Assembly: GCA_001464455.1 (NCBI GenBank)
Contig: LNEI01000017.1
Span: 1-64,000, forward strand
Direction: 5' to 3'
DNA: 64,000 nucleotides
Origin: Acidobacteria bacterium Ga0077534
GTDB lineage: Bacteria > Acidobacteriota > Blastocatellia > Pyrinomonadales > Pyrinomonadaceae
Shown: piece by piece, positions 1 to 64,000 of the stretch
How the letters are laid out: the number at the start of each line of letters is the position of its first letter
Numbering within the stretch: the first letter of the stretch is position 1
Notes under the pieces: generated by a model
The model's input: only the letters and a program-made list of their open reading frames with translations
Databases searched by the model: none
What the model was told of the DNA's origin: nothing
Translations under genes and position numbers: made by a program

Positions 1-152
<152 letters not shown>

Positions 153-170
153 CATATTAATTACAAAAAC

Positions 171-245
<75 letters not shown>

Positions 246-260
246 CGGTACTCCAAAAAA

Positions 261-335
261 TGGAGCGGAAGACGAGACTCGAACTCGCAACATTCAGCTT
301 GGAAGGCTGACGCTCTACCATTGAGCTACTTCCGC
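261..335 (-). tRNA. tRNA-Gly (anticodon TCC)
   Basis: A 75-nt cloverleaf with encoded CCA. The acceptor arm is GCGGAAG/CTTCCGC, the anticodon stem TCAGC/GCTGA encloses the loop CTTCCAA (anticodon TCC), and the T loop is GTTCGAGTC. It lies 15 nt from tRNA-Thr on the same strand. Confidence 0.97.
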
Positions 336-411
336 GAGATAAAGGTTAAAAAGTCAAAAGATATGCACGCCGCCGTATCTATCCCTTCTTCTCACCGTTA
401 TCCTTTCAAAA

Positions 412-499
412 TGGTGCATGGGGTAGGATTTGAACCTACGTAGGAAATTAATCCGACGGGTTTACAGCCCGTTGCCTTTGACCGCTCGACCACCCATGC
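412..499 (-). tRNA. tRNA-Tyr (anticodon GTA)
   Basis: An 88-nt class II tRNA with a long variable arm and encoded CCA. The acceptor arm is GCATGGG/CCCATGC, the anticodon stem ACGGG/CCCGT encloses CTGTAAA (anticodon GTA), and the T arm carries GGTTCAAATCC. First tRNA of the unit. The order Tyr-Gly-Thr-tuf matches the core of the enterobacterial tyrU-glyT-thrT-tufB cluster. Confidence 0.97.
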
Positions 500-551
500 G
501 TGGTATCTTTGATGCTTCAACCGACTTTTTGAGCCAATTAGCAAATTTCTT

Positions 552-580
552 ATGATAGCGAAAGCCTGTATAGCGCGCAA
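552..580 (-). promoter_or_regulatory. Candidate sigma70-type promoter of the tRNA-tuf unit
   Basis: On the minus strand, TATCAT (552-557) matches the -10 box at five of six positions, and TTGCGC (575-580) sits exactly 17 nt upstream as a weak -35 box. The predicted start lies about 45 nt before tRNA-Tyr. The -35 box falls inside a perfect 8-bp inverted repeat (TAGCGCGC, 571-578 and 586-593). Inference from spacing and consensus only. Confidence 0.45.
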
Positions 581-605
581 GTTCCGCGCGCTAGGTTTTT
601 CGTCG

Positions 606-1490
606 CTACTTCGATCTCGGGTGAAACTTCTCGTATTTCCTCTTCAATTCCGGACTCGTAATGTGAGTATATATCTGCGTCGTCGAAATATCAGCATGCC
701 CGAGCATCTGCTGGACCGAGCGAATATCCGCACTATTTTGGATCAAATGCGTAGCAAACGAATGCCTAAGCGTGTGCGGAGAAACGCCTTCAAATCCGCA
801 CTTCTTGGCGTAGCCGACGATCGCCAAATAGATCGTCTGGCGATCGATCGGCCCGCCGGAAGCATTTACGAACAAGCGATCCCCACCCGCAATGTCTTTC
901 GATCTCCGCAGGGCGAGATAAGATCGAAGCCACTCGATCGCACTCGCCCCAACCGGGACGCGCCGCGTCTTATTCCCTTTACCGGTAGTCGTAACGATGC
1001 CGCCCTCAAGATCAACGTCACCGATCCGCAGCGTCGCCGCCTCAGAAACACGCAGTCCTGAAGCATACATCAGCTCTAATATTGCCCGGTCTCGCAGGCC
1101 GTATTCAACAGAAGTATCGGGCGTCGCGAGGAGTCTTTCGATCTCGTTTCTATTAAGAAATCGCGGTAAGTATTGCCCTTTCTGCGGGCTAACGAGATCT
1201 TCAGCGGGATTTTTAACGATGTGTCCTTCGAACATCAGAAACTTGTAAAATCCTCTAACCGAACTGATCAACCGGCGCTTTGAATTTTCAGAAAGCGGCT
1301 CCGTGCCAAGGTCGATCAGCCATTCTCGTAGATCCGTTCGCGAGACCGCGATCATCTCGATCCCGTTCTTGTCCGTCCAAACCTTAAGCCGGCCGAGGTC
1401 CGTCGCGTAACTCTCGATAGAGTTAGCCGACAGGCCTTTCTCGACCCTGCAGTAGGTCAGGTATTCGTGGATGAGGTTGCGGTTCGCCAT
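606..1490 (-). CDS. xerD: Site-specific tyrosine recombinase XerD
   Basis: A 294-residue tyrosine recombinase of typical Xer length. It has an N-terminal SAM-like core-binding domain (about residues 1-90) and a C-terminal catalytic domain with the full set of active-site elements: Arg in GLRVSEA, HTLRHSFATH (HxxR), the LGHADISTT histidine and the nucleophilic Tyr in IYTHI. With its partner XerC (a second Xer gene lies in this window near 35 kb) it would resolve chromosome dimers at dif. Assignment as XerD rather than XerC rests on overall resemblance and is less sure than the family. Confidence 0.9.
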   Translation of the reverse strand: MANRNLIHEYLTYCRVEKGLSANSIESYATDLGRLKVWTDKNGIEMIAVSRTDLREWLIDLGTEPLSENSKRRLISSVRGFYKFLMFEGHIVKNPAEDLVSPQKGQYLPRFLNRNEIERLLATPDTSVEYGLRDRAILELMYASGLRVSEAATLRIGDVDLEGGIVTTTGKGNKTRRVPVGASAIEWLRSYLALRRSKDIAGGDRLFVNASGGPIDRQTIYLAIVGYAKKCGFEGVSPHTLRHSFATHLIQNSADIRSVQQMLGHADISTTQIYTHITSPELKRKYEKFHPRSK

Positions 1491-1497
1491 CGGCAGG

Positions 1498-1761
1498 TTA
1501 AACCGTCACTTTCCGGCTCGACGCGACGGCGATCTGATGTAGTGTTTCAGGCGCTATATCCGCGCCGTTTGGCCAAGACACGGTCCAACCGTCGAGCGAA
1601 AACTGCTTAAAGTAGTCGCTCTCCTTCAAAGGCTCGAAAAAGGGATATTTCTCGATCCACGGAGAAAAATCTACCTCCGCGCTCACACCATCACTGAATA
1701 CAAGAGCGAGAATCTTGTCCCGAACAAAATCTGCCTTTATAACGACAACTTCCATGATCAT
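1498..1761 (-). CDS. DUF2442 domain protein
   Basis: An 87-residue protein resembling DUF2442: a short beta-rich N-terminus, then a WPNGADIAPETLH segment near residue 65. It overlaps the upstream DUF4160 gene by 4 bp (ATGA), which implies translational coupling. DUF4160 and DUF2442 genes are commonly found adjacent and have been suggested as a toxin-antitoxin-like pair; that role is not proven. An alternative ATG two codons in is possible. Ends 7 bp before xerD begins. Confidence 0.8.
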   Translation of the reverse strand: MIMEVVVIKADFVRDKILALVFSDGVSAEVDFSPWIEKYPFFEPLKESDYFKQFSLDGWTVSWPNGADIAPETLHQIAVASSRKVTV

Positions 1762-2018
1762 GTTAGTGGATCAATACGCCTGAAAGCCCGGCCCTGCTGC
1801 ATTTCATTCCAATTCGACTCTAATTCGTCCGAATGAAGATCGACCCACTCCCTAACCAATCGAGTAGCCGTCCTCGAACCCAAATCACCCCGCAACACAT
1901 TCCCGCGAAAATCAAAAACCGCTTTTCCACCCTGATACTCCGCATGAAAATGTGGCGGGTTATGTTCGTCGTAGAACATTTTAATAACAATGCCAAAGAA
2001 CAAAGATATGGTCGGCAT
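1758..2018 (-). CDS. DUF4160 domain protein
   Basis: An 86-residue protein with the DUF4160 hallmarks MPTISLFFGIVIKMFYDEH at the N-terminus and HNPPHFHAEYQG near residue 20. The histidine-rich NPPHFHA segment is the family signature. It is the first gene of a two-gene unit with the DUF2442 gene. The biochemical function is unknown; the pair could be a toxin-antitoxin-like module. Confidence 0.8.
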   Translation of the reverse strand: MPTISLFFGIVIKMFYDEHNPPHFHAEYQGGKAVFDFRGNVLRGDLGSRTATRLVREWVDLHSDELESNWNEMQQGRAFRRIDPLT

Positions 2019-2055
2019 ACGATCAAAAACTAAAAAGTATTATAGCAGTCGAGCG

Positions 2056-3780
2056 TCAATCCATATGCGAAAAATAAACTGGCTTCGGACAGTCGGCGTT
2101 GACCGCTATACTTTGGCCGGCTTGAGCGAGCAGCCGATGATGACGTGATCGGGACAAACTCCACGATCGTAGATCAGATTCTTCGCCGATCTTTGCCAAC
2201 TGCTCGGTAAGCTTTCGCTTGACGGTGCATTGGTCTTCGAAAGTCATTTCGGGCAAAGCCTCGATCAAGATTGGCGTTGCGTCGCCGCGGAGGTCGGCAT
2301 TGTAGCGGGCGTCGAATTCACGCCCTTGTCGCATTAGGGCGATGTTGGTGCGGGCGATGAATTCGTCTGGGTTGAGAACGTGTGCGGCACCAATGACAAA
2401 GAATGCCGACCACAACGCTCCCCATGCAAAATATTGGCGATATCCGCGAAGCACCGTCGCCGAAAACCAGATAAATACGATCGCCAGCCAGGACATAAAA
2501 ATCAGCGGGTAAAGCCGAACCGTTGTCATTCCGTACCCCAGACTTCCGGTCAGAAGAACGAGACGTTGGACCGCCGATGCCATGATGACAAACAAAAGAA
2601 CGATCTGAATTCCGGCCAGAACTTTGAAGATCAGCTGCGCGGGCTTTGCGTCCTTTCGAATAAGCCACTGACCGAAGAGCAGGATCGGCAGTACGAGAGC
2701 CGCGACTGCGACCAGTTCGCCAAAACCACTTCGAGCGTATTCCGCTAGTTTGAAATCCGGCGTGCTTTGGACAAGGTCCATACCGCCGAATAGATACGGG
2801 ATCTGAACTACAACAAAACTGAGGAAGAGAAGATTCACGAGCCCAAGCACGATCGATACCTCGACCGTTCCAAGCGTGAAACCGACGGGAAGCAGCGAAC
2901 TGTCAAATTTGGCCCAGTCCCAGAACTTCGGCTCGGGCTGTTTTGCCGAATCTGCGGGAACCTCCGTCGGGTCGGCTTGGTGTGGAGGGTCTGAGATGTT
3001 TATGTGCTCGAGAAGTGAAATATTATTCGGAATGTGAGGCGAAGTCTCGGTTGGTGGCGTCGCTGTTGGCTCGGCCTGTGGTATCGGCGATGACTTTGCC
3101 GGATCGAAAACATCGACGTCGTATATCAGAACGCTGCGCAAAAATCCTGCTGAGAGCCATGCAAGCACGGACGTCAGGATAATGTGTGAGACGATGACAT
3201 CCGGCTCAACATTAAATACGCGCTGAACCCACCCCGCGTATACCGCATCCGCCGCAACGAACAGCGCACCGAAGATCAAAAGGATCGGCGTCACGATCGC
3301 GATGCCGCGAAGCACGGAAAATAGGTGTCGCGTAAAGCCGTTCTTCGGCAGATTGCCCCACTCGATGTCATTAAAAAGCAGCAAGAATGGAGAGAAGAAT
3401 GAACCGAACGCACTGAGCAGAAACGCTACGCCGTATTGGAAAATGCCTGCGACCCGTGCGGCCAAACCCATTCGCGGCAAAAAGAGGATCGCAAGTATCG
3501 AAATGATAGCGAAGGTATCGATCGTCTTTAACTCGATCGAATCACGCCACGCAAACATCGACGCAAAAAAGATCAAAGCCCCGAACAAAGACATCGTCTG
3601 CCGAGTCAAAAAATCCGGAGCATGCCGCCGAAGAAGCATGTACATACCAGCAACGAACGCGAGATTAAACAAAGTCGCGTTTATCCCCCAGGGCCCGACC
3701 CGCAGCAAAACATTGCCCAGCAAGCCAAGGATCAAGGCAACCTGGATCACTTCTAAACCGATTTTCGTGCGTATGTTCAT
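2056..3780 (-). CDS. Multi-spanning membrane protein, DUF4173/DUF4153-like
   Basis: A protein of about 574 residues with roughly ten hydrophobic segments. A soluble Pro/Thr/Glu-rich stretch of about 70 residues lies in the middle (near residues 225-295), followed by more membrane segments and a C-terminal soluble tail with two cysteines. The segment LAEYARSGFGELVAVAALVL resembles the conserved core of DUF4173/DUF4153 proteins, whose function is unknown. I take the ATG at 3780; an in-frame TTG at 3798 would make it overlap the upstream gene. Probably in one unit with the next two membrane-protein genes. Confidence 0.7.
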   Translation of the reverse strand: MNIRTKIGLEVIQVALILGLLGNVLLRVGPWGINATLFNLAFVAGMYMLLRRHAPDFLTRQTMSLFGALIFFASMFAWRDSIELKTIDTFAIISILAILFLPRMGLAARVAGIFQYGVAFLLSAFGSFFSPFLLLFNDIEWGNLPKNGFTRHLFSVLRGIAIVTPILLIFGALFVAADAVYAGWVQRVFNVEPDVIVSHIILTSVLAWLSAGFLRSVLIYDVDVFDPAKSSPIPQAEPTATPPTETSPHIPNNISLLEHINISDPPHQADPTEVPADSAKQPEPKFWDWAKFDSSLLPVGFTLGTVEVSIVLGLVNLLFLSFVVVQIPYLFGGMDLVQSTPDFKLAEYARSGFGELVAVAALVLPILLFGQWLIRKDAKPAQLIFKVLAGIQIVLLFVIMASAVQRLVLLTGSLGYGMTTVRLYPLIFMSWLAIVFIWFSATVLRGYRQYFAWGALWSAFFVIGAAHVLNPDEFIARTNIALMRQGREFDARYNADLRGDATPILIEALPEMTFEDQCTVKRKLTEQLAKIGEESDLRSWSLSRSRHHRLLAQAGQSIAVNADCPKPVYFSHMD

Positions 3781-3787
3781 AAATTTG

Positions 3788-4468
3788 CTAGAAGCCAAAG
3801 ATCTCTATTTTTCGCGAAACTGCAGGAAATGCGCTGTTGACTATCCATGGGATCGTAAATCCCGTGATCGCACACAACGCGGTCACGAAATTTAGTGTCG
3901 CGGTGTCGTAATATTCCGACGCCGCACGCCTCGCCCTTACGGCGTTTCGCAGGAAGACGATCGAGGTAAGAAACGGTGAAAATCCCAGAAGCCCAACTAA
4001 AAATATTGTGCCTAGGATACTAATTGGAATCAGCGGAACTGCGATCAAGGCCGCTACAATTCCGGCCACGAAGAACAGGCCCGCGAGCGGCGCATTGAGC
4101 GATCTTAGCCGCTCGCCCCAAAGCAGCCACGCGGCCAGGCCCATTATCGCGGTCCCACTGAGCAGGTAGGCAAATATCCTGTAGTGAGGAAGAATGCCTT
4201 CTTCGTAGCGGAAAACGATAGGATCGAAAAAGAAACAGATCCTCGGTAGGAAAATACCAAAGCCCCAGTCGAATTTTCGTTGCTTCAACGTCGTTACCCT
4301 GCCGAACTGGCGACGCCAGAACCCCGGTTCGATCGCACCTTCATTGTACTTTTCAACCGTCGCAAGAGGCTTGCCTTGTGGACGTTCCAAGGGCATAGGC
4401 CCAATGAAATCAGGCTCTTCGAATGCGTAATATGTCCGACCACTAACTTCCAGATATTTCGCTTCCAT
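3788..4468 (-). CDS. Hypothetical membrane protein
   Basis: 226 residues. The first 75 or so are soluble, with many aromatic residues; then come about four transmembrane segments (from about residue 80 to 165, and one near 195). No family recognised. It lies 7 bp upstream of the DUF4173-like gene on the same strand, so the two probably work together in the membrane. A REPIN-like repeat lies immediately upstream of its start. Confidence 0.65.
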   Translation of the reverse strand: MEAKYLEVSGRTYYAFEEPDFIGPMPLERPQGKPLATVEKYNEGAIEPGFWRRQFGRVTTLKQRKFDWGFGIFLPRICFFFDPIVFRYEEGILPHYRIFAYLLSGTAIMGLAAWLLWGERLRSLNAPLAGLFFVAGIVAALIAVPLIPISILGTIFLVGLLGFSPFLTSIVFLRNAVRARRAASEYYDTATLNFVTALCAITGFTIPWIVNSAFPAVSRKIEIFGF

Positions 4469-4475
4469 ATTGCTT

Positions 4476-4583
4476 GTCAGAACCGCCTGCGTTAGCGGGC
4501 GGCAATGTCCTCACGTCGTCTTCAAGTCCCGCGTCGATTAATCCCTGTCCCTGTTGCCGCCCGCTTACGCAGGCGGTTCTGAC
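4476..4583. repeat. REPIN-like inverted pair of palindromes (copy 1)
   Basis: Two palindromes in inverted orientation. The left unit reads GTCAGAACCGCCTGCGTTAG and on, with stem CCGCCTGC (4483-4490) / GCGGGCGG (4495-4502) around a GTTA loop. The right unit, 4555-4583, is its reverse complement except for loop changes. The pair encloses about 50 bp of unrelated sequence. Related pairs are at 40015-40127, 42608-42754 and, with changed stem bases, 59600-59678. No transposase of the REP-associated type is encoded in this window. Confidence 0.85.
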
Positions 4584-4587
4584 AGCT

Positions 4588-4839
4588 CTAGGCCAGCGGT
4601 CTTTGGAGTGCCTTTTTGAAAAACCAGCGGCTGGCCACCGCGAGTAACAAAAACATCCCCGGGAATCCGATCGCCGCAAGCATCGTTGCGCCCGTCCGAT
4701 ACATTTCGCCGTTTTCCGCCGTCACGACCAGGTAAACGAGCCTAACCGTCAAATACCCGAAAAACGCCGCCGGGATGCCAAACGTCAGCCCGCAGAGGGC
4801 GAAAAGGTATTTGTTTGTGAGGGCTGTCGAGTTGAACAT
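4588..4839 (-). CDS. Small two-TM membrane protein
   Basis: 83 residues with two hydrophobic segments (about residues 10-37 and 50-68), separated by a short polar loop containing TAENGEMYRTGA; the C-terminus is basic. No family recognised. The stop codon lies 4 bp from the edge of a REPIN-like repeat. Possibly the first gene of the membrane-protein unit that follows downstream. Confidence 0.55.
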   Translation of the reverse strand: MFNSTALTNKYLFALCGLTFGIPAAFFGYLTVRLVYLVVTAENGEMYRTGATMLAAIGFPGMFLLLAVASRWFFKKALQRPLA

Positions 4840-4878
4840 GCTCTTTTGACGCCGCCGACCGCGTTTTGTTCCCGAATT

Positions 4879-5259
4879 TTATCGCGTTCCTTTCATCGCC
4901 TTGATCAAAGCTTCCATATGATCGAGATACCTCGTCAGAGCCGCCCGGCCTTCTTTTGTGATCGCGTATTCAGTCAGCGGCATGCGGCCTTTGAAGGATT
5001 TTTCGCAGGTGATATAGCCCGCTTCCTCGAGTTTCCGGGCGTGAACGCTGATGTTGCCGTCTGTGGTGTCGAGCAGCTTTTTCAGGTCTGAGAAGCTGAG
5101 TTTCTGATTCGCCGCCAAAGCGCTGACGATGCCGAGGCGCATGCGTTCGTGGATGACCTTGTCCAGGTCGTTCGAAACCGTCTCAGCCGCTTTTTCGACA
5201 CGAAGTGCAGCGGGGCCGTCGTATTCCTCTTTATGTTTTACTGCAAGATTTTTAGCCAT
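4879..5259 (-). CDS. Winged-helix transcriptional regulator (HTH_34/ArsR-like)
   Basis: About 126 residues. A winged-helix domain covers residues 35-115: VIHERMRLGIVSAL, then SFSDLKKLLDTTDGNISVH as the recognition region and KLEEAGYITCEK leading into the wing. This matches the 'winged helix DNA-binding' (HTH_34) family of small regulators. I chose the ATG at 5259 (MAKNLAVKH); a GTG at 5292 is an alternative. It follows two membrane-protein genes on the same strand, suggesting that it controls their expression. Confidence 0.8.
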   Translation of the reverse strand: MAKNLAVKHKEEYDGPAALRVEKAAETVSNDLDKVIHERMRLGIVSALAANQKLSFSDLKKLLDTTDGNISVHARKLEEAGYITCEKSFKGRMPLTEYAITKEGRAALTRYLDHMEALIKAMKGTR

Positions 5260-5308
5260 GTTATTTCGTGTTGCCGCGGGAACGCTCTCCACCGGTTATG
5301 TTTCTGCC

Positions 5309-5602
5309 TTAGCTTCCGGCGAACGGAGTCCCGATGATGCCGACAGCCAGTTCTGCCCAGACAAAGGCAAGGGCGAAAAGGATCGCGACGCAAGCCGCAA
5401 TGCGGTATTCAAATTTCGTGATAACACGCAACGCGACCTCGATCGCAAATCCTGCTCCTAGCAACATTACTGCTGCCGCGATGAAATCTATCGCCGTCCA
5501 ATTAACGCCCTCCGCACCCATTTTCATGGCCGCGTATGGGATCAGCAGCAGTGCTCCAACAAAAAGTACTATTCCGATAAGTCGTATGTTTTGAAATGTC
5601 AT
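5309..5602 (-). CDS. Small membrane protein
   Basis: 97 residues with three hydrophobic segments and almost no loops. Start chosen at the ATG at 5602 because GAGGA lies 5 nt upstream; an earlier start at 5632 would overlap the preceding stop. No family recognised. It sits between a larger membrane protein and a winged-helix regulator, in what looks like one operon driven by the promoter at 6262-6290. Confidence 0.6.
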   Translation of the reverse strand: MTFQNIRLIGIVLFVGALLLIPYAAMKMGAEGVNWTAIDFIAAAVMLLGAGFAIEVALRVITKFEYRIAACVAILFALAFVWAELAVGIIGTPFAGS

Positions 5603-5628
5603 ATTTTCCTCTGCGATCAACAAAAGTG

Positions 5629-6252
5629 TCATCCGCCGTATTTCTTCGCGATCACCGCTCCAAATATCAAATGCACGACGCCAAAGCTCGCGGCCATCAT
5701 GATGTTTCCGTTGCTAGGCGGTATCGCAAACGCGATCGCACCAAGCCCAATGAAGCACCAGCCCATGACCGGAACGGCCTTGACCGAAAAAGCCCCGCCG
5801 CACACAACTGCCGCCCCGTACGTCACCATGCAGACGGGTGCGAGGATGTAAAACTCCTCGTTCTTTATCATCCCGAGCACGATGATCGCTCCGGCGATAA
5901 AAGGCGGTGCAAAACCGAGAGCGAATTTCTTTGCCGGGGCTGAGGCGAGCGACTGGCCCGCGATCTTTGACTTCTGCCACATCGCGAGAAGCCCTATGGC
6001 GAAGGCGAGAGCGGCTTCGACAAGCCACGTGATCAGCGAATCGCGAAGCGATGGCTGGATGCTTGCGATGTACGCGGCGACCAGAGCCGTCACGCCCATC
6101 AGCATTCCGCCATAGCCCGGCACGGCCGTGAAATGCGTCGAACGCTCCATCGTCTCGCGGATAAATGCCAGATTGTCGATCGCCCGATCGCCAATATTCA
6201 CCGGCCCCGCAACCTTTTCGTCGTCCCGCCGAACTGCCTTTAGGTTCGCCAT
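5629..6252 (-). CDS. Membrane protein of unknown function, probably leaderless
   Basis: 207 residues, starting MANLKAVRRDDEKVAG. A soluble N-terminus of about 45 residues is followed by five or six membrane segments. No family recognised with confidence; the arrangement with a winged-helix regulator recalls small regulator-membrane operons. The start is fixed by the promoter: the -10 box ends only 9 bp upstream of this ATG, so the transcript should begin almost at the start codon. An upstream TTG in frame is itself part of the promoter region and is rejected. Confidence 0.65.
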   Translation of the reverse strand: MANLKAVRRDDEKVAGPVNIGDRAIDNLAFIRETMERSTHFTAVPGYGGMLMGVTALVAAYIASIQPSLRDSLITWLVEAALAFAIGLLAMWQKSKIAGQSLASAPAKKFALGFAPPFIAGAIIVLGMIKNEEFYILAPVCMVTYGAAVVCGGAFSVKAVPVMGWCFIGLGAIAFAIPPSNGNIMMAASFGVVHLIFGAVIAKKYGG

Positions 6253-6261
6253 AGTAAAACT

Positions 6262-6290
6262 AATATATGTCAAGTTAATTCGTATGTCAA
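6262..6290 (-). promoter_or_regulatory. Strong sigma70-type promoter with near-leaderless start
   Basis: On the minus strand a perfect -35 TTGACA (6285-6290) is followed after 17 bp by TATATT (6262-6267). The transcription start should fall a few bases before the ATG at 6252. A second TTGACATA copy (6266-6273) overlaps the -10 region, so the hexamer occurs twice, 17 bp apart; the second could be a repeat-type operator for the winged-helix regulator encoded downstream. Inference from consensus. Confidence 0.75.
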
Positions 6291-6318
6291 GTACTTTATA
6301 TTACAAAGTATTTATTTC

Positions 6319-6350
6319 TTAAAAAGCTCCGAAATTGCGTTCGGAGCTTT
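6319..6350 (-). terminator. Rho-independent terminator of cydAB
   Basis: On the minus strand AAAGCTCCGAA and TTCGGAGCTTT pair perfectly over 11 bp around a 6-nt loop and run into five Ts. It lies about 40 bp past the cydB stop codon. The arms also end in As on the other side, but the opposite strand has only a three-T tail, so it acts mainly for cydAB. Confidence 0.85.
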
Positions 6351-6387
6351 AGATCGATCCTGCTCTCAAATAAGACCGTGTGCTGTA

Positions 6388-7425
6388 TCAATGGCCGGCG
6401 TCATCGATACTGATTTTCCCTTTGAACGTTCGGAACAGAAACGTAAAGTATCCGATCGCGATCACGATGCCGATCGACCACCAGATGAGCCCGACGCTTA
6501 GCCCGTATGCTCCGGCTTTGGCGTTGTGAACCGTCAGGCTGTATTGCGGATCGAGTGCGGGTAGGACATTTGGATATAGCCCGTAAACGGCTCCACCGAG
6601 CATCAGGGTGAGATAGGCACCGGATGCGATGAATGCCTTTTTGTCTTCGCCCTTGGCGTTGAACAGCTTCATCATAACAAGCGAGGCGCCGACGCCGACG
6701 GGAATGATCCAACCAACCGGCAGTGCGTAATAATTATCGAGGATCTGCGGGCGGACGTTCATCACGGCCACGAGGCTCGCGATCGTAACGAGTACGAGGG
6801 CGAACCAGGCGTAGCTGACGATCTTTCGGGAGCGAGCGTTCATTTCGCCTTCGGTCTTGACGGCAAGATAGGCGGCTCCATGGATCGCGAGAGCAACGAA
6901 AGAAACGACGCCCGCGAGCACCGTAAACCAATCAAGAATTCCCGTCTCGCCGGTTGTTCCCCAGTGGGTGAAGAGCGGTTCGAAGAAGTACCCTGTTTCA
7001 TTAAGCGGAACGCCGCGGATAACGTTGCCGAGTGCGGCCCCGAAAAAGATCGCGAGCAGAATGCTGGCCAGTGAGAATGTAAAATCCCAGAATTTCGTCC
7101 ATAGTGGATTATCGAGCTGATGCCGCAGCTCGATCCCGGCGGCTCGCATGATCAAAAGCCAAAGAACCATTATTAGCGGCAGATAAAATCCACTAAACCC
7201 GGCCGCGTAAAGTGCCGGAAACGCGAAATACAAAGTCCCGCCGGTTGCGAGCAACCAGACCTCATTCCCGTCCCAAACCGGACCGACCGCCCGAATAACG
7301 ACTTCTCGCTCCTTTTCGTTCCGCCCGACAAAGTGATGAACGATCCCGGCACCGATATCAAACCCATCCAGGACGACGTAGCAAACCAGCATAAATGCGA
7401 CTATCATGAACCAAACTGTTTCCAT
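6388..7425 (-). CDS. cydB: Cytochrome bd ubiquinol oxidase subunit II
   Basis: A 345-residue membrane protein with about nine transmembrane helices, the usual CydB size. The N-terminal helix carries VCYVVLDGFDIGAGIVHHF, and GPVWDGNEVWLLATGGTLYF follows near residue 50; both are hallmarks of the family. With CydA it forms the high-affinity quinol oxidase that reduces oxygen to water without pumping protons, used under low oxygen or stress. It follows cydA after 9 bp. No CydX-type small subunit is evident after it. Confidence 0.96.
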   Translation of the reverse strand: METVWFMIVAFMLVCYVVLDGFDIGAGIVHHFVGRNEKEREVVIRAVGPVWDGNEVWLLATGGTLYFAFPALYAAGFSGFYLPLIMVLWLLIMRAAGIELRHQLDNPLWTKFWDFTFSLASILLAIFFGAALGNVIRGVPLNETGYFFEPLFTHWGTTGETGILDWFTVLAGVVSFVALAIHGAAYLAVKTEGEMNARSRKIVSYAWFALVLVTIASLVAVMNVRPQILDNYYALPVGWIIPVGVGASLVMMKLFNAKGEDKKAFIASGAYLTLMLGGAVYGLYPNVLPALDPQYSLTVHNAKAGAYGLSVGLIWWSIGIVIAIGYFTFLFRTFKGKISIDDAGH

Positions 7426-7434
7426 ATCGTCCTC

Positions 7435-8766
7435 CTATTTGATCGCTCCAAGTTCGTCCGCACCGTGTTCGATCCGGCGTAACATTAGGAAAATGTAGAG
7501 CAGCGACAGAACCGTGTACATCCCCGCGAATCCGAGCAGCGTGAACAGCACATTCCCGCCCGAGACCATCGGCGAATGGCCGTGTTCGGTACGCATCAGC
7601 CCGTAAACGAGCCACGGCTGACGGCCGAGTTCGGCGACCATCCAGCCGACCGTGTTCGCGATGAACGGGAATGGGAAACTGAGCATCAGCATCCACAGGA
7701 GCCAATTGGCATCGAACAGCCACCCTCGCCAAAGCCAGATCGCTGAAATCACCATCAAAGCAATGAATATCGTCCCGAGCCCGACCATGATGTGAAAGCT
7801 GTAGTAGAGCAGCGGAATATTTGTCGGATGCTGGTCTTCGGGAAACTGATCGAGCCCCTTAACCTCGGCGTCCCAACGCTGATAGGTGATAAAGCTAAGC
7901 GCGTTTGGAATATGGATCGCATTGTCGAGCCGCTTTTTCTCCATATCGGGCTGCCCGATCAGCACGAGCGGAGCTCCTTCCTTTGTTTCAAATAGTCCTT
8001 CCATCGCGGCGAGGGTGACGGGTTGATACTTCGCGACCATTCGGCCCTGAAGATCGCCTGATGGGAACAGCATCCAAATCGACGAAATACAGCCCGCGAT
8101 CACACCTGCCTTGAGGAACATCTTGCCGTATTCGATCTGCTTCTTGCTGAGCACATAAAATGCCCCAAGCGCTGCGACTGCAAATGATCCGGTCACGACC
8201 GCACCACCCATGTTGTGCATATATTGGTAAATGGTCCATTCATTGAATACCAGCGACCAAAAGCTCGTCAGATGTACGCTGCCGTCAGCCGCGTACTCAT
8301 AGCCGACCGGCCGCTGCATCCAGGCGTTTGTAGCGATAATAAACCAACCCGACAGCCACGTTCCGACAGCCAGCAGAACCGCTGATAGCCAATGCAACGT
8401 CTGACCGAGGCGCTTCTCGCCGAACAGAAACAACCCGATGAACGAAGATTCCAGAAAGAAGGCGAACATCCCTTCCATCGCGAGTGTCTGACCGATAACA
8501 CCTCCGGCAAATTTTGAGAACGCCGCCCAATTGGTCCCAAACTGAAATTCCATTGGAATCCCCGTGACGACGCCAAATAAAAACGAAATCCCAAAGATCT
8601 TGCCCCAGAATCGAGCTGTTTGATTCCAGCGGTCGTCCTTTTTCCAGATCGCCATCGTCTTAAAAATAACGATCAGCGGCGCGAGGCCCATTGTTAATTG
8701 CGGAAATAAATAGTGATATGTGATCGTAAACGCAAACTGAATACGATCTAATGTGTTTGCTTCCAT
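7435..8766 (-). CDS. cydA: Cytochrome bd ubiquinol oxidase subunit I
   Basis: 443 residues. The first helix has ITYHYLFPQLTMGLAPL with the haem b595 ligand histidine; YQYMHNMGGAVVTGSF around residue 190 holds the haem b558 histidine; and TVGWMVAELGRQPWLVYGLM near residue 375 is the conserved C-terminal motif. The quinol-binding loop is short, as in non-enterobacterial forms. GGGAGAG upstream of the ATG is the likely ribosome binding site. First gene of cydAB; no Fnr-type operator like those at 47.7 and 48.6 kb was seen upstream. Confidence 0.96.
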   Translation of the reverse strand: MEANTLDRIQFAFTITYHYLFPQLTMGLAPLIVIFKTMAIWKKDDRWNQTARFWGKIFGISFLFGVVTGIPMEFQFGTNWAAFSKFAGGVIGQTLAMEGMFAFFLESSFIGLFLFGEKRLGQTLHWLSAVLLAVGTWLSGWFIIATNAWMQRPVGYEYAADGSVHLTSFWSLVFNEWTIYQYMHNMGGAVVTGSFAVAALGAFYVLSKKQIEYGKMFLKAGVIAGCISSIWMLFPSGDLQGRMVAKYQPVTLAAMEGLFETKEGAPLVLIGQPDMEKKRLDNAIHIPNALSFITYQRWDAEVKGLDQFPEDQHPTNIPLLYYSFHIMVGLGTIFIALMVISAIWLWRGWLFDANWLLWMLMLSFPFPFIANTVGWMVAELGRQPWLVYGLMRTEHGHSPMVSGGNVLFTLLGFAGMYTVLSLLYIFLMLRRIEHGADELGAIK

Positions 8767-8931
8767 TAGAATTCTCTCCCAAGCGTCGAGCGAACGTACT
8801 TCTACTCTGTCACTCTGTTCGCAATCTTAGTGCCAATGGGTAGCCGCTTAAACTAGGGCATTGCGGGGTAAGTGATCTGATAAGCGCTCGATTTATCGCA
8901 CTCGGAATGCGAATTTTTCCGCACGGGTGGT

Positions 8932-9780
8932 TTACTTCTTGCTTTTTGGAGAGGGATTGTTCACTACGTCACCGTAGTTTTCGAGCGGTGGGGCTGACGG
9001 GTCGGCGATGCTGTAGGTGAGGCGTTTGCCTTGCATTTGAAAGACATTGCCGTTCCATTTATAGATGGTACGTGTGTAACTGGTCGGACAGCAGAGTTGC
9101 TGTTCATCGCCGGTGATCTTGCCAGTTTCGGTTTGACCAAGGACGAAGCGGTCCTGGCCGTAGAGTTCGACGAGGAGCATGCCGTTTTCAGGCCGTAGAT
9201 CTTTAAGTCCGCCATCGGCGCGGTCCCCGGTCCTAAATGGCCATATCAACGCGGGTTCATCGTTTTTCCATGTGAAGACGTAAACGAGCTGCGGTATGGC
9301 CGAACCGCCGGTTTCGATCTTCAAAACAACGACGGCTTCGTCCTCGCCATCGCCGGTCACGTCAAAATACTTGGTGCTGACGTACGACATGCCAATACGC
9401 CGCTGCGACCGGGCCTCGGCCCTTTCGTCGTCCGGCATGTCGTCGCTCAACGCCCGCGATACAGGCGCCACACGGCCGTTAACAAGTGTGATGTCGGTAG
9501 TGCCATCCGGATTTTGCCAGCCTCTCGGTAGTTCAAACGTATAGTTGCGAAAATCGAACTTGCCGATAGGTGAAGCGGTTGTGCGAAAACGCTCGTCGGT
9601 GATCGCGGTCTGCAGATTGGGGACACCTGGCGTAGGAGTTGGCGACGGAGCTTCGGGTGTCGGCAACGCGGCAACCGGCGGAGCGGTATTCTGAACTGAG
9701 TCGACGCGGGAACCGCAGCCGGAAAGCCCGACTGCGGTGACCAGATACAAAAATACAATTACCCGGCGAAAATACATCAA
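8932..9780 (-). CDS. Putative lipoprotein of unknown function
   Basis: 282 residues. A signal peptide ends in the lipobox LSGC near residue 22, so the protein should be lipid-anchored at the cell envelope. A Pro/Thr-rich linker (about residues 35-55) follows, then a globular domain. It includes YFDVTGDGEDEAVVVLKIET, a calcium-loop-like segment of the type found in FG-GAP/VCBS-like proteins, and a CC pair near residue 228. No firm family assignment. It stands alone between cydA and ettA. Confidence 0.65.
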   Translation of the reverse strand: MMYFRRVIVFLYLVTAVGLSGCGSRVDSVQNTAPPVAALPTPEAPSPTPTPGVPNLQTAITDERFRTTASPIGKFDFRNYTFELPRGWQNPDGTTDITLVNGRVAPVSRALSDDMPDDERAEARSQRRIGMSYVSTKYFDVTGDGEDEAVVVLKIETGGSAIPQLVYVFTWKNDEPALIWPFRTGDRADGGLKDLRPENGMLLVELYGQDRFVLGQTETGKITGDEQQLCCPTSYTRTIYKWNGNVFQMQGKRLTYSIADPSAPPLENYGDVVNNPSPKSKK

Positions 9781-9818
9781 GTAAAACTATTTCTTTTGCA
9801 CTCTCCCAAAGTACTCGT

Positions 9819-11501
9819 TTATGCCCGCGTCAGGCTGCGGTACTTTATACGATGCGGCTGATCGGCATCGTGGCCGAGACGGCGTTTGCGGTCGGCCTCG
9901 TACTCGCTGTAGTTCCCGTCAAAATACTCGACATGGCTGTCGCCCTCGAACGCCAGGATGTGCGTGGCGATGCGGTCTAAAAACCAGCGGTCGTGAGATA
10001 TTACGACCGCGCAGCCGCCAAAGTTTTCGAGCGACTCCTCGAGTGCACGCATCGTGTTGACGTCGATATCGTTGGTCGGCTCGTCGAGCAGCAGAACGTT
10101 CGCACCCGATTTCAACATCTTGGCAAGATGGACACGGTTGCGTTCCCCACCCGAGAGCTGCCCAACAAATTTTTGCTGGTCCGCTCCCGAAAAATTGAAC
10201 TTTGAGACGTAAGTGCGGGCGTTCATTATCCGGTTTCCGAGCGTCACGTTATCCAATCCATCCGAGATCTCGTCAAACACATTCTTCTCTGCGTTGAGGC
10301 TGTCACGCGACTGATCGACATAGCCCAACTTGACCGTTTCGCCGACCCTGAAGGTTCCGGCGTCCGGCGTTTCCTGTCCTGTGATAAGTCGAAAGAGCGT
10401 TGTTTTACCTGCTCCGTTTGGGCCGATAACCCCCACGATGCCGCCTTTCGGCAGTGAGAATTCGAGGTTTTCAAACAGAACTGTGTCGCCGTAGCCCTTT
10501 GAGACCCCGTGAGCCTCAATGACAATATCGCCGAGCCTCGGGCCGGGCGGGATGTAGATCTCAAGTGTGTCAGCACGCTCTTCCGACTTGGTCGCGACCA
10601 GTTCTTCGTAGTCGCGGATACGGGCTTTCGATTTGGCGTGGCGGCCCTTCGTTCCCATTCTGATCCACTCAAGCTCGCGATCGAGGGTTTTTTGCAGTTT
10701 GTCTTCGCTACGCGATTCCTGGGCAAGCCTAGCACTCTTCTGCTCAAGCCACGAGGAATAATTGCCTTCGTACGGAATGCCGCGGCCGTGGTCGAGTTCG
10801 AGTATCCAACCAGCAACGTTATCGAGGAAATAGCGATCGTGCGTCACCGCGATGATCGTGCCTTCATATTTCTGTAAATGAAGCTCAAGCCATCCGACCG
10901 TCTCTGCGTCAAGGTGGTTCGTCGGCTCATCGAGCAGCAGAATGTCCGGCTTTTGCAGTAGCAAACGGCACAGGGCAACACGGCGCTTCTCACCACCGCT
11001 TAAGTTTTTGATGATCGTATCCGGCGGCGGGCAACGAAGAGCGTCCATTGCCATCTCAAGCCGCGAATCGAGATCCCAAGCATCCGCGTGGTCAAGCTTC
11101 TCCTGCACAACGCCTTGCCGTTCAATGAGAGAGCTCATCTCGTCGTCATCCATCGGCTCGGCAAATTTCGCGTTGATCTCTTCGAATTCCTTCAAAAGAT
11201 CGACGGTCGACTGCACAGCTTCCTCGACGATCTGCTGCACGGTCTTAGTCTCGTCAAGCTTCGGTTCCTGCTCAAGATAACCGACCGAGTAGCCCTTAGA
11301 AAACACGACCTCACCATTAAAATCCTTGTCTGTCCCCGCAATAATGCGAAGCAAACTAGATTTACCCGCGCCGTTGAGCCCCAGCACACCGATCTTCGCC
11401 CCGTAAAAAAACGACATATAAATGTCCTTGAGGACAGGCTTTTTGTCGTAAAACTTCGATACATTGACCATCGAAAAGATGATCTTGTTTGGTTCTGCCA
11501 T
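9819..11501 (-). CDS. ettA: Energy-dependent translational throttle protein EttA (ABC-F)
   Basis: A 560-residue soluble ABC-F protein with two nucleotide-binding domains and no membrane segment. Domain 1 has GLNGAGKSS, LSGGEKRRVALCRLLL and LLLDEPTNHLD; domain 2 has GPNGAGKTT, LSGGERNRVHLAKML and LLLDEPTNDID. The long charged linker between them is the P-site tRNA interaction region. The length and the fit to EttA (about 555 residues in E. coli) favour EttA over other ABC-F proteins. EttA gates entry of ribosomes into elongation according to ATP/ADP ratio. Confidence 0.93.
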   Translation of the reverse strand: MAEPNKIIFSMVNVSKFYDKKPVLKDIYMSFFYGAKIGVLGLNGAGKSSLLRIIAGTDKDFNGEVVFSKGYSVGYLEQEPKLDETKTVQQIVEEAVQSTVDLLKEFEEINAKFAEPMDDDEMSSLIERQGVVQEKLDHADAWDLDSRLEMAMDALRCPPPDTIIKNLSGGEKRRVALCRLLLQKPDILLLDEPTNHLDAETVGWLELHLQKYEGTIIAVTHDRYFLDNVAGWILELDHGRGIPYEGNYSSWLEQKSARLAQESRSEDKLQKTLDRELEWIRMGTKGRHAKSKARIRDYEELVATKSEERADTLEIYIPPGPRLGDIVIEAHGVSKGYGDTVLFENLEFSLPKGGIVGVIGPNGAGKTTLFRLITGQETPDAGTFRVGETVKLGYVDQSRDSLNAEKNVFDEISDGLDNVTLGNRIMNARTYVSKFNFSGADQQKFVGQLSGGERNRVHLAKMLKSGANVLLLDEPTNDIDVNTMRALEESLENFGGCAVVISHDRWFLDRIATHILAFEGDSHVEYFDGNYSEYEADRKRRLGHDADQPHRIKYRSLTRA

Positions 11502-11535
11502 GATTAAAAAATTTTCTTAAAATTGTCCCGGAGAG

Positions 11536-11871
11536 TTATGTCGACGGGAGGGCGTCTGGATCTTCCAATCCTGACTGAATGTCCATGCTGGTATGCATAA
11601 CGCGCCAAACGTCGATGCTGTGCTCTGTTTCCACATAGAAGATCAAATATGGAAAACGCTTCATAGGCCAGTAACGCATCCCTTCCAAACTTGTTTCGTA
11701 ACCATATCTGGGAGATCCGGTTCCAGGAAATTGCGAGATCAAAGATATTGCATTGTCAAAGTCGAGCAGGAAGTCCACAACAACGTCGGTTCCGGCGGTT
11801 GATAAGAAATGCTCGCAGGCTTGATCCAAATCTTCCTCAGCCTGGATGCGCGGGATCACAGGCTTACTCAT
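11536..11871 (-). CDS. RelE/ParE-family toxin
   Basis: 111 residues of the ParE/RelE toxin fold: an N-terminal helix pair (AEEDLDQACEHFLSTAG), then GSPRYGYETSLEGMRYWPM, PYLIFYVETEHSIDVWRVMH and a short polar tail. The RxxP-F-YLIFY arrangement is typical of ParE. The start overlaps the stop of the upstream ParD-like gene by 4 bp (ATGA), the usual antitoxin-first order. Expected to poison DNA gyrase or act on mRNA when unbound; which of the two cannot be told. Confidence 0.85.
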   Translation of the reverse strand: MSKPVIPRIQAEEDLDQACEHFLSTAGTDVVVDFLLDFDNAISLISQFPGTGSPRYGYETSLEGMRYWPMKRFPYLIFYVETEHSIDVWRVMHTSMDIQSGLEDPDALPST

Positions 11872-12107
11872 TTCTTTTTCGCCTTGAACCGCTGACGCAT
11901 CTCCTCAAAATAGTTCGCATCCCATACAGTCTCACTAACTGGTGAGTCACCACCCGCGAGAAGCAATTCTCGAATGCGAACGCGGTCTTTCTCCTTACGC
12001 AACAATTCTCGAACGTACTCGCTGCTGCTTGTGTAATCACCCTCGGAGACCTGCGAGTCGACGAAGGTTCTTAGCGTTTCGGGTAGTGAGATATTCATCG
12101 TGCTCAT
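11868..12107 (-). CDS. ParD-family antitoxin (ribbon-helix-helix)
   Basis: 79 residues starting MSTMNISLPETLRTFVDSQV, a ribbon-helix-helix strand followed by SEYVRELLRKEKDR. This is the CopG/ParD type antitoxin. The C-terminal half, with its run of basic residues (RQRFKAKKK), would wrap the toxin. Expected to bind its own promoter with the toxin. An ATG three codons downstream (12098) is an alternative start. Confidence 0.87.
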   Translation of the reverse strand: MSTMNISLPETLRTFVDSQVSEGDYTSSSEYVRELLRKEKDRVRIRELLLAGGDSPVSETVWDANYFEEMRQRFKAKKK

Positions 12108-12167
12108 ATACCAAAAATAGCATCTATGGCAAAGTTTGCCAAACGAGATCGTTCAAGTGCTTCAACA

Positions 12168-12731
12168 CTAGTCGGGCTTCTTTTCTCGCAATTCATTCAC
12201 AATCGCTAGGGTAGTTTCGTACTCCCCACCAAATTTAATCATCGTCAGATCACTGAATTTATATTTCGTGGTGCTCATCCAATAAGCATCTGTATCAATC
12301 TCGTTTAGCAGGAAACTATTCTTCTTAATTTCCTCTAGCTTCCCTACGTAGCATTCATCTTTGTGTAAACGCTCCGTTTCAACGACAAAGAATGGGAAAC
12401 TATCGCTAACGCTTCGCACGATTTCTTCCCAGCCATCGATTGTAATTTGAGGCAAAGGTTTCGGGATAATCTTCTTTGCACGAATCACTTCGTTCAAAAA
12501 ATCATCACTATCGTTATACACTGCGTGACTTTTTACATCCTTGTTCGGAAATACACAATAGCCATCTAAGATAAAAAGATCTCGGTCAAGAATATGGACG
12601 AGTGTAAAGTCGTCATTGAAATCCACTACAAAACCATACAGAAGGTGTTTGTCTAGCGGCTTTCTATTGAATGCGACCAGCCACCCATTTTTAATGATTT
12701 CATCGATGGGAGGCGACTTTTTCTTTTTCAT
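12168..12731 (-). CDS. Hypothetical protein
   Basis: 187 residues, soluble, rich in Asp, Lys and aromatic residues, with no signal peptide. The N-terminal half contains GFVVDFNDDFTLVHILDRD; the C-terminal half has a repeated-looking beta pattern, LEEIKKNSFLLNEIDTDAYW. It may be two copies of a small beta-rich domain but I recognise no family. Its ATG overlaps the stop codon of menC by one base (TAATG), so its translation may be coupled to menC. Confidence 0.6.
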   Translation of the reverse strand: MKKKKSPPIDEIIKNGWLVAFNRKPLDKHLLYGFVVDFNDDFTLVHILDRDLFILDGYCVFPNKDVKSHAVYNDSDDFLNEVIRAKKIIPKPLPQITIDGWEEIVRSVSDSFPFFVVETERLHKDECYVGKLEEIKKNSFLLNEIDTDAYWMSTTKYKFSDLTMIKFGGEYETTLAIVNELREKKPD

Positions 12732-13843
12732 TAATTAACCTTAGACAACCGAATCGACAATTTCTCTACCCGATCCCGCCTAACCTCAAACCCGATCCCG
12801 GACTGTTCTGGTGCGGTGATCGTTCCCTGTGCCGAAACCTCGACTGCGGGCTCAATGATGTCTTCGTGCCAGTATCTTTTCGACGCTGAGACGTCGCCGG
12901 GCATGGTGTAGCCTGCCAAAGTCGATATCGCGATGTTGTGGGCTCGGCCGATGCCGGATTCGAGCATGCCGCCGCACCAGACGGGCATTCCGGCTTCGCG
13001 GCAGATCTGTTCGATCTGTTTTGATTGGGTGTGGCCGCCGACTCGTCCGTTCTTAAGGTTGATGATCTTTCCTGATTTTAGCTCGATCGCCTTGCGGGCA
13101 TCCTCGGGTGATTTTATCGGTTCGTCGAGACAGATCGGCGTCGCGATCTGAGCCTGGAGCTTGGCATGGTCGATGATGTCGTCGTGCGGCAGCGGCTGTT
13201 CGAGCATCATCAGGTTGAATTCGTCTAGGCTCTTGAGCAGGTCTATGTCGGCGAGGGTGTATGCGGAATTCGCGTCGCCCATCAGCAGAATATCGCCGAA
13301 TTCAGCTCGAACCGCCTTGATCACGTCATAATCCCACGACGGCGAGATCTTTATCTTGATGCGTTTGTAACCAGCCTCGACCTCGACTCGGATCTTTTCC
13401 AAAAGCTGTGCGACATTATCCTGAATGCCGATCGAAACGCCGCATTCGATGGTTTGATTGACCCCGCCGAGATGCCGCCAGAGCGGAACGCCGAGTTTTT
13501 TGGCTTCTAGATCCCAACACGCGGTTTCGATCCCAGCCTTCGCCATGCGGTGGCCGCGAACCCATTTCATCAGATCCCAAACGTCGGCCGCCGAGCCAAC
13601 CTCTTTGCCCACAACCATCGGAGCAAGGATCTTCTCTGCCGTCTCCCACGCCGAATCTGTCCATTCGTCGGAGTACCCCGGCGATTCGCCACAAGTCACT
13701 TCACCCCAACCCTCAGCACCGTCAGCGTCTTCGACACGAACGAGAATTATTCGCCGCTCATACGTGCGACCGAAACTGGTCTCAAAAAAATGAACGAGCG
13801 GGAGGTTGATCTCGGTGAGTTCGATGGATTTGATCTTGAGCAT
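12731..13843 (-). CDS. menC: o-Succinylbenzoate synthase / N-succinylamino acid racemase family
   Basis: 370 residues, enolase superfamily, OSBS/NSAR subgroup. The capping domain holds ETSFGRTYERRIILVRVED; the barrel has the catalytic KxK in YKRIKIKISPSWD, the metal ligands in MGDANSAY, the Glu in MMLEQPL and the Asp in CLDEPIKS, and the second Lys in KIINLKNGRVGG. OSBS makes o-succinylbenzoate in menaquinone synthesis; close homologs are N-succinylamino acid racemases and some do both. No other men gene is nearby, so the exact substrate is open. Confidence 0.8.
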   Translation of the reverse strand: MLKIKSIELTEINLPLVHFFETSFGRTYERRIILVRVEDADGAEGWGEVTCGESPGYSDEWTDSAWETAEKILAPMVVGKEVGSAADVWDLMKWVRGHRMAKAGIETACWDLEAKKLGVPLWRHLGGVNQTIECGVSIGIQDNVAQLLEKIRVEVEAGYKRIKIKISPSWDYDVIKAVRAEFGDILLMGDANSAYTLADIDLLKSLDEFNLMMLEQPLPHDDIIDHAKLQAQIATPICLDEPIKSPEDARKAIELKSGKIINLKNGRVGGHTQSKQIEQICREAGMPVWCGGMLESGIGRAHNIAISTLAGYTMPGDVSASKRYWHEDIIEPAVEVSAQGTITAPEQSGIGFEVRRDRVEKLSIRLSKVN

Positions 13844-13918
13844 TTAGGAAAGCCGCCTTCGTCATGAAAACAAACAATCAGTATAGCCAAAGTTCGTTCA
13901 CGCGTAAAAGCGACGCCC

Positions 13919-16051
13919 TTATGGTACAACCTCAAACTGCAAAAACTGCATTGCGATCTGCTGTTTTTTCTTGGCCAGCGGGTCGGTAACAATTACCTGC
14001 AGAATGTAGTCGCCAGCCTGCATCTGCTCGCCGATCGCGATAGCCCCGGACGAACTGATCCGCTGCAGATCCGTCTGCCCCTCGAGGATGACGGGTTTCT
14101 CTTTGCCATCAAGGAAGATCTTTCCGTCGCGGAACACCCGGATCCGAGCGGTCAATTGCGGCCGTTTGGCAGCATCGAGGACCGCGTTGTATATCTCAAA
14201 ACCGTATCTCAGAACAGAGTTTTTCCTCACGCGGCGAAGAGCTGTGTCGGACATCGGGTCCGTGCCGACAGGAAGCGGTGAATTCTGCTCGTTCGCACGT
14301 CGCCATTGATCAGGGGTCAAGTTCTCGAGCACGATGCTGGATGTCGTCAGCCGTTTCTTTTTGAGGTCTGGCACCTCGATGAATTGGCTTGCCGAGCCTG
14401 TCCGTCCGCCCACCGAATCGCGGATCGCTACACGATATTGATATGCCCCCGGCTTCTTGACCGGAAACACGAAATGATAGATGAACCCGTCGGCGATGAT
14501 CTTTTTGTATGCCTCGGGCTTGAGCGTCAGCGTGTAGCCTTTGGCTAACTGGTCGATCGGCTGGCCGTTATCGCCAAAGCTCATCGCTAGAACATCGAAC
14601 GTCGTAGTTTTCGAACCGTTCGGGGCATCGGAAAATTTCAGGTCCTTCGCGTCGATGTGGAGCAGCGAGCGGACATATGCCGGATTCTTTGCGTCCGAAC
14701 CGAACAGAGCATTCAGCCGCAGATTGATCCCGCTGACGGCGAAAGGCGAGACGAGAGCGAGTTCGAGCTGCCCGACGGGCGTTGTCGCAACCGGGCCATT
14801 CTGCACCGGACGGTCGGCGACATTAAAGAAACCGCTCCGATAACGGGCTTTTGCGTCTTTGCGAAGCACCTTGATATCGATATCGTTGAATTTCCGTGTC
14901 GCAGGGTCGAAAGTATCCGTGTCCGGTTCGTATTCAACGAGGTAGTAGCTCTGGTCTTCGAGTATCCTGCGAACGCCGCCGCTGATGTCGTTGTTGTTCT
15001 TGATGTCAAAGCCGCCCGTCTCACCTGCGAGATAGCTAAGCCCGTCCTGCGTGTCGCTCAACTGCCTGTTGCGGGCCGAAAGTGCCGCGGACATTGCGGC
15101 TCCAGTGCCGGATGGCCTGTCGGCCGCGGTAAAGCCGGTGTACGCGAGCCCGCGAGGGTCGACCGTGTAAAACACAACCGACGAACGATTCGCGGTGTCT
15201 ACCAAAACGCGAAGAAAATCGAGCACTTGTCCCGCTTCCTGAAATCCCGACTCCGACTGCTCAAACAGCTTGAACCCATCCGAAAAAAGGATCACCGATT
15301 TCCGGCCCGGCAGTTCGCTCATCCCCTGAACGATATATCTCAATGCCCCGAGCGTTCCGGTCGCAAAAACGTTTGCACGAAAATCGTTCAATGCCTGTGC
15401 GGGATCCTGAGCGGCGGGCTCATCGGGTTCAGCCTCTTCCTCCTCGCCCGCTGTCAGAGGAGGCTCGATCGGCGCAAACGCACTGATCCCGCCGCTGCCG
15501 AGCGGGTTCCATTTCACTTTTTCGATCGATGCATAAAGTAGCCGCTTGTCGGCGGTGAATTGCTGCAGAGCTCCGATGCCCGCTCCGGTTCGGATGATCG
15601 CGACGAGGTCGCCCTCCTCCATCTGCTCGTCGACGAACTTCTTCAAGGCTCGCCGTGTCTGGTAGGCGCTTTCGAACGAAAGCGACAGGTCATCCACGAC
15701 CAGCCCGATCGTCCGCCGAATGCTCTCCGGTCGCAGAACGCTCGGCGGCACGGGCACGACCTCTTTCCCCGCCTCCCTGACCGGATCCTTCTTCGGAGCG
15801 ACCGTTACAAATCTCAGGTTCGTTATCCGCTGCTTCTGGCCGTTCTCGTAGATCTCGATCTCATCTTGTTTGAGATCAGCGATCGGCTTACCCTTCGCAT
15901 CTGTCACCGAGACGTCGAGCCGGATAAGACTGGTCGAGATCTTTACGACATCATTATCAACAGGAGGCGTTGGTAAAGGTGCCGGTATCTGTGAAAGCAC
16001 CGGAAGTGCCAACGCCAGGACAAAGAAAAATGGGAGCGATATCTTCTGCAT
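13919..16051 (-). CDS. Secreted VWFA-related protein, tandem copy 4
   Basis: 710 residues, a VWFA-related protein of the family expanded in Acidobacteria. After a signal peptide (MQKISLPFFFVLALALPVLS) comes a beta domain (VVKISTSLIRLDVSVTDAKG, then DEIEIYENGQKQRIT) and a von Willebrand A domain. Its MIDAS motif is intact: DLSLS after GLVV and FSDG later. The C-terminal half (from about residue 420) is another beta-rich region ending in LQFEVVP. The start is the ATG at 16051 with GAGG 3 nt before it; a GTG at 16063 is the alternative. Last of four tandem paralogs. Role unknown; probably extracellular adhesion or protein binding. Confidence 0.85.
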   Translation of the reverse strand: MQKISLPFFFVLALALPVLSQIPAPLPTPPVDNDVVKISTSLIRLDVSVTDAKGKPIADLKQDEIEIYENGQKQRITNLRFVTVAPKKDPVREAGKEVVPVPPSVLRPESIRRTIGLVVDDLSLSFESAYQTRRALKKFVDEQMEEGDLVAIIRTGAGIGALQQFTADKRLLYASIEKVKWNPLGSGGISAFAPIEPPLTAGEEEEAEPDEPAAQDPAQALNDFRANVFATGTLGALRYIVQGMSELPGRKSVILFSDGFKLFEQSESGFQEAGQVLDFLRVLVDTANRSSVVFYTVDPRGLAYTGFTAADRPSGTGAAMSAALSARNRQLSDTQDGLSYLAGETGGFDIKNNNDISGGVRRILEDQSYYLVEYEPDTDTFDPATRKFNDIDIKVLRKDAKARYRSGFFNVADRPVQNGPVATTPVGQLELALVSPFAVSGINLRLNALFGSDAKNPAYVRSLLHIDAKDLKFSDAPNGSKTTTFDVLAMSFGDNGQPIDQLAKGYTLTLKPEAYKKIIADGFIYHFVFPVKKPGAYQYRVAIRDSVGGRTGSASQFIEVPDLKKKRLTTSSIVLENLTPDQWRRANEQNSPLPVGTDPMSDTALRRVRKNSVLRYGFEIYNAVLDAAKRPQLTARIRVFRDGKIFLDGKEKPVILEGQTDLQRISSSGAIAIGEQMQAGDYILQVIVTDPLAKKKQQIAMQFLQFEVVP

Positions 16052-16062
16052 ATTCCTCTGCA

Positions 16063-18297
16063 CTATTGAACCACTTCAAACTGGATGTGCTGAGCCGTGA
16101 CCTGTTCTTTTTTCTTCGCGAGCTGATCGGTGACGATCACCTGAAGAATATAATCTCCCGGCAGCATTTGTTCGCTCAGGCTTAAGGCCCCCGAGAGCTG
16201 CACTCGCTTCATGTCCGTTTGTCCGTTCAGATCAACGGGTATCTGCTTGCCGTCGAGGACGAGTTGCCCATCGCGAAAGACCCGTATCCTCGATTGCAAC
16301 GAAGGCTTACGAGCCGAATCGAGTTTTGCATTGTAAACCTCGAAACCGTATTGGAGAACGGTTCCCAGCTTGATCGTCCGGAGTGCGGTGTCCGTCTGCA
16401 ATGTCGATCTTGCTATTCCGGCGTTCGCATCAAAAAGCTTTGCCCAATCCGCCGTGGAATGGCTTTCGATAAGTATGCTCGAAGCCGTAAGACGCCCTTT
16501 CTTCACATCCGGGATCTGAATGAACTGATTCGCGGAGCCGATCTTGCCGCTCTGCGTATCGCGGATCGCGACCCGGTATTGGTAAGGCCCCGCCTTTTTC
16601 ACGGGGAACATGAAAAAGTAAACAAACCCATCGCTGAGGATCTTTTGATAACCCTCGGGGCGGACGGAAAGCGTATAAGTTTTGCGAATTTGATCGGCAG
16701 CAATACCCTTCTCATTGAAACTCGCCGCCCAGACATCAAACACAGCCTTTTTTGATCCGTCAGTCTCGTCTGTGAACTTGATATCCTTCGCCTCAACATG
16801 CAGCAGCGAGCTAACGTATGCTCCGTCCTGTGAATTTCCAAATAGTGCGTTCAGCTTGAGGGATAGATCGTTCACGACAAAAGGCGACATCAGAGCCCGC
16901 CTGAGTTGGAACATCGGCTCACCAGCTTCGATCCCGGGCTGCTTTGCGATCATTTCTTCGGCAAGGTTTAAGAAGCCGCTGCGATACCTCGCTGTCAAGC
17001 CTTTTCTTACAACCTTAATCTCGATCTTATTAAATTTGCGTTTCGCGGCATCAAAAGTTTCCGAGTCCGGTTCGTAGGCGATCAGATAGTAGCTCTGGTC
17101 TTCCAAAACTCTTTTGATGCCGCCGCCGAGATCATTGGTATTCATTACCGCAAATCCACCTGTTTCTTTCGCAAGAATGTCCATTCCCCGCCGCGTTTCA
17201 AACAGCTGGCCGTTGCGCTGAGTCATGACATTCGCCATCCGTTGGGGACTCGGAGCAATGCTCCCAAATGACGCGGTTGGCGTTGACATCTGATCGGCAG
17301 CAGTAATTCCCGTATACACAACCGCACGAACGTCAACCGGGTAAAAAACGACCGAAGCACGGTTGGCCATCTCTACTACCTTTCCAATTTCGCTATCGAG
17401 TCTGGCCGCTTCAGATAATGCTGCGGGATCGAAAGGCCATCCTTCCGAAAATAGGATCACCGATTTTCGGCCCGGTAGCTCAGTCATTCCTCCAACGACG
17501 TATTGCAACGCTGCCATAGTGCCCGTAGCCTTATCCCTTACGTTCACTTCACCAAATCCTTCTGGAGCCCCTGCGCTAACTGACGTGCCTTCACCCTGGC
17601 CTTCTGCTCTTACCAACTGGTCAAACGTTGGTCGAATGGGCGCAAATTGCGAAGGCGCCGCGCTCGGGTTCCACTTGACTTGTTCAATAGCGGCATAGAG
17701 CAGATTTTTGTCCGATGTAAACTGCTGCAAAGTGCCCGTACCCGCACCGGTTCGGACGATAGCAACAAAGTCGCCCTCGACCATCTGCTCGTCAACGAAT
17801 TTTCTTAACGCCCGACGAGTGTACGGCGCATTCTCAAACGCCAAGAAAAGATCATCCACAACCAGAGCGATCGTCCGCCGTACTTGCTCGGGCTTCACGT
17901 TGGTTATCGGAAGCGGAACTGGCTCTCTGCCGGCAACAATTTTAGCAGCCTCCTTCGACTCTTTTGTTTCATTCTGCGCTACCGGCCGGGCTGCGGAAAC
18001 GAATGAAAAATTGGTTATCGGCTGCTTTTTACCGTTCTCGTAGATCTCGATCTCGTCAGGGCGAAGGTCCTTGACGACTCTCCCGCGATCGTCAACAACT
18101 GTGACATCGAGCTGGACCAGGGTGGTTGAGATCTTGACGACATCCGGATCCACGGGCACCGGAGTTTTCGCGGGAGTCGGAGATGCCTGCTGTGCAAGTG
18201 CGTTTACGGACAAGAAACAAATGGTTGAGAGTAAAACAAAGCACTCGGCGAGAATGACGAATTTCCTGTGGAAGTTGATCTTATTTGAGAGCATCAT
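16063..18297 (-). CDS. Secreted VWFA-related protein, tandem copy 3 (degenerate MIDAS)
   Basis: 744 residues. The layout matches its neighbours: signal peptide, beta domain (VVKISTTLVQLDVTVVDDRG), VWA domain and a C-terminal beta region. The metal site is altered: where the paralogs have DLSLS or DLTLS this copy has DLFLA, and the later Asp of SDG/TDG is Glu (FSEG). It should therefore bind the metal poorly or not at all. The start is the ATG at 18297, with AGAAGG 7 nt upstream; earlier codons would overlap copy 2. Separated from copy 4 by 11 bp. Confidence 0.85.
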   Translation of the reverse strand: MMLSNKINFHRKFVILAECFVLLSTICFLSVNALAQQASPTPAKTPVPVDPDVVKISTTLVQLDVTVVDDRGRVVKDLRPDEIEIYENGKKQPITNFSFVSAARPVAQNETKESKEAAKIVAGREPVPLPITNVKPEQVRRTIALVVDDLFLAFENAPYTRRALRKFVDEQMVEGDFVAIVRTGAGTGTLQQFTSDKNLLYAAIEQVKWNPSAAPSQFAPIRPTFDQLVRAEGQGEGTSVSAGAPEGFGEVNVRDKATGTMAALQYVVGGMTELPGRKSVILFSEGWPFDPAALSEAARLDSEIGKVVEMANRASVVFYPVDVRAVVYTGITAADQMSTPTASFGSIAPSPQRMANVMTQRNGQLFETRRGMDILAKETGGFAVMNTNDLGGGIKRVLEDQSYYLIAYEPDSETFDAAKRKFNKIEIKVVRKGLTARYRSGFLNLAEEMIAKQPGIEAGEPMFQLRRALMSPFVVNDLSLKLNALFGNSQDGAYVSSLLHVEAKDIKFTDETDGSKKAVFDVWAASFNEKGIAADQIRKTYTLSVRPEGYQKILSDGFVYFFMFPVKKAGPYQYRVAIRDTQSGKIGSANQFIQIPDVKKGRLTASSILIESHSTADWAKLFDANAGIARSTLQTDTALRTIKLGTVLQYGFEVYNAKLDSARKPSLQSRIRVFRDGQLVLDGKQIPVDLNGQTDMKRVQLSGALSLSEQMLPGDYILQVIVTDQLAKKKEQVTAQHIQFEVVQ

Positions 18298-18325
18298 GAT
18301 TAAACCTTCTGACCGGTGTCCGCAG

Positions 18326-20470
18326 TTACTGCACCACCTCAAACTGCACATACTGACTAGTGACGGTCTTTTTCTTTGAGCCGGACTGTTCTAAAACCAC
18401 TATTTGCAGCACATAGTCGCCGGGCTGCAGATTTTCACCGAGTTCGATCGCGTCGTTGTGCAGGTACGTACCTGCCGGCGTCGAGATTGAAACCGTGTCG
18501 ACCCTCGTCTCCTGCGACTGAAAGACGAGCTTCTGATCGTGAAAAACACGCGTCTGGATCTGCAGATCCGCCGGCTTCTTTCGAATATTGAGCAGTTCTA
18601 CGCCAAACCGTAAGACAGTTCCCCGCTCAAATGTTCTAACCGCCGTCGCAAATCGGGAAGCAGTACCATCCTGAGCCCCACTGGTCTTCGTCAGGTCTTG
18701 CTTTGCCACATTCTCAAGGACGATCCCTGACATTGTTATTCCATCTTTCTTTAGATTGGGAACTTCGATGAATTGGTTGGCTGACCCGACCTCAGTACTT
18801 TCGCGGTCCATCAGCGCAACGCGAAGCTGGTACGCGCCGGGCTGTTTGATCGGGAAAATGAAACTATACGCGATGCCGTCTTTCTTGACCCGCTCTAGCT
18901 GATCGGCTTTGACCAGAGTCGACCCGGTCGCGTTATTTTTGTCGACGGGCACGCCGTTGTCACCGTATGTGATCGCCAAAATATCAAAATTCGCCTGAAA
19001 GTCACCATTGGGGAGTTTTTTGAAGACCAGATCTGCCGCATTGATGTGCAGGAATGAATGCACAAAATAACCTGACTTCGGCGAATGTCCAAAGAGTGCA
19101 TTGAGTTTAACGTTCACACCGTTCATCCCGAACGGCGACGTCAACGCTCGCATTATCTTTGTCGGGTAATTGAGATCGACAACGATCCGCTTCTCTTCCT
19201 CACCAACGAAAAATCCGCTGCGGTGCCGAACGGATGCTCCTTTTCGCGTGACTTTGACGTCGATCTTATTGAATTTGCGTTTGTCCGCGTCGAATGTCTC
19301 GTCGTCGGGTTGGTATTCGACCAGATAGTAACTTTGATCTTCAAGTACCTTTTGAACACCGGCACTGAGGTCGTTTCTGTTCGTATAAGCAAAACCGCCG
19401 GTTTCCTCCGCAAGGTAGTAAAGCCCCTGTTGGCTGTCAAACAGCGCGGTTGCCCGATCGCTGATCCGGGAGCCGAGCGACTGCTGGACATTGTCATTTT
19501 GAGTGTTCGGGTCGTATAAGGCGTCTCGTGCGGTGAAGCCCGTGTATTCCAGCCCCCGAGCGTCCATCGGATAAAAGATGACGGATTTTTGATTTGCCTC
19601 GGCTGTGAGCTTTTTGAGAAATTCCAAAATTCGCGCTGCCGCAAAGCTCCCGCCTTCCATCCGGTTGAAGATCCTCATCCCGTCCGAAAACATGATGACC
19701 GACTTTCTGCCGGGAAGTTCGCCCATCCCGTTTACGATATATTTGAGAGCACCGAGCGTTCCGGCCGTAAAGACACTCTCGCGAAAATCCGAGACTCCTT
19801 CCTGAAATTCTCTCTCTACTTTCAGGTCCTCCTTGTCCGGCATTAGCTCGCTGCCATCGCCCCCGCGTCGAAGCATCTCCTGCATTGTCGGCTCGATCGG
19901 ATCGAACGAGCCGAATCGCCCCATGCCCCGCGGATTCCACTTGACCCGCTCGATCGCCGCGTACAATTGACGCCGGTCCGAAGTAAACTGCTGCAATGCC
20001 CCGATGCCGGCACCGGTGCGAATTATGGCGACCAGATCCCCCTCTTCCATCTGCTCATCGACGAACTTCTTCAACGCCCGCCGTGTGTAGGCAGCACTCT
20101 CGAACGAAAGCGAAAGGTCGTCCACCACGAGGCCGATCGTCCGCCTGATATTCTCGGGGCGCAAAACACGCGGAGGTACGGGGATCGCATCTTTTGCGGA
20201 GTCCTTTGCTTCCGGCTTCTTCGGCGCAACCGAAATAAATCTAAGGCCCGTTATCTGCTGCTTTTTCCCATTCTCAAAGATATCCACCTCATCCGCCCGC
20301 AGATCGCTGACAGCCTTGCCTTTCGAGTCATGAACCGAAACGTCGAGCCGAATAAGGCTGGTCGAAATGCGAACCACGTCGTTGTTGGGCGGCGTTGGGT
20401 TGGGCGACTGCGACCAAATCGGCAAAACACAAAACATTGCAAATAAAAGTTGGAATAGTATCTTTTTCAT
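18326..20470 (-). CDS. Secreted VWFA-related protein, tandem copy 2
   Basis: 714 residues. Signal peptide MKKILFQLLFAMFCVLPIWS; beta domain with VVRISTSLIRLDVSVHDSKG and DEVDIFENGKKQQIT; VWA domain with intact MIDAS (DLSLS, FSDG); acidic insertion near residues 205-225; C-terminal beta region ending TSQYVQFEVVQ. Its N-terminal half is very close to copy 4, so copies 2 and 4 are probably the closest pair. It starts 25 bp after copy 1 ends, consistent with a single transcript. Confidence 0.86.
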   Translation of the reverse strand: MKKILFQLLFAMFCVLPIWSQSPNPTPPNNDVVRISTSLIRLDVSVHDSKGKAVSDLRADEVDIFENGKKQQITGLRFISVAPKKPEAKDSAKDAIPVPPRVLRPENIRRTIGLVVDDLSLSFESAAYTRRALKKFVDEQMEEGDLVAIIRTGAGIGALQQFTSDRRQLYAAIERVKWNPRGMGRFGSFDPIEPTMQEMLRRGGDGSELMPDKEDLKVEREFQEGVSDFRESVFTAGTLGALKYIVNGMGELPGRKSVIMFSDGMRIFNRMEGGSFAAARILEFLKKLTAEANQKSVIFYPMDARGLEYTGFTARDALYDPNTQNDNVQQSLGSRISDRATALFDSQQGLYYLAEETGGFAYTNRNDLSAGVQKVLEDQSYYLVEYQPDDETFDADKRKFNKIDVKVTRKGASVRHRSGFFVGEEEKRIVVDLNYPTKIMRALTSPFGMNGVNVKLNALFGHSPKSGYFVHSFLHINAADLVFKKLPNGDFQANFDILAITYGDNGVPVDKNNATGSTLVKADQLERVKKDGIAYSFIFPIKQPGAYQLRVALMDRESTEVGSANQFIEVPNLKKDGITMSGIVLENVAKQDLTKTSGAQDGTASRFATAVRTFERGTVLRFGVELLNIRKKPADLQIQTRVFHDQKLVFQSQETRVDTVSISTPAGTYLHNDAIELGENLQPGDYVLQIVVLEQSGSKKKTVTSQYVQFEVVQ

Positions 20471-20495
20471 ACGCGCCGTTCAGCCAATCTCAGGC

Positions 20496-22604
20496 TTATT
20501 GACCGACTAACTCAAACTGTGTTGCCTGTGTCGACATCTTCTTCGAACCCTTGCTTAGTTCGTCTGTGACAATGACTTGGATAATGTAGTCTCCCGGCAG
20601 CATGTCCTTTCCTAGCTCAAAGCTGCCCATTGCTGTGATCGTCTCGATCCCGTCGCTCGGAATTACCGCTGGCTGGCTCTCAAATATCACCTTATCTTCG
20701 TAAAAGACCCTGAATTGCTGGATCAGTTTCAAAGGTTTTCCCAGTTTGTCCTTACCTCGATAGATGCTGTAGCCAAAACGCACCAGTGATCCCGCCGTAA
20801 ATCGTCGAAGCGAGGTATCGAGATGCGGATCGGCGTCATACGCCACCTGCTTACTTTCCACTATCGCCTTTTGCCAAATATTCAGGGGAACAGTCTCAAA
20901 GATAAGGCCCGACAAGGTCAATCGGTCACTGTGAAGTTTCGGTATCTCGATAAACTGCCCTGCCGATCCGACTTTCTTCGTGACCGAATCATAGATCGCG
21001 ACGCGAACCTGATAACCGCCGGGATTTTTGACCGGGAAAGCAAAGTTGTAGACAAATCCCTTTTTCTGGACCCGTTGATAGGCCGATTCCTGAAGTTTGA
21101 TCTTGTACCGCTTGGCAAATTCATCGATCGATGTCCCTCGATTGCCGAACGCTACTCCGACGATGTCAAAGTCGGCCAGGTAAGTTCCGTCGGCCTCTTT
21201 TGTAAACGTCAGATCACCCGCATTTATATGAAGATAAGACTTTACGTTAAGGCTATTTTTTTCACCGGCAACAAAAAAGGCGTTCAGGTGAAGCGGAATA
21301 TCGTTTACCGCAAACGGCGAGGTCAGTGCCTTGATTATCGACTCCGTAGCGGTCAACGTCGGCTTCGCCATTTCTCGACTGTCAACACCGAAGAAGCCAC
21401 TGCGATATCGCACCTTTGCATCCGGACGTTTTACCTTGATCTCCAGGCTGTTATACCGGTTGCGTTTTGGATCAAAGGTTTCCTCATCAGGCTGGTAGCC
21501 GATCAAGTAGTAGCTCTGATCGTCGAGGATCTTGTCTATGCCTTTGTTAATGGCGTTGCTGTTGACGATCGAAAACCCGCCTGTCTCACGTGACAAATAG
21601 GCTGGACCTTCCTGTCCATCCCAGACTTCCTTATCGCGACCCGCGACCATCGCCGAGACCTGATCGCTCCCCATATCAAAGGTATTGTCTTCACCCATTA
21701 GTCCGGGTGCGATCAGTCCCTTTGCTTCGATGGTATAGATCACCACGGAGCTTCGATTGGCAAGATCAGTAAGGCGCCGGACCGAATTAAGGATTGCGTT
21801 CCTTGCCGAGCCGCTGGGCGAGGAAAGCCCGTTCCGACTACGCGGGAAAAGTACAAACCCGTCGGTCAATAAGACGACCGATTTCCGACCGGGCAGATCG
21901 CGTATTCCGTCAATAATTTGATACATGGACGTTAATGAGGCGTTCACCATCATGTCGTCCCGGAATCCTTCTCCCTGGGTTTCACCGGCGCTCACCCAGG
22001 GCCGTATAGCGTTCACTGTTCCGATCTTGCCGGAACCGGAAAGATTGAATCGCGAATTTTCGACGGCAGCCATTAACTGTCTCTTGTTGGTCGTGAGCTG
22101 CTGGAGAATTCCGACCCCGCCGCCGGTTCGAACGATACCGACAAGATCGCCGTCCTGGACCTGCTCCTTGACGAATTTCTTTAAGGCAGACTTCACCCAA
22201 TAGGCGCTTGTGAACGACAACGTCAGGTCGTCTATCACGATCGCGATCGTTCGCCGCACGTTCTCTGGCTTTGCCTCAGAATTAACCTCCGGAGCAGCAG
22301 GAAGATTCCTATCTTTTTTGACCGGTTGCTCTGCTTTCCTTGTCAAGTTAGAGATAAACGAGAAATTAGAAATGTCCTGCTTCTTTCCATTCTCGAATAT
22401 CTCGATCTCATCGGGCCGAAGATCGGTGATGACCTTGCCCTTTTTGTCGGTCACCGTCACGTCGAGTTGGATGAGGTTCGTCGATATACGGACGACATCG
22501 CGAGCGTCAGGCGGCGTCGGCTTAGGTGCGACTTGGGCATCCTGGGTTAACGCAGAAACTGAAACAAGAAATAGGAGCGAGAAAGTGGCCGCAAATGTCC
22601 TCAT
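20496..22604 (-). CDS. Secreted VWFA-related protein, tandem copy 1
   Basis: 702 residues and first of four tandem paralogs. A signal peptide (MRTFAATFSLLFLVSVSALT) precedes the beta domain VVRISTNLIQLDVTVTDKKG. The VWA domain has DLTLS at about residues 126-130, with Thr in place of Ser, and TDG later, a plausible metal site. The C-terminal half matches the others and ends TQATQFELVGQ. The promoter should lie in the 117 bp between this gene and the divergent transglycosylase gene. Confidence 0.86.
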   Translation of the reverse strand: MRTFAATFSLLFLVSVSALTQDAQVAPKPTPPDARDVVRISTNLIQLDVTVTDKKGKVITDLRPDEIEIFENGKKQDISNFSFISNLTRKAEQPVKKDRNLPAAPEVNSEAKPENVRRTIAIVIDDLTLSFTSAYWVKSALKKFVKEQVQDGDLVGIVRTGGGVGILQQLTTNKRQLMAAVENSRFNLSGSGKIGTVNAIRPWVSAGETQGEGFRDDMMVNASLTSMYQIIDGIRDLPGRKSVVLLTDGFVLFPRSRNGLSSPSGSARNAILNSVRRLTDLANRSSVVIYTIEAKGLIAPGLMGEDNTFDMGSDQVSAMVAGRDKEVWDGQEGPAYLSRETGGFSIVNSNAINKGIDKILDDQSYYLIGYQPDEETFDPKRNRYNSLEIKVKRPDAKVRYRSGFFGVDSREMAKPTLTATESIIKALTSPFAVNDIPLHLNAFFVAGEKNSLNVKSYLHINAGDLTFTKEADGTYLADFDIVGVAFGNRGTSIDEFAKRYKIKLQESAYQRVQKKGFVYNFAFPVKNPGGYQVRVAIYDSVTKKVGSAGQFIEIPKLHSDRLTLSGLIFETVPLNIWQKAIVESKQVAYDADPHLDTSLRRFTAGSLVRFGYSIYRGKDKLGKPLKLIQQFRVFYEDKVIFESQPAVIPSDGIETITAMGSFELGKDMLPGDYIIQVIVTDELSKGSKKMSTQATQFELVGQ

Positions 22605-22721
22605 ACTTCAAAAAACTCCGGACGGTTTGATAGGTTTTGCTATCATAGTATTAATCAGGCTTCTTTGAAAGCACTTTTGCCGGACAATCCAAACCGTCCA
22701 GACCGAATCTAACCCTCTAAG

Positions 22722-25019
22722 ATGAATCAAAGTTTTACAAAATTTCCAGTTTCACTAGTTTGGATCGCGATCCTTTTTATTGTCGGCTGCTCGGCGCAGC
22801 AGACCGAGGAGCAGGCTCTGCAATCGCTCAGGCAGATGACAAGCAGCGGAAAGCTTCCGGCTGAAAGCGTCGTCGCCGATATCGAATCGAGGTTTGCCAA
22901 TCGCAAGGCCGGTGCATTGGCCAAACTGCTTCGGGCGAGGATCCGAATGGATGAGAATGATCACACCGGGGCGGCGGCAATACTCAATTCCGATGTTTTC
23001 AAGCCGCGGACAAAGGTAGAAGACCATGCTTTATGGCTTCGCGGCAAGGCCCTTCAGCTAGGCGGCAGCCACCCCGAAGCGCTTGCAGTGCTGGGCCAAT
23101 TGATCAAGGATCATCCGGATTCGATCCGTATCCGCGAAGCCAAGCTACTCTGGGCATCCATGGCAGTTGCAGCGGGCAAGGCGGTCGAGGTGCCGCCGAT
23201 GCTGGTCGATCTCGCCAGCCAAAATGACGGTGACGCACTGCTTCTGACCGCCAAGGCTTATTCTGCTCAGAATTCACAGGCGGAGGCGATCCAATATTTT
23301 CGCCGAGCATACTTCTTCGGAGCCGGGACCAATGCGGCAAAAGAAGCGGAGCTGAGATTGCAATCGCTCGGTCAGCCGCTGGTTCCGCAAAATTCTGACG
23401 AGCAGCTTGCAAGGGCGGAAAAACTCCTTGCGTCGGGCTCGTTTGTCGATTCGGCAGCCGCTTTTTCAGCACTTTCGTCATCGTTTCCTGCAGCGATGAC
23501 CCCGACGGTTCAAGCCAAATGGATAAAGACCCTCGCGTCGGCCGGTAAAATGGCCGAAGGCCAGTCGATCCTTGCCGCGATACCTACTTCCGCAGCGAAC
23601 GAGCGTGAACAGGCGTATCGCGACCTGGTCATGGGCTATGCCAAAGCAAGACAATGGGTCCCGCTTCGCTCAACCGTAGATGCGATGAAGGCCGCTTTTC
23701 CGAACGGAAAACTCGTGCCAAAGACAATGATCGATGCCGGACTCGCCGCTCGGGACGGAAAGAACCGCACTGACGAAGGTTATTACTTCAACTCCGCCCT
23801 CGCGGCATTCCCGAACGCACCCGAAGTCGCACTCGCACAATTTGAAGCCGCCTGGTTCCAGCATGAACAGGGAAACTTTACGGTCTCGTCGCAGATGTTC
23901 ATCGAGCATCTCGCTAAATACGCCGACAAGGATAATACGAACCGCGGAAAGGCAGGATATTGGGCCGCACGAGACAGCGAGCGAGCGGGTAAGATCGCGG
24001 ACGCGTGCACACTCTACGACGCAACCGCCTATCGCTATTCGGCGAACTGGTACGGATACCTTGCAGTGGGCCGGCTATCAACGCTCAGATCGCAAGGCCA
24101 ATGTTCTGGTAACACTGCCCCGTCTGCATCAGTTGCCAAGGCTGCTGCCACGTTGAAATCAGTAACCGTCGTTCCAGAAACCGCCGGAGAGAAAGAACTA
24201 GAACGAGCCGCTAAGAGCGATGACCTTTCGATCATTGGTCTTTTCGATTGGGCGATGGAGGAGCTGAACGAGGCGAAAAAGACTGCCGGAAACAGTCCGA
24301 AGGTAAATACCGCTCTCGCACGCCACTATCGCTGGAAAGGCGATAATACAAACGCACTGATCGTGATGATGCGAAGCTATCCCGATTACGCGCAGATGTT
24401 CCCTGAGGAAATGGACCGCGAAACGTGGGCTTTCTTTTATCCGCTGAGCAATTGGCAGGAGATCAAATATTGGGCGGGCCAGCGTCGTCTCGATCCGTAT
24501 CAGGTCGCTGGACTTATTCGGCAGGAATCGGTCTTCACACCTGCGGCAAAGTCACCGGCAAACGCTCACGGCCTGATGCAGCTGCTCGTTCCGACCGCAC
24601 AGTCGGTCGCCCGAAAATACGTATCCAAAACAGCTTCGGTATCAGCAACCGCTCTGTATCAACCGCCGCTGAATATCGAGCTCGGCACGGCGTATATGCG
24701 CGACCAGCTCGACAAATTTGGCCGCATCGAATACATGGCCGTCGCCTACAACGCCGGCCCCGGCCGCGTGCCGCAATGGCGTGCGACGCTGCCCGCCGAG
24801 ATCGACGAATTTGTCGAAAAGATCCCGTTCAAGGAAACCAAGGGTTATGTCCAGGGCATTATCCGCAACACCGCCCAGTACCGACGCCTATACGACGAAA
24901 ACGGCAACTTCAAACCAAATGTCGGCACACGCCCGCTCCGCAGCGAGATCGAGTCAAAACCCCGCGATCAATTTTTGGCTGAGAACCCCGAAGCCGTAGT
25001 TGACGACGACGCAAAATAA
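22722..25019 (+). CDS. Soluble-type lytic murein transglycosylase (lipoprotein)
   Basis: 765 residues. The signal peptide ends in a lipobox (FIVGC), so it should be an outer-membrane or periplasmic lipoprotein. A long alpha-helical, TPR-like superhelical region (about residues 30-570) is followed by the catalytic SLT domain: GLIRQESVFTPAAKSPANAH holds the catalytic Glu, then GLMQLLVPTAQSVA and the conserved VAYNAGPGR. It cleaves peptidoglycan with formation of 1,6-anhydro ends. It resembles E. coli Slt70 in architecture. The methyltransferase gene starts 4 bp after it. Confidence 0.92.
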   Translation: MNQSFTKFPVSLVWIAILFIVGCSAQQTEEQALQSLRQMTSSGKLPAESVVADIESRFANRKAGALAKLLRARIRMDENDHTGAAAILNSDVFKPRTKVEDHALWLRGKALQLGGSHPEALAVLGQLIKDHPDSIRIREAKLLWASMAVAAGKAVEVPPMLVDLASQNDGDALLLTAKAYSAQNSQAEAIQYFRRAYFFGAGTNAAKEAELRLQSLGQPLVPQNSDEQLARAEKLLASGSFVDSAAAFSALSSSFPAAMTPTVQAKWIKTLASAGKMAEGQSILAAIPTSAANEREQAYRDLVMGYAKARQWVPLRSTVDAMKAAFPNGKLVPKTMIDAGLAARDGKNRTDEGYYFNSALAAFPNAPEVALAQFEAAWFQHEQGNFTVSSQMFIEHLAKYADKDNTNRGKAGYWAARDSERAGKIADACTLYDATAYRYSANWYGYLAVGRLSTLRSQGQCSGNTAPSASVAKAAATLKSVTVVPETAGEKELERAAKSDDLSIIGLFDWAMEELNEAKKTAGNSPKVNTALARHYRWKGDNTNALIVMMRSYPDYAQMFPEEMDRETWAFFYPLSNWQEIKYWAGQRRLDPYQVAGLIRQESVFTPAAKSPANAHGLMQLLVPTAQSVARKYVSKTASVSATALYQPPLNIELGTAYMRDQLDKFGRIEYMAVAYNAGPGRVPQWRATLPAEIDEFVEKIPFKETKGYVQGIIRNTAQYRRLYDENGNFKPNVGTRPLRSEIESKPRDQFLAENPEAVVDDDAK

Positions 25020-25022
25020 TCG

Positions 25023-25625
25023 ATGTCCGAATGGGGCGGCTACATTCTCGAAGATTACCAGTTCGAATTCGAGCGGGGGGCGCGGATTCTGGATGTGGGT
25101 TGCGGCTCGGGCGATCAGTTGATCGAGCTTCAAGCTGACGGTACACGAGTTTTCGGCATCGATATCGACCTCGGATCGCTCGCCGAATGCCGCAGACGCG
25201 GACTGAACGTCACTGCCGGCCAAGCCGAAAAACTCCCATTTGCCGATGCCAGTTTTGACGGAATTCTGTGTAAGGTCGCCCTTTCGTACACTGATGACCG
25301 CCAGACCATTGCGGAGTTCGCCCGCATCCTAAAACCCGGCGGAACTGCGTACATAATTACCCACGGCGCTGGCTACTATCTCAAATACCTGTTCAAGGGC
25401 AAGGCACTTGCCACGCGCTTCTACGGTCTCCGCTCGGTTGTAAATACAACATTTTTCTCCGTGACCGGAAAACGTTTGCCCGGCTTTCTCGGAGACACCA
25501 TTTACCAGTCGGAAAGCCGGCTTAGGAGGATGTATGAGGCGAATGGACTAGACCTGATCTCAGCACGGTCGAGCCGTGGCTCATTTAGACGCCCAGTGTT
25601 TATCTATCACAAACTACAGCGTTAA
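25023..25625 (+). CDS. SAM-dependent methyltransferase
   Basis: 200 residues with a class I methyltransferase fold. Motif I is ILDVGCGSGDQLIEL near residue 23; the acidic end of strand 2 is FGIDID; and LPFADASFDGILCKVALSYT is motif IV/post-I. ARILKPGGTAYIITHG follows. This is the Methyltransf_11 type. The substrate cannot be told. It is 4 bp after the transglycosylase stop, so it is likely co-transcribed with it. Confidence 0.85.
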   Translation: MSEWGGYILEDYQFEFERGARILDVGCGSGDQLIELQADGTRVFGIDIDLGSLAECRRRGLNVTAGQAEKLPFADASFDGILCKVALSYTDDRQTIAEFARILKPGGTAYIITHGAGYYLKYLFKGKALATRFYGLRSVVNTTFFSVTGKRLPGFLGDTIYQSESRLRRMYEANGLDLISARSSRGSFRRPVFIYHKLQR

Positions 25626-25742
25626 CACGTAGAGGATACACCGTTTATTTTTCTTCTTCTGGAAGATCATTCAGCAATGATATAATCAGGTTTCCGTTTT
25701 CTTGAACTAGGTAGCATCTTTTCCGAACAGGGGGATTTCCTT

Positions 25743-26204
25743 ATGACCAAGCTTAGCGTCAATCGTAAGCAATATGAGGTCGATGATGATCTGGACACGC
25801 CGCTTTTGTGGGTTATACGTGACAGCATCGGTTTGACCGGGACGAAATATGGGTGCGGCGTCGCTCAGTGCGGCTCGTGTACGATCCATGTCGACGGCCA
25901 TGCAAAACGCTCGTGCGTGACACCGATGAAAGCAGCCGTCGGCAAAGAGATCACGACGATCGAGGGCGTTTCCCCGGATTCGACCCATGCTCTGCAAAAG
26001 GCTTGGATCGCTGCCGACGTTCCGCAATGCGGTTATTGCCAGTCCGGCCAGATCATGTCCGCCGCGATCCTGCTAAAGGAAAACAAACGTCCGACCGACG
26101 CCGATATCGATTCCGCCATGTCCGGCATCATTTGCCGCTGCGGGACGTATCCACGCATCCGCGAAGCCATAAAACAGGCCGCGATCAACGGAGGTGGAAA
26201 ATGA
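25743..26204 (+). CDS. (2Fe-2S) subunit of molybdenum hydroxylase (IorA-like)
   Basis: 153 residues. The N-terminal plant-type ferredoxin domain has [16 protein letters not shown]; the C-terminal domain carries the second cluster cysteines in [10 protein letters not shown] and CRCGTYPRI. This is the two-cluster subunit of the xanthine oxidase family, closest in layout to isoquinoline 1-oxidoreductase alpha. A TATAAT box at 25681-25686 lacks a clear -35 partner. No FAD subunit is encoded nearby, so electrons probably go straight from the clusters to the cytochrome encoded downstream. Its stop overlaps the next start (ATGA). Confidence 0.93.
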
Positions 26205-28387
26205 CACCAAAAACTGAATTAGACAGACGTTCTTTTTTGAAAGCCACGCTGCTCACGGGCGGTGCTTTGCTGATCGGCACAAATCTGCCGTTCACATCGC
26301 GTGCCGAAGAAAGATTTGGCATTGAGGCCGAACCGGCAGCTGAGTTTCACCCAAACGCCTTTATAAAAATAGCTCCTGACGGCAAAGTCACAGTCGTTGT
26401 CGGCCAAGCCGAGATGGGCCAGGGCGTGCTGACTTCCCTGCCGATGATCGTTGCCGACGAGCTTGAGGTCGATTGGAAGGATGTCACGTTCGAACACGGC
26501 CCTCCGGGAGCCGCTTTCATCAACCCCGCACTCGGCGGCCAGATCACGGGCGGAAGCGCGAGCATCCGCGGCTTGTTCGATCCGCTTAGAAAAGCAGCCG
26601 CCGCGACCCGCGAAATGCTCGTCACCGCCGCAGCTCAGCAATGGAGTGTTCCAGTCGAGCAATTGAGAGTGCGAAACGGCGAGGTCTTTCATCCGACTTC
26701 GCGACGCACGGCAAAATACGGCACTTTGCTCGCCGCCGCATCGAAAGTCACTCCACCAACCGCTCCTAAGCTTAAGGACGCTAAAGATTTCAAATTCATC
26801 GGCAAAAACGTCAAACGTCTCGACACGCCTGAAAAGGTCAACGGCTCAGGCATCTTCGGCATGGACATAAAAGTGCCGGGAATGCTGACCGCGACGATCA
26901 TGCGTTCCCCGGTGATCGGCGGCAAGGTCAAAACCTTTGACGATTCGGCAGCAAAAGCCGTGAAGGGCGTTCGCCACGTTGTCCAGCTCGAAAGCGGCAT
27001 CGCCATCGTTGCTGACAACTACTGGTCCGCCAAAAAAGGCCGCGACGCTCTGAATGTCGTGTGGGATGAAGGCAAAATGGCTTCCGTTTCTAGCGACAAG
27101 CTTTACCAAGCCGATGTCGCAGCCGCCGCGACCGCCAAGGGCATCGAAGCCAAAAAGATCGGCGACATCGCCGCCGGCAAAGCCAAGGCCGCAAAAACCA
27201 TCGAATCCGTTTACTGGGCACCTTTCCTAGCTCACGCAACGATGGAGCCGATGAATGCGACCGCCGACGTCAAAGCCGACCGCTGCGAGGTTTGGAGCGG
27301 TATTCAGGCCCAGATGGTCGTTCAGCAAATGGTCGCGAAGGAACTTAGCATGCCGCCGGAAAAAGTAACGGTCAATAACACGCTGCTCGGCGGCGGTTTT
27401 GGCAGACGGCTCGGCGAATACGTGATAGACGCCGTCAAGCTTTCGAAATCTGTCGGCAAACCGGTCAAGGTCGTCTGGACCCGCGAGGACGATATGCACG
27501 GCGATTTTTATCGTCCGTCGGCTTACAACAAAATGTCTGCAGGAATTGATGCGGCTGGAAAGCCTGTCTTCTGGCAACACCGCATCGTCAGCCCGTCGAT
27601 CATGGCGACGCTCGGGCCGGGACTTTTCGGTTTTGCCCCGCCGCCTGATCGCCTTGATGACACTTCAACGGAAGGTGCAAGCAATTTGCCGTACGATATG
27701 CAGAATTTGTACGTCGACTGGGTTCGAACCGATCCGGGCGTTCCCGTCGGTTTCTGGCGTTCGGTCGGCAGTTCGCACACAGCTTTTTCGACCGAGTGTT
27801 TTCTCGACGAACTAGCCTTTGAGGCGAAAAAAGATCCACTTGCATTTCGTCTTTCACTTCTCGAGAAGCATCCGCGGCATGCGGGCGTATTGAAGCTGGC
27901 GGCTGAGAAGGCAGGTTGGTACAAGCCGGCACCTAAGGGCATTTTCCGCGGCATCGCGGTTCACGAAAGCTTCGCCAGCTACGTCGCCCAGGTGGCTGAG
28001 GTTTCGGTGGATAAAAAGACCGGCAAGGTAAAAGTCCACCGCATCGTCTGTGCGATCGATTGCGGCCAGGTCGTCAACCCCGACACCGTCGCCGCCCAGA
28101 TGGAAAGCTGCATCATATTCGGGCTGACCGCTGCATTTTACGGTGAGATAACAGTCAAGAACGGCCGTATCGAGCAGCGTAATTTTTACGACTATAAGAT
28201 GCTCCGAATGAACGAAACGCCGAAGATCGAGACCTACATCGTCCCGAGCACAGAAAAACACGGCGGCGTCGGTGAACCCGGCACACCGCCGACGGCTCCG
28301 GCTGTCGTCAACGCGATCTTCGCCGCGACGGGCAAACGTGTGCGTAGCTTGCCAATCAAACCAGCCGATCTTAGGGAGGTGGCGTAA
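26201..28387 (+). CDS. Molybdopterin-binding hydroxylase large subunit (IorB-like)
   Basis: 728 residues starting [18 protein letters not shown], a Tat signal (twin Arg followed by FLK), so the holoenzyme is exported folded to the periplasm. Moco-binding segments visible: [15 protein letters not shown], then [16 protein letters not shown], the substrate-channel HATMEPMN, and GVGEPGTPP with the catalytic Glu near the C-terminus. GGAGGTGG lies 4 nt before the ATG at 26201. The open frame extends further upstream without a stop, but that part overlaps the iron-sulfur gene and is not used. Likely an aldehyde or N-heterocycle oxidoreductase. Confidence 0.93.
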
Positions 28388-28388
28388 A

Positions 28389-29030
28389 ATGAGCATTTTT
28401 TCGAATAAAACATTTGCAAAACTAGGCGTCGTCGCCGTCGCTTGTCTTACGCTGGCCGGCTTTGCTTTATCGGAGCGTCTTGAGGTCTCTCCAGTTGAAG
28501 GCTCCGTGGTCAACGAGGCTGAGATCGCCGCCTCTGCCGATCCGGCAAAAGCGAAAGCTGCTTTTAACGAAGCCGTAAAGGTATTCTTTTCAGCAAGATG
28601 TGCCAATTGTCATCCGGCTGGCGACATACCGACGCAGGGCGATGAGATGACCCCGCACGCGCAGGGCGTGACCCGCGGCAAGGACGGCAAAGGCGTTTAC
28701 GGCATGACCTGCACGACCTGTCATCAGGATTCGAATCTCGAAGGCGAACATATGCCGCCCGGCGTTCCGAACTGGCACATGCCGCCTGCGAACCAGAAGA
28801 TGGTCTTTCAAGGACTGACCGCTCGCCAACTCTGCATACAGCTCAAAGACCCAAAGCGGAACGGCGGCCGCAAGACCCCGAAAGAAGCCATCCACCATCT
28901 CGAAGGAGATCCGCTCGTAACGTGGGCATGGACTCCGGGCAATGGCCGCTCGGTACCGCCAATGAGCTACGAAGATTTTATGAAGGCGATGAACACCTGG
29001 GTCGAAAACGGAGCAGCGTGTCCTGAATAG
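28389..29030 (+). CDS. Dihaem c-type cytochrome, electron acceptor of the hydroxylase
   Basis: 213 residues. An N-terminal membrane or signal segment ([17 protein letters not shown]) is followed by two haem c motifs, CANCH near residue 75 and CTTCH near residue 115. Methionine-rich stretches ([14 protein letters not shown]) may provide axial ligands. It begins 2 bp after the molybdenum subunit stop codon. Its place suggests it takes electrons from the IorAB-like enzyme to the respiratory chain. The [15 protein letters not shown] segment is not from a family I can name. Confidence 0.85.
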
Positions 29031-29047
29031 TCGGCTGCTCATCTTCC

Positions 29048-29264
29048 TGTCGCTGAAGGCGACAAAGATAATAGCCTGGGGTGAAGCGAGGCTTTGCGAG
29101 CGAAACCCCAGGTACTGTTGTAAAAAGAATTCCGACGCTGAAGGCGTCGAACATCTCGTGGCCGGTGTGGCTCCCCTTCAGGGAGCAAAGACCGGACTAA
29201 ACCGTTTCCTGGGGTTTCGCAAAGCCTTCACCCCAAGCTATTATCTGCGTCGCCTTCAGCGACA
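29048..29264. repeat. 217-bp nested palindrome, copy N1
   Basis: Outer arms of 16 bp are perfect inverted repeats (TGTCGCTGAAGGCGAC at 29048-29063, its complement at 29249-29264), and each arm is itself palindromic. Next inside lies a second inverted pair around CCTGGGGTGAAG / CTTCACCCCA. Inside that are hairpins GACGCTGAAGGCGTC and GCTCCCCTTCAGGGAGC, giving a many-armed fold. It fills the gap between the cytochrome and xdhC. The same architecture with partly changed sequence recurs at 37612-37823. Probably a non-autonomous mobile or REP-type element. Confidence 0.85.
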
Positions 29265-29307
29265 AGAGTTTCATTCAAATGAATCGCAGCCTGCGTAATT
29301 TCCAACC

Positions 29308-30213
29308 TTGAAAGAAATAAAAGAGATCCTAAAACACGTATCGGCCCTCGCGGACGGCGAAAAAGCGATCCTCGCTACCGTCGTCGACGTTCGTGGTTCG
29401 GGATACCGCTTGCCCGGAGCTCGAATGCTGATGCTCGAGAACGGCGATACCTTCGGCACCGTTTCGGGCGGTTGTCTTGAGGCCGATGTACTCGAGCGTG
29501 CGAAGAAAATACTAAAAAGCGGCCAGTCCGAGGTTTTTACCTACGACACTACCGGCGACGAAGACTCCGTCTTCAGCATGAACATGGGCTGCCGCGGCGT
29601 TGTCGAGATCCTCCTGGAACCGATCGGCAAGGACAGCGCACTGATCGCCAAAATGCGAGCCGCATATCAAAACCGCGAGCCGTCCGACGAGTTTGAAATA
29701 CCCATCGCCGTCATGCTCTTCGGAGCCGGAGCCGACGCCGTTCCTTTCGTCCGCATCGCGAGCGAACTCGGCTGGCAAGTCACGGTTCACGATCATCGCC
29801 CGGCATTTCTGACCAAAGAAAGATTTCCCGACGCTCAAGATCTCGTCCACCAGATAGTTGATGAACCGCCGCAAATTCACGCTGATGACCGCACCGCCGG
29901 CGTGATCATGACCCACAATTACGCCCGCGACCGGTTCATTCTGCCGGAATTGCTCGCGTCCGACGCCTTCTACGTCGGAGCCCTCGGCCCGAAACGGCGT
30001 ACCGAGCAGCTTCTCGAAGAGATCGCCACTACGGGCCGCACATTCTCCGAAGAAAAACTCGCCCGCCTCTTCGCCCCTGTCGGCCTCGACATCGGTGCCG
30101 ACACGCCCGAGAGTATCGCTCTCTCAATAGTCGGCGAGATCCAAAGCGTCCTAAAGAACCGCAAAGGCACCAGCCTGCGATATCGCGTAGGCTCGATCTA
30201 TGACCGCAGATGA
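29308..30213 (+). CDS. XdhC/CoxI-family molybdenum hydroxylase maturation protein
   Basis: 301 residues. The N-terminal XdhC/CoxI segment has DVRGSGYRLPGARMLM and GTVSGGCLEADVLERA; the middle has the MNMGCRGVVEILLEP signature; the C-terminal Rossmann part has AVMLFGAGADAVPFVRIA and VGALGPKRRTEQLLEE. XdhC binds Moco, promotes its sulfuration and inserts it into the hydroxylase, so it fits the neighbouring IorAB-like genes. The start is a TTG at 29308, since a stop lies four codons before it and the first ATG is deep in the conserved domain. Confidence 0.9.
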   Translation: MKEIKEILKHVSALADGEKAILATVVDVRGSGYRLPGARMLMLENGDTFGTVSGGCLEADVLERAKKILKSGQSEVFTYDTTGDEDSVFSMNMGCRGVVEILLEPIGKDSALIAKMRAAYQNREPSDEFEIPIAVMLFGAGADAVPFVRIASELGWQVTVHDHRPAFLTKERFPDAQDLVHQIVDEPPQIHADDRTAGVIMTHNYARDRFILPELLASDAFYVGALGPKRRTEQLLEEIATTGRTFSEEKLARLFAPVGLDIGADTPESIALSIVGEIQSVLKNRKGTSLRYRVGSIYDRR

Positions 30214-30799
30214 ATCATCGAAAATTGGCGGTTTATTGCTCGCCGCAGGCGGTTCGAGCCGTCTCGGACAGCCAAAACAGCTTATCGAGTTTCGCGGAAA
30301 GACTTTACTCCGCCGCGCCGCTGAAACGCTTGTCGATTCCGGTTGCGACCCGGTGTTGGTCATTCTTGGTGCGGAATTCGAGCGTTCACAAGCAGAGGTT
30401 GGCGACCTGCCGTTAAAGATCTGCGTCAATCCCGAATGGCAAACCGGAATGAGCTCATCACTGACGGCCGGCCTACGAGCGATTATCGAATTAGAGCCCG
30501 AACTAACCGCTGTCGTTGTCACATTATGCGACCAGCCGTATATTTCGACCGTAGACATCGATAGCCTTATATCTGAGTACAAGCACGAAAAAGCTTCAGT
30601 AATAGCCGCCGAGTACAGCGGCAGAACAGGCGTTCCAGCTCTTTTCCCTCGCGAGCTGTTCGGTGAACTCTTAAGTCTGAAAGGCGATAAGGGTGCCCGG
30701 CACATACTTCGCGGCCTCGAGAATGTTAACGCCGTAAAAATGCCCCATGCGGCCTTAGATATTGATACGCCTGACGACCTGCTCGAGATCCGCGAATGA
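30200..30799 (+). CDS. mocA: Molybdenum cofactor cytidylyltransferase (MocA-like)
   Basis: 199 residues. The nucleotide-binding start is GGLLLAAGGSSRLGQPKQL, then CDQPYISTVDI with the metal ligand Asp and ALDIDTPDDL at the end. This is the MocA/MobA-like NTP transferase fold that makes the cytosine dinucleotide form of Moco used by xanthine oxidase-type enzymes. It overlaps xdhC by 14 bp, so the two are coupled. XdhC plus MocA next to an IorAB-like enzyme makes a maturation-plus-enzyme cluster. Confidence 0.87.
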   Translation: MTADESSKIGGLLLAAGGSSRLGQPKQLIEFRGKTLLRRAAETLVDSGCDPVLVILGAEFERSQAEVGDLPLKICVNPEWQTGMSSSLTAGLRAIIELEPELTAVVVTLCDQPYISTVDIDSLISEYKHEKASVIAAEYSGRTGVPALFPRELFGELLSLKGDKGARHILRGLENVNAVKMPHAALDIDTPDDLLEIRE

Positions 30800-30905
30800 T
30801 CCTGAATCAGTTTCGGTCTAAGTGTGTTTAGTATTAAGCTGATGAGAGCGTTTTTTGCATCTGGGCTCGGGGCAAAGACCGTCAAACCTAGGAATGACAT
30901 AAACC

Positions 30906-31964
30906 GTGAAGATCGTATTGATCCTAATTGGGCTGACCGCTATGGCGACAACGTTACTACCGTTGTCTCGAAGCGATGCGTGGTGGGTGCGCGTTTTTGA
31001 CTTTCCGCGGATGCAGATCTACGTGGTAACACTCGCCACTTTCGTTCTCTACGCAATTTTTGCTGTTGATCCGGGGCTCCTCAGCATCATTTTCCTCGTC
31101 GCATTGGCGGGCTGTCTGGCTTATCAGAGCTACATGATGTACCCGTACACTCGGTTTGCGGGCAAACAGGTGCAGGCAACCGTCCGAGCTAACGATGACT
31201 CAACCATTGGCCTGCTGTTCGCCAACGTGTTGCAAGAGAACCGCAACGCGAATGAGCTGATAAAGATCATTCGCGACGCCGATCCGGACGTCATTCTCAC
31301 TGTCGAGACCGATCAGTGGTGGAAGGAAAAACTGAGCGAACTTGAGCAGACTTACCCGCACACGGTCATGCAGCCGCAGGACGACACGTACGGCATGATC
31401 CTTTATTCGCGGCTCGAGCTGATCGATGCCGAGATAAAATTCATGATCGAGGAAAACGTTCCTTCGATTCACGGGCGCGTCCGGCTCAGATCCGGACTCG
31501 AGGTTGAGATCCGTTGTTTACATCCGCCCCCGCCGGTCCCGACCTTTAATGACAGCTCAACCGAACGTGATGTCGAACTGCTGATAGTCGGAAAGGAGAT
31601 CAAAAAGCTCGATCGCCCTGCTGTTGTCTTCGGCGACCTGAACGATGTCGCATGGTCGCGGACCAACTACCTATTCCAGGATATTAGCGGCCTCCTTGAC
31701 CCGCGTGTAGGCCGCGGTTTTTACAACACCTTCCATGCGAAATATCCGTTCATGAGGTTTCCCCTCGACCACTGCTTCCACTCGAATCACTTCAGGCTAG
31801 TCGATTTCCGGCGGCTCGCCTACTACGGCTCAGATCATTTTCCGGTCTACATAAAACTAAGCTACGAACCCGATGCCGAGGTCGAACAGGAAGAACTCGA
31901 AGCGACCGTTTCCCAACAAAAAGAGGCCCAGGAAAAGATCGATGAAAAACTAGCCGAGACTTAG
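30906..31964 (+). CDS. Endonuclease/exonuclease/phosphatase family membrane protein
   Basis: 352 residues starting at a GTG. Three or four hydrophobic helices (about residues 1-80) anchor it in the membrane. The EEP domain follows: a LLFANVLQENRN start, the Glu in ILTVETDQ, the Asp-Asn of GDLNDVAWS and the terminal DHFPVYIK. The C-terminus is a Glu/Gln-rich helix, probably a coiled coil. Such proteins hydrolyse phosphodiester bonds; the substrate is unknown. A hairpin-rich block lies just downstream. Confidence 0.87.
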   Translation: MKIVLILIGLTAMATTLLPLSRSDAWWVRVFDFPRMQIYVVTLATFVLYAIFAVDPGLLSIIFLVALAGCLAYQSYMMYPYTRFAGKQVQATVRANDDSTIGLLFANVLQENRNANELIKIIRDADPDVILTVETDQWWKEKLSELEQTYPHTVMQPQDDTYGMILYSRLELIDAEIKFMIEENVPSIHGRVRLRSGLEVEIRCLHPPPPVPTFNDSSTERDVELLIVGKEIKKLDRPAVVFGDLNDVAWSRTNYLFQDISGLLDPRVGRGFYNTFHAKYPFMRFPLDHCFHSNHFRLVDFRRLAYYGSDHFPVYIKLSYEPDAEVEQEELEATVSQQKEAQEKIDEKLAET

Positions 31965-32059
31965 GCGACTCCATACCCGGTTGCCCGGCGATAAACTGCA
32001 GACAACGATCGTCAAATCTAAGGGGTTGGTACTTAGCCCATTTCTTTAGCTCTACGGGC

Positions 32060-32088
32060 TTGACTCTTTGTCTTTTCTATGATACGCT
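32060..32088 (+). promoter_or_regulatory. Candidate promoter upstream of the four-hairpin array
   Basis: TTGACT (32060-32065) resembles a -35 box, and 17 bp later comes TACGCT preceded by TGA, which fits an extended -10 (TG-N-TANNNT). The predicted start lies near 32095, about 70 bp before the first hairpin of the array at 32166. It is in a gene-free stretch. Weak -10 hexamer, so only a possibility. Confidence 0.35.
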
Positions 32089-32165
32089 GTGCAATCGATG
32101 TTGATATTTGAAAATTAGAAGATCCTCAATCGAATCCTTCTTGCTCAGAATTCGGTCACGGAAGG

Positions 32166-32418
32166 CGTCTCACTTGCCGGCAATTACTTTTTTCGCAGTG
32201 AGACGATTTTTCGTTGTAACTTATTTGTTTAAGACTATTTAGGCCGTCTCACTTTCAGCAAGCAGGTGAGACGGCTTGGGGAAAAGAGGATTTGTTTAGG
32301 ACCTAGTTAGATCGTTCCACTTCCGCTTTGGCATTTTCGCAAGTGGAACGATTTTTCGCTGTAAGTATCTTCTTTTACAACAATTAGCCGTTCCACTTGT
32401 CGCACGTAAGTGGAACGG
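32166..32418 (+). repeat. Array of four regularly spaced hairpins with two stem sequences
   Basis: Hairpin stems begin at 32166, 32243, 32312 and 32388, spaced 77, 69 and 76 bp. Hairpins 1 and 2 share the stem core GTCTCAC/GTGAGAC (32166-32205, 32243-32275); hairpins 3 and 4 share CGTTCCACTT/AAGTGGAACG (32312-32351, 32388-32418), perfect over 11 bp. Linkers are similar between units: hairpins 1 and 3 are each followed by an A/T run then TCG and TGTAA, and the sequences before hairpins 2 and 3 both contain TTTGTTTA then GAC and TTAG. The block therefore arose from duplicated units whose stems changed while pairing stayed intact. The T runs after hairpins 1 and 3 make them terminator-like on the plus strand. 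Confidence 0.8.
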
Positions 32419-32420
32419 TA

Positions 32421-34697
32421 CTAAAGGTTTTTGACGATGTAGTCAGTCATCATCGAATACATGTGATGCACCTGACGAGGTTCGGTCACGCCGTGGCGTT
32501 GGGTTGGGTAGAGCATCAGGTCAAACTGCTTTCCTGCTTTTTGCAGTTCGTACACAAACTGCGTCGTGTTCTGCATGTGCACGTTATCGTCCATCATGCC
32601 GTGGATGATCATGAGGCGGCCGTGTAGGTCTTTAGCGGCTCCGGTTATCGAGTTTTTGTCGTAGCCCGCACGGTTATTCTGCGGCGTCTGCATATAGCGT
32701 TCGGTATAGATCGAGTCGTAGAGACGCCAATCGGTCACCAGGCCTCCGGCGATGCCCATCTTGAACGACTTGCTCCGCGTCATCACGTAAGCAGTCATCG
32801 AACCGCCGTAGCTCCAGCCGTGAAGGCCGATGCGCGAATCGTCGACGTAGGGCAGCGAACGAAGGTAGTTTAGCCCATCTTCGATATCGCGGAGCTCGAG
32901 TTCGTACATGCGTTTGTATATCGGCCAAACCGATTCCTGGCCTTTGCCGCTTGCCGAGCGGTTGTCGCAGACCCAGACGATGTAGCCTTTTTGAGCAAGC
33001 ATCTGGAACCACATCCCGCGATTCCCTCCCCAGCGATTGGCCACCGACGGAGCGTGCGGGCCCGCGTAGGTGAACTGGAACACGGGGTATTTCTTCGACG
33101 GGTCGAAATTCGGCGGCTTGATCATCATCGCCTCCATTTCAAATCCGTCCCGGGTTTTAACGTTAAGGAATTCCGGCGTGCTGTAGCGATAGTCCTGCAG
33201 CGTCGCGGTCCGGTTCTCATTGATGACCCGCTCCAGCGATCCGTCGGCACGGAAAAGCCGCGTTTGCGTCGGGGTTACGACGTTGCTCCAGTTCGATACG
33301 TAGTGCGTGAATCCTTTGTTAAACGCCGCCGCGTGCCAGCCGTCGCCCTTGGAGAGTCGCTGCACCTCGCCCCCCGTAAGCTGGACGCGATAGATATTTT
33401 CGGCAATATGGCTGTCCCGTGTGCCCGAAAAATAGACCCAGCCGGAGTTTTTGTCGACGCCGTAGACGGTACGGACTTCCCACTTTCCGCTGGTCAATTG
33501 CCGGACAAGATTGCCTTCGCCGTCGTAAAGATAAAGGTGCTTCCAGCCGTTTCGCGACGATTCCCAAAGCCACATGCCGTTAGCGGCGGCCGTGTCGACG
33601 AAAACGGGATTATCATTTACTTCGACGGAGGCCGGAGTGGTTTCGGTCAGGATCTTTGAAAATTTACCGGTTGCGACGCTCGCCGAATTTAGGTCGAGAA
33701 AGGTCTGTTCGCGGTTTAGTGCTTGGAACAAGACATTCTTGCTATCCGGCGACCACGCGACGCGAGCGATAAGAAGGTCGTCAGGCTTATAGGTCGCTGT
33801 ATCGACGTATTTTACGGCATCGCCGAGTCTCACGAGTGACGAAGGCAACCGCCCGCCGATCTTCGGGATACGCGCGGCATTCGGTAGGACCGGAGTTTTG
33901 CCAACATCTGCAATTCCGACCTTTACGAGCGGGTTCGGGTCACCGGCCTGCGGATAGCTCGACACCTCGAGGGTCTGATCGGTCGGGATATCGTTGACTA
34001 AGGTGAACTTCGGTACCGGAGACTCATCCAACCGCAAAAACGCGATGTAACGCGAATCCGGCGACCACCAGTAACCCCGTTTCTGCCCGCGGCCATAAAG
34101 CTCTTCCTCGTAAACCCAGTCGAGGTAACCGTTGTAGATCGGCTTGTCACCTTCCTTGCCGTCGCGGGTCAGCTGCTTTTCGCTTCCCTTCGCATCGACG
34201 ACGAAGAGATTATTCCCGCGAACAAAACTGATCAGTTTGCCGTCGGGGCTAAAATCTTGTTCTTTCTCTTCGTCACGGTTGTTCGTTAGCCGCTTTATCG
34301 AGCGAGTCGCCAGTTCGTAGAGCCAGAGATCGCTGGAATTGTTTATGATTATCGCCGTCTCATCGGCATTGAATTGCAAAAACGGCGAATTTGCCAAAGC
34401 CGTAGCGTCCGCCGCTTTAACCCCAACCCTTTGCAACGCCGCCGACAACGAATCGCTGTCAAAGTAAGGAACCGCCTGCGAAGTGATCGCATCCACCCGC
34501 ATCAACTTCCCACCGATCACCTGCTTGAACGAGGCCCCATCGGCAGCCCACTGCACCGAAACCGGAGCCCCCGCAAACCGTACCCGCCGAGCAGGATCAG
34601 GGCTGAAGATGTCGTCGATCGTTAGCAGCTTATCCTGACCGAGGACGACTGATGAAAGGAGAAAGAAAGCGATGAGAACGAACTGTAGCTTTTTCAT
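32421..34697 (-). CDS. S9 family serine peptidase (dipeptidyl peptidase IV-like)
   Basis: 758 residues. A signal peptide (MKKLQFVLIAFFLLSSVVLGQ) leads to a beta-propeller domain (to about residue 480; repeated WSPDSRYIAFLR-type blades) and a C-terminal alpha/beta hydrolase. The catalytic Ser is in GLHGWSYGGSMTAYV, the Asp in IHGMMDDNVHMQNT and the His in PTQRHGV. It cleaves short peptides after proline or similar in the periplasm or outside. The ATG at 34697 is chosen; an upstream extension is not supported by a signal peptide. Hairpin 4 of the array ends 3 bp from the stop codon. Confidence 0.93.
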   Translation of the reverse strand: MKKLQFVLIAFFLLSSVVLGQDKLLTIDDIFSPDPARRVRFAGAPVSVQWAADGASFKQVIGGKLMRVDAITSQAVPYFDSDSLSAALQRVGVKAADATALANSPFLQFNADETAIIINNSSDLWLYELATRSIKRLTNNRDEEKEQDFSPDGKLISFVRGNNLFVVDAKGSEKQLTRDGKEGDKPIYNGYLDWVYEEELYGRGQKRGYWWSPDSRYIAFLRLDESPVPKFTLVNDIPTDQTLEVSSYPQAGDPNPLVKVGIADVGKTPVLPNAARIPKIGGRLPSSLVRLGDAVKYVDTATYKPDDLLIARVAWSPDSKNVLFQALNREQTFLDLNSASVATGKFSKILTETTPASVEVNDNPVFVDTAAANGMWLWESSRNGWKHLYLYDGEGNLVRQLTSGKWEVRTVYGVDKNSGWVYFSGTRDSHIAENIYRVQLTGGEVQRLSKGDGWHAAAFNKGFTHYVSNWSNVVTPTQTRLFRADGSLERVINENRTATLQDYRYSTPEFLNVKTRDGFEMEAMMIKPPNFDPSKKYPVFQFTYAGPHAPSVANRWGGNRGMWFQMLAQKGYIVWVCDNRSASGKGQESVWPIYKRMYELELRDIEDGLNYLRSLPYVDDSRIGLHGWSYGGSMTAYVMTRSKSFKMGIAGGLVTDWRLYDSIYTERYMQTPQNNRAGYDKNSITGAAKDLHGRLMIIHGMMDDNVHMQNTTQFVYELQKAGKQFDLMLYPTQRHGVTEPRQVHHMYSMMTDYIVKNL

Positions 34698-34822
34698 ATA
34701 TTGAAAGAAATGAACAGGATTCACACGGATTTGACGGACGAGCACGGATACTCGAACAGTTTATAGGATTTTCTTATCCGTGTTAATCCGCCGAATCCGC
34801 GTTCATCTGTGTTCCATTCTTT

Positions 34823-35734
34823 CTACGCCTTTGGGTGAGATCGATCGTAAACCTCGATCATTTTTTCCATCGAAACCTGTGTATAGATTTGGGTTGTCGA
34901 CAGCCGGGCGTGGCCAAGCAACTCCTGAATATCACGCAGGTCGGCTCCCTGGTCGAGCAGATGAGTGGCGAAAGTGTGTCGCAGTGAATGCGGTGAGATG
35001 TTATGTATGTCGGCGCATTGTTTGATGTATTTGTCGATCATGCGGCCGACGCTGCGAGTGGTGAGGCGTTCGCCGCGGCGGTGGAGAAATAGGGCATCAG
35101 TTCGCTTTGTTTCGGGTGCGGCGGCGAGGAAAATCGGCCGAGTTTGATCGAGATAGAGCATTACGGACTGTAGAGCCGGCTCGCCAAACGGGACGATCCG
35201 CTGTTTCTTTCTTTTACCCGTCACCCATACGAGCTTTTCGCGAAAATCGACATCCGAGATATTTATCCCGACCAGTTCGCCGACACGGATTCCGGTCGCA
35301 TACAAGAATTCGATGATCGCACGGTCGCGCCGGCCAAGGTCCGTGTTGATATCGGGCGTTTCGATAAAACGAACGGCATCCTCGATCGACAAGTGATTCG
35401 GCAGTTTTCGCTCGATCTTTGGCGTGGCTACCTGTTTTGCCGGATTCGATTCGAGCTTTCCTTCGCGGACGAGAAACTGGAAAAACGTTCGAAGGCTGGC
35501 CAATTTTCTCGCTATCGAAGTCTTTTTATGATCCTCGTGAAGTACAGCTATCCATTCGCGAATCGTCAGCCTGTCGATCTCAGCCACGGGAATATCCGCC
35601 CGCTTTTCGACGCGAAACAGGTGCATCTTAAACTGCCCTAGATCGCTTAAGTAGTTCCGCAGCGTATGCTCCGAAAGGCCGCGTTCGTATCTGAGGTGCT
35701 GTAAGAATTGGGTGATGTTGGCGTCAAGCGTCAT
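34823..35734 (-). CDS. xerC: Site-specific tyrosine recombinase XerC
   Basis: 303 residues. The N-terminal SAM-like domain has [19 protein letters not shown]; the catalytic domain has GIRVGELVG (Arg), [14 protein letters not shown] (Lys), [12 protein letters not shown] (HxxR), [11 protein letters not shown] (His) and IYTQV (Tyr). It resembles the XerC group and would pair with the XerD gene near 1 kb for dimer resolution. It shares 4 bp (ATGA) with the upstream VWA gene, an unusual coupling. Confidence 0.9.
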
Positions 35735-36807
35735 TTCCTGCCAACATAATAACCTTTTCGAGCCCGGACGGTCATCCCGGTTCGGTTCTTGACGTTGACC
35801 GTGATAGTGCGAAACTCGGTGCTTGTCTCCGCCTCGCTGTCGGGGTAGTAGCTGAGCACGTACTGCTGCGAAAGTTCTGCCGCGATGCGGTCAAATGCCT
35901 GGGTCAGTTCGTCGTCATCAATGGGCGAATACACCGCACCACCGGTTTGCTGGGCGAGTTCGATCATCCTTCGCTCGGCCGTCAACGCACGAATGTTGGC
36001 GTTGCCGCCGCGGACTCCGGTGCGTTTGTAGTTCTCAAACTCCTTTGTTTTCACGACATAAACCTGACAGTCGTTACTCTGAAGGGCCTTTACGACACCT
36101 TCGAGCGTGGTTTTGAGATCGCTGTAGGTATCCTCGCCGTCTGAAACGATCACGACAACGCGCCGACCGTTGGCGGATTTCAGATACTCGGCGACCTCGA
36201 CGATGCCATCGAGTAATGCCGTCGCCCCTTTGGGTGGAGGGAACATCTCTATCGACTGCGTTAATGCCGAAACATCCGACGTCAGCGACTGCTCTAGTTT
36301 TGTGTAGTCGGCAACTGAGAATAACGCCGCCTTGTCTTTGTCCGGACGGATAACGCGACGAAAAAAGCGGACCGCGGCGTTTTTTTCAAACTCGCGAGCA
36401 ACCGTAACGCTCGAGGAATTATCAAAAAGCATCGCCAGACGGATCGGGGCGTCGCTCCGTGTGAGTTCGCCAATCTCGACCACTTTCCCGTCTATTTTTA
36501 GCTCGAAATCCGAGAGCCGAAGGTTCGAGATCGCTCGACCATTCGAGTCGGTCACTGAAACAGGGATCGGTATCAGAACGGACTCGACCTTGATCGTCTC
36601 ATCGTCCGTCGATGGTTTGGGCGTCGTATTTAGAATGGGTTTATCGGTCGAGTTCGTCGGCTGGGTCGGCATGTAGACGACGGACGGGCCCGGGATGTTC
36701 TTTGGCGTAGGGGTCGCAGTGGGTTTCGTTCGGCCGGACTGCGCGGCGGCTGTCGTCACAAAAAACATGACGAGAAGGAGAATAATATTTGCCGGTCTGA
36801 TCAGCAT
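35731..36807 (-). CDS. Secreted VWA-domain protein (fifth VWFA-related copy)
   Basis: 358 residues. A signal peptide is followed by a Thr/Pro-rich linker (to about residue 70), a beta domain ([20 protein letters not shown]) and a VWA domain with a complete MIDAS: DNSSS after LAMLF, the Thr of GATALL, and SDGEDT. It is about half the length of the tandem four because it lacks their C-terminal half; it ends soon after the VWA domain. The last codons overlap xerC, and the two are likely in one transcript. Confidence 0.85.
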
Positions 36808-36857
36808 TCTTCGCCTATTGGATTACGAAACCGCGTAAAAATATGCCCCGGTCAAAA

Positions 36858-37595
36858 TTAAACTGCGATCAACTTTACGCCTGCAAACAATAGCACTACC
36901 GCCAGCACACGGCGAAGCGTGATCGAATCGAACTTCCTGCTGCCCAGCGTCGACCCGATAAAGCCTCCGACAATTGCAGCCGCGATCCAAAACCAGACCT
37001 CGGAAGGAAGTCCGCCGAGTGCCCCGCGAGAATATTGACCGACCAACCCGGCGGCCGAGTTCACAAAGATAAACAGAACCGAAACTCCCGCTGCCACACG
37101 CGTTTCGGCCCATCGCATTAGCAGCAAAATAGGCGTCAAAAAGATCCCGCCGCCTACCCCCACCAACCCCGAAAGCAGCCCGATGATCGCTCCGATCAGT
37201 AGACAGGCGATGATCGGCGGTTCTTTGACTACATCGTCATTTTTGAGCTTGATCGCTAAGCGAACCGCAGCAAGCACCAAAACGGCACCGAGAACGATCT
37301 TATAGATATTTGTCGGAAGATTGATCATTCCTCCGACCACGGCCATCGGGATCGACGCCGCCGCAAAAGGCAAAAATATTCGCCACGAAAAGTGGCCAGC
37401 CCTGTAAAACTGCACCGTCCCGATCGAGGCAACAAAAAGATTCAGGATCAATGCCGTCGGTCGCGTCACCTCCGGAGCCACCGCCAAAAACGCCATCACC
37501 GCCAAATACCCCGAAGCCCCGCCATGTCCAACCGACGAATACATGACGGCCACGAGGAAGATGGCAAAGATTATTAGGATCGCGGTTGATTCCAT
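36858..37595 (-). CDS. TauE/SafE-family sulfite or anion exporter-like permease
   Basis: 245 residues with about eight transmembrane helices. Family hallmarks: MYSSVGHGGASGYLAVMAF in the first loop and GLVGVGGGIFLTPILLLM in the second half, the duplicated glycine-rich motif of TauE/SafE (DUF81). Members move sulfite, sulfonates or other anions; the substrate here is not known. The ATG at 37595 is used; an extension upstream would be encoded by the nested palindrome. Its start lies 17 bp from the edge of that palindrome. Confidence 0.88.
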   Translation of the reverse strand: MESTAILIIFAIFLVAVMYSSVGHGGASGYLAVMAFLAVAPEVTRPTALILNLFVASIGTVQFYRAGHFSWRIFLPFAAASIPMAVVGGMINLPTNIYKIVLGAVLVLAAVRLAIKLKNDDVVKEPPIIACLLIGAIIGLLSGLVGVGGGIFLTPILLLMRWAETRVAAGVSVLFIFVNSAAGLVGQYSRGALGGLPSEVWFWIAAAIVGGFIGSTLGSRKFDSITLRRVLAVVLLFAGVKLIAV

Positions 37596-37611
37596 TGTCA
37601 GACTATTTCTG

Positions 37612-37823
37612 GTCGCCAACGGCGACAAACATTAAAGCCTAGGGTGCAATGAGCGGTAGCGAATGGAACCCTAGGAAAGATGCGACGATTCGCCGTCCCT
37701 GAAGGGGACGAACATGACTGCAATGTTGCTCCCTTTCAGGGAGCGAAAAACTTGGCCGATCCTACCTAGGGTTACGCGGAAACCGCTTCACCCTAGGCTT
37801 TAATGTTTGTCGCCGTTGGCGAC
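37612..37823. repeat. 212-bp nested palindrome, copy N2
   Basis: Perfect 35-bp terminal inverted repeats: 37612-37646 (beginning GTCGCCAACGGCGACAAACA) and 37789-37823. Inside are CCTAGG-containing arms, a hairpin GTCCCTGAAGGGGAC and a hairpin GCTCCCTTTCAGGGAGC. Layout and length match N1 at 29048-29264. The 3' end of the next gene lies inside it, so the repeat supplies the last codons and the stop. The perfect arms suggest recent insertion or ongoing selection for pairing. Confidence 0.88.
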
Positions 37824-38132
37824 AATCGAGTCAAAATCATCCTCACGCGTGCGGCGATTTCGAATCCAAATAACGATGAACGGAAGCAAAAATGCAAAGC
37901 CGCCGAACAGGAAAACCACGTGAGCGACATAGCTCATTCGAGTGTCCTGACATGTGGGACATGGCGTCGGGTTTTCCATGTCGATACCGTCGCATAGAAA
38001 ATGATGCTGACGATTATCAAAGAGATAACAATTCCCTGGCAACAGGACTTGCGAAATCCCTAAACAAACGATCAACAGGAATACTGCGACAAACCCCGCA
38101 ATTACTAACTCTTTATCTGTTGATTCCCGCAT
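37800..38132 (-). CDS. Hypothetical two-TM membrane protein
   Basis: 110 residues with two hydrophobic segments (about residues 12-32 and 65-88). Between them is a loop with paired cysteines (CYLF, HFLCDG, PCPTCQD) that could form disulfides or bind a metal. No family recognised. The last codons, including the stop, are contributed by nested palindrome N2. The ATG at 38132 is used; a TTG at 38159 would extend it into aspS. Confidence 0.5.
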   Translation of the reverse strand: MRESTDKELVIAGFVAVFLLIVCLGISQVLLPGNCYLFDNRQHHFLCDGIDMENPTPCPTCQDTRMSYVAHVVFLFGGFAFLLPFIVIWIRNRRTREDDFDSIVANGDKH

Positions 38133-38139
38133 TTCGCAT

Positions 38140-39984
38140 TCAAACGTCGCTAACTTCAATCCCCAACTCCTTCAACTGCGAACCATCGACCTCGCCCGGC
38201 GAATCCATCATTAGGTCCTGGGCCGATGCGGTTTTGGGGAACGCCATGACGTCGCGGATGTTTTCGGTGCCGCAGAGGATCATGCAGGTGCGTTCGATGC
38301 CGGCGGCGAAACCGCCGTGCGGAGGCGTGCCGAACTCCAATGCGTCGAGGAAAAACCCGAACTGCGTCCTCGCTGATTCGAGCGACATGCCGAGAGCCTT
38401 GAAGTTCAACGCCTGAACATCCTTCTGGTGAATACGGATCGACCCGCCCGCACATTCGTAGCCATTGATAACGGCATCGTAAGCCTTTGCACGAACCTCG
38501 CCGAGCAGATGATGCTGGCTTTCGTCGTTAACCGCGGTCGTGAATTTCTCAAGATCCTCGTCCATCGGCGAAGTAAACGGATGATGCGCCGCCGTGTAGC
38601 GATCGGTCTCTTCGTCGTGCTCGAACATCGGAAATTCGGTGACGATCAGCGGTTTATAGGCTGTGCGGTCGATCAGATTTTCGCGTTTGGCGACCTCGAT
38701 GCGAAGAGCTCCAAGGGAAGCCGCAACGACCGATCTACGTCCGGCGACGATGAGGACGAGATCACCAATGACAGCGCCCGACGCAGTGACAAGCTGACCG
38801 ATCTTTTCCTCGCCAAGAACCTTGAGTAACGACGATGTCGTCTCTTCGCCAACCTTTATCCACGCCAGAGCTCCCGCTCCGTAACGTTTTACAAAATCCT
38901 GTAGATCGTCGAGCTGTTTACGCGAATATTCTGCCTTGCCCTTGGCGACTATGCATTTGATCTCGCCGCCGGACCGCAGGCTGCCAGCCTGCGAGTTTTC
39001 AGGAGCGAGCACCGCCGCAAACGGAGCAAAATCCGTATCCCGCAGGTCATCCGAAAGATCAACCAACTCCATCTCAAACCGCATATCCGGTTTGTCCGAG
39101 CCGTATCGGCGCATCGCTTCCGCGTGCGTCATTCGCGGCCACGCGACGGGCAATTCGATGCCACCGACCTTTGCAAAGACGTGATTGAACATACCCTGCA
39201 TCTCGCGGTACGCCATTTCCTGGTGGGCAAACGACATCTCCATATCGAGCTGCGTAAATTCCGGCTGGCGGTCTGCCCGGAGGTCTTCGTCGCGGAAGCA
39301 GCGTGCGATCTGGTAATACTTATCAAAGCCCGAGATCATCGTCAGCTGCTTCAGGATCTGAGGAGATTGCGGCAGAGCAAAGAATTTGCCTGTGTGAATA
39401 CGCGAAGGCACCACAAAATCGCGTGCCCCCTCAGGCGTCGATTTGAGCAATATCGGCGTTTCGATCTCGATAAATCCTCGGGTATCAAAATACTCGCGTA
39501 TCGCCGCAACCGCCTTGGCCCGTGTGCGAATATTATGCTGCAACTGCGGCCTTCGGAGATCGAGATAGCGGTATTTCAGACGCGTGTCTTCGGCCGCGAG
39601 ATTTTCGCTGCCCGCGACCTCGAGCTGAAATGGCAGTACATTGGCGTCGTTCAGAAGGAGAATCTCGCTAACCTTGACCTCGATCTCACCCGTCGGAAGC
39701 TTCGCGTTTTTCGCACCTTCGTCGCGTCGAACGACCTCGCCTTTGACAGCGATCACGAATTCGCCGCGCAGATTCTTCGCCTTTGCATGAGCGTCTTTCG
39801 CCGTCTCTTCGCTCACGACAACTTGCGTCACACCATCACGGTCACGCAGATCGATAAACGTAAAAACGCCAAAATCACGCTTCTTCGCCACCCAACCCAT
39901 GAGAACCACAGATTCGCCGACATTCTCGACACGCAGTTCCCCGCAAGTGTTTGTTCTCTCTAAAGTTCCAAGTACGTCTAACAT
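38140..39984 (-). CDS. aspS: Aspartyl-tRNA synthetase (bacterial type)
   Basis: 614 residues, class IIb synthetase. An N-terminal OB-fold anticodon domain (to about residue 110) precedes the catalytic core. Motif 2 is YQIARCFRDEDLRADRQPEF, and motif 3 is GGFAAGIERTCMIL near the end, with a bacterial GAD insertion between. Within the insertion region lies an unusual ENSQAGSLRSGGEIKC segment that coincides with a palindrome at 38975-38993 and reads like an in-frame insert. The start is the ATG at 39984 (MLDVLGTLERT); the open frame upstream runs into a REPIN-like repeat and is rejected. Confidence 0.94.
   Translation of the reverse strand: MLDVLGTLERTNTCGELRVENVGESVVLMGWVAKKRDFGVFTFIDLRDRDGVTQVVVSEETAKDAHAKAKNLRGEFVIAVKGEVVRRDEGAKNAKLPTGEIEVKVSEILLLNDANVLPFQLEVAGSENLAAEDTRLKYRYLDLRRPQLQHNIRTRAKAVAAIREYFDTRGFIEIETPILLKSTPEGARDFVVPSRIHTGKFFALPQSPQILKQLTMISGFDKYYQIARCFRDEDLRADRQPEFTQLDMEMSFAHQEMAYREMQGMFNHVFAKVGGIELPVAWPRMTHAEAMRRYGSDKPDMRFEMELVDLSDDLRDTDFAPFAAVLAPENSQAGSLRSGGEIKCIVAKGKAEYSRKQLDDLQDFVKRYGAGALAWIKVGEETTSSLLKVLGEEKIGQLVTASGAVIGDLVLIVAGRRSVVAASLGALRIEVAKRENLIDRTAYKPLIVTEFPMFEHDEETDRYTAAHHPFTSPMDEDLEKFTTAVNDESQHHLLGEVRAKAYDAVINGYECAGGSIRIHQKDVQALNFKALGMSLESARTQFGFFLDALEFGTPPHGGFAAGIERTCMILCGTENIRDVMAFPKTASAQDLMMDSPGEVDGSQLKELGIEVSDV
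38975..38993. repeat. Palindrome inside aspS (CGCAGGCT-GCC-AGCCTGCG)
   Basis: A perfect 8-bp stem with a 3-nt loop inside the aspS coding sequence, in the region for the bacterial insertion domain. It encodes part of SQAGSLR in frame. The flanking residues read LAPEN before and SGGEIKCIV after, so a short insert relative to the family is likely. Alignment to other AspRS sequences would decide. Confidence 0.6.
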
Positions 39985-40014
39985 AATAATTAAGATATCT
40001 TTGCCCACGAATTT

Positions 40015-40127
40015 GTCGGAACCGCCTGCGTCAGCGGGCGGCATTCAACGCTCCGCGAAATCAACTCCACCCGCGTAAGCACGTTCGCGAAAATCCATCT
40101 GCGCCCGCTCACGCAGGCGGCTCTGAC
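40015..40127. repeat. REPIN-like inverted pair of palindromes (copy 2)
   Basis: The left unit begins GTCGGAACCGCCTGCGTCAG (40015-40043) and the right unit, 40100-40127, is inverted. The left stem CCGCCTGC/GCGGGCGG encloses GTCA; the right unit carries extra mismatches in its stem. It lies in the region upstream of aspS, between that gene's start and the terminator at 40130. The translated left unit gives PPADAGGSDK in one frame, a false N-terminal extension of AspRS. Confidence 0.8.
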
Positions 40128-40129
40128 AA

Positions 40130-40167
40130 AATAAAAACGCCTTTCGATTTGCGACAAACGAAAGGCG
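40130..40167 (-). terminator. Rho-independent terminator
   Basis: On the minus strand CGCCTTTCG and CGAAAGGCG (40138-40146 and 40159-40167) form a perfect 9-bp stem with a 12-nt loop, followed by TTTTTATT. It sits about 120 bp after the secreted-protein gene that ends at 40289, and ahead of aspS on the same strand. The 120 bp between shows no gene. Confidence 0.8.
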
Positions 40168-40288
40168 GAGCGTCGATCAAACTAACACTCTCGCCTACGT
40201 ATTATTATCGTCGTTAAACCGAACTGCGTTCATGCCAAATCTGAATGATACTGGATAGCCGTCCGTTATCGCAAATTGCCGAACACCA

Positions 40289-40846
40289 TCAATACTTTCT
40301 GTTGAAATCGGCAACAAAAGTTCTTGCTTCGACCTCGGTGTCGAAAATGTATAGACCGACATCGGCAAATCTCGCCGCGGAACCGTTCTGCGGAACATAC
40401 CTGCGCTCAGCTTGATTCAAAAAGTAGGTAATGCGGTTGGCATTGGGGGGAATCTTGAATACCCCGTGCGTAGTTACCCAAACATCGGGTTTTCCGGGTC
40501 GGCAAAGCATATTCTGCAAATAATCCTCTATTTTCTTTTCGCTGTGCATGTAGCCATAGAGATACGGCAGGCCCGTTATGACACCGTCCGGCTCCACCCG
40601 CTCGCTGGAGCATCGACCTATAAACAAAACGAATTTGCCACTCGACCCTTTCGGCAAAGATACATCCTGGGAAAAAGAACCCTGGTTTCGAAGAACGAAA
40701 ATTGTTTGCACACCGTCCATCTCCGTCACCGTCTCACCGCTCTTGTTCCACTTCTCGGCAAGGTAGTTGCTCCCGCTCTGGGCAACTACCGTTGTAGCCG
40801 CCAAGAACGCAATCGCTAATATTAATAACAACGGTGATCCACTCAT
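40289..40846 (-). CDS. Hypothetical secreted protein
   Basis: 185 residues. The N-terminal hydrophobic segment (SGSPLLLILAIAFLAATTVV then AQSG) looks like a signal peptide cut at VVA-QSG. The mature part is soluble, with a pair of cysteines (IGRCSSERV and NMLCRPGKP) that may form a disulfide, and ends TFVADFNRKY. No family recognised. The ATG at 40846 has a G-rich GGGGGG ribosome site 7-12 nt upstream; the longer frame starting further upstream would place the signal peptide internally. Confidence 0.6.
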   Translation of the reverse strand: MSGSPLLLILAIAFLAATTVVAQSGSNYLAEKWNKSGETVTEMDGVQTIFVLRNQGSFSQDVSLPKGSSGKFVLFIGRCSSERVEPDGVITGLPYLYGYMHSEKKIEDYLQNMLCRPGKPDVWVTTHGVFKIPPNANRITYFLNQAERRYVPQNGSAARFADVGLYIFDTEVEARTFVADFNRKY

Positions 40847-40923
40847 CAGAATAGAGTCCCCCCACTTCAGATTTTGCTTAGGATTATATGCGATTTTCTT
40901 TTCGATGCAATAGAATTCTCTGA

Positions 40924-41763
40924 TCAAAAATAGAATCTTGCAAAGAAATAAAGTATGGGTCCCCCGAATAACAAACTATCGAGCCTATCGAGAACGCCCC
41001 CATGGCCGGGGATGATCGAGCCTGCATCTTTTGAGCCGGAGCCGCGTTTCATCGCGCTTTCGCAGAGATCGCCGAGGACTCCAAAGGCGGCGAGGACCAT
41101 TGCTAGTGGGATCGAGTAAAGGAATGGCAGTTCGGGGAAGAAAGTCGCGGTTGCGAGAGCCGCGAAGCCTGCGGCTGCGATGAGGCCGCCGATGAGGCCT
41201 TCGACGGTTTTGCCCGGTGAGATTCCGGGGGCGAGTTTGTGTTTGCCAAGTACACGTCCGGCGAAATAGGCTCCGGCGTCAGAGCCGAAGATAATTAAGA
41301 AAAAGTATGAAAGCAGATCGGTTGAAAGTTCAGGTTTTGTCTCAAACCCGACTCGCATTGCGACCAGAAAGCCCCCAAGAAACGCGACGTAGAGCACGCC
41401 CAGCATCGTCACGCCGACGCCGGTGAGCATCTTCGAAAAATCTTTCTGAAATCGAAAAGTCTGCGTGATCAGCAGCAGTATCAAGATTCCCGCAAGCGTT
41501 GCGATCAGCAATTCCGGCGCTTTCGCGGGAGCGTCAAAGACAAACCCGATAAACAACGCCGCCATGCTGAGATATCCGATCCCCGCATCTGCCTTTAGCT
41601 CGAGTTTCTTGGTAAGGGAATAAAACTCAAACAACCCCGCCGCGATCGCCACTCCCGCGATCGCCACAAACAACCAAACCGCCTCACGCCACCACAGCGG
41701 CAGAATGATCGCCGCTATAACGATCGGTAGGGCAATGGCGGCTGTTACGATGCGTGTTTTCAT
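40924..41763 (-). CDS. cdsA: Phosphatidate cytidylyltransferase
   Basis: 279 residues with about eight transmembrane helices. The C-terminal CDS signature is intact: SAMKRGSGSKDAGSIIPGHG and then GVLDRLDSLLFG. It forms CDP-diacylglycerol from phosphatidic acid and CTP, the precursor of most phospholipids. It follows uppS on the same strand, the usual uppS-cdsA order. Short direct and inverted repeats fill the 66 bp between the two. Confidence 0.95.
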   Translation of the reverse strand: MKTRIVTAAIALPIVIAAIILPLWWREAVWLFVAIAGVAIAAGLFEFYSLTKKLELKADAGIGYLSMAALFIGFVFDAPAKAPELLIATLAGILILLLITQTFRFQKDFSKMLTGVGVTMLGVLYVAFLGGFLVAMRVGFETKPELSTDLLSYFFLIIFGSDAGAYFAGRVLGKHKLAPGISPGKTVEGLIGGLIAAAGFAALATATFFPELPFLYSIPLAMVLAAFGVLGDLCESAMKRGSGSKDAGSIIPGHGGVLDRLDSLLFGGPILYFFARFYF

Positions 41764-41765
41764 AA

Positions 41766-41828
41766 AGGTGGGCGGTGGTCAGTCGTCAGTCGCCGGACCT
41801 ACCGACCATTGACCACCGACCATTGATC
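41766..41828. repeat. Short repeat cluster (GACCATTGACCACC type)
   Basis: Between uppS and cdsA, GTGGTCAGTCGTCAGT is followed by CGACCATTGACCACCGACCA and further ACCATTGATCAC. The units are tandem and in part inverted (GTGGTCA against TGACCAC), so the transcript can fold. Similar clusters of other sequence occur at three more gene junctions in the window. Confidence 0.55.
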
Positions 41829-41829
41829 A

Positions 41830-42603
41830 CTACTTCACGCCCCCAAACCGCCGATCCCGCTTCTGATAATCGAGTATCGCCTCGAAAATATGTGGCCTTC
41901 GAAAGTCGGGAAATAGCGTCGGGGTGACGTATATCTCGCTGTACGCGAGCTGCCAGAGGAGGAAGTTCGAGATGCGAAATTCGCCGCTTGTACGGATCAT
42001 TAGATCAACTTCGGGCAAGCCGTGCGTGTAGAGGTTCCTCTCTATGTCTTCTTCGGACAATTGCTCTACGTTGTCTCCCCGTTCCAGCACCTGCGCGGCG
42101 GCCCGACGGGCGGCTTCGACTATCTCGGCACGGCCACCGTAATTCAACGCAACGCTCATCGTCATTCCGGTGTTCTCACGAGTAGTTTCCTCTGCCCGAT
42201 GTATCTCAGTCTGGACGTCCTCAAAAAGGCCTTCGATGTGCCCGATCGCTTGAAATTTGATGTTATGACTGTGAACCTCAGCGAGATCGGTGCGGATATA
42301 GCGTTTGAGCATCGTCATCAGCCCTCGGATCTCGGCACGCGGGCGTTTCCAGTTCTCGGTCGAGAAGGCGTACAGTGTTACCGCCTTGATCTCGAGCCTG
42401 CGGCACGTGTCGATGATCGCCCTGACTGATTCCGCACCCGCACGGTGTCCGAAAATGCGCGGCCTTCCCTTCGCCTGCGCCCAGCGGCCGTTCCCGTCCA
42501 TGATTACTGCGATATGAGCAGGTATGCGCTTGGAATCGATCGCCGCGAAAAGCTCGGCGTCGATGGATTTTGGTTTGATGACGCCTTCGAAACCCTTGAG
42601 CAT
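41830..42603 (-). CDS. uppS: Isoprenyl transferase (undecaprenyl diphosphate synthase family)
   Basis: 257 residues, cis-prenyltransferase. The conserved start HIAVIMDGNGRWAQAKGRPR holds the catalytic Asp; GHRAGAESVRAIIDTC and LYAFSTENWKRP follow. IRTSGEFRISNFLLWQLAYS and the terminal DYQKRDRRFGG are also conserved. It makes the C55 (or similar) carrier lipid for cell-wall synthesis. The order with cdsA supports the call. Confidence 0.95.
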   Translation of the reverse strand: MLKGFEGVIKPKSIDAELFAAIDSKRIPAHIAVIMDGNGRWAQAKGRPRIFGHRAGAESVRAIIDTCRRLEIKAVTLYAFSTENWKRPRAEIRGLMTMLKRYIRTDLAEVHSHNIKFQAIGHIEGLFEDVQTEIHRAEETTRENTGMTMSVALNYGGRAEIVEAARRAAAQVLERGDNVEQLSEEDIERNLYTHGLPEVDLMIRTSGEFRISNFLLWQLAYSEIYVTPTLFPDFRRPHIFEAILDYQKRDRRFGGVK

Positions 42604-42607
42604 AAAA

Positions 42608-42754
42608 GTCAGAACCGCCTGCGTAAGCGGGCGATGCGCAAATTAAAAACGAGACCAGACACCGTAACGCAATAATTGCTCGCGTTGAAATTATTTTGCT
42701 TACGAATTTCGCTCTGAATGTCGTATGCCGCCCGCTTACGCAGGCGGTTCTGAC
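42608..42754. repeat. REPIN-like inverted pair of palindromes (copy 3)
   Basis: Left unit GTCAGAACCGCCTGCGTAAG (42608-42636; loop GTAA) and inverted right unit 42726-42754. They enclose about 90 bp with no gene. The right unit contains the end of the DUF952 gene, supplying its SEPPA tail and stop codon. The left unit starts 4 bp upstream of the uppS start codon. Confidence 0.85.
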
Positions 42755-43035
42755 AGAACCCGCACGATCGCATCCCGATTTATCGGCCCGTAAATATGCG
42801 GATATATCTCGCGATTTGTCGACGGCTCTTTGATCATCCGCGACATCAGCCGGTCTGATTCGATCTCGAGGATCACCAGTTCCGGCTCGGATGGGTAGTA
42901 TCTTTCGATCACCCCCGGCAACTGATCCTCAAAGCTGCAATGGATAAAGCCTTCGCTTGCCAGACTCGCATGCCGATACAGGCCGCCGTCAAACGCCGCC
43001 CATATTTCCGGTAAAACTATGTGGTAAATGAGCAT
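42736..43035 (-). CDS. DUF952 domain protein
   Basis: 99 residues starting MLIYHIVLPEIWAAFDGGLY. Conserved DUF952 segments: SEGFIHCSFEDQL near residue 27, LVILEIE near 52 and REIYPHIYGPINRDAI near 75. The family is small and of unknown function, with a fold compared to glutathione-S-transferase-like or cyclase domains. The last six codons and the TAA lie inside REPIN-like copy 3, so the native C-terminus has probably been replaced by the repeat. Confidence 0.85.
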   Translation of the reverse strand: MLIYHIVLPEIWAAFDGGLYRHASLASEGFIHCSFEDQLPGVIERYYPSEPELVILEIESDRLMSRMIKEPSTNREIYPHIYGPINRDAIVRVLSEPPA

Positions 43036-43139
43036 GGTCAGATTCCGGAAGAAAAACTAACCACCGATAAATGCAGATAAAGAATCTGATTATCCGTGTC
43101 CATCTGCGTTCATCTCAGGTTAAAAATTCTCTTCCCTGC

Positions 43140-43892
43140 TTAGTCGTATTCAACCTTGTGCAGCGTCAAGCCTTGAGCGTTCGCGGTCTTGCCGGCTAGG
43201 TTGCGGTCGCCTGATACTATTGCCGTCTGAATTGTATCACTATCTTTTTCGCCGCGCCCGACCTCGAGCATTGTGCCAACGATCGAGCGAACCATGTATC
43301 GCAAAAAGCCCGTCGCAGTGATGCGAAACTCGATCAACGCCCCTTGCGCCGCAGGGTCCCAACGAGATTCCACGGTGAAATCAAGTACGGTCCGAACGCG
43401 GCTATCGCCGTCCGATTTCGCCGACGCAAAGGCGGTCCAGTCATGCTCGCCCAGGAAAAAACGGGCCGTCTCGTTCATACGACCGACATCGAGCGGTTTC
43501 TGCTCATGGTGGGCAAATCTTCGCCAAAACGGCGACATAACGGGTGCATTGACGACCCGGTAAATGTACGTCTTTCGCTTCGCCGAAAAGCGAGCGTGAA
43601 ACTCGTCCGGGGCCTTTTCAGCCTTCATTATCCGGATATCACGCCAAAGATTGCCGTTGATCGCGTGTTTGAGCCGGTCTGGTGTGAATTTGCTGTGCAG
43701 GTGGACATTCGCGACCTGCCCCTCGGCATGAACCCCCGCATCAGTTCGCCCCGAACCGCTAACCGAAACCTCGCGATCAGCCAGCATCCCGATGACTCGC
43801 TCCAGTTCGCCCTGGATCGTCCGGTCGTTTTCCTGCACCTGCCAACCGTGAAAATCGGTGCCGTCGTATTGGATAAGAAGTTTGTAATTCAT
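43140..43892 (-). CDS. truA: tRNA pseudouridine(38-40) synthase
   Basis: 250 residues. The start YKLLIQYDGTDFHGWQVQEN and the catalytic GRTDAGVHAEGQVANVH (Asp near residue 51) are diagnostic; FRITATGFLRYMVRSIVG occurs near residue 200. It converts uridines 38-40 in the anticodon arm of many tRNAs. It starts 9 bp after the ATP-grasp gene ends, so it may be in one transcript with it. Confidence 0.95.
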   Translation of the reverse strand: MNYKLLIQYDGTDFHGWQVQENDRTIQGELERVIGMLADREVSVSGSGRTDAGVHAEGQVANVHLHSKFTPDRLKHAINGNLWRDIRIMKAEKAPDEFHARFSAKRKTYIYRVVNAPVMSPFWRRFAHHEQKPLDVGRMNETARFFLGEHDWTAFASAKSDGDSRVRTVLDFTVESRWDPAAQGALIEFRITATGFLRYMVRSIVGTMLEVGRGEKDSDTIQTAIVSGDRNLAGKTANAQGLTLHKVEYD

Positions 43893-43901
43893 CGAACTCT
43901 T

Positions 43902-44753
43902 TTATTTGACCAGAGCATCTATCGCCATCGCAAATCGCTCTGGAGCTGATTCATCCATCCGCAAGTATAGTGCGGGCTCGATGAGTTCAAGTTCCATCAA
44001 CGCGAATTCGTCATCTATGTGGCGAACAAGGTCTACCCGTGCGTAGAGCAAACGCTGTCCGATCGCATCGATTGCCTTTTGAGCTGCCCCTCGCAGCCCC
44101 GCATCCGCTTCGATCCGCGTAATAAGTCCGCCGTGTTCCTCTTGTACTCTGAAATCACCGGGCTTCGGCGCCTTCAAGATCGTATGGCTAAGTTCTCCAT
44201 TGAAAAAGAAAAGTGAGTACTCGCCTTCGTCAACGATCGTCTTCAGGAAGGGCTGTACCAGAAACGGAAGCTCGGCAAACACCTCGATCAATGCGGGGTC
44301 AAACTTTTTAAGCCTAAATGTATTCTGAGCCGTAGCACTCACCGTTGGCTTGACGATGAGCTCATCGGTCTCAAAGGAAGCAAGCCACGAAGCAAAATTC
44401 CCCGCCGTATATTCGGCATCCCATATCGTCGGAACGATCCGAACGTTGCTCTGCTCGATGTCCCTCAGGTATCGCTTGTCAAGATTCCATTTGACGATAT
44501 CGAGCGGATTCTCAAGCCGAGCTTTCGACTCATCGATCCCTTGCAGGAACTCAATGAACTCGCAGGGATGTTTCTGATAATCCCAGGTGGTTCGGATAAC
44601 TGCCAGATCGAACAAATCCCAATTCGCGGCTCGGTCACGCCAGGATCTCGTTTCGACGCTCCATCCGAGCGACTTCATCGGACCGATCGCGAGATCGTCA
44701 TCGCTCACGTAGCCGGCCATGTCGTCCATTGATAGGAAACAACACCGCTTCAT
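43902..44753 (-). CDS. ATP-grasp domain protein
   Basis: 283 residues. The N-terminal part has DLAVIRTTWDYQKHPCEFIE; the ATP-grasp core has DELIVKPTVSATAQNTFRL (the ATP-binding Lys), then VQPFLKTIVDEGEYSLFFFN and ARVDLVRHIDDEFALMELEL (metal-binding acidic residues). This is the RimK/glutathione-synthetase-like type. Members join a carboxyl group to an amine or thiol with ATP; the substrate is unknown. The ATG overlaps the pyrE stop (ATGA). Confidence 0.82.
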   Translation of the reverse strand: MKRCCFLSMDDMAGYVSDDDLAIGPMKSLGWSVETRSWRDRAANWDLFDLAVIRTTWDYQKHPCEFIEFLQGIDESKARLENPLDIVKWNLDKRYLRDIEQSNVRIVPTIWDAEYTAGNFASWLASFETDELIVKPTVSATAQNTFRLKKFDPALIEVFAELPFLVQPFLKTIVDEGEYSLFFFNGELSHTILKAPKPGDFRVQEEHGGLITRIEADAGLRGAAQKAIDAIGQRLLYARVDLVRHIDDEFALMELELIEPALYLRMDESAPERFAMAIDALVK

Positions 44754-45331
44754 CTCTGGATCGCCCGACTACCCGGTTTTATCGCCTCGATACCTTCCGC
44801 GCATAAGGGGCATTCGTGGGGCGGATAGCTCTTCGCATCCATTTCAAGCAGTGAAACCCGGGGAACCCCAACATCAGCAATGCCGTTTGAGCGGTCAATT
44901 ATCGAAGCGGCCGCGACGACCTTTGCCCCATTTTCTTCGAGCGCGGCGATGCATTCGCGGGTCGAGCCTCCCGTAGTGATAACGTCCTCGACGACGAGCA
45001 CTCGCTCGCCAGGCGTCAGCGAGAATCCCCGCCTCACGGTCATGATACCCGATTGTCGCTCAGTCCAGATGAACGGCAGATCCAGAATCTGAGCGGTCGC
45101 AAAACCTATAACAAGACCGCCGATCGCTGGTGCGGCAACCGTACCGACCTTCTCACTCTCGAGCAACGGAGAAAGTTTCTCAACCAGCATCGCTGCAAAC
45201 CGCTCGGCGTGTTCAGGGACGCGTAAAGCGAGTGCGCACTGCAGATAGCGTGGGCTGTGCAGCCCGCTTGAGAGCACAAAATGCCCGTCAAGAAGGGCTC
45301 CCGTATCTTTGAAATGCTCAATTATGTCCAT
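44750..45331 (-). CDS. pyrE: Orotate phosphoribosyltransferase
   Basis: 193 residues. The PRPP-binding motif is VLVVEDVITTGGSTRE near residue 110; an N-terminal HFVLSSGLHSPRYLQC and VIGFATAQILDLPFIWTER are typical. It makes OMP from orotate and PRPP in pyrimidine synthesis. First gene of a likely pyrE - ATP-grasp - truA unit. A C-terminal cysteine pair (ECPLCAEG) is an addition seen in some bacterial forms. Confidence 0.93.
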   Translation of the reverse strand: MDIIEHFKDTGALLDGHFVLSSGLHSPRYLQCALALRVPEHAERFAAMLVEKLSPLLESEKVGTVAAPAIGGLVIGFATAQILDLPFIWTERQSGIMTVRRGFSLTPGERVLVVEDVITTGGSTRECIAALEENGAKVVAAASIIDRSNGIADVGVPRVSLLEMDAKSYPPHECPLCAEGIEAIKPGSRAIQR

Positions 45332-45399
45332 TGAAAATAGACTAACCTAAACACGCCTGCCAACTCAATAATCCCTCGGGATTCTGTTAAACTAGCGGC

Positions 45400-46221
45400 G
45401 TGACACCGTTTCCAAATCTCATCTGCGATTCCCTGCTCATCAGCGAAACCGTAACACTGCTGCGTTCATTCGGCGGCCGGGCGTCGGCTGTTAGCATTGT
45501 TGATTTCGTGATGAAGATCCGCAAGCCCGATCGTCAGCTTGCTCGAATGTTGGTTTCGGATCTCATCTCGACCGACCCGCGGCTATCGCTCGACGGTGAC
45601 ACCGTTGTGCTTCGCGATTCGGCATACGAGGGCCGCGAGTTACGCGAGACAGAATTTGTGGTTTTCGATCTGGAGACGACCGGGGCCAAAGCTCCACCGT
45701 GTCGTGTGACCGAGATCGGTGCGTGGCGTGTCAAGAATGGCAAGGTTCTCGACGAGTTTCACACGCTGGTAAACCCCGAAACGCCGATCCCGCCCTTTAT
45801 CTCGTCGCTAACGGGGATCAGTGACGAGATGGTTCGGTACGCTCCGGTCTTTGCTGAGATCGCGGAGGATTTTCTTGGTTTTATCGGCGATTCGGTCCTG
45901 GTGGCGCATAATTCGGGCTTCGATATGCGGTTTTTGAATCACGAGATCAGCCGCGTCTATGGCAAGTATCGCCTGGCAAATCCGTGCCTTTGTACCGTAC
46001 AGCTATCGCGAAAACTGCTGCCGGACATCTTGAATCACAAGCTAAAAACTGTTGCCCAGCATTATGAAATAGACCTCGTCGACCACCACCGGGCCAGCGC
46101 CGATGCCTTCGCGACGGCCCACATTTTTGTGAATCTGCTCAATAGGTTAAACGAAGACGGCGTAAACGATCTCGCCGCGATTCGCGGCCTGGGCTCGCGA
46201 AAGCATCGGTACGTACGATAA
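45400..46221 (+). CDS. DEDD-type 3'-5' exonuclease (DnaQ-like)
   Basis: 273 residues with a GTG start. After a helical N-terminal domain of about 85 residues comes the exonuclease domain: ExoI VVFDLETTGAKAPPCRVTEI, ExoII LVAHNSGFDMRFLNHEI and ExoIII HRASADAFATAHIFV. This is the epsilon/DnaQ type. The N-terminal segment is not found in the polymerase proofreading subunit, so a separate repair or degradation nuclease is more likely. It is divergent from pyrE. Confidence 0.87.
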   Translation: MTPFPNLICDSLLISETVTLLRSFGGRASAVSIVDFVMKIRKPDRQLARMLVSDLISTDPRLSLDGDTVVLRDSAYEGRELRETEFVVFDLETTGAKAPPCRVTEIGAWRVKNGKVLDEFHTLVNPETPIPPFISSLTGISDEMVRYAPVFAEIAEDFLGFIGDSVLVAHNSGFDMRFLNHEISRVYGKYRLANPCLCTVQLSRKLLPDILNHKLKTVAQHYEIDLVDHHRASADAFATAHIFVNLLNRLNEDGVNDLAAIRGLGSRKHRYVR

Positions 46222-46313
46222 GCCACTGTTGACTTGTGTCTGTTCCGTGCCTTTCAGTGCTATCCGTGGTTAATATTCGATCTCGACCACTGAATACACG
46301 GAAACCGACACGG

Positions 46314-46790
46314 ATGAAAAATGCCCTCGCCGGGCATCCACATCTTAGCCAACTTCAAATTATGTTAGACGAAAGAATGCCTGAGGGCGTCAACAAACAG
46401 CAGCTAGACATCCGGCCGACTCCGCGTGAGGAAATGAACCTCTTCCCGCTAGATGCTTTCCCTTATGAATACGTAGGTAAAGAGATCTGGGTCGAGTTCG
46501 ATATGCCGGAATTTACCGCGATCTGTCCGTTCTCCGATTTTCCCGATTTTGGAGTTATCCGGCTCAAGTATGTTCCGAACAAACTCTGTGTTGAGCTAAA
46601 AAGCCTGAAGCTCTATATCAACTCGTTCCGCGACGTTAAGATCTTTCACGAACACGTCGTCAACCTGATCCTCGAAGATTTCGTCGCCGCCTGCGACCCG
46701 CTAAAGGTCGAGATCGAAGGCGATTACAATGTGCGGGGAAACATCAAGACGGTCGTGAGAGCGAGCTATAGGAAAGGGAATATCGAATAA
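46314..46790 (+). CDS. queF: NADPH-dependent 7-cyano-7-deazaguanine reductase
   Basis: 158 residues, the short QueF type. The catalytic Cys and Asp are in [13 protein letters not shown] (Cys, seven residues, Asp). The QueF motif [11 protein letters not shown] and the FHEHVVNLI segment with the catalytic His-Glu follow. It reduces preQ0 to preQ1 in queuosine synthesis. The start is the ATG at 46314; the frame extends upstream through a repeat-rich stretch but without homology. No other que genes are nearby. Confidence 0.92.
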
Positions 46791-46876
46791 CGAATAGTGA
46801 ATATCGAGTAACGAATGATTCGTCTTTGCTCCCAAATCGATATTCGTTATTCACTATTCGTTATTCGTTACTCGAC
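46785..46876. repeat. Inverted cluster of CGAATAACGAATAGTGAATA repeats
   Basis: Right after queF the units CGAATAACGAATAGTGAATA and CGAGTAACGAAT lead into a spacer and then their inverted copies (TATTCGTTATTCACTATTCG). The arms can pair into a long hairpin between the convergent queF and Crp/Fnr genes. It may act as a two-way transcription stop, though no U run follows. The last base of the queF stop touches it. Confidence 0.65.
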
Positions 46877-46882
46877 CTTGAT

Positions 46883-47620
46883 TCAGGCGTATCTACGGGA
46901 AATACCTCGTCCGAGTAGGCGATTGTATTCGGCGTTGACCACTTCGTAGCATTCGCAGACGGCGTTTTCCAGGCCTGGGCGATCGATTATCGTCATTGTC
47001 CCACGAACGCTTTTGATCAGTTTTCGAGCTACGAGTTTCTGCGCGGCCAGCGTTACGCCCTCGCGACGAACGCCCAGCATATTTGAGATCAGATCGTGCG
47101 TCATCACGAGTTTATCTGATTCGAGTCGGTCATGGCTAAGCAAAAGCCAGCGGCAAAGCTGCTGTTCGACAGTATGCAGCCGGTTGCAGACGGCCGTTTG
47201 CGATATCTGAGCGATCAACGCCTGCGTGTAGCGGAGCAGTATTTTTTGAAACGGCCCTCCAAGTGTGAATTCTGCTTTCAGATCCTTCGCTCTCATCCGA
47301 TAGCTGTCGCCTGCACTCTGAACGATCGCCCGGCTGGTTGTCGTGTCACCGCCCATGAACAACTCGATCCCGAGTATTCCGTCGTTCCCGACCACTCCGA
47401 TCTCGGCGGTTGCACCGTTTTCCATAATGCAAAGTAGCGAGACGATGGCGGTTGTCGGAAAATAGACATACTCCATCTCGTCACCCGATTCATGCATTAC
47501 CTGCCCAAGATCAAGATCAACGGACTCCAACTTGGACACAACTCTGTCGAGCTCCGGATCAGCCAGGGATGCCAGCAAATAGTTCTTTTGTGTGTGAATT
47601 TCTTGCTTAACTTGCGCCAT
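46883..47620 (-). CDS. Crp/Fnr family transcriptional regulator (A)
   Basis: 245 residues. The N-terminal cyclic-nucleotide-binding-like barrel has VYFPTTAIVSLLCIMENGAT and GIELFMGGDTTTSRAIVQSA; the long dimer helix follows and the C-terminal helix-turn-helix is ISNMLGVRREGVTLAAQKL. No cysteine cluster is seen at the N-terminus, so it is unlike Fnr proper. The effector is unknown. A 16-bp TGTGC-N6-GCACA palindrome lies 91 bp upstream of the start and could be its own operator. It has a paralog next to it. Confidence 0.85.
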   Translation of the reverse strand: MAQVKQEIHTQKNYLLASLADPELDRVVSKLESVDLDLGQVMHESGDEMEYVYFPTTAIVSLLCIMENGATAEIGVVGNDGILGIELFMGGDTTTSRAIVQSAGDSYRMRAKDLKAEFTLGGPFQKILLRYTQALIAQISQTAVCNRLHTVEQQLCRWLLLSHDRLESDKLVMTHDLISNMLGVRREGVTLAAQKLVARKLIKSVRGTMTIIDRPGLENAVCECYEVVNAEYNRLLGRGISRRYA

Positions 47621-47710
47621 GACTTCGACCTCCGCTAAATCGACGAACAGAGCCCACTACCAAGAGGGCTCCGCCGTCAGCTAAAAAATAGCACAGGTAA
47701 ATTATTTATG

Positions 47711-47726
47711 TGTGCGGAAACGCACA
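47711..47726. promoter_or_regulatory. Crp-type palindromic operator (TGTGC-N6-GCACA)
   Basis: Perfect 5+5 palindrome with 6-bp spacer, the half-site geometry of Crp/Fnr-family operators. It lies between the two paralogous regulators, in the promoter region of regulator A. Two further sites GTGC-N6-GCAC lie upstream of regulator B. Inference; binding not shown. Confidence 0.5.
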
Positions 47727-47789
47727 AAGTTCAAAGTTGTTTAGCGCGAAGCGAGAAAGGCTCGCCGCGGAGGGATGTTTGCCCTCCGA

Positions 47790-48479
47790 TCATGCATTCG
47801 GTGGCGAAATTATCCGATAACAAGTACAAGCCAGCTTTTCCAGTTCGCTCTTTTGAAGTATCGAAAGGTTGCCACGAACGTAGCTAACAAGGCCCCGGTG
47901 CTGAAAGTCCGACGCCGCCTTGTTTACGGCCTCGCGGCGGACGCCGATCATGTTGGAGAGAAACTCCTGCGTGATCTGAAACTCATCCGATCTCATGCGG
48001 TCGCGGGTCATCAATAGCCACCTAGCCATCCGCGCCTCGATCGGATGATAACGGTTGCAGGCGGCCGATTGCGAGATCTGCGTCATCAGTGAGTGCGTGA
48101 ACTTCTTAAGGATACGCTGGAGGTCGACACTCCTTTCAGATTCAAAGATAAAGTCCTTCGAAGTCATTCGCGTCGCAAACCCCGCTCCTTGAACAACGGC
48201 AAGATTATCCGAGGTAGCTACGCCCAGAAAGACGGGGATCCCGATCATCCCTTCGTTACCGACAATGCCAACTTCAAGACTTGAGTTTGACCCAACCACG
48301 GCAAGTAGTGAGATGATGCCGCTCTCGGGAAAGTAGACATGTTCGATCACATCTCCCGCGCCGTAGATCTCCTCGTGGTAGACGAGCTCGCAGCGCTCGA
48401 GCATCGGTAGCATTTGCAGAAAGTTTTCGTTCGGCAAACTTGCGAGCAAGGCGTTCTTTGATCTTGTTGTTTTAGGCAT
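47790..48479 (-). CDS. Crp/Fnr family transcriptional regulator (B)
   Basis: 229 residues. The barrel has VYFPESGIISLLAVVGSNSS and GIPVFLGVATSDNLAVVQGA; the helix-turn-helix is LSNMIGVRREAVNKAASDF. Paralog of regulator A with the same GVRRExV recognition helix, so both could bind a similar DNA sequence. The effector is unknown. Two GGTGCTA-N3-CGCAC sites lie 104 and 166 bp upstream of its start. Confidence 0.85.
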   Translation of the reverse strand: MPKTTRSKNALLASLPNENFLQMLPMLERCELVYHEEIYGAGDVIEHVYFPESGIISLLAVVGSNSSLEVGIVGNEGMIGIPVFLGVATSDNLAVVQGAGFATRMTSKDFIFESERSVDLQRILKKFTHSLMTQISQSAACNRYHPIEARMARWLLMTRDRMRSDEFQITQEFLSNMIGVRREAVNKAASDFQHRGLVSYVRGNLSILQKSELEKLACTCYRIISPPNA

Positions 48480-48582
48480 GTGATCATTTCGAATCTAGTA
48501 TTCAAACCACCGATACATCGCCAGATTCGGTCCCGACGTTGTAAGCGCTTTTCAACTCTAGCCAAACCAACCATCGAAGTTG

Positions 48583-48596
48583 GTGCTATATCGCAC
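48583..48596. promoter_or_regulatory. Crp-type operator site (GTGC-TATATC-GCAC)
   Basis: Palindromic GTGC/GCAC with a 6-bp spacer, in the upstream region of regulator B. With one base either side it is GGTGCTATATCGCAC, matching the site at 48645-48658 at 13 of 15 positions. The two sites are 62 bp apart, close to six helical turns. Confidence 0.5.
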
Positions 48597-48644
48597 TTTG
48601 GAGACTGATTTTCGGACCCTAATTATGATGTGGAAATCACTTAG

Positions 48645-48658
48645 GTGCTACAACGCAC
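48645..48658. promoter_or_regulatory. Crp-type operator site (GTGC-TACAAC-GCAC)
   Basis: Second palindromic site with the same spacing. Its context GGTGCTACAACGCAC is a near-direct repeat of the site at 48583-48596. It is in the region between regulator B and the small plus-strand genes, so it could serve either direction. Confidence 0.5.
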
Positions 48659-48909
48659 ATACACTGCCTTCAAGACCCTTTATTGTTAGGGCATCTCGAA
48701 GTAATAAGACGATAGGCTGAATGCCCTTACCATCCCTGCATTCACATGACACACCTGTGCCACAGCTCGTCTAGGGACTCGAGGGGGCCACTTCTTGTCT
48801 ACAATTGGGGCGGAGGTCGGTTTTACGTGAAGGGCGGTGATAAAAACCGTCATCGCCCCTCACCTAATCAATTGCACTGGAAGACCTGAGCGTATACCGG
48901 AGAGTCGGA

Positions 48910-49056
48910 ATGAAAATTGTCCATTTTTCGCTGTATTACTTTAAGCTCCAATTTACGGTTGCCATCGGTCTGCATTGTACCTCGCTGCCAATGAGCATCA
49001 ACTGGCGCTGGCGATTTTGGCAGCAGCGGCGACTTGCCCGACATAGGGGCCGGTAA
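48910..49056 (+). CDS. Possible small ORF, 48 codons
   Basis: An ATG-started frame with GGAGAG about 6 nt upstream. The 48-residue product begins MKIVHFSLYYFKLQFTVAIG and ends in a strongly basic tail (WRWRFWQQRRLARHRGR). A hydrophobic start and basic end could fit a small membrane-associated peptide. No homolog recognised. It precedes the next gene by 21 bp, which favours a real leader ORF, but it may be chance. Confidence 0.3.
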   Translation: MKIVHFSLYYFKLQFTVAIGLHCTSLPMSINWRWRFWQQRRLARHRGR

Positions 49057-49077
49057 AAGGATATCGAGGCAAAGACG

Positions 49078-49344
49078 ATGTGGCTTTCAGATCTCACTAA
49101 TTATCACTCCCCATACAAAGCCGCGAAGGTAGCTGATGACCGTGCCGACTGGTACCGCAGCTTCGTGATCGCGTTAGCTTTTAAGATTACGGCTTCGAGC
49201 GAAGAGGCAGATGCCGCGGCGAATGAGATCTTTGCAGACATTCAGCGACATGCAAACCGTTCCGGAACAATTGCATCGCCCGTGGACAAAGTTGTCTCAT
49301 TGGTTGCCCGTCGCCGCCTGATGAGGTATTTGCAAACGCACTGA
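49078..49344 (+). CDS. Miniprotein resembling sigma factor region 2
   Basis: 88 residues with GAGG 10 nt before the ATG. The segment WYRSFVIALAFKITASSEEA, then DAAANEIFADIQRHA, follows the hydrophobic and acidic pattern of ECF sigma region 2 (ALxxT...EDAeDxxQEtF). No region 4 follows, and the frame ends right away, so it is either an orphan region-2 relative or a coincidental likeness. It lies downstream of the Crp-type sites. Confidence 0.55.
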   Translation: MWLSDLTNYHSPYKAAKVADDRADWYRSFVIALAFKITASSEEADAAANEIFADIQRHANRSGTIASPVDKVVSLVARRRLMRYLQTH

Positions 49345-49467
49345 GGGTTGTGTGCAACCGCACAGACGTCCGCTCTTAGAAGCATTAATCTCATTAAAGT
49401 CTGTGCGATCCAGATTTTAGGCCACTTATTTGTTCGGATCGATCTCGCAGGACTGATCAAGGGGAAA

Positions 49468-49561
49468 ATGCAGCTTCAAAACTGCATCAACTGTTGGCAC
49501 GTGATGCTGCCATTTTGGAGAATGTCCGGGTCTTACGATACCACGGCATTCTCTTTTTTTT
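49468..49561 (+). ncRNA. Possible small transcript ending in a terminator
   Basis: A 6-bp hairpin ATGCAG/CTGCAT (49468-49487) is followed 30 bp later by an imperfect hairpin (GAATG...CATTC, 49520-49551) with inner CCG/CGG pairing, then a run of eight Ts. This looks like a rho-independent terminator on the plus strand. It can be the 3' end of the sigma-like gene's transcript or a separate small RNA. Confidence 0.4.
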
Positions 49562-49750
49562 GATCGCGAAACCCTTTTTTGCAGATCATGGAAAAAACTG
49601 TGTTTTTGTAAGCAAGCAAACATAAAATTCCCGTCAATCTGGCTATCCTGAAATTGACCCTGCAAACAGACGTTACCGATGTTTGCGAGAATCCTAAGAC
49701 ACGCAAACTTGAGCATTGCGTAACTGCTGGCAGGGTACTTTTTAGACAGG

Positions 49751-49830
49751 AATGCGGCATTCGCCGCATTTATATGGCAAGTGATGGTGCCATATGATTT
49801 GCCCGGGAACGAAAGTTTCCGGGCATTTTT
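49751..49830 (+). ncRNA. Candidate small RNA: three tandem hairpins ending in a terminator
   Basis: Three perfect or nearly perfect stems sit side by side: AATGCGGC/GCCGCATT (loop ATTC), ATATGGCA/TGCCATAT (8-nt loop), and TGCCCGGGAAC/GTTTCCGGGCA with a GAAA loop and one G-T pair, followed by TTTTT. The last is a rho-independent terminator on the plus strand. It cannot serve the CarD-like gene, which runs the other way and meets it, so an independent plus-strand RNA is implied. The sequence from 49562 to 49750 holds no gene and may be its 5' part or its promoter. Confidence 0.55.
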
Positions 49831-49844
49831 CGTTGCGATCGCCT

Positions 49845-50369
49845 TCAGTGTGCAGCGGCGGAAAGAGTTCTGGTCATCCTCGTACAGGCAGCTTCGACAA
49901 GTCCGATTATCTCGGTCTCAGCCGGAACTCGGCGGCGGGATTCGGCATTAGAAAGCTCCGAAATAATTAGAAATCGCGATTTTTCCAGCAGTGTTTGCTC
50001 GCGAAACGACAATTTTTTCTCATGGCTGAGAAACGTCAGCATTTTCATCACCTCAGCCGTCTGAAAGATGTCGCCGGAACGCAATTTCTCGCTAAAATCC
50101 TTCGAACGAGCCTTCCAGTCGCCCGAGTACGGTTCAAAATCCTCGGCAAGCATATCTATCAGCCGCCGGCACTGCGACGGGCTTATAAGCGGCCTCAAGC
50201 CGATGCTGTCGGCGTTCTGCTCCGGCACGAAGATCGTCGAGTGGTCGTGCAAGACCCTCAGCGTAAAGCCGCTGATGGTGATCGAACCGATATTGTGCTG
50301 CTTAAACTCTTCGACGAGGCAGACGCCTTGGTTGGGATAAACTATCTTCTGACCTATCAATAATTGCAT
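49845..50369 (-). CDS. CarD/CdnL-family transcriptional regulator
   Basis: 174 residues. The N-terminal Tudor-like RNA polymerase-interacting domain has IGQKIVYPNQGVCLVEEF and STIFVPEQNADSIGLRPL; the C-terminal helical domain has YSGDWKARSKDFSEKLRSGD and then LSHEKKLSFREQTLLEKSRF. CarD/CdnL proteins bind RNA polymerase beta and stabilise open complexes at many promoters. The length is near that of CdnL. A terminator on the opposite strand lies just past its stop. Confidence 0.87.
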   Translation of the reverse strand: MQLLIGQKIVYPNQGVCLVEEFKQHNIGSITISGFTLRVLHDHSTIFVPEQNADSIGLRPLISPSQCRRLIDMLAEDFEPYSGDWKARSKDFSEKLRSGDIFQTAEVMKMLTFLSHEKKLSFREQTLLEKSRFLIISELSNAESRRRVPAETEIIGLVEAACTRMTRTLSAAAH

Positions 50370-50593
50370 TTGTCCTCTCCATCCAAGAAAGAAAAGAGAA
50401 AATGACGCGATGCGTGGCGAACTAAATCATTGTCCGGGCGCAGGGTTGGTCAATCTGTGAATAGCAACAGTATAGCATACGAGCAACATGAGATAAATAG
50501 AAAATATTTCGCACAGCCCTTGTCACAAACGCCCTGCTCACGGTGTTCTCCCTATGAAAAGCAAATCTTGCAGCAAAATATTCGGAGGCTTAA

Positions 50594-51607
50594 ATGCAAA
50601 AATATCTCGTCGCTCCATCGTTAAATCTTCTCTCGATCGCATTCATAATCATCGTCATCGGCAAGCTCGTGATCATCGCCCAATCGTCCGCAACTGGCGA
50701 GTGGAAGGCCGACGCCAGGCCTGACAAGGCCGGACGCGAAGGCAAAATTCAGCTTGATCTCAGCCGCACAACCAACGGCGATCGCAAGAACCAGTTCGGT
50801 TCCAGTTTCGAATACTCAGAACTCCAGGGCCTGACTCGGGAGCAGGCTCAGAATGGCCGCGTTTCTTTCCGGCTAGTTCGCGAAGCTGGCAGGATCAACT
50901 TCGACGGCTCATTCACCGACGGCAAAGGCAGCGGCACGTTCCGCTTCGACCCCGACAGCGGCTACGTCAGTGCGATGAGATCCCGCGGGTTCGATTTCGA
51001 AAGATCGAGGCACAAGAACGACGACAGCGTCGAAGGCCGCCTGCTCTCAGCTGCAATGATCAACGTCACGACTGCTCTCGCCGACGATCTGAAGTCGGTC
51101 GGTTTCGGCGATCTCGATGTCGACGACCTTTTCAAGGCCGCGATCTTCAAGGTCGATTCGAAATTCATGGCAGAGATGAAAGCGACGGGCTATCCAAATC
51201 TCGGAATGGAAGAACTGGTGAAAGCCCGTATCTTCAAGATCGACGCCAATTTTGTCCGCAAACTCGCTGAGATGGGCCTCGCGACCAATGATTTTGAACA
51301 GGTCGTAAAGTTCAGTATCTTCAAGGTAACGCCCGAATACCTCGCAGAAATGCGTGCCGCGGGCTTCGACAAACTCAACCCGGAAGAGATCGTTAAATTC
51401 CGCATCTTCAATGTCACGCCCGAATTGCTGACCGACCTCAAAGCCGAAGGCTACGGCAATCTATCAGCCGAACAGGTCGTAAAGTTCCGCATTTTCAACA
51501 TCGACAAGGACTTTATCCGCAGAGCGAAGGCCGAAAACCCAAATGCGACGATCGAAGACCTCGTAAAAATGAAGATCGGCGTCCACAAGTTGAAAAATAC
51601 CTACTAA
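50594..51607 (+). CDS. Secreted repeat protein of unknown function
   Basis: 337 residues with GGAGG 5 nt before the ATG. A signal or anchor segment (about residues 8-30) leads to a beta-rich region (to about residue 140). The C-terminal part is five to six repeats of about 28 residues built around IFxVTPEYLAEMRAAGF and EEIVKFR; for example EEIVKFRIFNVTPELLTDL and EQVVKFRIFNIDKDFIRRA. Similar repeats occur in the outer parts of some BlaR1-type M56 proteins, but no peptidase domain is present here. Probably a helical binding surface. Confidence 0.65.
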   Translation: MQKYLVAPSLNLLSIAFIIIVIGKLVIIAQSSATGEWKADARPDKAGREGKIQLDLSRTTNGDRKNQFGSSFEYSELQGLTREQAQNGRVSFRLVREAGRINFDGSFTDGKGSGTFRFDPDSGYVSAMRSRGFDFERSRHKNDDSVEGRLLSAAMINVTTALADDLKSVGFGDLDVDDLFKAAIFKVDSKFMAEMKATGYPNLGMEELVKARIFKIDANFVRKLAEMGLATNDFEQVVKFSIFKVTPEYLAEMRAAGFDKLNPEEIVKFRIFNVTPELLTDLKAEGYGNLSAEQVVKFRIFNIDKDFIRRAKAENPNATIEDLVKMKIGVHKLKNTY

Positions 51608-51714
51608 GGTTCACCCTAATAACCACTTCCTCCTCACTCACTCCGGCTGTCCGCTTTCACGCGGCCAGCCGATTTTTTGTTGGCTCCAACCGGGCAGCGT
51701 CGAGGTTCACCAGA

Positions 51715-52371
51715 TCACTCGAATTGCTTTCGGAATTCCTCGAACGTAGCCTTTAGCTCATCGACCTCGCCGCGAAGAGTCGTGACTTCTTCTTCCAGCT
51801 TTTGGATACGTTCGGCGTCGACTGAGCCATGCGTACGCTGGGCGGTGACGGTGGCGGCGAAAGCTTCGACGTCGATCTCGCCGCAGAGCAGGTGGGCGAA
51901 GCGGGCTTCTTTTTGGCCGGGAAGGACGGGAAGCTTCATTACGAGCGGGTCATCACGGCGCATCAGGCCGTCGAGGGTTTCCTGGACCTCGCCAAGGTTT
52001 GGAAAATCGTAGAGACGCTCGGTACGTGTTCGCAGTTCACCGAGTGTCTGCGGGCCGCGGAGCAGCATGATGTCGATGACGGCTGTTTCCTTCGGGTCGA
52101 GCTCATAAACGCTCGGCAGCATGTGCTTGTACTTCGGCACCCGGCTCGTCGAGCCGTAAAAGACGTAGACCAGATTGCGGTCACGCAGGTTATCGAGTGC
52201 CCCCGTTACTATAGTCTCTGAATAAGAAACCACCGGGTCGCGGCTGCTTTTCTGATTGCAGGCGTTGACCAGTGCGTTCAAGGTCATCGGGTAATATTCC
52301 GGCGTAGTCAGTTGTTTTTCGACAAGCGACCCGAGTATGCGGGCTTCGATCTCATTTATCTTTTCAGGCAT
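51715..52371 (-). CDS. YceH family protein (DUF480)
   Basis: 218 residues. Two winged-helix-like units: EARILGSLVEKQLTTPEYYP and PMTLNALVNACNQKSSRDPV in the first, LRGPQTLGELRTRTERLYDF in the second. C-terminal coiled coil of Glu/Lys-rich heptads (ERIQKLEEEVTTLRGEVDEL). This is the YceH/DUF480 family, conserved but of unclear function; DNA binding is likely from the fold. Confidence 0.9.
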   Translation of the reverse strand: MPEKINEIEARILGSLVEKQLTTPEYYPMTLNALVNACNQKSSRDPVVSYSETIVTGALDNLRDRNLVYVFYGSTSRVPKYKHMLPSVYELDPKETAVIDIMLLRGPQTLGELRTRTERLYDFPNLGEVQETLDGLMRRDDPLVMKLPVLPGQKEARFAHLLCGEIDVEAFAATVTAQRTHGSVDAERIQKLEEEVTTLRGEVDELKATFEEFRKQFE

Positions 52372-52420
52372 GATCTGCGGTTTTCGTTAACATTGGTATT
52401 GTAACTTACAATTAACGTAA

Positions 52421-53053
52421 GTGGATATTCTGATAGCCCGAACTGAAACCGAAATTGACCATGCCTTCGAGCGGCTCGTCGGCTGTTCGACCGTTGGATG
52501 CGACACCGAAACCTCCGGTCTCGGAGCGCGTACGGCGAGGCTGTTCTCGGTCCAGTTTTCGGACGGCGAGTTTAACGTTCTCGTGCCGATCAGCGAGGGT
52601 GTAACCCTCGGAAAACTCGCCGCGATCCTCGAAAACCAAGCGATCACGAAGGTCTTTCACAACGCCAAGTTCGACCTGGATTTTCTCGGCGAAAATGGCT
52701 ATACGACGATAAATATCTTCGACACCATGGTCGCCGAAAAGGTTCTGACCCGCGGAGCTGGCCAGTCCTCGTCTCTTGCCGAAACTCTGTATCGACATTT
52801 CGCCGTAGATCTCGACAAATCGCAGCGGGCGAAATTTAACCGCAAATGGGACGGCATTTGGACCGATGAACTGGTCAGCTACGCTCTATCCGATGTTATC
52901 TACCTTCCGCAACTGATGGCCACGCAGTGCGAATGGATGGAGCGTCTCGGTCTGACAAACGAGTTTGCGACCCAAATGGCCCGCATTACACAGCTTCCCG
53001 CAGCAGATTCCGCTCGGTATGAAGACGGTGATGCTCGCCGTGATAGATCGTAA
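52421..53053 (+). CDS. RNase D-like 3'-5' exonuclease domain protein
   Basis: 210 residues with a GTG start. The DEDDy exonuclease motifs are present: VGCDTETSGLG (Exo I), FHNAKFDLDFLGENG (Exo II) and YALSDVIYLPQLMATQ (Exo III with Tyr). No HRDC domain follows, so it is shorter than RNase D. The last 68 bp overlap the convergent DinB-like gene, and the C-terminal DSARYEDGDARRDRS is unlikely to be conserved. Confidence 0.85.
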   Translation: MDILIARTETEIDHAFERLVGCSTVGCDTETSGLGARTARLFSVQFSDGEFNVLVPISEGVTLGKLAAILENQAITKVFHNAKFDLDFLGENGYTTINIFDTMVAEKVLTRGAGQSSSLAETLYRHFAVDLDKSQRAKFNRKWDGIWTDELVSYALSDVIYLPQLMATQCEWMERLGLTNEFATQMARITQLPAADSARYEDGDARRDRS

Positions 53054-53522
53054 AATAGAGCATCTCGCGGATGGTCAGCTTGCCCAGCAGCGGGTGCGGC
53101 AGAACGAGCTTGTCGAGCTTGGCTTCGTCAAACTTTGCGATGTTTTTGCAGAGCTTTTCGACCTGAGCTCGAAGCTCGCCGAGCAGTTCGCCTTTTCGAT
53201 CGAACGCAACAGGCTTTGGCACGAAATCGGCCGGGGCTTTCCCGCCATCAGCCAGGCCTTGTTTGTAACGAGCGACCAGGTCGTCGTAGCTCAACGACTC
53301 GTGATCGGCAGTTCCGAACATCGCTTTCAGGGCAAACTCCGGTGCCATCAGCCCCTTGTTGAGCGGTGCGACCGATTTGCAGAGATGTTCTGTTTGCTGA
53401 CCGGCGGTCCATTTATCTCCAACCGCAGCGAACGTAAAATCCGCTTCCGAAAGGCCGCCAACAAACTCAGCAAACGCCTCGTAGTTAGTTTTGATTTGGT
53501 CGATGATCTGTGATTTGTCCAT
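52986..53522 (-). CDS. DinB-family protein
   Basis: 178 residues forming a likely four-helix bundle. The metal-binding histidines of the DinB/YfiT fold are visible: QQTEHLCKSVAPLNKG near residue 45 and FTIYHGEHHRLHTERNLL near the end. Family members act as metal-dependent transferases, often with bacillithiol, mycothiol or glutathione, or have unknown roles. Shares 68 bp with the convergent exonuclease gene. The thioesterase gene starts just upstream of it. Confidence 0.85.
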   Translation of the reverse strand: MDKSQIIDQIKTNYEAFAEFVGGLSEADFTFAAVGDKWTAGQQTEHLCKSVAPLNKGLMAPEFALKAMFGTADHESLSYDDLVARYKQGLADGGKAPADFVPKPVAFDRKGELLGELRAQVEKLCKNIAKFDEAKLDKLVLPHPLLGKLTIREMLYFTIYHGEHHRLHTERNLLREAV

Positions 53523-53525
53523 AAA

Positions 53526-53996
53526 CTACCAACGGTGATAAGCCGGATGGCCTTCCTTAACAGCGACAAAAGTGCCCCGGCACGTGTCGCAGACCTTGCC
53601 GCCGGCGATGAGTTCAGCTTCGACGGTTGCCCGGTCATCTGAAGATTCGACGACGCGAGCTTTCAACGTGATCGGGCCGTCGACCGGCGTCGGCCTGAGT
53701 AGTTTTACATGAAAGTCCGCCGTGACCGTACAGGGAGTTTTTGTCTCGCCCCGTTTCTTCATGAGGTGATACGCGGCCGCCCAGTTTGAATGACAATCGA
53801 GCAAAGCACCGATAATGCCGCCGTTCAAGATACCCGGAAAAGCCTGGTGATGCGGCTCCGCATGCCACTCGGCGACAAACTCGTCGCCCTGGGCAAACGT
53901 GTTGATATGCAGCCCTTTATCATTTGCGGGGCCGCAGCCGAAACAAATGCTATTTGGCGAGTACTTCTGCTGGAGTGACATTTGGTCTTGCATCAT
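53526..53996 (-). CDS. Hotdog thioesterase (PaaI-like)
   Basis: 156 residues with a hotdog fold. The PaaI-type sequence is HQAFPGILNGGIIGALLDC and the pattern FPGxxNGGIIGAxxD; SICFGCGPANDKGLHI at the N-terminus has a cysteine pair. The hydrolysed CoA ester is unknown. A second thioesterase of this fold lies near 61 kb. Ends 3 bp upstream of the DinB-like start codon, so the two are likely co-transcribed. Confidence 0.87.
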   Translation of the reverse strand: MMQDQMSLQQKYSPNSICFGCGPANDKGLHINTFAQGDEFVAEWHAEPHHQAFPGILNGGIIGALLDCHSNWAAAYHLMKKRGETKTPCTVTADFHVKLLRPTPVDGPITLKARVVESSDDRATVEAELIAGGKVCDTCRGTFVAVKEGHPAYHRW

Positions 53997-54054
53997 GTTT
54001 TACTGTTACAGATTTTCTCCGAAAGACTCAACTTAAGGAAAACACTATTTTGCC

Positions 54055-55758
54055 ATGCTATCTCTACTGGCTATCGGCGTAATTGCCTGGCTCGTTTTCG
54101 GTTACTTCGCTTACGGCCGATGGGTTTCCCGTCAGTTCAAACTCGATGACAGCCGCGAGACGCCGGCCAACAAGGTGAACGACGGCGAAGATTTTGTACC
54201 GACCCAGCCGTTCTATCTATTTGGCCAGCACTTTTCGGCCATCGCGGCGGCCGGGCCGATCGCGGGGCCGATCATCGCGTGTCTCGCCTTTGGCTGGCTT
54301 CCCTGCCTGCTTTGGATCGCTCTGGGCGTCGTCCTGATCGGTGCGGTCCATGACTTTTCCGCTCTTACATCGTCGGTACGCCACGGAGCTCAGTCGATAG
54401 CCGAGATCACCCGTGACAAACTTGGCGGTAAAGCGGGCCGGGCGCTGATGGGTTTCATCTGGATCGCCCTCGTCTATGTTGCCGTAGCCTTTACCGATAT
54501 CACGGCCGGAACCTTTGTCGCAGGCGATGAATCGCTGGTCGGCGAAACACGCTTTAACCCCGGCGGTGCCGTCGCGATGGCGAGCGTGCTGTATCTAGGC
54601 CTCTCGATATTACTCGGTCTCGTCGAACGCTTTCTAAAGCCGCCGCTTTGGCTTGCTACGATCATCTTTGTTCCCGCAACATTCGCCCTCGCATACGTCG
54701 GCACGATGTTTTCGAACGTGCTCGTCTTTGGCCATCAGACGTGGGCCGTGCTCATCATCGCTTACTGCGTTGTCGCCTCGCTCCTGCCCGTTTGGGCGCT
54801 GCTGCAGCCTCGCGGATATCTCGGCGGCTTTGTTTTGTATGCCGCGATCCTCGTCGGCGTCATCGGCATCTTCTTTGGCGGCTACGAGATACAACAGCCT
54901 TCGTTCAAATCGTTCGATGTCGGCGGTATGACCGGAATGCTGTTTCCCTTCCTCTTTGTCACGATCGCCTGCGGAGCCTGCTCGGGTTTTCACGGCCTTG
55001 TATGCTCGGGAACCACCTCGAAGCAGATCGACAAGGAATCGCACACCCGGCCGATCGGCTACGGAGCCATGTTGGCCGAGGGCTTTGTCGCCTTTATCGC
55101 TCTAGTTACCGTCATGGTCGCCGTTGGCGATTCGCTGGTCGGGCCCGACGGTAAAAACCTTCCCGCGGGCAAGATCTACGGCAACGGCATCGGCAACTTT
55201 CTCGCCCTGGTCATCGGGCAGGAGAATCTAAAATTCGCGATCACGTTTGGCGCGATGGCGTTCTCCACCTTTGTCTTCGATACGCTCGATGTCACCATGC
55301 GGCTCGGCCGCTATCTGGTGCAGGAGCTTATCGGCATTCCCGGAAAGCTCGGAGCCATCATCGGTACTCTGATAACCGTTGCGGTTCCATTCGCGCTCAT
55401 ATTTCTGGCAAAGCCAGGCAGCTACATCGAATTCTGGACGCTCTTCGGTGCGTCCAACCAACTGCTCGCCGCGCTAACGCTGCTCTCGATCACCGTTTGG
55501 CTTTACAAGGCCCGAAAGCGGATCGCGTTCACGCTGCTGCCGATGTTGTTCGTCCTGTCGATCACGCTATGGGCTTTGGCAACGTTGGTCTACAGCAACT
55601 TCCAGGCAACGACCGGATTTGACATCAAGCTGATCAACGGCATTATGTCGCTCGCGTTGATAGTACTCGCGATCTTTCTAGTGATCACCGGGCTGATGAA
55701 ACTTCGTCGCGATGACGATGATGATGCTGTCGCGGGCGAATTAGCAGAGGCCAGCTAA
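54055..55758 (+). CDS. cstA: CstA-family carbon starvation/peptide transporter
   Basis: 567 residues with at least a dozen transmembrane helices. Conserved segments: YGRWVSRQFKLDDSRETPAN near the start, GPIAGPIIACLAFGWLPCLL, then GAVHDFSALTSSVRHGAQSI. CACSGFHGLVCSGTTSKQI is typical of the family. CstA/BtsT proteins import peptides or pyruvate; the substrate here is uncertain. Shorter than E. coli CstA (about 700 residues) but like other short members. Its stop overlaps the convergent gene by 4 bp. Confidence 0.92.
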   Translation: MLSLLAIGVIAWLVFGYFAYGRWVSRQFKLDDSRETPANKVNDGEDFVPTQPFYLFGQHFSAIAAAGPIAGPIIACLAFGWLPCLLWIALGVVLIGAVHDFSALTSSVRHGAQSIAEITRDKLGGKAGRALMGFIWIALVYVAVAFTDITAGTFVAGDESLVGETRFNPGGAVAMASVLYLGLSILLGLVERFLKPPLWLATIIFVPATFALAYVGTMFSNVLVFGHQTWAVLIIAYCVVASLLPVWALLQPRGYLGGFVLYAAILVGVIGIFFGGYEIQQPSFKSFDVGGMTGMLFPFLFVTIACGACSGFHGLVCSGTTSKQIDKESHTRPIGYGAMLAEGFVAFIALVTVMVAVGDSLVGPDGKNLPAGKIYGNGIGNFLALVIGQENLKFAITFGAMAFSTFVFDTLDVTMRLGRYLVQELIGIPGKLGAIIGTLITVAVPFALIFLAKPGSYIEFWTLFGASNQLLAALTLLSITVWLYKARKRIAFTLLPMLFVLSITLWALATLVYSNFQATTGFDIKLINGIMSLALIVLAIFLVITGLMKLRRDDDDDAVAGELAEAS

Positions 55759-56234
55759 GATTGCCGATCTCGCGTGAGCGGAACGTGTTCGAGGGCCCTG
55801 GTCGTATGGTCAGTGACGCTGGGTACCGGGCCTCGATGTTCAGCAAGAACCCTCGCGTCTGATCGCGGCTCATCAAGCTGCGCAGTGATCCTCGAGACCA
55901 ACTCAGCCGGACTAGGCTTCACGTCGCTTTCGACAGGACTTCTTCTGCCGCCCACCATTTGAGCGCTGTATTTAAGGATTAGCCAGCAAACAGTAACTAG
56001 AGCTGCCAGATAAAAGGCCGCGATCGGTACGAAGGCTTCCATCGGGACTCCCCTTTGCAAAAGGACCACAGCGACAAAAATAAAACCCACGAAACCAAAA
56101 CCGCCGACATAGCTGATCGATCCGGCGAGATTTTCTCCGACGGAAAGCTCACCGCTCTTTGGAACGCGGTTGCCGCATCGGTTGCAGAAATTTAGAGTTG
56201 CTTCCAGCTGTGTGCCGCAGCCTGAACAGTACAT
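55755..56234 (-). CDS. Zinc-ribbon membrane protein
   Basis: 159 residues. An N-terminal zinc ribbon with two CxxC pairs (MYCSGCGTQ and FCNRCGNRV) precedes two transmembrane segments (about residues 42-65 and 70-92) and a soluble tail. Zinc-ribbon leader proteins of this layout are common and unassigned. The start is 15 bp after the stop of the next upstream gene, so these two membrane genes form one unit. Confidence 0.7.
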   Translation of the reverse strand: MYCSGCGTQLEATLNFCNRCGNRVPKSGELSVGENLAGSISYVGGFGFVGFIFVAVVLLQRGVPMEAFVPIAAFYLAALVTVCWLILKYSAQMVGGRRSPVESDVKPSPAELVSRITAQLDEPRSDARVLAEHRGPVPSVTDHTTRALEHVPLTRDRQS

Positions 56235-56249
56235 CTGATCCTCCCAGGG

Positions 56250-56867
56250 TTATGATTGCGAAGGCTTGATCTTGTCCTCGAGCCAGTTTGTAAGGTCGTC
56301 GATGGATTCGATGTGGATCGGTTTACCCTTCCACGCTTTCACCACGAATACGATCAGCAGCACCGTAGAAACAAGCTGAAAGACCACATTCCCGATCTCG
56401 GCAACGTCCGTCAGGTTTCCTATAAAGCCAAGAACTGCGCTTACGATGAGCACCGCGATATGTGCCGCGAGGCCCTGAGCGGCATGGAACCTCACCTTTG
56501 CCTCGCTCTTAGGCACAAGAAATAGGATCAGAAGGCCGGCGATCATTCCGATATACCACGGAATGTACGGCAACGCGGTCATTACGTTCTCAGGCAGGCC
56601 AAACTTCTCGACCTTTCGCGAAAGAGACTGGTTGACGTTTGCCAGGCCAACGGTTTGATATTGGTTTGGCTGCTGAGTTGAGAAACCCGCCATCCTCGCA
56701 TTGTCGAGCACCCGAGTCACTTCCTCGTCGGGCGATGGCGGAGGAGCGAACTGCCGGGTCTCGCCGCCAGAATAAGGCAGAGCCTGAGTCTCGCCCTGCA
56801 CGGCTGCAGTACGTGCTTTCTCAGGAAACTCGGGATCGAGTGGATTTGTATCGTACTTGGTTGCCAT
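56250..56867 (-). CDS. Membrane protein, DUF4870/Tic20-like
   Basis: 205 residues. A long disordered N-terminal part (to about residue 95, rich in Pro, Thr and Glu) precedes four membrane segments: ENVMTALPYIPWYIGMIAGL, AAQGLAAHIAVLIVSAVLG and others, then VVKAWKGKPIHIESI. The HAAQGL-type core resembles DUF4870 proteins. Function unknown. The ATG at 56867 (MATKYDTN) is chosen over an upstream frame start. Confidence 0.65.
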   Translation of the reverse strand: MATKYDTNPLDPEFPEKARTAAVQGETQALPYSGGETRQFAPPPSPDEEVTRVLDNARMAGFSTQQPNQYQTVGLANVNQSLSRKVEKFGLPENVMTALPYIPWYIGMIAGLLILFLVPKSEAKVRFHAAQGLAAHIAVLIVSAVLGFIGNLTDVAEIGNVVFQLVSTVLLIVFVVKAWKGKPIHIESIDDLTNWLEDKIKPSQS

Positions 56868-56925
56868 CTCTGTTGATAATCTTACGATAAATTCTCCCTG
56901 ATAGTTCGGAAAAATCACTCTGCGG

Positions 56926-58362
56926 CTACGCAGCTTTCTCTGAGCCGGCCATAAAGGTATCCCAGTCCTCTAAAGCTCTCTCCACCTGCACCATGTGCCG
57001 TTCACGCTTTCGCCGATATTTCTTCCGAAGTTCGGGCGGCAGCGGTTCTAGTAGGCCGAAGGTAATGTTTACCGGCTGGAAGTTCTTTGTTTCAACGTTA
57101 GAGACGTAACGGCATAATGCGCCGATCGCTGAGGTCTGCGGAGCGGTGATCAGGGGTTGACCGCGCAGAGTGCGAACCGCATTTTTCCCGGCGATCCAAC
57201 CCGTCGCGACCGATTCGACATAGCCCTCTACACCGGTGATCTGGCCGGCGAAGAAAAGTTGCGGGTTTGATCGCGTTTCGAGCGACTCGTTCAAGATCTT
57301 CGGGCTATTGATGAACGTGTTGCGATGGATCTGGCCGAACTGCAGGAACTCGGCGTTTTCGAGCCCGGGAATAAGCCTCAGCACGCGTTCCTGTTCGCCG
57401 TAGCGAAGATGATTCTGAAATCCGACCATTCCGAAGGCGTCGGCCATGAGATTTTCCTGTCGGAGCTGGACACATGCGTACGGTTCCTCACCGGTTTTCG
57501 GGTGGCGAAGGCCCTTCGGCTTCATCGGCCCAAACCGAAGGGTCTCGGGGCCGCGTCGTGCTATCTCCTCGATCGGCAGACAGCTTTCGAACCAGTGTGT
57601 ATCCTCAAAACGTTTCAACGGTACAGACTTAGCGTTCAAAACTGCGTCGATAAATATCTCGTATTGCTCGCGGTCCATCGGGCAGTTGATATAGTCGTCG
57701 CCGCCCTTGTCATAACGAGCCGCCTTAAACGCGATCGACATATCGATCGAATCCGCCGCAATTATAGGAGCGATAGCGTCGTAAAAATAAAGCTGATCGT
57801 CACCCGTAAACTTCATGATCTCAGCGGTCAAAGCATCCGATGTCAGCGGCCCGGTCGCGATAATCGTCGGAGCGCTGCCCCTCTTGTCCGCAAGGCCGCG
57901 TTTTTCAGCGGCCTGATCGTGGTCGATAGCGTTGGGACTGGATGCCGAAGCGGCATCCATGCGGACAGGAGTGTCCGCGCTCCAATCGAATGTCCTCACT
58001 TCTTCGCGGACGATCTCGATGTTCGGATGATCCTCGATGCGTTCGGTGATCATCTCGGCAAACTTGATCCGATCGACTGACAAGGCGGCTCCGGCCGGGA
58101 CACGCGTTTTCTCTGCCACGTCGAGTACCAGCGAACCGCCCCGGCGTAGTTCTTCCTTGAGCAAGTACGGAGCCGAACCGGGTTCGTCGGTTTTAAGCGA
58201 GTTCGAGCAAACGATCTCGGCTAACTGATCAGTGCGATGAGCCGGCGTCTGTACGACGGGCCGCATTTCGTACAAGCGTACCGACGCCCCAAGTTCCGCC
58301 GCCTGCCAAGCCGCCTCAACCCCGGCGAGTCCCCCGCCGATCACATTTATTGGGTCACCCAT
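56926..58362 (-). CDS. trmFO: Methylenetetrahydrofolate-tRNA-(uracil-5-)-methyltransferase TrmFO
   Basis: 478 residues. The FAD-binding start is INVIGGGLAGVEAAWQAAEL; further conserved parts are CSNSLKTDEPGSAPYLLKEE, then MGDP at the start codon, FINSPKILNESLET and FFAGQITGVEGYVESVATG. It makes T54 in tRNA from methylene-THF. Typical members are about 440 residues; this one has about 35 extra residues near position 125-160 (ADTPVRMDAASASSPNA and on), within a segment that otherwise leads to IIATGPLTSDAL. The extra part coincides with two palindromes at 57940-57978. Confidence 0.92.
   Translation of the reverse strand: MGDPINVIGGGLAGVEAAWQAAELGASVRLYEMRPVVQTPAHRTDQLAEIVCSNSLKTDEPGSAPYLLKEELRRGGSLVLDVAEKTRVPAGAALSVDRIKFAEMITERIEDHPNIEIVREEVRTFDWSADTPVRMDAASASSPNAIDHDQAAEKRGLADKRGSAPTIIATGPLTSDALTAEIMKFTGDDQLYFYDAIAPIIAADSIDMSIAFKAARYDKGGDDYINCPMDREQYEIFIDAVLNAKSVPLKRFEDTHWFESCLPIEEIARRGPETLRFGPMKPKGLRHPKTGEEPYACVQLRQENLMADAFGMVGFQNHLRYGEQERVLRLIPGLENAEFLQFGQIHRNTFINSPKILNESLETRSNPQLFFAGQITGVEGYVESVATGWIAGKNAVRTLRGQPLITAPQTSAIGALCRYVSNVETKNFQPVNITFGLLEPLPPELRKKYRRKRERHMVQVERALEDWDTFMAGSEKAA
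57940..57978. repeat. Two adjacent palindromes inside trmFO
   Basis: GGATGCCG-AAG-CGGCATCC (57940-57958) and GCGGACA-GGAG-TGTCCGC (57961-57978) are two perfect stems, 8 bp and 7 bp, two bases apart, within the trmFO coding sequence. They encode the extra residues seen in this TrmFO and keep the frame. They look like an in-frame insertion of a REP-type element. Confidence 0.65.
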
Positions 58363-58857
58363 TCTATGTACAAAAGCCCCCTCGGTTTGAATCCATTCTC
58401 CACCATTTTGAGGTGCGGTTACAGGCGACTACCTGGATCCTGTCCAACTATAGTGGCCTCGGAATCTGTTTCCCCTCTCCCGATCAGACAGTCTGACCAT
58501 TTCTCGCCAGTGGTAATCGTCCGAACGCACCAAACTAAGACTTCAAAAGTCTTACAATAATTTTGGCTGTAACTGTTGCGCTCATTACGCTTAACCCCAT
58601 TTTTCGCACTGTCCCATTGTCCCAGCAGTATCCCAAGCCTATCATGGGACAAGCAACTTCAGTCGTATCAACAATTTACAACCAAAAAATCACCGAAAAT
58701 CGCAAATTTTCAAAAAACTTTTAGGCAAAAGCTAACTCGTGCTGAAGAAAATTGGCCGCTTCGACAAGCCAGATCGGTACTACGAATTATATCGAAGGAA
58801 TGTTGCATATATATTCTTACGTTTTATTACTGCAACTAACTGCTGAAATATACGAGT
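58363..58857. other. Gene-free interval between trmFO and the ABC transporter
   Basis: About 495 bp. It has an inverted repeat TTGTCCCA/TGGGACAA (58618-58625, 58645-58652) and an AT-rich tail near 58790-58850. No convincing gene, tRNA or RBS-led frame is visible; the few open frames lack homology. It must contain the promoter of trmFO, which is transcribed away from it. Confidence 0.5.
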
Positions 58858-59286
58858 CTATTCGGTTGCGTCCAGCTCTTCTTCAAGCAGCTGACGCTCG
58901 TAGAGATCGGCGTATTCGCCGTCTAGCCTGAGGAGTTCAGCGTGGGTACCGCGTTCGATTATTTGGCCTTCGTGCATGACGCAGATAAGGTCGGCGTCTT
59001 TGATGGTGGAGATGCGGTGCGAGACGATGAGCGTGGTGCGGTCTTCGCGAACGCTGCGCAGGTTGTGGAGGATCGTTTCTTCGGTATAGGTATCGACAGC
59101 CGATAAAGAATCGTCCAGGATCAGGATCTTAGGGTCACGCATCACCGCACGAGCTATCGCTGTGCGTTGCTTTTGTCCACCGGAAAGCGTAATGCCGCGT
59201 TCACCGACCAGTTGTTCGTATTTGTTTGGAAATTCTTCTATGTCGCCGGCTAGTCCGGCGACGCGGGCGGCGTCGACGACAGTCAT
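58858..59286 (-). CDS. ABC exporter, C-terminal half of the nucleotide-binding domain (split gene)
   Basis: 142 residues beginning [19 protein letters not shown]. It contains the Q-loop-distal half of the ATPase: the signature [14 protein letters not shown], Walker [13 protein letters not shown] and the H-loop VSHRISTI. It continues, in another frame, the half encoded by 59303-60712. An AAGGAGGGG sequence from the preceding palindrome lies just upstream of this ATG, so reinitiation is possible. Without the other half it cannot act; a sequence error is the alternative explanation. Confidence 0.7.
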
Positions 59287-59295
59287 CTTCCGGCT

Positions 59296-59316
59296 CCCCT
59301 CCTTACGAAGGAGGGG
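59296..59316. repeat. Palindrome CCCCTCCTT-ACG-AAGGAGGGG at the ABC split
   Basis: A perfect 9-bp stem with a 3-nt loop. On the coding strand it contributes the TAA stop of the first half and AAGGAGGGG, an ideal Shine-Dalgarno-like sequence, ahead of the ATG of the second half. The two arms extend with one mismatch to GC pairs on both sides. It most likely inserted into the ABC gene and broke the frame. Confidence 0.75.
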
Positions 59317-60712
59317 TGCTGTTGAGTTCGACGCCAAACGCAATATTCTCTGCCAGCGTGTCGCTAAAAAGAAACGTCTCCTGCGGCACAAATCCGATGG
59401 CACGGCGCAGCTGAGCAAGCGGGAATTCGCGCACCGGTTTTCCGTCGATAAGGACCGAGCCTGGCGGTGCGTCCATGAGCCTCGGGACGAGGCTGACTAG
59501 TGTCGATTTGCCGCTGCCGGTCTTGCCGACAAATGCAACGGTCTGGCCGGGTTGTATGGTCAGATTGATGTCTTCTAACACTGCGCGAGCATCGGGTTTG
59601 TCGGTACCACCTGCGGTAGCGGGTGGGGCATCAGGCGTGGCTAGCGAAGCCCCACCCGCTACCGCAGGTGGTACTGACGCGTATTCAAAGACTAAGTCGC
59701 GAAATTCGATCTTGCCCTCGATCGGTGGTTGTTCCTCTGTTCCGGGAGCGTCTTTTATCGACGGGATCGCTTCGAGGATGGCTAGAAAGCGCTTGAGTGA
59801 AGCGGTTCCTCGCTGCCACAGGTTGACGACAAAGCCGAGGGCGATGAGGTACCAGATCATTCGCTGCAGATATAGGATAAATGCTGTAAAATCACCCGCG
59901 GTTATTTCGCCGCGAACCGCCATCGGGACACCGACAGCGACGATGATCACAAAGCCGAGGCCGATGAAAAAGAAAAGCAGCGGCCGCATCGCAGCCGAGA
60001 ATTTCACGAGCCGCAGATTCTGCGCGGCATATTCGCGATTCAGCACCTGAAACTGCTCTATCTCGGCGTCTTCCTGAGCGTACGCACGAACGACGCGAAC
60101 GCCCGTCAAATTCTCTTGAGCCCGCGCCGTAATGTCGGAAAAATATTCCTGGATCTTCTCAAAACGCTTGTGTATCTGTGCTCCCAGAAACTTAACGGTC
60201 AGGCTGACGAGAGGCATCGGGATGAGCAGCAGGAGCGTGAGCTTGACCGAAATGTTGAGCATTATCGGCAGCGAGATCGCGAGCGCAAATATCGCCTGAA
60301 AGCTGTAAAGGATCATCGGTCCGACGATCTGTCGGACAGCACCGAGGTCATTTGTCGCACGTGCCATCAGATCGCCAACGCGGTTGCGATGAAAATACTC
60401 GAGCGGCTGATCGATAAGCGACGCATAAAAATCCTGCCGCATATCAAACTCGACATGCCGCGATGCGTTGATCAGCAACCGTCGCTGTAGAAAAAGAAAT
60501 ATCCCGCTAATCAGACTGATGCCGAGTATCACGAGCGGATAATAGATGACCTTCTCACGCGTGATCTCCGCCCCAAGATCATCGACCGCCTGCCCGACCA
60601 GATATGGAATGAAAAGTCCAAAACTCATCGAAACCGCGATGCAAAGGATACCGAGCGCGACGGTTCCCTTGTACGGGGCGAGATATTTGGCGAATTTCTT
60701 AAGGTGTTCCAT
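59303..60712 (-). CDS. ABC exporter, permease and N-terminal half of ATPase (split gene)
   Basis: 469 residues: six transmembrane helices (about residues 15-300) of the ABC exporter type, with [20 protein letters not shown] as an intracellular loop motif, then the ATPase with Walker [10 protein letters not shown] and Q-loop [20 protein letters not shown]. It stops at TAA inside a palindrome, before the signature and Walker B. Between EYA and AVLEDINL a 28-residue stretch ([10 protein letters not shown] and [10 protein letters not shown]) is encoded by a REPIN-like repeat. MsbA/multidrug-type exporter family; substrate unknown. Confidence 0.8.
59600..59678. repeat. REPIN-like inverted pair (copy 4) inside the ABC gene
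   Basis: Left unit GTCGGTACCACCTGCGGTAG with stem CCACCTGC/GCGGGTGG; right unit 59652-59678 inverted, CCACCCGC/GCAGGTGG then TACTGAC. Relative to copies 1-3 the stem bases changed from CCG...CGG to CCA...TGG on both sides, so pairing is kept. The element is in frame in the ABC exporter, encoding the PPAVAGG and PPATAGG segments. Confidence 0.8.
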
Positions 60713-60716
60713 TTTA

Positions 60717-60820
60717 GTTTTGGAAGTTTGGGAAGTTTGGGAAGTCCCTAGGCTTCCCCGACTTCCTGGCCTTCCTAAACTTCCTAGACTTCCTAAACTT
60801 CCTAAACTTCCTAAACTTTC
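60717..60820. repeat. Inverted cluster of GGAAGTTT units
   Basis: Upstream of the ABC gene, GGAAGTTTGGGAAGTTTGGG precedes a run of ACTTCCTAA units (ACTTCCTAAACTTCCTAAAC), the inverted form of the same unit. At least three units occur on the left and five on the right. The stop codon (TAG) of the thioesterase gene lies inside the right cluster. Confidence 0.65.
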
Positions 60821-61239
60821 GTATACGTCGAGAGCGCGGTGGCGATCAGTACCCCTTCTTCATTATGCACTTCGGCTGAGACGGTGAATATGCGCTTTCC
60901 GGCTCGAACGACCTTCGCGGTGCAGGCAAATTTCCCATTAAGGTGCGGCCGCAGATAGTGGACCGTCAGGTCGATCGTGGCTGTCGGCGTGTTTGGTTCC
61001 AGGCGTGTTCGCACGGCGTATGCCATCGCCGTATCGATCAGCGTCGCCGTCACGCCGCCGTGCAGAATCCCGCCCGGGTGCCGCAGGTCGTCGCGCATCT
61101 CGATCTCGATAACCGCTACGTCAAGCTGCATATCGATGAGCCGCATTCCGATCAGCTTTGCAAACGGCAAATTATGCAAGACGGCTGCTGCGGCTTCTCG
61201 TTGTTCGTCGGTTATAACGGTGTCGTTTCGTTCACTCAT
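60811..61239 (-). CDS. Hotdog thioesterase (PaaI-like), second copy
   Basis: 142 residues. [20 protein letters not shown] holds the PaaI-type HGG/D pattern; [20 protein letters not shown] and [20 protein letters not shown] complete the hotdog fold. Start taken at the ATG at 61239, overlapping the upstream lipoprotein stop by 8 bp, so the two are coupled. The C-terminal stop is inside the GGAAGTTT repeat cluster. CoA-ester substrate unknown. Confidence 0.86.
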
Positions 61240-61906
61240 TTCTCGTTTTCTTTCCGGCCAGCCGATACTCGGCAAGGCTAACCTGCCTGTATCCGGCAGG
61301 GATCGCAAGGATGCCTTCATCGAGCGCGAATTTTAGTCCCCTGATCTCATAAACAAACGGCGGGACTTCGGAACCTGCGGGCGGGACGAGTTCCTCACGC
61401 GTCACCATGCCCGTCGCGTCGTCCACCGAAACGACGATCTCACCCATGTTCCCCTTATTCGCGATTCGATACCGCGTGACGCCATTCGCAGCGTCGACCT
61501 TTTCGAATTTCCGATACTCATTGCCCTTAAAAAATCTGTCGGTCAGTCCGGCGACGGTTTCGCCGCTTGTTTCGGCCACCGTGTAGATCTTGCGTTTGTG
61601 GTCGATCGAATAGACCGCATCGAGTCGCATCCGGGTTCGCGAAGGCTCGCCGTTTTCGGGAAGATCGATCCGCCATCGCTCGCCATCACGGGCAACAAAC
61701 CATCTTTTGTCGACGCCGTCGCCGGTCGCGACTATCTCTGCCTGGTAAACAGCAGGCTCTTTGATCGCAAATGGAAATTCGCCGGGAGTTTCTGCGGCGA
61801 TGGGAGCTATCTGGTTAGAATTTCCCGAGGAACCGCCGCAAGCCATCGTGACGATCGCACAAAAAAACGTCGTTAGGAAGTATTTTCGTGGATTTGACAA
61901 AAGCAT
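61232..61906 (-). CDS. Putative lipoprotein
   Basis: 224 residues. Signal peptide with lipobox (VTMAC then GGSSGN). The mature protein is beta-rich, with EPAVYQAEIVATGDG, FVARDGERWRIDLPENGEP and TRYRIANKGNMGEIVVSVDD. This resembles LolA/LolB-like or outer-membrane lipoprotein-sorting folds in secondary structure only. It overlaps the following thioesterase gene and is divergent from the SGNH hydrolase, with start codons that overlap by about 19 bp. Confidence 0.65.
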   Translation of the reverse strand: MLLSNPRKYFLTTFFCAIVTMACGGSSGNSNQIAPIAAETPGEFPFAIKEPAVYQAEIVATGDGVDKRWFVARDGERWRIDLPENGEPSRTRMRLDAVYSIDHKRKIYTVAETSGETVAGLTDRFFKGNEYRKFEKVDAANGVTRYRIANKGNMGEIVVSVDDATGMVTREELVPPAGSEVPPFVYEIRGLKFALDEGILAIPAGYRQVSLAEYRLAGKKTRNE

Positions 61907-62703
61907 TCGGGTGGCTAAATTTTAACATATCGATTTGGGTGGACAATAACGACAAAAATTTAAGACGATGGCAGCGGCGATTCGTACTCGGAGCGGCACT
62001 GATCGCTCCGATCTCACCTTTTTTGCTGCTTCAGGGCCAGATCGTCAGGTGGAAAGTCGGCATTTTGCCGGATGCCGAGGGCGACAGATCTGGCAGATAT
62101 GGCGAAGGTGACGATGCCGCAAAGCTCTTTATCATCGGCGAATCGACCGTCGCCGGACTCGGAGCGCGCAATCACGAACTCGCTCTCGCCGGCCAGTTTG
62201 CAAGATTTCTAGGTGAACACATCGGGCGGCCCGTCGACTGGAAAGTGGTCGGGAAAAACGGAGTCACGGCGAGGCGAACGATGGACGAACTACTGCCTCA
62301 GATGCCTGACGAGAAATTTGACTACATCCTCGTCGGCCTTGGCGGCAACGACGTGATGAAGCTCTCGAGCCCGGTAAAATGGCGACGCGATATGACCGAA
62401 CTGCTCGGAATCCTGCGGGAAAAGAGCCCGGACGCGGTTATTTTTATTACGAACTGCCCGATGATAGTCCATTCCCCGATCATGCCGCCGCCGATCAAGA
62501 CCATCCTGTGGAACCTCTCAAAGATGCACAACGAGAATATCAAGGAATTCACCCGCGACATGGATCGCGTCTTCTACTATCCGCAGCCGGTCGATGTTCC
62601 GCTCGAGGGCTTTTTCGCGGACGGCCTGCATCCCTCCGAACAGGGCTATCGCGATTGGGCCGAGGCGATGATCCGGCACTTCGCGGCAAACCATAAATGG
62701 TAA
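61888..62703 (+). CDS. SGNH/GDSL-family hydrolase
   Basis: 271 residues with a membrane anchor near residues 30-50. The GDS-equivalent block is LFIIGESTVAGLGA (catalytic Ser in GES), the Asn block is LVGLGGNDVM and the terminal GLHPSEQGYRDWAE holds the Asp-x-x-His equivalents (DGLHPS). An esterase or lipase of unknown substrate. The GTG at 61888 is the annotated start; a GTG at 61939 would remove the overlap with the divergent lipoprotein gene. Confidence 0.82.
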   Translation: MDLTKAFGWLNFNISIWVDNNDKNLRRWQRRFVLGAALIAPISPFLLLQGQIVRWKVGILPDAEGDRSGRYGEGDDAAKLFIIGESTVAGLGARNHELALAGQFARFLGEHIGRPVDWKVVGKNGVTARRTMDELLPQMPDEKFDYILVGLGGNDVMKLSSPVKWRRDMTELLGILREKSPDAVIFITNCPMIVHSPIMPPPIKTILWNLSKMHNENIKEFTRDMDRVFYYPQPVDVPLEGFFADGLHPSEQGYRDWAEAMIRHFAANHKW

Positions 62704-64000
62704 ATGCAAACGAGTTACTTGAGATCCTTGCGAGCCGTCACGAATGGCTGTTGGTTCGCGGTACAGGTCGTTCGTTTCCGCTTCTGCATCATGAACTCGA
62801 GGTGATCGAAGACGGCGAAAAGGTCCATTTCGGATTTCTCGACGAAAATGGCTTTCACTCGTGGCGGCTCAACGGCTTTAAGCCGGATGCGAACGAGATC
62901 GAGATCGATGTTGCAGGCTCGTTCGGAAAGAATCGCGAAACGCTGCGGCTGATCCCTAGGACACCAGCAGCCGAGTTGTCAGCAGAGATCGAGATCGCGC
63001 GTCTGAAGAGGGCGAACGAGATAGCCGGTCTTATCCCGCAAACTTTCCCAGCAGCTAAGCTCGTCCGCGTCACCCTCAACGAACCCGGCGGACGTCTCGC
63101 CCAGATCGTTTTCGACCGCGAAGACAAGGCTCCATGTGCCGCGATCGCGGACGTGACAAACGCAATGACGGTCGAGTCGCTCTTTACCGCGGCGATGCTT
63201 TGGCTCGAAAAACTTGGCGAGCGGAAGAAAAAGCCTATCCTCGACCTTTGGATCGTCTGCGAAAAACGGCCCGCCCGTTTGGCTCGAAAACTGCTCGCCC
63301 TTTTTAGCGATCGTTGGAAGGCAAAGATAACCATCGTCGAGATCGACCGGAAAAGCGATCCGCCGCGGCTGATCCTGCATCAGGCATGGCGGCTAAGCGA
63401 ACTTTGGCGGGAAAAAGCCCCGAAACTCGTGCTCCCAGTGAACCCATCGCCGAGCGTCGTCGCCGGGAACATCCTACAAATGTCGCCCGCAAATACCGAT
63501 CTCGTCTACTCGCGAAACGGCGAAACCATTCGCTTTTGCGGTCTGCCCTTTGCGAGGGTCAGAAGGATCATGGGGATCGACAAGGCCTGGCTTGGCGTTG
63601 GCCGTGAGCGGCGGCCCGCAAACAACGAAAACTGGCCCGAGTTAGAAACCCTTGTTGCCAGCCTCGAACAGCACCGCTGTCCCGCACCGGCCAACAAGCG
63701 ACACGAATACTATCGCACCGCGTCCGAAGCGTGGCTCGAATCGATCCTTCGCCGCGACATTACTCAGCTCGACGCCAACCTCGTCCTTTCGCCGATCTAC
63801 AACCAATTTCGCTCGTCAACCGACAAGATCGACCTGCTCGCCCTGCGCCGCGACGGCCGCCTCGTCATCATCGAACTAAAAACCCAACCCGACCGCGAAA
63901 TGGTCTTTCAGGCCGTCGATTACTGGCGAAAAATAGAACTCCAACGCCGCCGCGGCCTCCTCGCCGCCGCCAACCTTTTCGAAGGCCGTGAGATCTCAGA
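62697..64000 (+). CDS. Large protein with C-terminal PD-(D/E)XK-like nuclease motif, partial
   Basis: At least 434 codons, running off the window. It starts at an ATG (62697) that overlaps the upstream stop by 7 bp (MVNANELLEILASRHEW). The N-terminal 250 residues show no family. Near residues 380-400 is a KIDLLALRRDGRLVIIELKT stretch: an Asp, then an ELK triad, typical of the PD-(D/E)XK nuclease core. A second gene-sized region may lie beyond the window. Assigned as a putative DNA/RNA nuclease or nuclease-like restriction component; function not known. Confidence 0.6.
   Translation, partial: MVNANELLEILASRHEWLLVRGTGRSFPLLHHELEVIEDGEKVHFGFLDENGFHSWRLNGFKPDANEIEIDVAGSFGKNRETLRLIPRTPAAELSAEIEIARLKRANEIAGLIPQTFPAAKLVRVTLNEPGGRLAQIVFDREDKAPCAAIADVTNAMTVESLFTAAMLWLEKLGERKKKPILDLWIVCEKRPARLARKLLALFSDRWKAKITIVEIDRKSDPPRLILHQAWRLSELWREKAPKLVLPVNPSPSVVAGNILQMSPANTDLVYSRNGETIRFCGLPFARVRRIMGIDKAWLGVGRERRPANNENWPELETLVASLEQHRCPAPANKRHEYYRTASEAWLESILRRDITQLDANLVLSPIYNQFRSSTDKIDLLALRRDGRLVIIELKTQPDREMVFQAVDYWRKIELQRRRGLLAAANLFEGREIS

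Follow-up and report, generated by a model that had tools for sequence, protein, structure and literature searches.

The window, by which we mean the whole stretch of 64,000 nucleotides that was analysed, contains a block of four hairpins located between an endonuclease/exonuclease/phosphatase family gene and a convergent gene encoding a dipeptidyl peptidase IV-like protein (DPP), the stop codon of which starts 3 nt past the last hairpin (Table 1). The four hairpins and two stem types described in the initial annotation were recovered at the same places. When the 271 nt from 32155 to 32425 were folded, the predicted energy was -98.3 kcal/mol, compared with a mean of -66.4 (sd 4.6) for 200 shuffled sequences, none of which was as good (z = -6.94).

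The block consists of two tandem units of approximately 110 nt, unit B with the word GTGAGACG and then unit A with the word GTGGAACG. Within a unit, arms 2, 3 and 4 keep near-fixed spacings (46-47 and 21 nt), the linker ATTTTTCG..GTAA follows the second arm, and the loop TTTCAGCA stands between arms 3 and 4, except in unit A of the window, which has a different loop. The linkers had been described as partly conserved, and indeed they lie in a direct repeat of 46 nt that is 72% identical within the array; together with the loop TTTCAGCA they are conserved on one strand. The block had also been said to match no standard RNA class, and in agreement with this no Rfam 15 family reached its gathering score over the array (the best weak match had 19.7 of 82 bits). 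Rfam matches in the window were just three tRNA genes at its start (174-499, minus strand). No plasmid DNA matching 32000-32450 was found, and in 12 of the 26 matched genomes, which were inspected for this purpose and include that of the window, the DPP genes of relatives had neighbours different from those seen here.

Table 1. Positions of the array, its leader and its neighbours in the window, and of three weaker hits elsewhere in the same genome
Feature	Position	Strand	Remarks
Endonuclease/exonuclease/phosphatase family gene	30906-31964	+	upstream neighbour; context only
Promoter-like sequence: TTGACT, 17-nt spacer, TACGCT	32060-32088	+	recognised by the joint promoter and boxA rule
boxA-like sequence TTGATATTTGAAAATTA	32101-32117	+	16 of 17 positions identical to TTGATATTTGAAAACTA of the 16S rRNA leader of this genome
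Hairpin 1 of the array	32166-32205		9 pairs, loop 22, no mismatch in paired part
Hairpin 2 of the array	32243-32275		10 pairs, loop 13, no mismatch in paired part
Hairpin 3 of the array	32311-32352		12 pairs, loop 18, no mismatch in paired part
Hairpin 4 of the array	32388-32418		11 pairs, loop 9, no mismatch in paired part
Unit B, hairpin 1 arms: CGTCTCAC / GTGAGACG	32166-32173 / 32198-32205	+	first arm inverted in this copy
Unit B, hairpin 2 arms: CGTCTCAC / GTGAGACG	32245-32252 / 32266-32273	+	
Unit A, hairpin 1 arms: CGTTCCAC / GTGGAACG	32313-32320 / 32343-32350	+	
Unit A, hairpin 2 arms: CGTTCCAC / GTGGAACG	32389-32396 / 32410-32417	+	
Unit B core: second arm, linker, third and fourth arms around loop TTTCAGCA	32192-32275	+	covariance model R1, 78.4 bits; unit itself in model
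Unit A core	32337-32419	+	covariance model R1, 87.3 bits; unit itself in model
DPP gene	32421-34745	-	downstream neighbour, convergent; context only
L071	G000:C29:2244-2321		GTCCCAC-word class
L072	G000:C16:207197-207269		GTCCCAC-word class
L073	G000:C16:125719-125790		GTCCCAC-word class

Scattered copies and their leader

Used alone as a BLAST query, the window sequence gave 32 matches in its own genome (G000). A covariance model of the core (R1), biased toward words A and B, found 36 units of at least 53.8 bits at 22 loci among the 53 matches listed at E up to 1; since the model was built from 30 units of this genome, 30 of the 36 strong matches are in it by construction. An array locus holds one or two units (three in a relative), and within a unit a single short word occurs three or four times. 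In all, the genome has about twenty such arrays, scattered and built of short DNA words in repeat, the window array among them, and the earlier view of it as a duplicated element with diversified stems was supported. At E 0.01, nine of 60 genomes were positive with R1 (that of the window included), all of one genus: 8 of the 36 other genomes of the genus and none of the 23 that represent other genera of this class. By this computation the arrays are a dispersed family at the genus level, and copies in relatives, for which the initial annotation had proposed a search, do exist. No published account of such arrays was found in a limited literature search.

Several smaller features accompany the family. 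A GTCCCAC-word class (TTTGTCCCACGAGAGGCGTGGGACAC) is represented in this genome by the three weaker hits of Table 1, upstream of which boxA-like or promoter-like stretches were seen by eye. A separate hairpin around GTAAGACAATGTCTTAC adjoins arrays, whole in G032 (L054 and L068, and partly L062) and partial in the genome of the window (L027 and L072). Locus L009 (G000:C12:88900-90400) has two array copies, each near a perfect hairpin of 15-18 bp (CCGCCAAAAGCCGAC..GTCGGCTTTTGGCGG), and adjoins a Y1_Tnp (RAYT-like) gene.

A promoter-like and a boxA-like sequence ahead of the window array (Table 1) had escaped the initial annotation. The boxA core, TTTGAAAA, starts 18 nt past the -10 element, and the range for this genome is 17-53 nt with a median of 42. 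A search of the window for the boxA pattern returned three matches against 0.22 expected, the copy at the array having one mismatch; a second boxA-like match in the region of the DPP gene (33651-33672, plus strand) has two mismatches and is probably due to chance. A stricter promoter scan found none in 31960-32450, the promoter-like sequence at the array scoring 5/6 and 3/6.

The leader was then counted with a joint rule, devised after the loci had been inspected, which asks for 5/6 of TTGACA, a spacing of 16-18 nt, a -10 element ending in T with 3/6, and 6/7 of TTTGANAA within 15-60 nt. Such a leader was present upstream of 15 of the 22 loci of this genome and of 26 of 53 loci of relatives (53 of 60 stretches were used, the seven at contig ends being omitted), compared with 60 of 3928 control windows taken at random from the 64-kb window, intergenic or not, and with 190 of 4400 sequences obtained by Markov shuffling of this genome's array upstream regions. 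Exact boxA cores numbered nine in this genome and 18 in relatives versus none in control windows and 14 in Markov shuffles. The seven loci of this genome lacking the joint leader are L013 (at the AAA_25 gene described below), both L009 copies, L016, L020, L021 and L022, and two of the 15 positive loci (L012 and L027) qualify only through imperfect cores. Simpler boxA and promoter scores pointed in the same direction with less contrast. The leader is a computational observation, and the arrays are probably transcribed.

Two explanations bear directly on these data. The first, intrinsic terminators or ordinary intergenic palindromes, could draw on the position of the array between convergent genes and on the ATTTTTCG behind hairpins 1 and 3. 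Against this stand the long loops of those two hairpins, the lack of a following T run at hairpins 2 and 4, and the conservation of leader and units at 22 loci, so that we consider this explanation very improbable; a terminator scan also listed none of the four hairpins, but its loop limit of 3-8 would bar them anyway. The second would take the block as a degenerate CRISPR array plus leader, boxA being known ahead of rRNA operons as well as of natural CRISPR arrays (Stringer et al., cited in PMC7862264). No Cas1 match was obtained in this genome (Cas1 being the one cas gene searched), and in place of a fixed-length repeat with spacers there is a first arm variable in spacing and orientation; this is the explanation in which we put the least belief, next to none. 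The likeness to boxA-led rRNA operons and CRISPR arrays, as presented in the available parts of PMC7862264 and PMC5725501, lies in the near identity of the boxA with that of the 16S leader of this genome, and the difference in that the boxA here heads a short dispersed word array.

Pairing and word conservation

An RNA helix tolerates G·U and does not tolerate A·C, and therefore an excess of G·U over A·C is expected under an RNA constraint, whereas in a DNA palindrome the two should be equal. Arms 3 and 4 form ten pairs, for which the 129 array-strand rows (1278 cells) contained 1171 Watson-Crick, 31 G·U, 29 A·C and 47 other combinations; these small numbers come from related rows in an alignment fitted to the structure, of whose 150 rows the 21 that run opposite to the array were excluded. 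An RNA-type pairing constraint on the transcribed strand is not seen in this count. Compared with shuffles, 155 cells were changed on both sides where the shuffle mean was 64, and most of this covariation comes from an exchange of the word's two middle letters; within this genome it amounts to one dinucleotide swap. Such a swap is also expected at a symmetric protein site.

The first arm gave further evidence. Among the 36 units of this genome it is inverted in 18 (and in two more with one mismatch), direct in nine, absent in two and ambiguous in two, and in the other three the second arm was not recognised. The non-inverted arm of other copies had likewise gone unnoticed earlier. In relatives the first arm is inverted in 12 of 12 units of G006, 27 of 34 of G020 (none direct), 20 of 24 of G033 (none direct) and 12 of 17 of G023 (one direct). 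Because the direct form is rare in relatives, it is chiefly a feature of the genome of the window.

With G·U and A·C mismatches equally frequent, and a quarter of the units here having a direct first arm, the pairing is not RNA-like, and what is conserved is the word rather than RNA pairing. The earlier claim that both arms change together so as to keep pairing was therefore not upheld. The suggestion that the stems could be specificity elements was supported in that they do look like specificity words.

These results weigh against a structured noncoding RNA, in which the hairpins would act as a protein sponge or as antisense and the 3′ end of the AAA_25 mRNA (see below) as a regulatory RNA domain. 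Plain tandem repeats of the word in distant homologues, and the resemblance of the C-terminal domain of the partner protein to a DNA-binding HTH, tell against it as well. It is favoured by the promoter and the rRNA-type boxA ahead of the arrays, by the strong folding and by the conservation of loop and linkers on one strand, and because leader, linkers and loop are conserved we leave it about a quarter of our belief; on balance we regard it as unlikely.

An ATPase gene joined to the arrays

One array of this genome (core G000:C25:53499-53581) follows a reading frame of 402 aa (G000:C25, match 53590-54795) and its first arm overlaps the end of the frame. The encoded protein matches AAA_25 at E 4e-13, with a RecA-type fold and Walker A, and its C-terminal HTH scores 21.6 bits, below the Pfam cut-off of 23.8. 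The overlap of gene and array is a computational observation that recurs in relatives: the first arm lies inside the end of an AAA_25 and HTH frame in G000, G020 and G023, and directly past the stop codon of such a gene in G033 and G004. A serine resolvase was considered for the first gene-linked array, on account of the recombinase-tail look of the C-terminal HTH, and was rejected because the gene encodes an AAA_25 ATPase. Among the inspected neighbours of the gene, no integrase or relaxase gene was noticed.

Close orthologues, taken as at least 44% identity with E up to 1e-60 (a cut chosen after inspection of the list), were found in six of eight array-bearing genomes and in one of 28 others, among the 36 other genomes of the genus common to both searches (Fisher p = 9.5e-5). 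The two array-bearing genomes in which none was found are G032 and G034. The genome of the window has two or more word types, but one HTH-bearing gene was found in it. A structure model of the G023 orthologue (pLDDT 82.8) is RecA-like, and its matches to RepA of RSF1010, T7 gp4, KaiC, DnaB and RadA are tied at Z 20.1-20.5. For three proteins, NCBIfam matches were all below cut-off and PADLOC matches were only weak (the best, mad8, at E 4.5e-7 for L094).

Words are clustered behind many of the homologous genes. Within the genus, 3′ flanks carry clusters of GTTCC, GTCTC, GTCCC, GTTTC or GTTCA; other genomes, mostly Bacteroidota, have further words among the flanks listed of 80 loci, and so do contigs of a viral collection, in which 19 of 29 loci were examined. 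In distant homologues the words occur as plain tandem repeats (GTTTCA, GTTCAC). A 3′ cluster of a 6-mer above shuffles (p 0.01) was present at 25 of 75 HTH-bearing homologues versus 3 of 33 without HTH, one of these three (L097) having its HTH further upstream. The gene of this genome is outside the 25, its 3′ word count alone being non-significant, and L083, L084, L087 and L103 are HTH-bearing and lack a clear cluster. One trait of iteron systems, word repeats next to a gene whose product has a DNA-binding domain, is thus present, and at the gene of this genome a family unit overlaps the end. Four AAA_25 homologues of Mucilaginibacter without HTH (L195, L196, L201 and L211) have a repeat of the CGTCATTGCGAGGAACGAAG type in their 3′ flanks.

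The relation of the word to the recognition helix of the HTH was examined in two ways, in both of which L229 was dropped as not an HTH, the helix of L075 was set by hand and L097 was added by hand. In the dictionary-free version a 5-mer reached significance for 24 of 77 proteins, and the word was shared in 9 of 10 pairs with 7/9 helix residues equal versus 13 of 266 other pairs; for ATPase identity below 45% and a 6/9 helix the result was weak, 1 of 4 versus 10 of 201 (reached in 29 of 2000 permutations). With a post hoc dictionary of 12 words drawn from the same data and a required count of 4, in which 13 of the 29 viral-collection loci were included, a unique word was assigned to 55 of 90 proteins, 44 after removal of near-duplicates. 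At ATPase identity below 40%, the same word was then found in 7 of 22 pairs with a helix alike at 5/9 or more versus 7 of 331 (0 of 2000 permutations), and helix-dissimilar pairs of 50-85% ATPase identity shared it in 9 of 258. In the sample tested, the helix was thus a better predictor of the word than relatedness was. Across the protein family, therefore, the word depends on the recognition helix by computation, with the proviso that the dictionary is post hoc.

For instance, K/R-A-T helices go with GTCTC in both Acidobacteriota and Bacteroidota, VNKYL helices with GTTCA and RKW helices with GTACG. In agreement with the first, the units of G006 (12 of 12) and G008 (2 of 2) are GTCTC units, and their genes have a K/R-A-T helix with GTCTC behind. 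A counter-example is the RST helix of G004 with GTTCC, RST going elsewhere with GTCCC. The proteins of this genome and of G023 (helix KTTAY) had three GTTCC each (a tie in G023), below the required 4 and so unscorable, and the G020 protein with the same helix was assigned GTCTC (4, over 3 GTTCC) owing to a GTCTC tail. For this reason, the pairing of KTTAY with GTTCC rests on the family unit at the gene.

Iterons, REPINs and mobilizable elements

The interpretation we prefer, with a confidence a little short of an even chance, is that the arrays are iteron-like binding arrays of a RepA/DnaB-like ATPase with an HTH, scattered as boxA-led noncoding transcription units. The protein of this genome would bind the words in double-stranded DNA in the manner of an iteron system; most likely, the HTH would hold the ATPase ring on the word arrays. 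Antiterminated transcription from the leader may then cross the array and make it accessible, whereupon the ATPase could be loaded or held, and helicase loading, helicase titration or spread of the element are candidate outcomes. What speaks against binding sites is that the linkers and the loop TTTCAGCA are strand-conserved, for which plain half-sites have no need. As with the iterons of plasmids and of related replicons that have a Rep helicase or initiator, short words adjoin the gene of the expected binder, and the modelled ATPase fold resembles RepA of RSF1010 and DnaB; unlike them, the arrays here also occur chromosome-wide as separate transcription units with an rRNA-type boxA.

A wider statement is doubtful, and we would give it about a third of our belief: helicase-like ATPases of Bacteroidota and Acidobacteriota may read a word of 5-6 bp through one recognition helix by a decipherable code, each with its own word array directly behind the gene, and in one genus the arrays (in all four GTYYCA forms) may have been copied over the chromosome as dozens of boxA-led noncoding units, forming a genome-wide address system of DNA words, motor and transcription. 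If true, nature would here have paired a helicase-like motor with short DNA words that can be addressed, the word code would be readable from sequence in dozens of genomes, and rRNA-type antitermination would be seen to act on short noncoding units in scattered places. Bacteroidota mobile elements carry an unnamed gene whose role would become directly testable, and REPIN/RAYT would be joined by a further case in which dispersed repeats are linked to a single trans-acting gene.

The REP, BIME and REPIN-like miniature elements moved by a RAYT (Y1) transposase are themselves a candidate, since the arrays are palindromic, apparently extragenic, paired and present in many copies (22 loci), and this genome has ten Y1_Tnp matches, one of which adjoins an array pair (L031); in G023 the AAA gene has a Y1 gene upstream of it. 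Elements of this kind have at one end a tetranucleotide, GTAG or CGTC, that stays unpaired (Di Nocera 2013, PMC3733652). Here there is no such tag, the four outer pairs being standard in 140-149 of 150 rows; the RAYT-like genes are for the most part not flanked by the repeats, arms in unit arrangement occurring within 1.5 kb at only one of the ten Y1_Tnp loci, and a promoter and boxA leader is absent from the REP descriptions in the available parts of PMC3733652, PMC3116915 and PMC12306157. We therefore judge this origin improbable. As an analogy, the system has in common with REPIN/RAYT, in the available account of PMC3116915, a trans gene next to one of the copies, numerous scattered palindromic doublets and gene-specific flavours, and differs in that the trans gene is an HTH ATPase instead of a Y1 transposase and that the arrays lack the GTAG/CGTC tag and have a promoter and boxA.

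Amplification is seen in G020, where the arrays form mosaic elements that resemble one another over as much as 686 bp at 85-90% identity, with blocks of GTCCCA, GTTCCA and GTCTCA plus tails of more words. Another set in that genome has four to nine GTTTCA words, and a GTTTC-type gene is present there as well. The initial suggestion that the stems could be ends of a small mobile element has these amplified copies in its favour. The ends of the G020 copies, inspected by eye for the terminal inverted repeats and target duplication of a MITE, are mosaic and of low complexity and gave no clear target duplication, and no transposase was tied to the arrays. Dispersed GTTTCA tandem words at five G020 loci (L127, L129, L136, L137 and L138) stand behind a shared stretch that is possibly a gene fragment.

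For the gene itself, in the two Bacteroidales plasmids examined of eight found (L321 and L322) an AAA ATPase gene is followed by one for DUF6371 and then by one for a mobilization protein, an arrangement suggestive of a module by which mobilizable elements are replicated or maintained. The likeness to this module consists of a homologous ATPase and, in many Bacteroidota relatives, of words clustered immediately 3′ of the gene; the difference is that DUF6371 and mobilization genes were unnoticed in the approximately 430-nt 3′ flanks of the array-linked acidobacterial genes. The maintenance of excised integrative mobilizable elements is described as unexplored in the available part of a review (PMC5704250), which counts RepA-type helper proteins among the candidates. 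Under our preferred interpretation, the dispersed arrays would be the cis component, and the gene the trans component, of a former replication or maintenance module of a mobilizable element, cis arrays and trans gene being likened to REPINs and RAYT genes. We favour such a former replication module with cis arrays copied out, giving the copying-out step about one chance in three. One of the two Bacteroidales plasmids also carries a CfxA beta-lactamase gene.
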